In this document: positions 1 to 28,759 of the stretch, one piece after another
Numbering within the stretch: the stretch's first letter is position 1
Layout of the letters: the number at the start of each line of letters is the position of its first letter
From: a virus
Direction: 5' to 3' (one strand)
IMG/VR virus record: IMGVR_UViG_3300042731_004162
Coordinates: 1 to 28,759 of that record
Length of the DNA stretch: 28,759 nucleotides
Notes under the pieces: generated by a model
What the model was told of the DNA's origin: nothing
Seen by the model: the letters and a program-made list of their open reading frames with translations, nothing else
Database searches by the model: none
Program-made: the position numbers and the translations under genes

Positions 1-1054
1 GCGCAACGTACATTGCGATTATTGAGTCAAGCTCGGGATCGCCGGTCCACGATCCAATCTGACCAGCGTCTTTCAACGAAGTGAGCTTGATCATTTGCTC
101 TCGCGTTTTGTGTTGCTCAACTCTCCATTTCGCCTGTAAATCTTCGCGTAAACTTGTGTTCGCGATCTGTGGGTAGTCACGAAAAACGAGCAACATGCAA
201 AGCTCTTTGATCAGCGGGGGAGTCGTTCCGAACGATAACGGGATCTGTGATCCTGTCGCTGTTTCGCCAACTGGATCGCCTGGTATAAGCTCCGTGTACC
301 CAAAGACGCCCGAGAGTTTTACGTTCTGTCGCCCCCGTGGAAACTTCCAGATATCAGAATAGAACACGCCAGGTTCACGCCTGTATTCTGGACCAAACGT
401 GCCATCAATCCGTGGAGCTTCCACCCGCGGATTTGCTCGATCGTCTGGACGGATCAAGCCTTGCGTCAAGTGTCGATTGTAGACAAGCAACTCTGAAACC
501 TCGATCGACTCTTCGTCATAATCATCGCCGCGCCCCGATATCATCGCGGCTTCGTCAAGACGAATGATCGGCACCGGGCAACGCTGCGCGCTCCCGCCGT
601 CGCCGTCAAGAAAGTACGTGTGCACCCTCGCTTCAAACCATCGCCCGGTCCAGCGCTCGATCGCTCGCGACCACTTCGAGATTTTCGCGAGCGCTCGATC
701 GTCTGAAAGCATCGTGGTCGTGATCCCTTCGTCGCGCAGATCTTGAACCGAGCAATAAAGACCGCCCTCGTCCGTTCCCGAAATCGGATCTGATAGCGAA
801 CCCTCAGCGAGCGTGACCGAGTTGAAGAAACTGAATTTGTACCAGTGAGAAGTATCGCCCGCGATGTCGATATATTCATACAACGTAACGCCAGCAACAA
901 GCGGCACACGCGTTGCCGGGATCGTGATCTCCGAATAGACGCCATCGATCCCGGTCGTAGATCGATAGACTTTTTGCACGTCATAACCGGGATCAGGTTG
1001 CAGCATGACGTTTGAAAGATTGTCAACAACCCATCGCAGTTTGATCGATGCCAT
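1..1054 (-). CDS. Head-tail connector (gp6-like), N-terminal part; runs off left edge
   Basis: The gene starts at an ATG at 1054, two bases after the stop of the preceding gene, and stays open for 351 codons to the window edge, so its C-terminus is missing. Residues about 20-90 look like a beta-sandwich (fibronectin-like) domain. Residues about 105-165 resemble HK97 gp6-type connectors: a short helical stretch (ALAKISKWSRAIERWTGRWF), then a strand ending FLDGDG and a proline-rich strand (CPVPIIRL). In that family such proteins form the ring between portal and tail. Its position at the end of a run of virion genes fits a neck protein. The fusion of an extra beta domain in front is unusual for a connector. 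The virion role is fairly safe; the exact connector role is by pattern only. Confidence 0.6.
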   Translation of the reverse strand, partial: MASIKLRWVVDNLSNVMLQPDPGYDVQKVYRSTTGIDGVYSEITIPATRVPLVAGVTLYEYIDIAGDTSHWYKFSFFNSVTLAEGSLSDPISGTDEGGLYCSVQDLRDEGITTTMLSDDRALAKISKWSRAIERWTGRWFEARVHTYFLDGDGGSAQRCPVPIIRLDEAAMISGRGDDYDEESIEVSELLVYNRHLTQGLIRPDDRANPRVEAPRIDGTFGPEYRREPGVFYSDIWKFPRGRQNVKLSGVFGYTELIPGDPVGETATGSQIPLSFGTTPPLIKELCMLLVFRDYPQIANTSLREDLQAKWRVEQHKTREQMIKLTSLKDAGQIGSWTGDPELDSIIAMYVA

Positions 1055-1056
1055 CG

Positions 1057-1509
1057 CTAGATCTCCTCAGCGCTGATCGGTTTCGGTCTCAAATCGTCGC
1101 TTGAAAATGGCTCGGGCACAAGTTCGCTTGCGCTATAGGCCCGCGGCGTGTATTCGCTCGCGTCGCCCTCTACTTCGACCGATTGCGGATCAGGTTTCAG
1201 ATCATTGGCGCTTCGCGGTTCGGGAACTAGATCGATCGCCTGATATGCCGACGGCGGTTTGACAAATGCGCCAGGCGTTGGCGCTTCCGTGCGATACCAA
1301 AAATGCAGCGTGTCGTCAGATATTGGCGCACGACGCATGCGCACGTTGACGCCGCCAAGCTCGATCGGTCCATCGTCGTCATCCTGCCCGAGTAGCTGAC
1401 CGTTCAAATACGCGAAGAGCGTGCCCGGAAAATATGCGACCGAAGTTTGAAAATCGACGTTGTTCCCGTCGATCGTTCCTATCGCTAGCTCTTGCTCTGC
1501 GTCGCTCAT
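1057..1509 (-). CDS. Virion protein with YLNG beta module and acidic/proline repeats
   Basis: This 150-residue protein has two parts. Residues about 7-72 contain the pattern PGTLFAYLNGQLL followed by QDDDDGP and a final strand with D-T-L-H-F-W-Y. The gene immediately before it (1506-1742) has the same module, so the two look like a tandem duplication. Residues about 85-150 are low complexity, with two related units built on LVPEP-S--DL-P-P-S (LVPEPRSANDLKPDPQS and LVPEPFSSDDLRPKPIS). Its ATG overlaps the stop of the preceding gene by 4 bases (ATGA), which implies translational coupling. I recognise no enzyme motif; a small structural or fibre-associated role in the virion is inferred from context. 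Confidence 0.6.
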   Translation of the reverse strand: MSDAEQELAIGTIDGNNVDFQTSVAYFPGTLFAYLNGQLLGQDDDDGPIELGGVNVRMRRAPISDDTLHFWYRTEAPTPGAFVKPPSAYQAIDLVPEPRSANDLKPDPQSVEVEGDASEYTPRAYSASELVPEPFSSDDLRPKPISAEEI

Positions 1510-1742
1510 GCTTCGATATACCTAACGTGCACAACGTCGTTTGTCGAGGGCGCAACGCCAAGCGTAAACGCTCCCGTGCTCGGGCTTGTCTCGGTTGGGC
1601 CGTCGTCGTCGTTTTGCTTGATGAGCATCCCGTTTAGATAAATGAAGAGTGTACCGGGCGCGTAAGGTAGGCTTGTATTGAATGTTGTATTGAACCCGTT
1701 GATCACTCCTGACGGTTTCTCTTTTTTCTCGTCACCGACCAT
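1506..1742 (-). CDS. Small virion protein made of a single YLNG beta module
   Basis: From the ATG at 1742 this gives 78 residues; a TTG two codons upstream (1748) would give 80. It consists almost entirely of one module: a G-x-I-x-G-x-N-x-x-F-x-T-S start, then PGTLFIYLNGMLIKQ, NDDDGP and a closing strand VVHVRY. The same order of elements occurs in the next gene (1057-1509) and, more distantly, at the C-terminus of the 495-residue protein (5197-6684). Such modules are common in phage fibres and decoration proteins. It overlaps the end of the preceding gene by 11 bases and the start of the next by 4. No strong Shine-Dalgarno is visible, so coupling is likely. Confidence 0.6.
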   Translation of the reverse strand: MVGDEKKEKPSGVINGFNTTFNTSLPYAPGTLFIYLNGMLIKQNDDDGPTETSPSTGAFTLGVAPSTNDVVHVRYIEA

Positions 1743-2430
1743 AAGCAACGGCTTTCGATTCGCCGCGTTTCTTCGCGCGTTTCAAGACCACGATCGCCTG
1801 TTTGATTTGCCGTTGCTCAACTTCGGTCAACTCTGGCGTTTCGTCCGCTACTACTTCTAAATTTTCTTCGATTTCTTCCACGGTCGGACGCGCTGATTTC
1901 ACCGCTTCAACGACCCTCGTTGGCATCTCCGCTTGTTGCCGCAAGAACAACTCGCGATCTTGTTCCCGCGCTTTCCGTAACTCTGCGATCGTATCTTCGT
2001 GGCGATCTAGATTTTTGTCCTGGCTTGCGTTGCTTGTCTGATTTGCCGTTGCCTGATTCGAGATCATGAACGCATACCCGTATGAACCTGAAAGCGCGCC
2101 CGCAACGATCGAGATAGTCACCCAGAAAATTTTGTAAAGCGTCGAATACTTGCCGCGCAGGTCGCGGGTTTTTGCTAGTTCACTATCCTGTCTTTCTTGG
2201 CGCGCTCCCTCTACGCAAGGGTGTTCGTGCGAGTCGCCATCGGCAACGTGATCATTGACCTTCGTCAACGCTTCACGCGCTTTGTCCCGCGCTTCTCGAG
2301 TATCTGTTGACAGCGGCGGGATCAAATCGTTCTTTATCGAGCGCACATTTTGATCAATGCGTGCAACCGAAGTTGTAAGCGTTACAAGATCAGCGGTTGG
2401 CAAAGGTGTCATGGTAGTGTTTTTCGGCAT
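1732..2430 (-). CDS. Membrane protein with one transmembrane helix and coiled coils
   Basis: The start chosen is the ATG at 2430 because GGAGG lies just upstream, overlapping the end of the previous gene; the longer open frame beginning at 2661 only shadows that gene. The product has 232 residues. Residues 1-95 are helical and charged, with a heptad-like stretch near 20-60. Residues about 100-122 form a hydrophobic segment (IFWVTISIVAGALSGSYGYA), and residues 130-232 are again charged helix, rich in Glu, Arg and Lys. This single-helix, long-coil layout is seen in phage lysis accessories and tail-associated membrane proteins. The adjacent small helical protein (2435-2722) may be a partner. The function is unknown; a holin role is possible but the lysis cassette elsewhere already has a candidate. 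Confidence 0.6.
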   Translation of the reverse strand: MPKNTTMTPLPTADLVTLTTSVARIDQNVRSIKNDLIPPLSTDTREARDKAREALTKVNDHVADGDSHEHPCVEGARQERQDSELAKTRDLRGKYSTLYKIFWVTISIVAGALSGSYGYAFMISNQATANQTSNASQDKNLDRHEDTIAELRKAREQDRELFLRQQAEMPTRVVEAVKSARPTVEEIEENLEVVADETPELTEVEQRQIKQAIVVLKRAKKRGESKAVAYGR

Positions 2431-2434
2431 AAGA

Positions 2435-2722
2435 TCATTCCTCCATTTTCCTCTTGCGCACAAACTTCGCCGCTGATTTTCCAGGGATCGGCGTACCTCG
2501 AATTTCAAACCCGAGATTAGAAATTTCACGGGCGTGATCTGTAAGCGTGCTTTGAATGTTCGCGATCGATTTTCCGTTTGATTCGAAGTGTCTTCTGACG
2601 AATTCAAAACCGGTTTCGATAGTGTATAGCCTGCGATCAAGCCCGTCGATCTTAGATTCAAGCCCGTCGATCTTGTCAGCGATTTTTTTCAACAGTGTTA
2701 TTTCTTCCAACGTAAACCTCAT
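2435..2722 (-). CDS. Small helical coiled-coil protein
   Basis: This is a 95-residue protein with an ATG that overlaps the stop of the preceding gene (ATGA at 2719-2722). Its first 65 residues are almost certainly a coiled coil: ITLLKKIADKIDGLESKIDGL repeats leucine and isoleucine at heptad spacing, and the unit KIDGLESKIDGLDRR is an internal short repeat. The C-terminus is basic (FVRKRKMEE). There is no signal peptide or membrane segment. It resembles the cytoplasmic coil found before phage membrane proteins, and its gene is immediately followed by a membrane protein gene with a good ribosome site. A complex between the two is an inference from adjacency. Confidence 0.6.
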   Translation of the reverse strand: MRFTLEEITLLKKIADKIDGLESKIDGLDRRLYTIETGFEFVRRHFESNGKSIANIQSTLTDHAREISNLGFEIRGTPIPGKSAAKFVRKRKMEE

Positions 2723-3810
2723 GCGTCAGAGCTGATACAATAGAACGTTACAACCGCTAGTTCACCGTCGCATTCTTGATCGTCCGCGAGCGAGACCTGG
2801 ATCTCCATGCCATAGGCCGAATAAAGAAGCGTCTTTGTTTTATATAGCCAAGGGAAAATCAAAACAGGGTTTGAAATCCCGCGCATGGTCCCGCCGAATG
2901 ACGGAACTTCCGGGTACGCCCCGTTAGACTCGTTGATAAAATCGCGCGAGTTTTTATATTTCTTCGTGCGAATAGGGACAAGAACACCGGGCGGTCCACC
3001 GATATACTGACCGAGAATAAGCACCTTGTATTGAATCGTATCTTCCATCACTACATTTTTTGATAACTGACATTCAGCAGCAAGCAACTCTAGATTTTTT
3101 CCGGGCGTTGGCTTCATAGTCCATGTGCTTTTGTCGGCGTAATGATAAGTCGCTGTCACAGTATCAGTTCCAGTCAACGCAACGTGAAACGTGATTCGCC
3201 CCGTAACGGGATCGAGTGAATAGTCACCGTCGCCGCCCGCTCCAAACGGGGCGTCCATTGTTTTTTCAACGCCGTTTACTTTGACGATGATCGGATATCC
3301 ACTGACCAAATCATCTTCGTCTGAAACGCGCCCATGATAAAGATCGATCCAATGCTCATGTTGCGAACTATACGTTTCGTAATTCGCATCTGGCGTTAGC
3401 GTCTCGGCAACAACTTCGATCGACTCTTGATACCATGTGCATTTATCGCAGAGATTCGGGGAAAACATCGTTACGCGACTGTCAGATCTTAGGTCGAATT
3501 CTATCCGCGGATTATTCGACACTGAAACAGAAAGATCTGAATTCGACACGGACACGGGCATCCCAGGATCGGGAAGCGGTTCACCACTATGAGCTGTTAT
3601 GAGCGCATTGAACGCAGCCTCGTCGGGAACCGGGAGAATTGCCTTGAAATAGGCGTAAACGTTGGTGGCATCGATGGAAAGCTTTTTATCACTCAAGGCG
3701 ATGGTGATCGCTGGGTCGTTGTCAATTTCTTGCTCGAACCGATCGAGGGCAACGACGCCCCCCGAGGTGGTGAACGCGCTGAGCGCTCTCGTATATTGTA
3801 CGTCTGCCAT
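2719..3810 (-). CDS. Virion structural protein, 363 residues, unrecognised family
   Basis: Start at the ATG at 3810, which shares its A with the stop of the preceding gene (TGATG). The N-terminus (TRALSAFTTSGGVVALD, residues about 8-24) and the middle look like beta-rich structural protein. Residues about 175-230 contain GYPIIVKVNGVEK, then GDGDYSLDPVTGRITF and TDTVTATYHY, the same NG-L / DY / closing-strand order as the YLNG modules of neighbouring genes. Four cysteines occur, including C-x-x-C (CDKC). The C-terminal half (GGTMRGISNPVLIFPW) looks like a compact fold of its own. No catalytic motif is seen. A tail, collar or head-surface protein is the best reading from position. Confidence 0.55.
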   Translation of the reverse strand: MADVQYTRALSAFTTSGGVVALDRFEQEIDNDPAITIALSDKKLSIDATNVYAYFKAILPVPDEAAFNALITAHSGEPLPDPGMPVSVSNSDLSVSVSNNPRIEFDLRSDSRVTMFSPNLCDKCTWYQESIEVVAETLTPDANYETYSSQHEHWIDLYHGRVSDEDDLVSGYPIIVKVNGVEKTMDAPFGAGGDGDYSLDPVTGRITFHVALTGTDTVTATYHYADKSTWTMKPTPGKNLELLAAECQLSKNVVMEDTIQYKVLILGQYIGGPPGVLVPIRTKKYKNSRDFINESNGAYPEVPSFGGTMRGISNPVLIFPWLYKTKTLLYSAYGMEIQVSLADDQECDGELAVVTFYCISSDA

Positions 3811-4610
3811 CAAGCCACCCTGAACGCGATTATAACGCGGTTTTTTATGTATGCCGTTCCACTACCACCGTCTTTTTCGTACTCGATTTTATAGGTGTGG
3901 GTTCCAGAGATTCCCTTCTGGACGTGATACCCAGAAAGCGGGACTTGCGACGCCGTTCCCGTCGCCTGAAGAACGACAGAACAAAGAACCGTGGAATCGA
4001 AAACCTGTCTCACACCGATTTGTGTGCTGGAAGAAGACCCTCTAACGATGGCAGCACACATGATGATATAGTCGCCCTCTTCGAGGTCGCTCGGGAACGT
4101 AAGCTCAAGAGCCGTCTCCCAGGAGCCGGTGGTTCCGATCTCGTCGTCGTCCTGCTCGTCGTCGTACCAAGCGCCAAACCCTGGCTCTGGTCCCGGTTCC
4201 CAAGACCAGGGAGACGATGTATTGATCTGTCGGTAGCTGTTATTTACATCTTTGACGTAAACATTGGTGCCCTGTTGTGGTGTGCTGAAAACCCACGAGC
4301 TGCCGTTGTACTGAGCAATTTCACCCGCGTGTCCAACAAAAGCCCCTGTCGGCGAGTCTCCTATTATGACACGGTAGCCTGTAGTCGGTGAGCCTGGCGG
4401 GGTATCAACGTTGCGATCGTCAACCGGGGGTTGTTGGATATTAGCGCGACCTTCTCCTATTCCGCGCGCCACCCCATCAGCAAAAATCTTGACACCCTCG
4501 CCAAGCACGAAACTGATTTTTCGTTCGACGTCAGGATCGGAAGCCTGCTCATCAAGGATAATAGCGGTTTCTTCGCGATCTCCGGGGTATCTGTCCGGCG
4601 TTCTTCCCAT
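3810..4610 (-). CDS. DUF2793-like virion surface/fibre protein
   Basis: A 266-residue protein. Residues about 60-137 follow the pattern of DUF2793 domains of phage tail and surface proteins: PPGSPTTGYRVIIGDSPTGA, then a glycine-bounded AQYNGSSWVFSTPQQGTNVYV stretch. Residues 145-266 form a beta-sandwich-like region with a Thr/Ser-rich core and a final strand pair (GTHTYKIEY ... RVIIAFRV). The N-terminal 55 residues are charged and may be the attachment part. Two genes separate it from the membrane-protein gene and it follows the basic-tailed protein. Upstream AAGGG gives a modest ribosome site. The DUF2793 call is by pattern; the exact virion location is not known. Confidence 0.6.
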   Translation of the reverse strand: MGRTPDRYPGDREETAIILDEQASDPDVERKISFVLGEGVKIFADGVARGIGEGRANIQQPPVDDRNVDTPPGSPTTGYRVIIGDSPTGAFVGHAGEIAQYNGSSWVFSTPQQGTNVYVKDVNNSYRQINTSSPWSWEPGPEPGFGAWYDDEQDDDEIGTTGSWETALELTFPSDLEEGDYIIMCAAIVRGSSSSTQIGVRQVFDSTVLCSVVLQATGTASQVPLSGYHVQKGISGTHTYKIEYEKDGGSGTAYIKNRVIIAFRVA

Positions 4611-4619
4611 ATAAGCATC

Positions 4620-5174
4620 TTAGCCCTTCGTCGGCTTGGCGGCTTTCTTGGCCCTGCTAGCGCGCTTCGCTGGCGCTTTTTTCGCTCCCGTTTTTTGCGC
4701 CGCTTCTTTCTTCGCTGCGCGCGCTTTCGCTGCGCGTTGTCGTCGCTCTTCTTTTTCCTGCGCTGCGATCCTCGACTTGCGTTGCTCGTCTGCAACCGCC
4801 GCGGAGTGCATACCGCGCACAGCTTCGATCTGACGTTGCAACGCGCGCGCTTCGCCGTCCAACATCGCTAGCTCTTTGCTAGCGTCGCCAGCCTGCGCAA
4901 TCGCAAGATCACGACAACGCGCAACGAGATTGACGCGGGTTTTTACGTCAGCAGGATCAAGCCCGTTTTTCACGCCGTCTTTTCTTATCTCGTCTTGAAC
5001 GCCTTGCAGCGTCGCCGCGATACGCTCGGAAGCTCTCTTTGCTCCGTGCTGTTCTGACTTCTTTTCGCGTATGCTCATGATCTGTTTTTGCAGATCGTCG
5101 GTCATACTGCGAAGCGCTTGAAGCCTACCGCGCGTTTTCGGATCTTGCGCGATATCCGAGATTTGTTCTGTCAT
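4620..5174 (-). CDS. Coiled-coil protein with histone H1-like lysine/alanine tail
   Basis: A 184-residue protein. Residues 1-150 are a continuous charged helix typical of a long coiled coil (QRQIEAVRGMHSAAVADEQR and similar). The last 35 residues are a Lys/Ala/Pro tail (AKKEAAQKTGAKKAPAKRAS) like histone H1 or HU-type tails, so nucleic acid binding is plausible. A direct GGTAGAGGC lies immediately before the ATG, the same leader seen at three other genes in the late block. The gene lies among virion genes, between a 495-residue beta-rich protein and the DUF2793-like protein. Internal virion protein, DNA-binding protein or assembly chaperone are all open. No catalytic residue is visible. Confidence 0.6.
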   Translation of the reverse strand: MTEQISDIAQDPKTRGRLQALRSMTDDLQKQIMSIREKKSEQHGAKRASERIAATLQGVQDEIRKDGVKNGLDPADVKTRVNLVARCRDLAIAQAGDASKELAMLDGEARALQRQIEAVRGMHSAAVADEQRKSRIAAQEKEERRQRAAKARAAKKEAAQKTGAKKAPAKRASRAKKAAKPTKG

Positions 5175-5196
5175 GCCTCTACCCTTTCAATGATTT

Positions 5197-6684
5197 TTAC
5201 GCGGCAAGTTGAACCGCGATGATCACGTCACCACTGAACACGCCTTGCGGGTGATCGAACTTGATATCACCGTTGGCAGGTGTATCGCCTGCGTAAACGT
5301 CGTTGTTGGTCGCGTCGCTTCCGCCGTACTGCAAACGACCGTTCAAGAAAACGAGCGTGTCAACGCCGCTCGGAGTGTTCATATCAATCGAGTGCCCGTT
5401 GCCCGTGCTGATATCGAGCCCACCCGCGCCGCCAGGAACATTGACATCGCGCCCGTAATTTGACGCAAGCACCGTTACGCCGATCGAGAAATCAACTCCG
5501 TGCTCGATTGCGTATTTGATCGCCGCCGAAATGCTCGCGTGTGGTCCGCCCTCGAGTGCACTGATCGGTCCCGCTGTCGCGTCGTCAAGCGGCAACGCCG
5601 TTGTTTGGCGAACGGTTGTAAACGTGATGTCGTCGGCACCGTCGAGAACGAGGTCGCCCGATAGAGTTGCAACTTGCCCCGCTGCGCCGCCAACTTCAAC
5701 GCCGTTGATCGTCGCCTTGTTTGACGCCATCGTCAGATCGCCAGCGGAAACATCGATCCCACCAGGCGCATTGATGTCGATCTCGTCGCCAGCGGCTTCC
5801 GCGTGCACGTCAAGAATTCGCGCCGCGCCAGTTGAATCGCTGATATAGAAATGCTTCGTGTCTGTCAGTCGCCAGTCAACCGCCGTGTCGTCAACGGTGA
5901 CAGTCGATCCGCCGTCGTATGCGTTATCGAGCGTGACGGAAACCGCAGCGCTCGCGAGATCGACGAGAGCACGATCGTACAAGAAATCCTGTTCGGTCCA
6001 TCCGTCGAGAGATTCGCGATCTGCGTATCCGTATTTGATGTTTGTGCTCTCGATATCAGCAACCGGGCACGCTTCGAGATCCGAATACGTAGCGTTTGGA
6101 CGCACAAAAGAAATCTGCGCTTGGTTGTTCGTGTCATCAAACGCCGCGCCGTCGGTTGCGCCCTCTTCGACTTGAAGCAGACCGTAAACCTGACGCCCGC
6201 TTGACTGGATAGGATCGCCCGTTGCTGCGTCGAAGATGATCAGAAGATTTTTCGGGTTGAGCGCGTTCTCTCCCGCAACTTCATCAAGAGAGTGCGCCCC
6301 AAACGCGCCAACGCCAAGCTCGACACAAACCGCGCCCTCGGTTGTTCCGCCCGTTGCAATGTTTCGGCTCGGGCACTCTCCGCTTGCTTGCACAAGCACT
6401 TCCCAATTTTGCGAAGCGGTCACGCTGATCGATGTCAGAACCATGAACCGACGAAGCGCAAGCTTGTCATCAAGAAACGTCTTCGCGTTGATCGCAGCGA
6501 TAGAAAGATCGGGCGCGGTTTCCCACGCTGGCTTCCCTGTGATGTCCGCAACCTGTGACGCGAGATAATCGATCGTGTCCGAAAGATCGACCGCGTTGGC
6601 ATCGTGATCGCTTGGGGTCAACGCGTCGTTGATTGACGAACCCAGGGTCCAGATCTTGTCTTGTCGTAGTCTTGTTACGCCCAC
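5197..6684 (-). CDS. Large beta-rich virion protein (fibre or decoration), GTG start
   Basis: A 495-residue protein starting at GTG (6684), preceded by GCGAGG at good spacing; no in-frame ATG lies nearby. The N-terminal 70 residues (SDHDANAVDLSDTIDYLASQ) look helical, like the attachment region of a fibre. Residues about 230-440 are rich in short strands with many Gly, Asp and Val (EIDINAPGGIDVSAGDLTMA), as in beta-helical or stacked-strand fibres. The C-terminus (SGVDTLVFLNGRLQYGG and then GDTPANGDIKFD) is another copy of the NG-L module found in the small proteins at 1057-1742. No hydrolase motif was seen. It lies downstream of the capsid genes, so head fibre, collar fibre or tail fibre are all possible. 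Confidence 0.6.
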   Translation of the reverse strand: MGVTRLRQDKIWTLGSSINDALTPSDHDANAVDLSDTIDYLASQVADITGKPAWETAPDLSIAAINAKTFLDDKLALRRFMVLTSISVTASQNWEVLVQASGECPSRNIATGGTTEGAVCVELGVGAFGAHSLDEVAGENALNPKNLLIIFDAATGDPIQSSGRQVYGLLQVEEGATDGAAFDDTNNQAQISFVRPNATYSDLEACPVADIESTNIKYGYADRESLDGWTEQDFLYDRALVDLASAAVSVTLDNAYDGGSTVTVDDTAVDWRLTDTKHFYISDSTGAARILDVHAEAAGDEIDINAPGGIDVSAGDLTMASNKATINGVEVGGAAGQVATLSGDLVLDGADDITFTTVRQTTALPLDDATAGPISALEGGPHASISAAIKYAIEHGVDFSIGVTVLASNYGRDVNVPGGAGGLDISTGNGHSIDMNTPSGVDTLVFLNGRLQYGGSDATNNDVYAGDTPANGDIKFDHPQGVFSGDVIIAVQLAA

Positions 6685-6792
6685 GGTTTTACCTCGCTTG
6701 CAAAAGAATTGACGAAGACTCTACCTGACCTCTTGGTATGCGAGATCAATATAGCATGCGCGTCTATTTTTTCCAGATTATAGCCAGCGTGA

Positions 6793-7278
6793 TCAACGAG
6801 AGAAGATCAGCTTTTTCAATGCGCGCGAAGATTGATCGAAGCGGTGAGCTTCCGAGTGCACGAACGAGATCACAAGATCGTCGCATTGCCTAACGTCGCC
6901 GTCAAAGTAAAACTCATACTCGCGTTTCGTGGCGTGTGTCCTGCGAAACCCGACGAAACGAATCCCGCGAGATAGCACAAAAGACGCGAGAGAAAAATCA
7001 GTCGTTGACCACGTGCCGCGTGATCCTGCGCTCTCTCGTTCTCGCCACCCGAAGGTCAGCTTTTTTATTGCTCGTTGTGATTGATCGAACCGGTGCGCTT
7101 CTGTGTTGACGAAATCGATCGCTAGTTGTTGGCAGTTCCCGCGCTCGTTATCGAAATGAAAATCGTAACGCGAGTGCGAATCAGGGTGCAATCGTGCGGA
7201 GTGTAACTCTACTCCCTGCGAGTGTAGGAACGCAGCGATCGAGAAATCCGCCGTTGCCCATGTGTTGGGCGACGCCAC
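6793..7278 (-). CDS. Two tandem DUF5659-like domains, GTG start
   Basis: A 161-residue protein starting with GTG at 7278, two bases after the stop of the preceding gene; there is no methionine codon nearby, so GTG is the only credible start. It holds two copies of one domain: residues about 6-76 (TWATADFSIAAFL ... EAHRFDQSQRAIKKL) and about 89-159 (TWSTTDFSLASFV ... EAHRFDQSSRALKKL), roughly half identical. The W-x-T-x-D-F-x-x-A-x-F signature and the cysteine before an F-V-segment match the DUF5659 pattern, usually a single short domain in phages and bacteria. The function of that family is unknown to me. Placement between capsid-associated and fibre genes suggests a virion or assembly role. 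Confidence 0.7.
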   Translation of the reverse strand: MASPNTWATADFSIAAFLHSQGVELHSARLHPDSHSRYDFHFDNERGNCQQLAIDFVNTEAHRFDQSQRAIKKLTFGWRERESAGSRGTWSTTDFSLASFVLSRGIRFVGFRRTHATKREYEFYFDGDVRQCDDLVISFVHSEAHRFDQSSRALKKLIFSR

Positions 7279-7280
7279 GA

Positions 7281-7754
7281 CTATTTACGCTTGCGAGATT
7301 TCCGCGTCGCCGGTTTGACCGAGCGTTTCGGTCGCGCCGCTTTCGGCTTCGGTTTCGGCTCGGGCTCAACAACTGGCTCGGGCTCGTCGTCGATCTCATC
7401 GAGTGCCGCCGCGCGCGCTGTGCTCGCGGGTGTTTTCTCGGTGAGATCAACCGCCGTGTCAACCGTTGGCTCTTCGAGTTGTCGCGCCGCTTCGCGTTCT
7501 GCTTTCGCCGCTGCGTCAAGCGCTCGCGCGCCGACTTCGGTTTCAACATCGAACACCAACGGCGTGCCCTCGTCATACTGGTCTTGGTGCACAAGCGCCA
7601 TGCGATCCGCGATCGCTGCGTCTACCATGTTCCAGATACCAGCACGCGCGAAAGTGAACCATTGCCCGGTCACGGGATCGCGCCAGTCGATGCGCTTCAC
7701 CTTGTAACCGGCCCGCGGCTTATACGGTTTGAGCCTGACGAACTTGACTGACAT
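7281..7754 (-). CDS. Capsid-cluster protein with Pro/Lys-rich tail
   Basis: A 157-residue protein. Residues 1-75 are a small globular domain (IDWRDPVTGQWFTFARAGIW). Residues 76-110 are helical with many Ala and Glu, and residues 120-157 are a disordered Pro/Glu/Lys then Lys/Arg-rich tail (EPEPKPKPKAARPKRSVKPA). The start at 7754 is fixed by GGTAGAGGCA directly before the ATG. It lies right after the decoration-like gene. A basic tail on a small capsid-cluster protein suggests binding to packaged DNA or to the capsid interior, but this is inference. I do not recognise the family. Confidence 0.6.
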   Translation of the reverse strand: MSVKFVRLKPYKPRAGYKVKRIDWRDPVTGQWFTFARAGIWNMVDAAIADRMALVHQDQYDEGTPLVFDVETEVGARALDAAAKAEREAARQLEEPTVDTAVDLTEKTPASTARAAALDEIDDEPEPVVEPEPKPKPKAARPKRSVKPATRKSRKRK

Positions 7755-7777
7755 TGCCTCTACCTTTCTTGTTGCCG

Positions 7778-8104
7778 CTATTCGACAAACGCGTAAACGT
7801 CAACCCCGGTGTGCCCGCTCTGGTCAACGGTTGATGTCTCCGCACCGGGCGCACCGTTGTCGTTGTCATGGACCATCAGCTTTGGCGTTCCGCTGTCGTC
7901 TACCACTCGAAGATGGTAGAGAGCTGCGCCGTCATATGACAGAAACCACGGACCGCCGACCACGGTTTGGCCAGGAAATACCGCTGAAAGATCATATCCG
8001 CCAGCGGGATAAGCGCTGTCAAGATCAACGTTCGCTTTCGCGAGACGAAGCGGCGCGCTCGGCATCCCGTTGCTCATCGAATTGCTGTTGACTGTGAGTG
8101 CCAT
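7778..8104 (-). CDS. Putative capsid decoration protein
   Basis: A 108-residue beta-rich protein encoded immediately after the major capsid gene, the usual place for head decoration or stabilisation proteins. It has no signal peptide or membrane segment. Short strands alternate with Gly/Asp turns (GGPWFLSYDGAALYHLRVVD, then TSTVDQSGHTGVDVYAF). The start at 8104 has AAAGGCG upstream. The gap between this gene and the capsid stop holds a tandem duplication of the capsid gene's last codons (separate entry). The family is not identified with certainty, so the name rests mostly on position and size. Confidence 0.5.
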   Translation of the reverse strand: MALTVNSNSMSNGMPSAPLRLAKANVDLDSAYPAGGYDLSAVFPGQTVVGGPWFLSYDGAALYHLRVVDDSGTPKLMVHDNDNGAPGAETSTVDQSGHTGVDVYAFVE

Positions 8105-8127
8105 TTTTTATTTCGCCTTTCTATCGT

Positions 8128-8181
8128 CTAGCACCTAGCTGTTGAGAAACACCAGCCTAGCACCTAGCTGTTGAGAACACC
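8128..8181. repeat. Tandem 25/26-bp duplication over the capsid stop codon
   Basis: Two nearly identical copies lie at 8128-8153 and 8157-8181 (offset 29 bases), differing by one extra base. On the minus strand each contains CTCAACAGCTAG, that is the codons for L-N-S and the stop. The first copy read by ribosomes ends the capsid gene. The second copy lies in the -1 frame, so a one-base backward shift before the stop would add ten residues and end on the same FLNS tail. This looks like a replication-slippage duplication. Confidence 0.85.
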
Positions 8182-9099
8182 CGTGGTCTTTACGACCGAA
8201 TCCTCGACGGCGAAACGAGCATCGAAGCGAAGCGACATCACAATGATGAAAGTCCCCGCGCTGATGTCCATATCGGTCTGCACCTTGATCTTGCGCCATA
8301 CGCCGAGATAGATGTTTTTCGGGTGCGTGAAGAGCACGACCGTTTCGTCGCTCCCGCCGCCGAGATCCTCGGGCCACATCGGGATATCAACGATCTCTTT
8401 GCCCTTGTATTGCGGCTTCGCGTTCTCTACGATCTGCGCATCGCCGAGAGCGGTCCCGCGAGGAGCGAGGGAGTCGCTGTAATCGTCTTGCGCGTTGTGC
8501 GAAGTGAAGTATTTCATTTCGCCCATATCGTCGATGTACTCTTTCGGAAGCGCTCGCGTGGTCTGCTTCAAGATCGAACGATCGAGACGCGATCCACCGG
8601 CAACGACGGGGTGCGACGTTGCTTGCTTGATGATCCCATCGAGCTGTGCGAGGAGCGGATCAGCGCTGGTCGTGTCGCCACGAATGACGACCTTTTCAGC
8701 GTCGCGCCCCACGGCGTCAGCCGATCGGCCCATGATCGTGTTCTTGAGCCCTTGCCCCTCGATGTTGTCCTCGAGAACTTCGTCTGGAATTCGGATCTCT
8801 GCCTTGAAGAGTTGCGCATTCCACGTCTCTTTCCCGAGATCCGGCTTGCTGCGCTGCGCGACCGGCAGTGCTTCGCCGCTCACGCCCGGCTGCAAGACCT
8901 GGCCAGCGAATCGCAGATTTTCGAGAATCTGCGTTGGCGAATTGAGCGTGGTCACTGTGATCATGCCCGAGAGCTTCGCCTTGCGAATCGCTCGTTGCAG
9001 GAACTTCTTCGCCTGCGCTGGTTCGAGATAACCGCCATCGGTTTGAATGTCGGCAAGCGAGAGATCCGCTTTCTGCAAGATGGTTCTGTTAGGGGTCAT
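8164..9099 (-). CDS. Major capsid protein, HK97-like fold
   Basis: A 311-residue protein with pattern features of HK97-fold capsid proteins: an N-terminal helical arm (AQAKKFLQRAIRKAKLSGMI), a P-domain region with PDEVLEDNIEGQGLKNTIMG, then DAEKVVIRGDTTS and a region near residue 200 (MKYFTSHNAQDDYSDSLAPR) typical of siphovirus capsid proteins just before the A domain. The A domain ends with YLGVWRKIKVQTDMDISAG. The start at 9099 has CAGGAG at good spacing. The order scaffold, capsid, decoration is classical. No separate protease gene lies beside it; the XkdF domain is instead at the end of the 1529-residue protein. Confidence in the capsid role is high. Confidence 0.85.
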   Translation of the reverse strand: MTPNRTILQKADLSLADIQTDGGYLEPAQAKKFLQRAIRKAKLSGMITVTTLNSPTQILENLRFAGQVLQPGVSGEALPVAQRSKPDLGKETWNAQLFKAEIRIPDEVLEDNIEGQGLKNTIMGRSADAVGRDAEKVVIRGDTTSADPLLAQLDGIIKQATSHPVVAGGSRLDRSILKQTTRALPKEYIDDMGEMKYFTSHNAQDDYSDSLAPRGTALGDAQIVENAKPQYKGKEIVDIPMWPEDLGGGSDETVVLFTHPKNIYLGVWRKIKVQTDMDISAGTFIIVMSLRFDARFAVEDSVVKTTGVLNS

Positions 9100-9134
9100 A
9101 TCGTTTTCTCCTGTGAATCAAAGCCCCGTTATTT

Positions 9135-9149
9135 GCTGCGTCCCGCAGC
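9135..9149 (-). promoter_or_regulatory. Hairpin in leader between scaffold and capsid genes
   Basis: GCTGCG-TCC-CGCAGC forms a perfect 6-bp stem with a 3-base loop, 36 bases before the capsid ATG. No T-run follows it on the minus strand (AAATAACGGGG), so it is not a standard terminator. A processing or mRNA-stability element raising capsid expression over the upstream scaffold is possible. The sequence GGTAGAGG (9156-9163) lies just 5' of it. Confidence 0.4.
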
Positions 9150-9184
9150 GCTAAACCTCTACCTTACGGGCTCGCCTGCCCTAT

Positions 9185-10537
9185 CTACCAAGCATCAACG
9201 TCAGGGTCGTTCAAGTCGTGTTCCCACGACAACGGCTTGACGTTTTCGCCATCGTCACCCTTGGAAACTGGCACAAGGTTTGTGTCGGTTGGCGCATCGT
9301 CTCGATCTTTGATCGCGCCTTGAAGCTTTTCGATCTTCGCGTTTTGTTCGTCGATCGTCTTGCGAAGCTCGACCACTTGCGGATCGGGCTCGTCGTTTTT
9401 CTTCACTGGCTCGGGCTCTTCGCTCTTCTTCGTGGGCCACATGCTCTTGCGTTCTGCTTCGGGGATCATCTCCTCGAAGAGCTTGATCAACGCGTCAAGC
9501 GCGCCCTTGAATTTCTCTCGCCGCGCTCGTGAAAGTTGCTTCGTTCCCGCTTTCTCGGTCTTCTCTCGATCATCGTCGGTTTGCTCGGGCTCTTCGGTTT
9601 TCTTCGTCTTCGTTTTCGCAGCGGCAGTTGACATCAACACATCTTTCGCTTTCGAGATCATGCGCAAAGTTTCTTCATCGCACGGCTTGCCAGCGGAAAG
9701 TTTTCCGATGGCAACTTGCAAAAGCTTCGCTGCTTCAACAACTGATTCGCGCGTCGTATACCCTGGACTTGTGTTCTGTTCATCGGGCGCTGGCGCATCA
9801 GCTTTCACAAGCCCTAGCGCAGCTTCAACGCCCATCGCGATTTCATCAACCGCTTTGTTGATGTCACCGGGCAACGAACCCTCGCCCTCTTCGAGCCCCT
9901 TGACCTTCGTCACGAGCGCATCGATCTTGCTCTTCAACGCCGCAAGCGCTTTCGCCGCCGCTTGCGCATCAGCTTTCGACACGTCGCCGATCGTGTCGTC
10001 AATCGCTGGCTCATCTTCGCTCTTTGCTTTCGGGCTCGGATAGCGCGACGCAACGCCACGAAGAGCGGTCACGATCGCCTTGCCCTCGCCAAGCATTGGC
10101 GGGGGAATCATGCCCTTCATTTCTTTCAGCTTCGCGACAAGAGCATCGATCTTTTTCGCGCTGTCTTCGAGCATGCTCATCACAGCTTCTTTGACGCCCT
10201 TTGGTGTCGCCTTGTCCGCACCGTCGATCGTGTCGCCGCTTGGCTCGTTGTCGTCAGTGTTCACGTCGCCAGCGTCCACCGTGCCGAACGCGTCGCTTGC
10301 TCCCTTGTCAACGTCAGTCGTCAAGGTCCCGTCCTCTTGCTCGTAAACTTCTTCGCCAGTCGGCATTGTGTCGCCCTCCGTTTTGATCACTAGAAATCGG
10401 CGCTTGTTTGCTGCGCGATCAACCGTGCTGATTTCTTCGACTAGAAGATCCTGCAACCGCGTAACGAGTTGCGACACGCGATCTTCTTCGTCGCTTTCTT
10501 GTCTGTCTAGATCTTGGCCACTCATGATCGCGCTCAT
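9185..10537 (-). CDS. Scaffold-like protein with C-terminal WEHDLN motif
   Basis: A 450-residue acidic and helical protein lying directly before the capsid gene, where scaffolds belong. Residues about 34-52 (EEISTVDRAANKRRFLVIK) match a motif common in phage pre-capsid proteins (E-x-S-x-V-D-x-A-A-N), also often found next to prohead proteases. The middle alternates long helices (KGVKEAVMSMLEDSAKKIDA) with acidic linkers; a further coiled coil lies at about 395-420. The C-terminal WEHDLNDPDVDAW is nearly repeated in the acidic protein at 15202-15687. The ATG at 10537 lies just after the upstream stop, with little Shine-Dalgarno, so translation is probably coupled; a second in-frame ATG lies at 10525. 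Confidence 0.65.
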   Translation of the reverse strand: MSAIMSGQDLDRQESDEEDRVSQLVTRLQDLLVEEISTVDRAANKRRFLVIKTEGDTMPTGEEVYEQEDGTLTTDVDKGASDAFGTVDAGDVNTDDNEPSGDTIDGADKATPKGVKEAVMSMLEDSAKKIDALVAKLKEMKGMIPPPMLGEGKAIVTALRGVASRYPSPKAKSEDEPAIDDTIGDVSKADAQAAAKALAALKSKIDALVTKVKGLEEGEGSLPGDINKAVDEIAMGVEAALGLVKADAPAPDEQNTSPGYTTRESVVEAAKLLQVAIGKLSAGKPCDEETLRMISKAKDVLMSTAAAKTKTKKTEEPEQTDDDREKTEKAGTKQLSRARREKFKGALDALIKLFEEMIPEAERKSMWPTKKSEEPEPVKKNDEPDPQVVELRKTIDEQNAKIEKLQGAIKDRDDAPTDTNLVPVSKGDDGENVKPLSWEHDLNDPDVDAW

Positions 10538-10538
10538 T

Positions 10539-13500
10539 TCACGCAGAATTTTTACCTTGCGTCAATATTTTTCGCTCTGCAACACGTCGCGCGCTTCCGC
10601 CTATTGAAAGCCCCGTCAGCTTTCCCGCTTTGATAGAGCGCCATAACTGATCGTCTACTACGCGCATCGCCAATAGCCAAGTCCCGCGCCGCACGATCTG
10701 AACTTTTTCATCGGGCTTTATGTCCGCGGTGCCAACAACTTCGCCATCGGATCGCACAGCAAATTCTACGGGCGCGATGTATGATTCAAGAATCCGAAGC
10801 TTTGTTGATGGAACGATCCTGCGATGCATAAGACCAAGGTTTCGGTATTGCTCCATGAAAAGATGCGCGGCGCGCCGTATTTCATAAGCGCTGTAAATAT
10901 CGCCCTGCGAATCAGGATCAACCGGTGCGCCGTCGTCGCCGTCGTTTGGCTCGAGAACAATCCCGAGCACAAAGCGCTCTTCTTTTGTTTTCACGATCGG
11001 CATGCGCACGTCTAATGCGCGATCGATCATCTTTCGGATCTCGGTTTCCGTCGCCATGCGCTCAACGGTTTCGGCAGTCATTGGTCGCGTTTTGTCGTCG
11101 TGCGCTTGCTCAACCATTGGCGGTCCAAACCAGTGCACACGCCGCTTTTCATCGCGACGATCAACGGCAAGCTCGAAAACTTGCACGCGGATCACGTCAC
11201 CGATTTTTGCTTGTACGTTTGTGTTACCTGTGCGCCCGATCACTGTGTACAACTTGCCATCGATCTCGACCGTTTCGACATAACCATCGCTCTCTTTTAC
11301 AGGACCGACCGCGCAAGAATAAACGAACGTTTTGTCAGAACCCGAAACCTTGTCTTTCGCGTAAACGATCGCGTCAATTTGCCGCGTCGCTTTGACTTTC
11401 GCCCACGATTGCGGCTTTTCTCCGATCAAATATTTTGCATCGGGAAGCTTGAAAACCGCGCCCTCACTACCGGGAATTTTGCGCGCCCAATCAAACATGT
11501 GTCGCAAATCTTTTTGAGTCACGACGCGCTTTCTGTTCACGATCAGCAATCTATTGTTTGCTATTTTTTGTTTCCCGCCGAAAAACTTCGCAAGCGTTTT
11601 TTCGTGTTCTTTCTCTTCTTCGCTCGTTAGATCTTCGCCATCGCGAAACAGAACGCGAAAGACATTGATCGCCGCGCCCTTGTCCTCTTGCGGTTTACCT
11701 GTCGTGAAACGTGCGAGATCCGATCGGGCGCGTGGCTTGCCTTTCGCGTCGTATTCGAGCAACTCGCCATCAACGGTCCACGAACCGCTGACAGCTTCAA
11801 GCGCTTGCGCCAGCGACGGAAGCGAAACGCGTCGCTCATCTTTCGAGTCTTCAAAGAAAATAGAAACGCGCTCGCCCTTCGGTTTGCTTTCGTCTCGCGA
11901 CGCGATCACGCGGTATCCGTTGAACTTCGGCTCTACGTAAACACCCGCTTTGATCACGTCATCAATCGCCCACTTTTCGAGCAACAGATCGAGATCAAGA
12001 AACTCGCCGCCCGGCTTCATTGGCGTAAAACGCTTACCCGGCAACACCTTTGATCGCACCTTGCGCGTTGTTATCTTGCGCTCGATTTCTCGATGGTCTT
12101 CCGGCGCTTCGCCTGGTACGTACAGAAACGCCTTGCGCACGATGCGTTGATATTTTCCGTTGACGATCTTTACATTGTCGTCAGTGAAAAAACGCTCTTT
12201 GACCAACGCGTCGCGCGTTTCTTTCGCTTCTTTTTCTGTCTTCGCTTCCCAGTAACGAAACTCTTTCGGCGTTGCTGCTTCAAGCGTTTTCGGGATCGCC
12301 GAGATACCAAGCGGCGGCATGTGTTCGCGCCGTACTGTACGGGTTTTTAGGACGGTTGGAAGGTAGGTTTTTCCAAGATGCGCTTGCCAAAAAACTTCGC
12401 CCTCTGGCGTGCGTCGTCCTGCGTCTTGCTCGTCGTCGCTCCCGCCACGACCAACGAGCATGCGCAGGTAAAACGAGCCCTGCCACTGTTGATCGCCAGT
12501 CAAGAAAAACTCGTGAAAGCGAAGCAACTGCAAGCCCCACTCTACTTGTGGGCGAGCAACTGCGATCATTACACCCGTTTCGTTTGTCGTCGCGCCTACC
12601 TCGCCAGACTCAAAAACGCGACCCTCGATCCCTAGCCATACAAGCGGTTGGCGTGACTTTGGAGTGCCGCCCATATGCGACGGAGCTTTGATCGGCTTCA
12701 AGTATTTGTTGCCGTCAGTCGCCGAATAGCCAGCGTAAACAGCGCGCGCTTGCGCGACCGTGTTGATGTCTTCGACCACGCCCGGCTTGTTGGCGAAGAG
12801 CGTGAAGCCAACGAGATGATCGTTGATACGCGCTCGAAAGTCGAAGTGCGCAGACTTGCCTCGAGTGTGTAGTTGAATCACGCCCGGTCTCGATCCCGAT
12901 TGCTTCGGATAGTCCGCCAACGGATCGCCTTGCTTTTGCAACTCTGACATCTCGACGATCGTCCGCTGATCGTCTCGCGGCACAAGCGCCAGATCGTAAA
13001 GCTTCGCATGATCGGTAAACGGTCCACCCAATGATTCATCGTGAAACTGCGCGCGCTGTGAAAGCTCGGGTGGAAGTGCGCGCCCTAGCCGAAACTCGAT
13101 CACGCGTCGCAGTTTTTCATCAACCGGACCATGCACAAGTAGATCAATGTCGTTCTCTGTTTCGCCGGTATTTGCTAGCCCACCGACGATCGAGACAACG
13201 GGAGCACGAAGCAAGATCGGCTTCGCATAGTGGCGCACAACGTCGTTGAAAGCGATCCGCTTCCCTGTCTTTTCCCCGCTCGCATGCGTTGGCGCTGTCG
13301 CTCGTTTTTCTGCTCGCAGTCTTTCCGCTTCGCGCCATAACGCCGAATCGCGTTGAATATGAAAACCGCGTCTGTGCATTTCGCGAAACACGAAGAGCGC
13401 AGCGTTGATCAGGTCTTCGCGGTTCAATTCGCCCGCTGTGATCTTGTCGTTGTCTGCGAAGTTCGCCCCGTATAATTGGTGCAAACGCAGGTTGACCGAT

Positions 13501-15128
13501 CGAAGCTCACGATCGCTGACATGTCGCAGCGTGCCCGGCTCGATCTCGGCAACTCGAATTTTTTGGACCGTTTCTTCGTCGTCTGCTTTGCGCGTGCTTG
13601 GCTCGCTGGCGATGAAATAGCGCCGCGCTGTTTTGTCGCCGCCCGTGTTTGTTGCTTCGCGCAGCGCGAGAGAAAAGCGCCGACCGCGCACTGATGAAAG
13701 CGCTTTTGTCTGCGTATCAGTATCGCCGAATACCAACAAAAACGACCCCTTGATCCCGTTGACGACATCAGCAAGTTTTACGAGATCGAAAGTCGATCCA
13801 CCGGGTGCCCCGACCTCATCTTTCCATTCTCCCGGGTATGGCGGATCAATGAAAAAGAAAGTATCGGGAGCATCATACTTCGCAATCGTTTTCGCGTAAT
13901 CGGCGTGCTCGATTTTTACATTTTTCAAACGCTCACTAAACCGAGAAAGACGCTCAAACTGATAACGCATGCCGGTCTTGCTTGTTGAATATCCGCCCGC
14001 GCCAGCAAACATAAAACGGCGCAAAAAAAGAAACTTCCATACGCGTTCAACATCACTACTCGGAGAAAGTTTTTTTGCACGCTCGAAAGTTTCCTTGCTT
14101 GCAACCCAATCAAAACGAGCCAGCGCTTTTTCTTTTTCTGCGCTCCATTCCTTGATCCAGCGCATGACAAGCACAGCGTTTAGATCAAGATCGGCAATTA
14201 CTTCGCGCTCGCTTTTTTCTTTCGTGAACAGACACGACGCCGCGCCCATAAAAGTTTCAACGTAGGTTTTGTGCGCTGGAAACCTTCCCACAATCTTAGA
14301 CGCATACCGCGCCGATCCGCCGTACTGCGACCACGGACCGCTGCGCTTTTCGATGAGATCGATCATCGTCTCGGGCATCAACGTCCTGTACCGCTTGCCG
14401 TCAATCTCGATCTCGTGATCGTGCAACCCGCCGTATGTCGTGCGCGCGCCGCCCTCGTCTGCTTCGTGGAGATGATCGCCATCGTCAAGAGTGCCGACCG
14501 CTTTGCCGTCGGGTAGCTTGAATTCATGTTTGTGATTCCCGCTTAGCTCTTCGATGCCGTCATAATGTCCGTGCGATCCGTCACGCCCTGTCAACGCTAG
14601 CGTGCCATCGTCAAGCCTGATCACGTGCGTGTGTCCACCGTCTAGAACCCCCGCCCCTGCTCTGCCATCGCTCAAAACGTGCGCGTGCACGCCGCCGCCA
14701 GGAACAGATTTAGCCACGCGTTGACCGGCTTCCGCCGCGGCTTCCGACATTTCACCCACGAACACATTGAACGACTCGAGCCACTTCACGCCAGCGCGCA
14801 GCGGTTCGATCACGTTGTCGGGTGCTTTGCCGCGCTCCAATAACACGATCACTTTCTCGAGCGGTCCGCCAAGCTCACGCGCGATCACGCCTGCGCCGCG
14901 CTGGTCTGCTTTCAGAATAAGCTTGCTCGGGTCTATGGCGTCTAGGGCTTGGCGTAACTTGCGCGCGTTCTCGGGTGCTTCTCGCGCAAACGAGACGCTA
15001 TCGGTCGGGCCTTGCAAAAGTTCAAGCGTAGATTTCGACCAACGCTTGACGGCTGACTCTAACTCTGTCGCCAGCGCTTGCGCTTCGCGCAAAGCGTTTT
15101 CATCGGCTTTCGTGATCTCGATCTGCAT
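10539..15128 (-). CDS. 1529-residue fusion: Dam-like methyltransferase, NTase, LigD-like PE, DNA ligase, XkdF protease
   Basis: Domains in order. Residues 1-140: charged helices. 148-238: six H-x-H motifs (148-150, 166-168, 186-188, 199-201, 219-221, 236-238). 262-510: D12-class adenine methyltransferase, with GG at 270-271, FMGAAS 293-298 and DPPY 428-431. 526-590: a domain beginning LRHVSD and containing LRLHQLYG. 645-720: Pol-beta-fold nucleotidyltransferase, with VGG, then D660/D662 in NDIDLL and possibly D712. 748-892: LigD-like 3'-phosphoesterase with H754, H761, D763 and R765; the later conserved His-Tyr positions read Gln and Trp. 1050-1340: ATP-dependent DNA ligase with EPKFNGYR (K1068), DGE 1120-1122, EGAVFK 1222-1227, WAKVK 1242-1246 and an OB-like end. 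1376-1515: XkdF protease with H1435 and S1508. The gene lies immediately upstream of the scaffold gene. Motif-level support is strong for ligase, methyltransferase and XkdF, weaker for the others. Confidence 0.85.
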   Translation of the reverse strand: MQIEITKADENALREAQALATELESAVKRWSKSTLELLQGPTDSVSFAREAPENARKLRQALDAIDPSKLILKADQRGAGVIARELGGPLEKVIVLLERGKAPDNVIEPLRAGVKWLESFNVFVGEMSEAAAEAGQRVAKSVPGGGVHAHVLSDGRAGAGVLDGGHTHVIRLDDGTLALTGRDGSHGHYDGIEELSGNHKHEFKLPDGKAVGTLDDGDHLHEADEGGARTTYGGLHDHEIEIDGKRYRTLMPETMIDLIEKRSGPWSQYGGSARYASKIVGRFPAHKTYVETFMGAASCLFTKEKSEREVIADLDLNAVLVMRWIKEWSAEKEKALARFDWVASKETFERAKKLSPSSDVERVWKFLFLRRFMFAGAGGYSTSKTGMRYQFERLSRFSERLKNVKIEHADYAKTIAKYDAPDTFFFIDPPYPGEWKDEVGAPGGSTFDLVKLADVVNGIKGSFLLVFGDTDTQTKALSSVRGRRFSLALREATNTGGDKTARRYFIASEPSTRKADDEETVQKIRVAEIEPGTLRHVSDRELRSVNLRLHQLYGANFADNDKITAGELNREDLINAALFVFREMHRRGFHIQRDSALWREAERLRAEKRATAPTHASGEKTGKRIAFNDVVRHYAKPILLRAPVVSIVGGLANTGETENDIDLLVHGPVDEKLRRVIEFRLGRALPPELSQRAQFHDESLGGPFTDHAKLYDLALVPRDDQRTIVEMSELQKQGDPLADYPKQSGSRPGVIQLHTRGKSAHFDFRARINDHLVGFTLFANKPGVVEDINTVAQARAVYAGYSATDGNKYLKPIKAPSHMGGTPKSRQPLVWLGIEGRVFESGEVGATTNETGVMIAVARPQVEWGLQLLRFHEFFLTGDQQWQGSFYLRMLVGRGGSDDEQDAGRRTPEGEVFWQAHLGKTYLPTVLKTRTVRREHMPPLGISAIPKTLEAATPKEFRYWEAKTEKEAKETRDALVKERFFTDDNVKIVNGKYQRIVRKAFLYVPGEAPEDHREIERKITTRKVRSKVLPGKRFTPMKPGGEFLDLDLLLEKWAIDDVIKAGVYVEPKFNGYRVIASRDESKPKGERVSIFFEDSKDERRVSLPSLAQALEAVSGSWTVDGELLEYDAKGKPRARSDLARFTTGKPQEDKGAAINVFRVLFRDGEDLTSEEEKEHEKTLAKFFGGKQKIANNRLLIVNRKRVVTQKDLRHMFDWARKIPGSEGAVFKLPDAKYLIGEKPQSWAKVKATRQIDAIVYAKDKVSGSDKTFVYSCAVGPVKESDGYVETVEIDGKLYTVIGRTGNTNVQAKIGDVIRVQVFELAVDRRDEKRRVHWFGPPMVEQAHDDKTRPMTAETVERMATETEIRKMIDRALDVRMPIVKTKEERFVLGIVLEPNDGDDGAPVDPDSQGDIYSAYEIRRAAHLFMEQYRNLGLMHRRIVPSTKLRILESYIAPVEFAVRSDGEVVGTADIKPDEKVQIVRRGTWLLAMRVVDDQLWRSIKAGKLTGLSIGGSARRVAERKILTQGKNSA

Positions 15129-15176
15129 CGCGCTCCCTCGACACGCGCACCGGGCGCTTGCCTACGCGGGAGCGCG
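15129..15176 (-). promoter_or_regulatory. Stem enclosing the ribosome site of the 1529-residue protein gene
   Basis: On the minus strand, CGCGCTCCC (15176-15168) pairs perfectly with GGGAGCGCG (15137-15129). The second arm is the Shine-Dalgarno (GGGAG) and ends directly at the ATG at 15128. The 30-base loop can itself form a small GCGC/GCGC hairpin. If folded, ribosome access would be blocked, so expression of the large protein would be low or conditional. Confidence 0.65.
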
Positions 15177-15201
15177 TTTCACTGTTGCTCGTACCCGCTG
15201 A

Positions 15202-15687
15202 CTAGAAATCGGGATCTTTGCCCCAATCGTCATCGGCTTCCGAATCAGTGTTCAGATCGTGTTGCCAGCGAACATCCTGATCGTCGCTCGCTTCGTCGTC
15301 GCTCTTGTTGATGTCGGTTTCTTCGGGCTTGTCGTCGTCTTTCGGCTCTTCGTCTTCGGGCTTGTCGTCGCTTACGAAGCGCTTACGAATCGCATCAACG
15401 GCACGCGAGACCGGCTCAACACGCGCGTCTTTGCCGTCATCCTCTACAGCATCGACCAGCGATTTCTCGAGCCTGATCGGATCGTCGCCGTCACCCTCGA
15501 GAGCTTCCGCCGCTGACTTCGTGAACGAATAGCAGCGTATCATCGCGTCTTTCGCTTCGTCGTCGCTCGTCTTCGGATCGGCAACGTGCGCCATGCTCTT
15601 CGCGATCATCGTGAGCGCTGCGCTTGGCGATAGCTCCCGCTTTTCTTCCGCGTCTGAAAACACGCTGTCAATTTCTTTCGCTTCCAT
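15202..15687 (-). CDS. Acidic protein sharing the C-terminal W-HDLN motif
   Basis: A 161-residue, strongly acidic protein. Residues about 20-70 are helical (LSPSAALTMIAKSMAHVADP), and residues 100-161 are Asp/Glu-rich and likely disordered. It ends with RWQHDLNTDSEADDDW followed by GKDPDF, which matches the C-terminus of the scaffold-like protein (WEHDLNDPDVDAW). The two proteins flank the 1529-residue protein. The start at 15687 has a good GGAGGG. Such a shared tail could bind the capsid protein or target cargo into the prohead; that is inference. No known family is recognised. Confidence 0.65.
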   Translation of the reverse strand: MEAKEIDSVFSDAEEKRELSPSAALTMIAKSMAHVADPKTSDDEAKDAMIRCYSFTKSAAEALEGDGDDPIRLEKSLVDAVEDDGKDARVEPVSRAVDAIRKRFVSDDKPEDEEPKDDDKPEETDINKSDDEASDDQDVRWQHDLNTDSEADDDWGKDPDF

Positions 15688-16096
15688 TGTTCCCTCCGAC
15701 CGCTAGCGCCGTTAGTCGCCGCTCTGCTTCGATGTCGTTCAATTTCTCGGGCGCATACATTGATGAGCTGTCGCGCGTTTCTACTTTCGTGTCAAGATCT
15801 GAAACGTGCGCGCCATCAATACATCGCACCATAAAACTCAGCATATGATCAAGCGTTCGATCCTTCGACCATCGACACTCGCCGTAGCAGTGATCCCAGA
15901 TCGCAACCGCAAGATCAAGCCTGTCCTGCAACTCTTTTTCCGTGTATCCGCCGTCGCGCATCGGGCGCAATTCAAATGTCCGCATTACCTTTACAACCAA
16001 CGTCTCGCGCACTTCTTCGAGATGTTGATCGCTTAGAATTCTCCCGCGTGCTCGTAACCGATGCCGTGATTTCGATCTTCCTTTTCTTCGTTTCAT
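15668..16096 (-). CDS. Small basic protein, unknown function
   Basis: The start chosen is the ATG at 16096, preceded directly by GGTAGAGGC; an upstream frame beginning at 16123 would add nine residues but has no better site. The product has 141 residues. The N-terminal 20 residues are very basic (MKRRKGRSKSRHRLRARGRI), followed by a helix and a Cys/His/Trp-containing middle (DHCYGECRW, then FMVRCIDGAH), which might bind metal. The C-terminal part is helical (IEAERRLTALAVGGNNG). It overlaps the acidic protein by 20 bases. Its basic start suggests nucleic acid binding, but nothing specific can be assigned. Confidence 0.6.
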   Translation of the reverse strand: MKRRKGRSKSRHRLRARGRILSDQHLEEVRETLVVKVMRTFELRPMRDGGYTEKELQDRLDLAVAIWDHCYGECRWSKDRTLDHMLSFMVRCIDGAHVSDLDTKVETRDSSSMYAPEKLNDIEAERRLTALAVGGNNGSERN

Positions 16097-16105
16097 GCCT
16101 CTACC
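16097..16105 (-). promoter_or_regulatory. GGTAGAGGC translation leader
   Basis: GGTAGAGGC sits immediately before the ATG at 16096 and is what decides that start over the upstream one at 16123. The same nine bases precede the starts at 5174, 7754 (one base further away) and 20381 (also one base further). GAGG supplies the anti-Shine-Dalgarno pairing, but the longer shared sequence and the very close spacing to the ATG are unusual. Confidence 0.6.
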
Positions 16106-16193
16106 TTTCGCGCGAGTGTACACAACTTGACTTCAAACAAAAAGATCGCGACACTCGCAAAGCATCTTTTCTTCACCTTTGTTCTTGGGGTTT

Positions 16194-16232
16194 GAGCGGT
16201 AGGCGACCGACCACGTCTGCCGCTCTTTTTTT
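16194..16232 (+). terminator. Rho-independent terminator facing against the late genes
   Basis: The stem GAGCGGTAGGC / GTCTGCCGCTC (16194-16204 with 16215-16225, two G-T wobbles) has a 10-base loop and is followed by a run of seven T (16226-16232) on the plus strand. On the minus strand the hairpin is followed by AAACCCC, so it would not terminate the late transcript. It ends just at the stop codon of the metalloprotease gene. All genes on both sides run leftward, so it would stop antisense, rightward transcription. Confidence 0.65.
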
Positions 16233-16821
16233 ATTCGAGCAACAACTCTCGATCGTGCTCCGTCAACTCGCAACCTTCAAACGTAGGGCTCGACATACAC
16301 GAGTTTAGATCGATCGAGCGCGGATCGTCAGCGAGCCCCAAGCAATGACCTAGCTCATGGATCAACGTCGTGAAAACCGTTTCTTCGTGATATGCGATTT
16401 CGTAATCGACAAGAACATCGCACGCTACAATTTCCCCGTCATGGTCTAGTAAAAGCGCTTTGCCGTTCGGATCAGGTTCGTCAAGCTCGATCCAATCTGT
16501 TCCGCCGCCTGGTATCGCTTCAACGCTCGCCATGATTACACCGTGCCGCTCTTCGGGAGCGTCAAGCCATAGCTCATCAAACGCGCTGTTATCCACGCCG
16601 CCCTCGAAAAGAACACCAACACCTTGACCATTCCACCAATTGATCGCGCGCTCAACAACGCCGTCATGTTCGAACGAATCATCGGCAACTATCTGCCACG
16701 GAAGATCCGCGGGCCTAAGCTCGATCCCTTCGTCGTTTGTCTGTCGACCGTTATCCGTCACAAGCGGGTCACAAGACGAAGCAAGACAGAAGAGAGCACA
16801 AAACGCGATGAAACGCTGCAT
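16231..16821 (-). CDS. Lipoprotein metzincin zinc metalloprotease
   Basis: A 196-residue protein with a lipoprotein signal peptide (lipobox LASSC, acylated Cys17) followed by Asp at +2, which in enterics retains lipoproteins in the inner membrane. The zinc-binding motif is HELGHCLGLAD (H155, E156, H159, D165), that is HExxHxxGxxD with Asp as third ligand, as in snapalysin-type metzincins. A Met-turn candidate (SCMSS, Met176) follows at typical spacing, as does an LTEHDRELLLE helix. It lies between the MuF-type gene and the small basic gene, in the same operon; its Shine-Dalgarno GGAGG is inside the end of the MuF gene. A protease targeted to the envelope is unusual among head genes. A host-modifying (moron-like) or virion-associated role are both possible. 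Confidence 0.8.
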   Translation of the reverse strand: MQRFIAFCALFCLASSCDPLVTDNGRQTNDEGIELRPADLPWQIVADDSFEHDGVVERAINWWNGQGVGVLFEGGVDNSAFDELWLDAPEERHGVIMASVEAIPGGGTDWIELDEPDPNGKALLLDHDGEIVACDVLVDYEIAYHEETVFTTLIHELGHCLGLADDPRSIDLNSCMSSPTFEGCELTEHDRELLLE

Positions 16822-16824
16822 TTT

Positions 16825-18093
16825 CTAAACCTCCGCCGCAATCGTCGTGCGGCAATTATGGTGATATGGTGGGAACCCTACAGCGGTTGAAACCATCTGT
16901 TGCCCCGATAAAACGTTGCTATACGAGCCCGGCGATCCTGTTCCTGCGCCGCGTTGATCGACTTGCGCGATCACGTTGCGCGTACCGTCGGGAAACTCTA
17001 CCGCTAGCTCGTCCCCTGCGTCGCTCACAAAAGGAGTGTGCCAATAAACGCCCTCGGGATTTGGGTCGTTGATCAATCTGTCTTGCAACGCCATAGCGCC
17101 ATCAATCGGCATCAGTCGATCGTGTAGCATCAAACACGTTTCGGTTGTTGCTTCGTCAAGCACAGCAGAGATCCGATAAAACCTGATCCCTGCAAGGCGC
17201 ATCGTCGCTCCCGCTGCATAGCTTCGCGCTCGCACGCTGGCGTTTGCTGCGACGGTTCGCCAATAGTGCGGCATCGATAAACCGCCCTTGATATGTTGTG
17301 ACAGAATTTTTTCGATGTCGCCGCGACCTAATCCCCTGTTTATTCCCGCTTCAATGATCGGTCGCGCTTGCGCTGCGAGCGTTGGCGAAATCGCGCCGTA
17401 TTGATTGCGCACGAAAAAACCATGGTGTTGTGAAAGACGCTGCGCGATTGCTCGATCGGGCAAACGAAGCGCCGCGCCTAACGTGTTGCGCACGCCTGGT
17501 AGTTTTGATGTCGCTGTGTTCGTGCGCCCAACAACGCCAGCGAGCGCACGCGACATTGACACGCGTTGCGCGAGCACCATGCCTGCCCGTGGCGATCGAT
17601 ATACTGTGCGCAAGCCTGCTTCGGTGCGCGCCCATTTTGCATCTGTTGCTTCGGGCCAAGACCAGTCAAGCCACTCCATCGCCTCGCGAGTCATATGCGC
17701 CGCTTCCTGCTTCGCTATGATCCCGAGTCGCCGCGAAAGTCGCGCGATGTCTTCGTCGAGTGCTTCGGGAGAAAACGGATTTGCCTTGTGCGTCTGAACC
17801 CTGCCAACGCTTCGCCAGACCGGAAGACCATCGCTGCAAAGTCCCGCGAGTGTGCCGATCACAACAGGGTCGCCCGTGCGCTCTGCGAGCGCTTGCGCCT
17901 TGCGTTGCACGTCGTCAAGCGTCACGCCATCGTAACGCGCGATCCTGCCCTCGCCAGCGTATGAAGCCACGACAACAAACGAGGTCGCCTTGCGTATCTT
18001 CGCGCCGATGATTTCTTGATCGCCAACAATGCGCAGCGGAGAGAGAGAAAAAAGCGCGCGCTGATCCGGCGCTAGCCAAGCAAAGTCATTCAT
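16825..18093 (-). CDS. MuF/SPP1 gp7-like minor head protein
   Basis: A 422-residue protein encoded directly after the portal gene, overlapping it by 8 bases (ATGAATGA). The C-terminal region has the MuF signature: helices with FYRISAVLDEATTETCLMLH and the closing GFPPYHHNCRTTIAAEV, which matches the P-P-x-H-x-x-C-R end of that family. The N-terminal 150 residues are mixed helix and strand, and the middle is helical with many Ala and Arg. In related phages the protein is injected or needed for infectivity and binds the portal. Portal plus MuF order is standard. No ADP-ribosyltransferase or nuclease motif is visible in the extra parts. Confidence 0.8.
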   Translation of the reverse strand: MNDFAWLAPDQRALFSLSPLRIVGDQEIIGAKIRKATSFVVVASYAGEGRIARYDGVTLDDVQRKAQALAERTGDPVVIGTLAGLCSDGLPVWRSVGRVQTHKANPFSPEALDEDIARLSRRLGIIAKQEAAHMTREAMEWLDWSWPEATDAKWARTEAGLRTVYRSPRAGMVLAQRVSMSRALAGVVGRTNTATSKLPGVRNTLGAALRLPDRAIAQRLSQHHGFFVRNQYGAISPTLAAQARPIIEAGINRGLGRGDIEKILSQHIKGGLSMPHYWRTVAANASVRARSYAAGATMRLAGIRFYRISAVLDEATTETCLMLHDRLMPIDGAMALQDRLINDPNPEGVYWHTPFVSDAGDELAVEFPDGTRNVIAQVDQRGAGTGSPGSYSNVLSGQQMVSTAVGFPPYHHNCRTTIAAEV

Positions 18094-19906
18094 TGGTATC
18101 GAAGAGCCGATCGAATTGCTCTTGCGAAATACTCATGCGCACTTCTTCGGGCTCTTCGACCGTCGTTGCTTCGTCGTTGTCTTCGTTGTCGGTTTCGCCA
18201 GTTGACGGATCGACGTTCGGAGCTTCGCCCTCTGGACGGAAACCAGCAAGCGCAAGGCGCAACGGCAAACGCGCCCAATCGGCTTCGACCTTCGGGAGAT
18301 CAACGCCTAGCACCCGCGACACAATTGGTCGCGCTTCGTCTGGTGTCATCAAGCCATCGCTTAGTTTTGTGAGCGTTTCAAGCAAGTCGATCGTGTTCTC
18401 GCTGTGCGGCGGTAACGACCGAAAACGCCATAGCGTGATCCCGAGATCGCGAAGCAATGTGCGATTGATCTCATAATCGAAATCTCTGCGCTCTGGTTCA
18501 AAAACTTGCTCTTCCGCGACTCTGATCGCCGCCAACGCCGTCGCCCGGTTGAAATCGTTTGTTTCGCCGCGCAGGATCGGGGGAACACGAAACGACTGAC
18601 CGATCTTCGCTCGGTTGTCTTTGTCGTATTGTCCCCAAAGTTGATCCTTGAATATCGCGTCAGTCAACGGCTTGATCTCGATCTTCACCGTGTTTTGTGA
18701 CGCCTGCCCGGATATCGGCGCAGCTTTGTTCGCGGCTTCCGCTTCCAAAATCAGAATGCGATGAAAGTTCTTTTTGCCCTTGATTTGGTCGCGTATGATC
18801 GTGCGCAACTCTTCTTTTGCGTCGCTTGCCAAACGCCCGCCTGAGATCAAAACAACAAGCGGCGGGATCGCTTTTGACTCGAAGAAAAGCAGGTTGATCT
18901 CTTCCATCTCGCGCGAACCGATTGCGCCGAGAACGCAACCTGACCAACGTATAAGCCCGTAAACGTCGCTCTCCGCGTTATCGAGATTGAACCAAAGAAG
19001 TTCGGTCGCGAGTCTGCCGCTAGGCTCTTCGCGTTTTAGATCTTGCACGCTCTTGTAAAACTTGCCCGTTGTCGCGCTGAGAATTCTCGGATCGCCATAC
19101 TCTTTGAAGTAGGTTTTTGTTCCCTCGTACACTTGAAGAAAACGACGAAACCGCAACCACTCTTTCCCGTCACGGACCGCGATATCAGAAACGCGGCGCT
19201 TGCATTCTGTCTCGACCACTTCGCCGTCAAGGGGCAACGCGCGCAGCGTCCACGCCTGCGCATAGTTCAACCGCGTTGGCTCGCCGCGCTTGTTGCGCAG
19301 CACTTCCCACGCCGCCCACCCTGTGCTTTCTTCGTCATGCCCTAGCTTCCGCCGCAAGCGAACAAACGAATATTTGCTAGACACGTTTGCAAAGAAATTT
19401 TCGATGCGCACGCGCTCGCGTCTCGCTTGCTCCCGCAGTGATTTGATCCGCGCTGTGATTTCTTCTTCGGTTGGGTCTTCGATCGGCTGTGGTTCGCGTC
19501 GCTGCCCGTCGTCAAGTTCATCAACCGCGTCAAGCTCCGCTTTGTATTCGCGCTCGATCAACATCGCAACGCGTATGCGTTCCCGCGCTTCTTTCGACTC
19601 GAGATCAACGACCGGCTCGAGAGTGTGACCGCCGCCGTGCACGTTGTGCACAAGCGCATCAATGTTCTGGCGCAACGCGTTTGACACGGACACAAGACGG
19701 ACCAAAGACACGGGATCAAGCGGCGGGTCTATGGCGTTCGCTCCCTCGAAAATCGCGGTCTGTTGCTTGTCGGTTTCGGTGAGGTTTGAACGCGGCGCAA
19801 CCTCGTTTTCAGTGCTGATCAATCGCGCCTTGAACGTGACTTCTCGGTCTTCGTCGTCAGCATTGATCCCGGTTACGATGATCGCTCTGTCTTCGGCTGC
19901 GCTCAT
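18086..19906 (-). CDS. Portal protein, PBSX family
   Basis: A 606-residue protein. The start at the ATG at 19906 overlaps the preceding stop (ATGA); a GTG at 19912 is a less likely start. Features of PBSX-type portals include YFKEYGDPRILSATTG near the wing, a tryptophan-rich strand (LLWFNLDNAESDVYGLIRWSG), then INLLFFESKAIPPLVVLISGG followed by a helix and GKKNFHRILILE. The clip/stem region follows (FKDQLWGQYDKDNRAKIGQS, VPPILRGE). An acidic tail (about 560-606) ends RLFDTNE. Portals form the dodecameric ring at the capsid vertex. No terminase lies before it, which is uncommon; small and lysis genes do instead. Confidence is high. Confidence 0.85.
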   Translation of the reverse strand: MSAAEDRAIIVTGINADDEDREVTFKARLISTENEVAPRSNLTETDKQQTAIFEGANAIDPPLDPVSLVRLVSVSNALRQNIDALVHNVHGGGHTLEPVVDLESKEARERIRVAMLIEREYKAELDAVDELDDGQRREPQPIEDPTEEEITARIKSLREQARRERVRIENFFANVSSKYSFVRLRRKLGHDEESTGWAAWEVLRNKRGEPTRLNYAQAWTLRALPLDGEVVETECKRRVSDIAVRDGKEWLRFRRFLQVYEGTKTYFKEYGDPRILSATTGKFYKSVQDLKREEPSGRLATELLWFNLDNAESDVYGLIRWSGCVLGAIGSREMEEINLLFFESKAIPPLVVLISGGRLASDAKEELRTIIRDQIKGKKNFHRILILEAEAANKAAPISGQASQNTVKIEIKPLTDAIFKDQLWGQYDKDNRAKIGQSFRVPPILRGETNDFNRATALAAIRVAEEQVFEPERRDFDYEINRTLLRDLGITLWRFRSLPPHSENTIDLLETLTKLSDGLMTPDEARPIVSRVLGVDLPKVEADWARLPLRLALAGFRPEGEAPNVDPSTGETDNEDNDEATTVEEPEEVRMSISQEQFDRLFDTNE

Positions 19907-20178
19907 AACCACGCTCTGATCGAAACCGTCGCGGTCGTTCCCTTGACCGACAATTTCGAGATGCCCTCTGTGTTGTAAAAACCAAGCTCGACCGGATAAG
20001 TCGCAGTGTCCCGCGGCTGTGGTGAAAGCTTCGCGTGCGTGTCCGCCGCATTGAAGCTAATCTCAGCGACTCCCGCGCCCGCGATATGCACTATCTCAAC
20101 GTGACGCGCACTGAAAGGGAATTGAATCACGTTGGAGAAATTGGCGATCCCTGTAACTTCCTGGTAGAAAACTTCCAT
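19903..20178 (-). CDS. Small beta-sandwich protein before the portal
   Basis: The start is taken at the ATG at 20178, with GGGTGAGGG just before it; a GTG at 20187 inside the previous gene's end is less likely. The product has 91 residues. It is almost all beta: VEIVHIAGAGVAEISFNA, then LSPQPRDTATYPVELGF and a final VKGTTATVSIRAW. It resembles small phage proteins of a beta-sandwich kind used as decorations or fibre bases. It overlaps the portal gene by 4 bases. I do not recognise the family, and the function is not known. Confidence 0.6.
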   Translation of the reverse strand: MEVFYQEVTGIANFSNVIQFPFSARHVEIVHIAGAGVAEISFNAADTHAKLSPQPRDTATYPVELGFYNTEGISKLSVKGTTATVSIRAWL

Positions 20179-20183
20179 TGCCC

Positions 20184-20381
20184 TCACCCGTTGTTTTCGC
20201 GATATGCGCGACGCATTTTTTCAACGCCGATCTGTTGTACCACTTTCGAGCGCAGCGGTTCATCGATTACGTCAGAGAGTTTTTTGATCTCTGCTTCGTC
20301 GCCGTCAATAAACGCTTTCGCGATTCGCTGCGCGAACGCCGCGCCCACATCGATGATCAGCTTGATCGTTTCTGGATTCAT
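20184..20381 (-). CDS. 65-residue helical protein, unknown
   Basis: The start at the ATG at 20381 is fixed by GGTAGAGGCA directly before it; the longer reading from 20396 has no ribosome site. The product is a single small helical protein (PETIKLIIDVGAAFAQRIAK, then AEIKKLSDVIDEPLRSKVVQ), with a basic C-terminus. There is no signal peptide or membrane segment, though the first helix is amphipathic. It lies between the spanin-like lipoprotein and the small beta protein. It could be a lysis regulator or an assembly chaperone; neither is supported by more than its position. Confidence 0.55.
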   Translation of the reverse strand: MNPETIKLIIDVGAAFAQRIAKAFIDGDEAEIKKLSDVIDEPLRSKVVQQIGVEKMRRAYRENNG

Positions 20382-20391
20382 TGCCTCTACC
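20382..20391 (-). promoter_or_regulatory. GGTAGAGGCA translation leader
   Basis: This is a second instance of the GGTAGAGGC leader, separated from the ATG at 20381 by one A. It decides that start over the longer upstream reading at 20396. The other copies precede the starts at 5174, 7754 and 16096. Confidence 0.6.
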
Positions 20392-20392
20392 C

Positions 20393-20986
20393 TCACACGT
20401 TATCAACGACGATAGAACATACAGGATCGACGTAGCGAATAATAGTGCGCCACCTGTCCGCAACGGGAACGCCGACATCGATCAGCAGATCCAAAATCGT
20501 GTTTGACAACGTGCCAAGCGGTTCACAAACCATCTCATCCCACTCGGTCGGTCGTGTTCCACTCTCGCGCCACTCATCGTTTATTTGCTCCCACGCCCGC
20601 AAAGTCCCGTGCATTGCGACCAACGATGTCACGAGTCTATTCCATGGCAAAAGCTCCGCTTCGTACATTTCGATCGCTTGCTCTTCGGTCGCTATATCAA
20701 CGCACGAATCAGGGTCACTCCCGCGTTGAATGCAATCGTGCCGCTCGAGTCGTTGCGCGTTGATTCGCTCCATTACAGTTTCGCGCGCCCTGTCCTGTGC
20801 TTGCGGCATGTGATCGGCAACGGCTTGATCAACGTCGCTTGTCACCTGCGCAATCTCGATCAATATGCGTTGCGAGGTATCAACGGGTTTCACCGTTGAC
20901 GGGCACGCCGAAGACAAAACAGCGAACGTAACGAGCACAGAAAGACCTAGTGTTTTATCGGCTATGATGCGCCTATAGTTCTCCAT
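20393..20986 (-). CDS. Lipoprotein, possible outer-membrane spanin
   Basis: The start is taken at the ATG at 20986, which overlaps the preceding gene by 14 bases; a longer frame exists upstream at 21025. The product has 197 residues with a lipoprotein signal peptide: basic start (NYRR), hydrophobic run LGLSVLVTFAVL and lipobox LSSAC (Cys28), followed by Pro. The mature part is mainly helical with many charged residues and four cysteines. Its place right after a holin candidate and near an endolysin suggests an outer-membrane spanin (Rz1-like), but it is long for that role and lacks the Pro-rich signature. A lipoprotein call is solid; spanin is inference. Confidence 0.65.
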   Translation of the reverse strand: MENYRRIIADKTLGLSVLVTFAVLSSACPSTVKPVDTSQRILIEIAQVTSDVDQAVADHMPQAQDRARETVMERINAQRLERHDCIQRGSDPDSCVDIATEEQAIEMYEAELLPWNRLVTSLVAMHGTLRAWEQINDEWRESGTRPTEWDEMVCEPLGTLSNTILDLLIDVGVPVADRWRTIIRYVDPVCSIVVDNV

Positions 20987-21290
20987 CGGAAACCTCGATC
21001 TCCGTCGTTGTGTTGTTGGCTTCATTGCGAATTCGTTCGCGCTCGGTCTTGCTTGACTCTTGCTCGATCGCTGTGCGCTCGCGAGAAATTGCTACCCCGT
21101 GCGCGATATCGGTCAACGTGTGTCCGCCGATCAAAAGACCGATCAACCACTCGAGAGCGTTGATCGCTTCGCTCTTTTGTTCGTCGCTCAAACCGAGCGC
21201 TGCGCCGCCAAGCGTTACGCCGAGAATCGCGACGATCCCGATCAACACAATTTGCCCTTTTCTTGATTTCAGGATCGAACCGCTTTGCAT
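20973..21290 (-). CDS. Putative holin with two hydrophobic segments
   Basis: A 105-residue protein with a short basic N-terminus (LKSRKGQ), a first membrane helix at about residues 13-33 (IVLIGIVAILGVTLGGAALG), a second hydrophobic segment around 45-65 (ALEWLIGLLIGGHTLTDIAH), then a charged helical tail (RERTAIEQESSKTERERIRN). This is the layout of class II holins. The start at 21290 has GAGGGAAG at good spacing. The gene sits after the endolysin and a small gene and just before a lipoprotein, so it forms part of the lysis cassette. Confidence is moderate because holins are recognised only by shape and position. Confidence 0.65.
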   Translation of the reverse strand: MQSGSILKSRKGQIVLIGIVAILGVTLGGAALGLSDEQKSEAINALEWLIGLLIGGHTLTDIAHGVAISRERTAIEQESSKTERERIRNEANNTTTEIEVSDGEL

Positions 21291-21308
21291 ATCTTCCCTC
21301 GCTTTCGT

Positions 21309-21536
21309 TTAGTCTTTTGTCGGCCCAAATCGCTCTTCGAATTCCTGCCACGTTGAAACCATCACCGCGGTGCACTCGGGTCCAGCGTCGTATTTTCCGG
21401 CGCGTCTTTCGATTTCGATCGCTGTGCATTTCGCGAGCGCTTCGAGTGTTGTTGCTCCGAGCACCATGCGCCCGTTGACGAATAATCGCCAGCCTGCACT
21501 ACGTTTTGATCTGTAACGAGTATTGCTTGCCGCCAT
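21309..21536 (-). CDS. Small protein in the lysis cassette, unknown
   Basis: The start is taken at the ATG at 21536; a GTG at 21545 is also in frame. The product has 75 residues. It begins with a basic stretch (TRYRSKRSAGWRLFVNGRM), followed by a helical segment (LEALAKCTAIEIERRAGKY) and a short closing strand and helix (STWQEFEERFG). The W-R-L-F-V-N-G run looks like a small beta hairpin. It has no signal peptide or membrane segment. Its gene lies between the endolysin and holin genes with an upstream palindrome. No function can be assigned. Confidence 0.55.
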   Translation of the reverse strand: MAASNTRYRSKRSAGWRLFVNGRMVLGATTLEALAKCTAIEIERRAGKYDAGPECTAVMVSTWQEFEERFGPTKD

Positions 21537-21542
21537 GGTTCC

Positions 21543-21556
21543 CACGCCATGGCGTG
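21543..21556. other. 14-bp perfect palindrome CACGCCATGGCGTG
   Basis: CACGCCATGGCGTG is its own reverse complement and lies between the endolysin stop (21561) and the start of the small gene (21536). It could be a protein-binding site or form a small hairpin in the transcript near the ribosome site of the small gene. No T-run follows it. Confidence 0.5.
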
Positions 21557-21560
21557 CACT

Positions 21561-22724
21561 CTAGCGCGATTCTAGCGCCTGTTGAAGTTTCGCTTGTGTG
21601 ATCGGTCCTGGTATGCCGTCAACTGCGATTGCATCGGCGGGGTGCTTATCATTCCAATCTGTTTGAAAAAGTTTGACCGCGTGTTTTGTTTTTGCGCCAA
21701 ACTTCCCGTCAATCGGTCCTGGGTTTATTCGTAGATCCTTCAACGCAGATTGAACCCACTTCATCGAGTTTCGCGGGTTTTTAGTCTCGCCATTCTCGCC
21801 GTCTGTCTCGTTCAAAACGTTCTCTGCTTCCGCTATAGAAAACAGAGTTTCTAGTTCGTCGGAGTCAACGACGGTATCAACGTCAAACGATGGGTTGTAC
21901 GCATTAGTAAACGCCGCGATCCAATCGTAGGTTTCAAGCTTCGCTGTGCCAAGACCAGCGCGCACAATGTGCTCTTGCGGGAAAAGCGGACCGCAATCAA
22001 CCTTGCGCTTGTTGAAGTGAAAATGTTGACAGGTTCGCGCTTCGTCAAACCGCGTTCGACCAAGCGCCATCGTAGTTAGGCGCATCAACTTTACCAGCGA
22101 AACAAACTGTCTTTCGTCATACGCTTGATAAAACCGATTGCCTCTAAATGGCTTTTCGATCACGTCATACGGCAACGTATAAAGCCCGCGCCACCATCGA
22201 AAACGGGGGTTGTCTTTGTCTACTGTCGCGCCGTCAGGTTTGAGCGCGCATGCGTTGATCAATTCAACAGAAAGCGAATCACGATTGCGCTGGCGACAGT
22301 GCCACGCGCCATCATTTAGGCGTATGAACATCCACGGAGTGCCATCGTGATCAATCGCAAAGTGCGTCGATCCGCCGCGCGGTTTCAGCGGGCCTTTTCC
22401 TGTCTTTGGATCTGGTCTCGGTTCGCTTGAAAACCAGATCAACAACGGGTTGATCGAAACCCCACCCGTTGCGTGAAACGTCCACCAAAGATCGTTTCTA
22501 CCAGCGAGCGCGCCCTTGTATTTCTTCGTCGTTGGGTAGAAATCTGGAACACCCTTACCAGCGAATCGTTTTGCGATGCGCGCATGCGAGATCCTGTAGA
22601 GTCTTTCAAGCGCTTGCGCTGCTACGATCGGCGCAAAAAATTTCGTCTCGATTTCAGCCCACACGCGCGAAAAGTTCGCCGCGTCGCTCTCGAGAGTTTC
22701 TAGGCAATCTTCGCAAAACCCCAT
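21561..22724 (-). CDS. Endolysin: N-acetylmuramoyl-L-alanine amidase with peptidoglycan-binding domain
   Basis: A 387-residue protein starting at the ATG at 22724, which overlaps the preceding stop (TGATG). Residues about 78-255 form an amidase_2-type zinc amidase: TFHATGG (His84), then GGSTHFAIDHDGT, a SVELIN strand (Glu154) and the closing HFHFNKRKVDCGP with His234/His236 and Cys244 as later zinc ligands. The enzyme cuts the bond between N-acetylmuramic acid and L-alanine. Residues about 315-385 are a PG_binding_1 domain (WVQSALKDLRINPGPIDGKF, then VDGIPGPITQAKLQ). The acidic linker between (285-315) is low complexity. There is no signal peptide, so export depends on a holin, consistent with the candidate nearby. 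The first 75 residues are unassigned helices. Confidence 0.85.
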   Translation of the reverse strand: MGFCEDCLETLESDAANFSRVWAEIETKFFAPIVAAQALERLYRISHARIAKRFAGKGVPDFYPTTKKYKGALAGRNDLWWTFHATGGVSINPLLIWFSSEPRPDPKTGKGPLKPRGGSTHFAIDHDGTPWMFIRLNDGAWHCRQRNRDSLSVELINACALKPDGATVDKDNPRFRWWRGLYTLPYDVIEKPFRGNRFYQAYDERQFVSLVKLMRLTTMALGRTRFDEARTCQHFHFNKRKVDCGPLFPQEHIVRAGLGTAKLETYDWIAAFTNAYNPSFDVDTVVDSDELETLFSIAEAENVLNETDGENGETKNPRNSMKWVQSALKDLRINPGPIDGKFGAKTKHAVKLFQTDWNDKHPADAIAVDGIPGPITQAKLQQALESR

Positions 22725-22948
22725 CACGACCTTTGCGAGAGCGCTTTGTTGACTGCGCTCTTGATCTCGTTGTGCTCTTGTCTCGCTCGCAGCGTCGGAG
22801 TTGACAGCGCATTCAACGCGCCGTCAACAGCGCTCTGCGCCTTGCGCAATTGTTCGGGCGAAAGCGTTGCAGGATGCCGACCGTATAGCCAGCCGCAACG
22901 CGATTGAAGCGCGCGATCAAGCGCGCGGTCTCTGCTCTCGATCAGCAT
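22724..22948 (-). CDS. Small helical protein before the endolysin, unknown
   Basis: A 74-residue helical protein with many Arg and Ala (RDRALDRALQSRCGWLYGRH, then LSPEQLRKAQSAVDGALNAL). Its stop overlaps the endolysin start (TGATG). The start at 22948 lies six bases after the preceding stop, without a clear Shine-Dalgarno. It has no signal peptide or membrane segment. It might be a lysis regulator or simply a small structural protein; there is no recognised motif. Confidence 0.55.
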   Translation of the reverse strand: MLIESRDRALDRALQSRCGWLYGRHPATLSPEQLRKAQSAVDGALNALSTPTLRARQEHNEIKSAVNKALSQRS

Positions 22949-22954
22949 GCGCGC

Positions 22955-23293
22955 CTAGTCGTGCGCGGCGCTGTAATGCAGAATCCCGACCGCCCCGACA
23001 CCGGCAACGGTCACAGTAAATCCGCCAGCCGCGATCGTTCCCGCCTTGATGTCGAGATCGGCGTGCACGCCGCCCGTCGTGTCTTCGAATGCGAGCCCGG
23101 TCACCGTGTAATCGGTATCAGCGAAAGCTTCGCTGAACGCGACCGCGATGTCGCCAGGACCGGCAACGGCAACGCGACCGCGCCGCTCTTTGCGAAGCAA
23201 CTCAGCCAAGGTTTCGTCGCCATTTTTGCGCTGCCCTTGGTTGAGATTCTGATGCCCCTCAAAATGGCTTTCTTCAATTGCGCTGTGCGCCAT
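22955..23293 (-). CDS. Small fibre-tip-like beta protein
   Basis: The start at the ATG at 23293 has a perfect GGAGG eight bases upstream; the longer frame from 23368 is not needed. The product has 112 residues. An N-terminal charged part (FEGHQNLNQGQRKNGDET) is followed by a beta domain: FSEAFADTDYTVTGLAFED, then GVHADLDIKAGTIAAGGFTV and GAVGILHYSA. This order (an F-x-D-x-Y-x-V-T start, a G-F-T-V strand and a closing strand ending in a Tyr-rich turn) is seen in C-terminal beta-sandwich domains of phage fibres and receptor-binding proteins. As a stand-alone 112-residue protein it could be a fibre tip or baseplate component. It is set apart from the other fibre genes, beside the lysis cassette. 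Confidence 0.6.
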   Translation of the reverse strand: MAHSAIEESHFEGHQNLNQGQRKNGDETLAELLRKERRGRVAVAGPGDIAVAFSEAFADTDYTVTGLAFEDTTGGVHADLDIKAGTIAAGGFTVTVAGVGAVGILHYSAAHD

Positions 23294-23351
23294 CGTTTGA
23301 ACCTCCGTTATCGTGGCGAGAGTATCACCACAAAACGCTATCGCGTGCAAG

Positions 23352-24251
23352 CTATTCGTCAAGCCCAAAGAGCCGATACATCACACGCTCGATACAATCC
23401 GACAAACCGATCGGTTGTGTTTTGTCGGGCTCTTCGTCGGGCTCTTCGCGTGGCGGATCTGGAATAACATCGGCGTGCGCGGTCTCTTCTCGTCGCAACG
23501 CCTGAAACTCGATCGTTGCTCTTCGCATCTTTTTTTTTGCCCCTCTTACCCGCTGCGCAATCAACCGCGACCGCGCTCGGATCACAAGCCCATTGCGCAT
23601 CAATGCATCGATCAAATACTCGGCATCGCTTGGCGCTAGAGCGCTTTCGTTGACTATTTCTGACGCTGTAACGCCAAGCCTACCAGTTGACGCTATCAAT
23701 AAAAACATTGCTTCAACGAGCGGTCTGCCACGCTCAAAACAAGTTTTCGGGATCTCGAGATTTTTGATTTCGCTCGACCATCGCTTGCTAATCTCCCTGA
23801 TTTTTTCAATCGTCAGCGTGCGATATTTTTGGCGCAGTTTTTTTTGTTGCTCGGTCTTCCAAGCTTCAACCGAGTTTTCTCGGTTTGCTTTTCTTCTTCG
23901 TCGCGCGCCCTCGCTGCGCGCCCTCGCTGCGCGGCATAATTCACAGCGGCACGGATAGCGCCGCGAACTATATCGCGCAACGGTTCCATGCGCTGGCGGC
24001 GGGTGCAAGTGACGCAAAAAACAATCGCGACAAAGAACAATACAACCGGACAGAACCCGATCGCGCCGCTTCGCGCTGTGCGTCCAAACCCTGTGAGGGA
24101 TCGGCTTGGTACGATCGGGAGAAGCAACGATCAGATCTTTTTTGCTCCCGCACTTTTCACATGGACCATTGTCAGCAAGCCACTCTTTGCGCCTGCGTTG
24201 TATCCAAGCGCGTTGAAAAGCGCGTTGTTTCTCCCGATCTTTGTACGGCAT
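23352..24251 (-). CDS. Degenerate HNH-type zinc protein fused to a winged helix
   Basis: A 299-residue protein. Residues 1-80 follow phage HNH proteins: a Lys/Arg helix (DREKQRAFQRAWIQRRRKEW), then C-x-x-C (31-34), an HRVWTHSAKRR segment and CRDC (74-77). The catalytic places look lost: where the family has D-H-x-D after the first C-x-x-C there is IVASPDRT, and the final C-H is C-F. A second zinc cluster (C101, C103, C106) follows an HGT-x-x-x-Y pattern. Residues about 188-235 look like a winged helix (TGRLGVTASEIVNESALAPS, then LIDALMRNGLVIRARSR). DNA binding is likely, nuclease activity doubtful. It could be a regulator or a small-terminase-like protein; its place near the start of the late block would suit either. 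Confidence 0.6.
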   Translation of the reverse strand: MPYKDREKQRAFQRAWIQRRRKEWLADNGPCEKCGSKKDLIVASPDRTKPIPHRVWTHSAKRRDRVLSGCIVLCRDCFLRHLHPPPAHGTVARYSSRRYPCRCELCRAARARSEGARRRRKANRENSVEAWKTEQQKKLRQKYRTLTIEKIREISKRWSSEIKNLEIPKTCFERGRPLVEAMFLLIASTGRLGVTASEIVNESALAPSDAEYLIDALMRNGLVIRARSRLIAQRVRGAKKKMRRATIEFQALRREETAHADVIPDPPREEPDEEPDKTQPIGLSDCIERVMYRLFGLDE

Positions 24252-24263
24252 GATCGGATCGTG

Positions 24264-24719
24264 TTAGCCAAGTTTCGAGAGTATGCCGCCAACGGGTCCA
24301 TCAGGATCGGATTGTTCGCCCGCTTCAAGCCCGAGAAAATCGCCGATCGTTTTTGCCGCGCTTTCCCGATCAAAATCTTCCGCCTGCAACCTCTCGAGTA
24401 GCACGTGCAAAAATCCTTCGATCCGTTGCCGCGCTCTCTGCTCTTTTGAGATCACAACGCGCAAGCCCGCGATCACATCTTGAAGATCACGCCCGGCTTT
24501 TATCGCGCTCTGTAAAATCTTCTTCGTCTTGTCGTGTTGCTTTCGACTCTCGCGAAGCTTTCGCGACAGATCGCGCACTGCTTTTAGGCGTGCGCGAGAA
24601 AGGCGCTCTGCGCGCGCTAGAGCGCGCTTGATCTCGTCATGGTCTCGAAGGTCGATCACTAGCTCGACCGAGCTTCTAAGCGCCCCTAGCGCCCCCCGTT
24701 TTCGTTTTTTCATCGCCAT
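24264..24719 (-). CDS. Coiled-coil protein, unknown
   Basis: The start at the ATG at 24719 has AAAGGGG upstream; a second ATG at 24713 and a TTG at 24725 are alternatives. The product has 151 residues: a basic start (KKRKRGALGALRSSVELVID), then long charged helices (DEIKRALARAERLSRARLKA, then RKQHDKTKKILQSAIKAGRD) of coiled-coil type, and a Gly/Asp-rich end. It overlaps the preceding gene by 44 bases, an unusually long overlap. No enzyme motif is visible. It is among the first genes of the leftward block. Confidence 0.6.
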   Translation of the reverse strand: MAMKKRKRGALGALRSSVELVIDLRDHDEIKRALARAERLSRARLKAVRDLSRKLRESRKQHDKTKKILQSAIKAGRDLQDVIAGLRVVISKEQRARQRIEGFLHVLLERLQAEDFDRESAAKTIGDFLGLEAGEQSDPDGPVGGILSKLG

Positions 24720-24996
24720 CGCCAACCCCTTTAGCCAGATCGAGATCTACCGCGAGCGCTTCGATCATAAGCTCGTCTTGCTTGACTTGCGCATCGAGAT
24801 ACATGATCGCCGCCGCCGCGTGCTCTAGCATCGCTACGGCTTCCGCGTCGCCGCCCTTGCTCTTGATCTCGCTCGCAACCTTGGTCAGATCTTCAACGAG
24901 AGCTTCAAGCGCCACCTGTCCAAATTTTTCATCCTGTCGCCCTCGCTCGATCGCCTCACGAATGAAATCGGTCGCGCTCTCTGGTTTGTCTCTCAT
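24676..24996 (-). CDS. Small protein with a MazG-like start
   Basis: A 106-residue helical protein, first of the leftward block, with GAGGG upstream. Residues about 12-27 (REAIERGRQDEKFGQV) resemble the E-R-x-R-Q-D-E-K-x-G motif near the start of MazG-like and related phage nucleotide-pyrophosphohydrolase proteins. The rest (LEALVEDLTKVASEIKSKGG, then LEHAAAAIMYLDAQVKQDEL) is compatible with a small helical bundle, but the second metal-binding E-x-x-D helix is not clear. Function is uncertain. The end is Gly/Asp/Lys-rich. Confidence 0.5.
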   Translation of the reverse strand: MRDKPESATDFIREAIERGRQDEKFGQVALEALVEDLTKVASEIKSKGGDAEAVAMLEHAAAAIMYLDAQVKQDELMIEALAVDLDLAKGVGDGDEKTKTGGARGA

Positions 24997-25068
24997 GCGT
25001 CGCCCTCGTTTGCTCGCAACCCTAGCACAGTCTTATGTAGGCAGTACAGAGTCAAAGTAATGAAAGCG

Positions 25069-25100
25069 CCCACATGTGGGTATAACGCTCACATGTAAGC
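25069..25100. promoter_or_regulatory. Palindromic operator pair upstream of the leftward block
   Basis: CCCACATGTGGG (25069-25080) is a perfect 12-bp palindrome, followed at 25087-25100 by the near-palindrome GCTCACATGTAAGC. Both share the core ACATGT. Just downstream for leftward transcription lies a TTGACT (25055-25050) that could be a -35 box, without a convincing -10. A repressor or activator controlling the leftward operon is the simple reading. Confidence 0.5.
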
Positions 25101-25114
25101 GTGAAACTACACGG

Positions 25115-25148
25115 GATCACCCGAGCGCACCCGAGATCACCCGAGCGC
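25115..25148. repeat. Two direct repeats GATCACCCGAGCGC, 20-bp period
   Basis: GATCACCCGAGCGC occurs at 25115-25128 and 25135-25148, separated by six bases. The 20-bp spacing puts both on the same face of the helix (about two turns). They lie between the operator pair and the long repeat array. Confidence 0.6.
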
Positions 25149-25199
25149 CTTTTTCGTACCTTGACACACTTTCGCGCTGATCTTCGCACAACCGAACAC

Positions 25200-25640
25200 A
25201 CAAGCGCAGATCCGGGCACCTTTCAGCACACGCGCGCACCTTGCGGTCATTTTCTGCACTCGAGATCACACGCTCTTACCTGTACCCTCATGCGCCCCCA
25301 TTCAAGCACACGCACTCACATTGCCTACACGTGCGCACATTGCCTACACGCACACACCTTGCTTACACATGGACACACTGGCGCACTTTGGGGCACGGTA
25401 CACACACGCAACCACCTTGCCTACACGTGCGCACCTTGCACACACTGGCGCACCTTGCCCACACAACACCCACACGTGCGCACCTTGCCTACATGTAGGA
25501 CACGGGAGCACAACACCCACACGTGCGCACCTTGCACACACGCAACCACTTCGGCGCACTCGCTCTCACATATCGGCACACATGCGCACTTGGGGCGACA
25601 TCGCGTTACACGCCCGCACGTTTCAGCACTCGAGAGCACA
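25200..25640. repeat. Degenerate tandem array of about 48-bp units with CACGTGCGCACCTTGC core
   Basis: The core CACGTGCGCACCTTGC occurs at 25424-25439, 25473-25488 and 25520-25535, with one mismatch at 25328-25343 and a degenerate copy at 25376-25391 (CACTGGCGCACTTTGG). Start-to-start distances are 48, 48, 49 and 47 bases. The array edges (about 25200 and 25640) are diffuse, made of looser CAC/GCAC units. The plus strand is strongly C/A-rich over the whole stretch. All six frames are partly open here because of low complexity, so no gene is called. A replication origin, packaging or partition-like site, or a multi-site operator region are the options. Confidence 0.75.
25488..25499. promoter_or_regulatory. 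Perfect palindrome CCTACATGTAGG inside the array
   Basis: CCTACATGTAGG is self-complementary and carries the same ACATGT core as the sites at 25069, 25763 and 25796. It abuts the third full copy of the array core. Confidence 0.5.
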
Positions 25641-25762
25641 ACAAAACACACGCGGGCACATGCAACGACAGAAACACACGTTGTGCGTAGCGCGAACACA
25701 CCAAACGACAGAAACGCACACGTAAGAATTTAGGCGCACAGAAACCACATTGCGCACTCTTG

Positions 25763-25807
25763 CCTACATGTGGGCAATGTAGGTGCGTGTCGTTACCCAC
25801 ATGTAGG
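25763..25807. promoter_or_regulatory. Inverted pair of CCYACATGTRGG sites at the right edge of the array
   Basis: CCTACATGTGGG (25763-25774) and CCCACATGTAGG (25796-25807) are exact reverse complements of each other, 33 bases apart (about three helical turns). With the perfect palindromes at 25069 and 25488 they form a set of sites marking both ends and the middle of the array region. They look like binding sites of one protein acting on both divergent operons. Confidence 0.55.
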
Positions 25808-26293
25808 TGCGAGTAGTCAAAAACGGCTGCAAGTGCTTGAAATCTAAGCCTTCTTTCGGAAGCGCCGAAAAGGTACTAGAGCATGCGCCGATTTTTCTGC
25901 GTTTCTAGGGGCATTCTAGCGCCAAGAATCGCTATGTGAGTTTTTTGCAACACACGCACCGTTTTTGATTGCCTTGCATGTGTCGCGCCAAAAAGATACT
26001 TTGCGCGTAATTTGCCGAACATACTGAGCTTTTCGGAAATTCTGGCGAAATCCGCCAACTTGCCGAAAATGCGGCGCGGGAGCAAGCGAAATCGATGTTC
26101 ATATCGCGCGTGATCGTCGTGCGCGGGTGCACGCGTCCAGGAAAACCATCATCGTTTACAGTCAAACGTCTATATATAAAGGGAAGCCAACGAAACCGGG
26201 CGATCTGCACGAGATCACACCAAATAACGCGCCGAAATTATTGCGCTTTTTCAGAACCGCCGAAATTATTTTTGCGGCGTGTGCGTTTTTTCT
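25808..26293. other. Non-coding stretch before the first rightward promoter
   Basis: I see no credible gene here. It holds a bulged stem (25849-25859 with 25865-25873), an A/T-rich TATATATAAAG near 26170 that lacks a good -35 partner, and two exact direct repeats GCCGAAATTATT at 26231-26242 and 26259-26270 (28 bases apart) just upstream of the first promoter cassette. Those repeats could be an operator for that promoter. GATC is absent from the stretch until 26111. Confidence 0.5.
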
Positions 26294-26323
26294 TTGACGC
26301 TGTCTCGTTTTTCGCGCTATTCT
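26294..26323 (+). promoter_or_regulatory. Promoter of cassette copy 1
   Basis: TTGACG (26294-26299), an 18-base spacer and TATTCT (26318-26323) make a sigma-70-type promoter. The spacer end CTCGTTTTTCGCGC and the downstream GTCAGCGCAACTCAGCACGG are nearly identical in the other two copies. The leader runs to AAAGGGAG and the ATG at 26365. Confidence 0.7.
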
Positions 26324-26364
26324 GTAACTGTCAGCGCAACTCAGCACGGAAAGGGAGATACAAA

Positions 26365-26697
26365 ATGACAAACGCAAACGAAATCGCCGCCGCCGCCGCC
26401 AACATCAAAGCCGCTCTCGAAAACGGTTTGATCGTAGATAAAAAGAACCTTTGGAAGTATGCGAAAAGTTCGAAGCTCGCCGCCCGTAAGGCGATGTCAG
26501 AGCTGATCTTCAACTCCGATTGCAACGTCAAGACCTTCCAAGCCGAAACCGGGATCGTCTACTACGACGGAGACAACAACCACGCCGCCCGCACGATCAG
26601 GATCGTCAAGGGCGAAGAAGAGATTTCGGATCTTTACTGGATCGTCGCTGCGAAGCTCGACAACGAGACGACCGCGAAGCTCGGGATCGAACTATAG
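26365..26697 (+). CDS. Small early protein, unknown
   Basis: A 110-residue protein with the ATG at 26365 after AAAGGGAG; the upstream open frame is not used because the start follows the cassette promoter and ribosome site. The first 40 residues are helical and Ala-rich (NANEIAAAAANIKAALENGL, then NLWKYAKSSKLAARKAMSEL). The rest looks like a small alpha/beta domain (KTFQAETGIVYYDGDNNHAA, then ISDLYWIVAAKLDNET). No motif is recognised. It leads the first of three rightward units and is probably produced early. Confidence 0.65.
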   Translation: MTNANEIAAAAANIKAALENGLIVDKKNLWKYAKSSKLAARKAMSELIFNSDCNVKTFQAETGIVYYDGDNNHAARTIRIVKGEEEISDLYWIVAAKLDNETTAKLGIEL

Positions 26698-26710
26698 AAA
26701 GGCCAAGACC

Positions 26711-26905
26711 ATGAATACATGTGAGCATTGCTGCAAACCGCTGAACGATCATGAAGCTATCACTTGCGACGCGTGCGCGATAGCACAGCTAGAGCGCATA
26801 TTGTCAAGCAAAGCTTGGCTAAAGGTTCGCGGGCCTTACATAGAAAAAGCGTTGCGTGAGGAGCTTGCAACGCTGCGAGCGCGCCGCGACATCTTTGGCG
26901 AGTAG
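26711..26905 (+). CDS. Small zinc-ribbon protein
   Basis: A 64-residue protein with an N-terminal zinc knuckle: C-x-x-C (CEHC) at 4-7 and a second pair (CDAC) at 19-22, the spacing of a small treble-clef or ribbon. The C-terminal half is helical and basic (LKVRGPYIEKALREELATLR). The ATG follows AGAAAGG, 13 bases after the stop of the first gene, so the two form a small operon. Small zinc proteins of this kind in phages often bind DNA or host regulators; nothing more specific can be said. Confidence 0.6.
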   Translation: MNTCEHCCKPLNDHEAITCDACAIAQLERILSSKAWLKVRGPYIEKALREELATLRARRDIFGE

Positions 26906-26984
26906 AGATCGCACAAAAAACCAGAAACATTTCAAGCGCGTACAGATTTCAGCAAAAAAACTTTCGGCGCGGTTCGTTTTTTTC

Positions 26985-27014
26985 GTGACATTGTTTCGTT
27001 TTTCGCGCTATTCT
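26985..27014 (+). promoter_or_regulatory. Promoter of cassette copy 2
   Basis: GTGACA (26985-26990), an 18-base spacer and TATTCT (27009-27014). The downstream GTCAGCGCAACTCAGCACGG is identical to copy 1. The similarity with copy 3 extends upstream to about 26907, including AAACATTTCA and a CGCRTACAG block. Confidence 0.7.
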
Positions 27015-27050
27015 TATCTTGTCAGCGCAACTCAGCACGGGAGAAACGAA

Positions 27051-27317
27051 ATGCAAAACGTAATCGACACCAACAACGCCGAAATCGAGACCATCAACAA
27101 CGCGACCTTCGATGTCAATCGCTACTACGATTACACGCAAGAGACCGTGAGAGTATACGAGGGTTTGAGCTTCACGGGTCGCCGCCCGAATTTCTCAAAC
27201 GCGCAGGCGATCGGCGAGTATCGCGGGATCGTGTGCGAAGCTGGCGACATCATCGAGACCGTGCACAACGCGCTTCGCGCCGCGCACCCCGGTTGTTTCT
27301 TCGTGATCGTTGACTAG
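27051..27317 (+). CDS. Small early protein, unknown
   Basis: An 88-residue protein with its ATG at 27051, following the second promoter cassette and GGGAGAAACGAA. The N-terminal 40 residues are Asn/Thr-rich (IDTNNAEIETINNATFDVNR), then Tyr-rich (YYDYTQETVRVYEGL), followed by a helical, Ala-containing C-terminus (GDIIETVHNALRAAHPGCFF). It has no known motif. With the following gene (gap 14 bases) it makes the second rightward unit. Confidence 0.6.
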   Translation: MQNVIDTNNAEIETINNATFDVNRYYDYTQETVRVYEGLSFTGRRPNFSNAQAIGEYRGIVCEAGDIIETVHNALRAAHPGCFFVIVD

Positions 27318-27331
27318 GAAAGGATCGACCA

Positions 27332-27730
27332 ATGAAAAAGCTCACAAAAGCATCAGCAAAAGCAATTGACGCGATGATCGACGGGATCGCGGTTGGCGAC
27401 GCTCGCACGATCGACAACAAGACCGGCTTCATGGCGGTTCACGTCGATCGACTCTCGCGAAACTGCTACTCGATCGCCCACTATTACGAGCAAAACGGTG
27501 ATCTCGTGCCCGATCCCGATCTCGTCGTTTGGCGCGCCGAGACCGGCGACTATGTTCCCGTTTCGCTTCAACTCAGCTCTGGCCATTATTCGCTGGCGCT
27601 TCGACTCGAGAACGATCAACCCGTAGCTTTCGCGCCCGCGCTTTGCCGGGAGCTTGCCAGCTTCGCGAATATGATGGTCAAGAACATCAAGGCGCAGCAA
27701 GGCGGTCTTGCCGGTCTTCGCCGCAAGTAA
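27332..27730 (+). CDS. DUF6908-like early protein
   Basis: A 132-residue protein. The N-terminus is helical (KASAKAIDAMIDGIAVGDAR), the middle holds a beta region with SIAHYYEQNGDLVPDPDLVV and a C-terminal helix ends NIKAQQGG. The AHYYEQNGDLVPDPD stretch and the closing N-I-K-x-Q-Q-G resemble the DUF6908 pattern of phage and plasmid proteins. Ribosome site AGGAAAGGATCG precedes the ATG at 27332. Function of that family is not known to me. Confidence 0.55.
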   Translation: MKKLTKASAKAIDAMIDGIAVGDARTIDNKTGFMAVHVDRLSRNCYSIAHYYEQNGDLVPDPDLVVWRAETGDYVPVSLQLSSGHYSLALRLENDQPVAFAPALCRELASFANMMVKNIKAQQGGLAGLRRK

Positions 27731-27810
27731 GAGATCACCCCGAAACCTCCAAACATTTCACACGCATACAGCTTTCGCGAAAAAAAGTTTTCTCACGCGT
27801 CGCTTTTTTG

Positions 27811-27840
27811 GTGACATTGTCTCGTTTTTCGCGCTATTCT
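27811..27840 (+). promoter_or_regulatory. Promoter of cassette copy 3
   Basis: GTGACA (27811-27816), an 18-base spacer and TATTCT (27835-27840). The following GTCAGCGCAAC is identical to the other copies, with two changes after it (ACAGTACGAAAGG). The ATG of the next gene is at 27879. Confidence 0.7.
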
Positions 27841-27878
27841 TATCTTGTCAGCGCAACACAGTACGAAAGGGCGAGACA

Positions 27879-28124
27879 ATGAACATGAAAATCAACGACA
27901 GAGTAAAAGTTAGCTACTTCGGCGTTACGATCATCGGCGTGATCGAGAGCTTCGACTGCTCGGGCGTCACGCTCGCGTGTGATGAGCCCTTCGATTTCAG
28001 GGGCTCAAAGCGGGACGGAGCTTGGTTGACCTGGCATGAGTTCAAGGGCGCAGAGCTTGTTGAAGCGGGCGAGCGCATCAACTGTGAAACTCACAATGGC
28101 TTCACTTACGGCGTAAGGAGCTAA
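27879..28124 (+). CDS. Small early protein with SH3-like beta fold
   Basis: An 81-residue protein with its ATG at 27879 after GAAAGGGCGAG. The short strands DRVKVSYFGVTIIGVIESFD, then SGVTLACDEPFDFRG and LTWHEFKGAELVEAGERI, look like a small beta barrel of SH3/KOW type. Such proteins often bind RNA or a host enzyme. It starts the third rightward unit and is followed by the partial gene at 28127 (gap 2 bases). The family is not identified. Confidence 0.55.
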   Translation: MNMKINDRVKVSYFGVTIIGVIESFDCSGVTLACDEPFDFRGSKRDGAWLTWHEFKGAELVEAGERINCETHNGFTYGVRS

Positions 28125-28126
28125 CC

Positions 28127-28759
28127 ATGATTATCTTCAAAAGACTTCGCGATGGTTCTTGGGGAGTTGTTGGTCCTGCAAACGAGGTCAAAGTGGGAAC
28201 CTTGACCGTTACGAAGCGCGACGGATCAACGTCAACGGTTGAGTGCGTGAGGGTTAGCGCCCCGTTGCACTCCCGATACAGCGGCGGATCGGAGCGGATC
28301 GGCTACCTCGCAGCCCGCGCCCCCCGCGCGAGAGTACAGCGCGAGCAAGCGCGCCCGGCTTTCAACCGCGAAGACACGGGAACGCGCCGCGCTTCCGCTC
28401 CCGTCAACTCGATCCCTTGCGCAGAGTGCGGCACCCGCCCCGGAGTTATCGAGCACAACGAAGACGTGATTTGTGTTGAGTGCGCACCCGAGAACGTGCG
28501 CCGCGCTTACCTCGCAACGCAGATCGGCGAGGTTGCCCCTCTAACCGCGACCGCCGCCCGGTTGATAGTTGGCGCGCTTGATGTTGGCACCTTCGTTTTT
28601 GCTGGCAAGTCGATCTTCACGGTTTCGCGCCCCGATGGCTCGCGGTTCACTTTCAAGGTTTCAGATTCGCGCCGCTCGCGCCGCTCCCGTCCTGGCGATC
28701 GTGGCGTTTTCTTCGTGTCGGTTCTCAGCGGACCGAACAACACCGCTGATTATTGCTAC
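28127..28759 (+). CDS. Zinc-ribbon early protein, C-terminal end cut by window edge
   Basis: The ATG at 28127 follows AAGGAG, and 211 codons are visible before the right edge. Residues 1-45 are beta (LRDGSWGVVGPANEVKVGTL, then VTKRDGSTSTVECVRV); a basic low-complexity linker (ARAPRARVQREQARPAFNRE) follows. A zinc ribbon sits at about 98-119 (CAECG ... CVEC). The C-terminal part (FTVSRPDGSRFTFKVSDSRR, then GVFFVSVLSGPNNTADYCY) has an R-F-T-F...V-S-V-L-S-G-P-N-N pattern seen in phage proteins of several early regions. Neither nuclease nor helicase motifs are visible. The full function depends on the missing end. Confidence 0.6.
   Translation, partial: MIIFKRLRDGSWGVVGPANEVKVGTLTVTKRDGSTSTVECVRVSAPLHSRYSGGSERIGYLAARAPRARVQREQARPAFNREDTGTRRASAPVNSIPCAECGTRPGVIEHNEDVICVECAPENVRRAYLATQIGEVAPLTATAARLIVGALDVGTFVFAGKSIFTVSRPDGSRFTFKVSDSRRSRRSRPGDRGVFFVSVLSGPNNTADYCY

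Follow-up and report, generated by a model that had tools for sequence, protein, structure and literature searches.

A prohead-protease gene extended into a putative DNA repair and methylation polyprotein in tailed viruses

We describe a viral prohead-protease gene that encodes, ahead of the protease, a DNA methyltransferase, a nucleotidyltransferase (NTase), a LigD-type 3'-phosphoesterase (PE) and an ATP-dependent DNA ligase. About 100 related virus contigs, including that of the archaeal virus ANMV-1, carry the NTase, PE and ligase toolset. The gene is called the kit here, and the IMG/VR record in which it lies (IMGVR_UViG_3300042731_004162; 28,759 bases, taken whole and probably a fragment of a genome) is called the window. 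On balance, we favor the explanation that a protease gene has grown into a packaged, self-cut repair and methylation polyprotein acting on phage DNA; from domain identities, conservation, synteny and the enrichment of a linker motif we infer cleavage, packaging, delivery and a DNA substrate.

Domain architecture of the kit protein

The kit frame starts with ATG and has no internal stop codons (Table 1). The initial annotation had claimed a single frame of 1529 residues containing all the enzymes named above; the frame itself, Pfam, family profiles, AlphaFold and Foldseek bear this out, and the positions it gave were right (DPPY at 428, NDIDLL at 659, H761-x-D763-x-R765, and ligase motifs around K1068, E1122, E1222, K1227 and K1244). 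Among the families it had named, MethyltransfD12, DNA_ligase_A_M and Peptidase_S78_2 were found in the window protein; LigD_N was not, though it is seen in relatives. With the reaction of the NTase left aside, there is very little doubt about the domain identities as assigned.

Table 1. Kit gene, its domains and predicted processing sites, and flanking head genes in the window
Feature	Coordinates	Strand	Basis
Polyprotein gene (kit)	10539..15128	(-)	Single open frame, 1529 aa; architecture recurs in many contigs
Predicted processing site K73, LILKADQ	14910..14912	(-)	Motif match
HxH-repeat region, residues 146-240	14409..14693	(-)	Six H-x-H repeats ~13-20 aa apart; YmaF-like, very weak (Pfam E 0.56)
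D12-class N6-adenine DNA methyltransferase, residues 266-468	13725..14333	(-)	DPPY at 428-431; Pfam MethyltransfD12 275-433, E 1e-13
Predicted processing site K514, RKADDE, methylase-domain X linker	13587..13589	(-)	KAD in linker
Small helical domain X, residues ~520-600	13329..13571	(-)	In relatives coincides with Pfam Pyr_excise (T4 endonuclease V family)
Pol-beta-superfamily nucleotidyltransferase (NTase), residues 612-727	12948..13295	(-)	GG(649-650)-x9-D660-I-D662
Predicted processing site K732, NTase-PE linker	12933..12935	(-)	LQKQGDP; KADDP or KQDDP in most relatives
LigD-type 3'-phosphoesterase (PE), residues 728-985	12174..12947	(-)	H754, H761, D763, R765; AF2 and Foldseek, conservation
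ATP-dependent DNA ligase, residues 1051-1350	11079..11978	(-)	Adenylation domain and OB-fold; putative nucleophile K1068
XkdF / Peptidase_S78_2 prohead protease, residues 1376-1520	10569..11003	(-)	Pfam 1380-1516, E 2e-19
Portal protein gene, upstream of kit	18086..19912	(-)	PHROG 12 E 6e-27
Mu F-like minor head protein gene, upstream of kit	16825..18093	(-)	Profile matches
Scaffold-like gene, next downstream of kit	9185..10537	(-)	Carries kit-linker motif at K52, K188, K245
HK97-fold major capsid protein, downstream	8164..9099	(-)	Pfam Phage_capsid E 2e-6; PHROG 1623 E 2e-82

The methylase combines the D12 profile match and a DPP[YW] motif with a match to TIGR00571 (dam; E = 3e-14), and its DPP is kept in 21 of 21 non-redundant relatives. 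In the ligase, motifs I to V are present, Pfam DNA_ligase_A_M covers residues 1055 to 1246 (E = 7e-16), an NCBIfam model matches too, and Foldseek retrieved archaeal DNA ligases (E = 2e-17), human LIG4 and mycobacterial LigD. K1068 is found in 55 and K1227 in all of 59 non-redundant relatives. In several members (loci L004/L005 and L008-L011), the ligase is shortened or degenerate; in L004, L008 and L010 it is cut down or lacks the adenylation lysine while the PE and NTase are intact, suggesting that the ligase is dispensable in some lineages. The protease residues H1435 and S1508 are invariant (29/29 non-redundant relatives). In the window protein, the Pfam matches of methylase, ligase and protease score above the cut-offs.

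The PE is not recognized by Pfam in the window protein, and a profile of 17 relatives searched against the PDB by sequence placed the LigD PE structures 3p4h and 3p43 first and third, not significantly. Pfam LigD_N matched in 9 of the 50 relatives' records, one of them above the cut-off. Since a first Foldseek run was dominated by ligase matches, a second AlphaFold model was built without the ligase (residues 505 to 985; mean pLDDT of 90.4). Its best seven PDB matches were all LigD PE structures (3p43, 3n9b twice, 3n9d, 3p4h, 5dmp and 2lj6), the best with an E value of 1.7e-5 and a probability of 1.00. Structure prediction thus led from the phosphoesterase to LigD phosphoesterases and from the ligase to DNA ligases, as the initial annotation would have it. 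The Mn-binding residues of Pseudomonas LigD, His42, His48 and Asp50, plus Arg52 (PMC8656161), correspond to H754, H761, D763 and R765 of the window PE; the first three are present in 68/68 and R765 in 67/68 non-redundant relatives. The kit PE differs from that of LigD in that the conserved His84 is absent (the position is variable), Trp replaces Tyr88, and a new H872-E873 pair, which is not LigD's, has appeared, with E873 nearly invariant.

The NTase has no Pfam match in the window protein. Its assignment is based on a GGx9DxD motif that 59 non-redundant relatives share, together with structural matches in Foldseek, which were weak only and led to minimal nucleotidyltransferases (MNT). By sequence, the best PDB matches of the NTase profile, also weak, were to the African swine fever virus (ASFV) enzyme PolX. 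G649 and D660-x-D662 are nearly invariant, and the third carboxylate is present in 34/59 relatives and missing in 25/59. The proposal that a Pol-beta-type NTase replaces the primase-type polymerase of LigD holds as far as the NTase motif and the lack of any AEP primase-type polymerase family at E<1 in the window protein (Pfam) are concerned; given the 25 members without the third carboxylate, "polymerase" would be too firm a term.

Domain X and the HxH-repeat region did not figure in the initial annotation. Inside kit proteins, Pyr_excise matches lie over domain X in 7 of 50 records, two above the cut-off; counted by domain, 7 of 29 X domains match, the best at 6e-9. The window's own X has no Pfam match. 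T4 endonuclease V relies on a catalytic Thr2, its N-terminal nucleophile, and on Glu23. Equivalents of Thr2 and Glu23 were not evident by eye in the X sequences read, and an X profile searched against the PDB did not retrieve endonuclease V; a role for X as an active UV glycosylase is unsupported and was set aside.

These observations bear on the idea of an ASFV-like packaged base-excision or UV-repair kit, in which X would find damage, the PE would clean 3' ends, the NTase would fill in and the ligase would seal. ASFV packages components of base-excision repair in its virions (PMC12172490), and PgVPolX, a fusion of polymerase, lyase and ligase, carries out viral base-excision repair (PMC5537341); the Pyr_excise matches and the weak resemblance of the NTase profile to ASFV PolX point the same way. 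We nevertheless consider this idea improbable, given the features of X just described and the 25 members that lack the third carboxylate. The precedents share with the kit repair enzymes in virions (ASFV) and a polymerase-ligase fusion (PgVPolX), but they belong to eukaryotic large DNA viruses and involve other enzyme families and no capsid-protease fusion.

The protein N-terminus looks helix rich. HxH repeats are also found near the N-terminus of other kit proteins (L004, L035, L039, L041 and L058); possibly they bind metal, perhaps serving the Mn-dependent phosphoesterase.

A family with a constant core

A single-sequence scan with the whole window protein found no relatives, its patterns being too specific. 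Domain alignments that included ANMV-1 opened the family, yielding 24 loci and then 114 candidates on viral contigs, of which 80 were kept. Since many contigs are near-duplicates, residue counts refer to a non-redundant set (80% identity), while synteny was counted per record.

HMM mapping distinguished three arrangements: the window type, in which X, NTase, PE, ligase and protease are fused in that order; the ANMV-1 type, NTase-ligase-PE with or without the protease; and a third in which NTase, PE and ligase are encoded by adjacent genes. That the trio stays together despite a permuted or split order argues for a joint function. Methylases come and go among members and are sometimes inserted within the PE; further domains include a metallo-beta-lactamase fold, LigT phosphoesterase, radical SAM, AdoMet decarboxylase and a second ligase. 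Active-site residues are almost invariant across the 21 to 69 non-redundant relatives available per domain, the exceptions being the third carboxylate of the NTase and the His84 equivalent of the PE. That the domains came together by chance or that the contig was wrongly assembled, for which only the unusual length could be cited, has a negligible probability: about 20 distinct contigs share the fused order, many more have it permuted, and the active sites are constrained.

Two kits stand out by their composition, one with two DNA ligase domains and another with three D12 methylases (L060, 6563-12304; L105, 7418-13576). A search of genome contigs with a narrow alignment found one locus, in a Myxococcales metagenome-assembled genome. 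On this 106-kb contig (JACPVI010000063.1; L105 and L107-L111), two kit genes and portals lie at opposite, outward-facing ends, and DISARM-like and DUF499/DUF1156 anti-phage genes lie between the two kits. A BFVD search gave a single match below 1e-3, a plasmid search gave one weak match only, to a cellular LigD ligase, and known phages showed no DNA-level similarity to the window.

The kit occupies the prohead-protease slot

Ordinary phages have a small XkdF protease between portal and capsid genes, and it is in this slot that the kit is found. A portal lies upstream in 36 of 37 records with a recognized portal and on the same strand in 36 of 37, with a median gap of 1.5 kb; in one record the portal is divergent, and the one record with a large gap fits circular permutation. 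Downstream, a capsid gene follows on the same strand in all 27 records in which one was recognized (median, 1.4 kb). The neighbors in the window and this synteny in relatives bear out the earlier placement of the gene at the site of the prohead protease, immediately ahead of the scaffold gene. We consider it highly likely that the kit is made in and for the head.

The XkdF genes of Rhizobium phage RHph_TM16 and Otagovirus phiPsa374 share the protease family and the slot between portal and scaffold or capsid, but their products are small (~150-350 aa). XkdF genes labeled "DNA methyltransferase" in cultured phages were considered as methylase-protease precedents and rejected, the genes opened being only 151-349 aa. 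Such labels (NC_023601.2 CF96_gp161; PHROG 1530) look like annotation errors, and the PHROG 1530 match in the window protein falls in the protease.

Elsewhere in the window, a small gene whose product is lipoprotein-like and weakly matches a matrixin/zincin HExxH (16231-16821, minus strand) separates the Mu F-like gene from the kit. A 136-nt leader-like sequence occurs in three copies (26213-26348, 26904-27039 and 27730-27865) with 60-100% identity to the reference copy. Each copy precedes a plus-strand gene, and the sequence may be a promoter or 5' leader repeated for the early genes. At 25308-25464, short 19-nt tandem repeats give rise to a spurious Thr/His/Cys-rich frame.

A motif shared by kit linkers, scaffolds and capsid proteins

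In protease-bearing members, the motif hydrophobic-x-K-A-[D/E] is enriched in the linkers between domains. K-A-D is their commonest linker tripeptide (31 occurrences versus 3-10 for permuted tripeptides), and matches to the pattern [LIVMFYA]-x-K-[AQTS]-[DEG] number 57 in linkers, versus 17 expected by shuffling (maximum of 30 in 200 shuffles), and 12 in the domain part, although the latter is larger. Leaving out the conserved NTase-PE site, the linker count is 51 versus 17.7 expected. By boundary, the motif is found in the NTase-PE linker of 16/21 proteins and in the ligase-protease linker of 11/21. In the window protein, the NTase-PE site reads K-Q-G, and the stretch ahead of the protease has no canonical site.

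The motif extends to other head proteins. It lies ~10-20 residues from the N-terminus in 17 of 20 capsid proteins (ILQKAD at residue 10 in the window), and its density is 5.8 per 1000 aa in scaffolds and 0.6 in portals. In RHph_TM16, whose XkdF-type protease is small and stands alone, the motif recurs at this position of the capsid protein, and the scaffold contains it eight times.

From this distribution, we read the motif as the recognition site of the attached protease, and it is probable that the chain is cut by its own protease into separate enzymes. The motif could instead be a docking signal; either way, it would tie the kit to the prohead. The earlier claim that the attached protease frees the enzymes gains indirect support from a K-A-[D/E] motif common to linkers, scaffolds and capsid N-termini. 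Archaeal-type members, mostly without a fused protease, show no enrichment, which indicates that processing is not universal. We found no description of the specificity of the XkdF prohead-protease family in open-access papers; in SPN3US, the prohead protease cuts internal head proteins at A-x-E (PMC10052503).

Relation to LigD and to polyvalent proteins

With bacterial LigD and the split archaeal NHEJ system (Pol, PE and Lig), the kit shares the PE fold and its Mn triad, an ATP-dependent ligase and the idea of an end-repair kit on one chain or in neighboring genes. It differs from both in having a Pol-beta NTase in place of AEP, no Ku, a fusion to a capsid protease and a location among head genes. 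Ku (PF02735) was found in none of the 50 relatives' records and not in the window (51 records, which may be fragments), which leaves no known way of holding two ends together. The proposal of an end-joining kit proper was thus not sustained: Ku is missing from these records, the polymerase is not AEP, and the NTase lacks the third carboxylate in 25/59 members. Given the lack of Ku and a polymerase that is not LigD's, the kit is not a LigD; it would work like a polyvalent polyprotein.

Polyvalent proteins, described in 2017, are large injected head proteins with several enzymes, methylases and Pol-beta NTases among them; in some, the C-terminus is an assemblin-like capsid protease, which was proposed to process them, and they were likened to viral polyproteins (PMC5512222). 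Like them, the kit has several disparate enzymatic domains in one chain and is coded among virion genes, but it has a constant core of NTase, LigD-type PE and DNA ligase. The suggestion that nothing like the kit had been described is therefore only partly right: polyvalent proteins with a C-terminal protease were published, while the ligase and PE cargo is not there (neither "LigD" nor "DNA ligase" appears in that text). We found no description of an NTase/PE/ligase repair cargo in the open-access literature, and two virion-proteomics papers (PMC3652863 and PMC9796965) contain nothing on such a kit. What is new is the constant core, how widely it is distributed among head modules, and the cleavage code predicted here.

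The kit gene of ANMV-1 (AJP62006.1; 866 aa, annotated "ATP-dependent DNA ligase") has three homologous core domains (E = 1e-29, 9e-22 and 6e-12) and directly follows a gene whose product reads like a portal protein; it differs in its NTase-ligase-PE order and in lacking the methylase and the fused protease. "DNA ligase" is not mentioned in the ANMV-1 paper (PMC4372165).

Proposed mechanism and alternatives

We propose that N-terminal growth turned a prohead-protease gene into one for a polyvalent polyprotein. As the head is assembled, the chain would enter the prohead, where the C-terminal XkdF-type protease would cut it at hydrophobic-x-K-A-[D/E] into a methylase, an NTase piece, a 3'-phosphoesterase and a DNA ligase. 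The pieces would remain beside the genome inside the capsid and go to work on phage DNA when it enters the cell or shortly earlier: the phosphoesterase would clean damaged or ribonucleotide 3' ends, the ligase would seal nicks or breaks, and the methylase would mark the DNA against restriction.

Whether the enzymes travel into the cell is, in our estimate, an even call. It is conceivable, though unlikely, that they act without ejection in the producing cell, where they would repair and methylate DNA at the prohead portal ahead of packaging or while it proceeds. The gene belongs to the late head module, packaging is impeded by nicks and breaks, and enzymes localized to the head would be in a good position where it takes place. 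However, being fused to a protease active within the prohead implies that the pieces are enclosed, and the nearest experimental parallel, the Dar proteins of P1, is co-ejected with DNA (PMC12810830). These head-internal proteins include a large adenine methylase protein and protect the DNA, and DarA is trimmed by the prohead protease (PMC12810830; PMC5512222); DarA and DarB differ from the kit in being encoded by separate genes, in having a SNF2 helicase instead of repair enzymes and in an unfused protease.

The phage's own DNA is the substrate that we think fits best. DNA is favored over RNA by the DNA-ligase fold with its OB domain, the adenine methylases in many members and the T4 endonuclease V-like domain in relatives. 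A live but weaker rival, to which we give little weight, is an RNA-repair kit in which NTase, end-healing PE and ligase would mend tRNAs cut by host anticodon nucleases. The functional trio of NTase, phosphoesterase and ligase is the same, jumbo phages have repair systems with an RNA ligase and an RlaP-type NTase (PMC7824862), one scanned member has LigT/2H phosphoesterase matches, and LigD phosphoesterases trim 3' ribonucleotides (PMC8656161). Against this, the ligase belongs to the DNA_ligase_A_M class and has archaeal, LIG4 and LigD DNA ligases as its best structural matches, no RlaP family is among the Pfam matches of the scanned kit proteins, and DNA adenine methylases are the commonest added domain.

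Returning to a packaged kit acting on phage DNA, we offer a wider proposal only tentatively: that bacterial and archaeal tailed viruses carry in their virions a Ku-free counterpart of LigD, a self-released set for DNA-end repair and methylation, encoded as an extension of the prohead protease, that mends and protects the entering genome, for example after restriction or CRISPR cutting. If this is true, a broad group of tailed viruses would deliver DNA repair with the genome, and not just anti-restriction or transcription functions, and a phage could survive nuclease cutting before any gene expression. RNA viruses release enzymes from polyproteins by a protease; here, the capsid-maturation protease would be the release mechanism. 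The hydrophobic-x-K-A-[D/E] motif would be a predicted cleavage code for the XkdF-type prohead-protease family, and the kit would provide a natural platform for loading enzymes into capsids.
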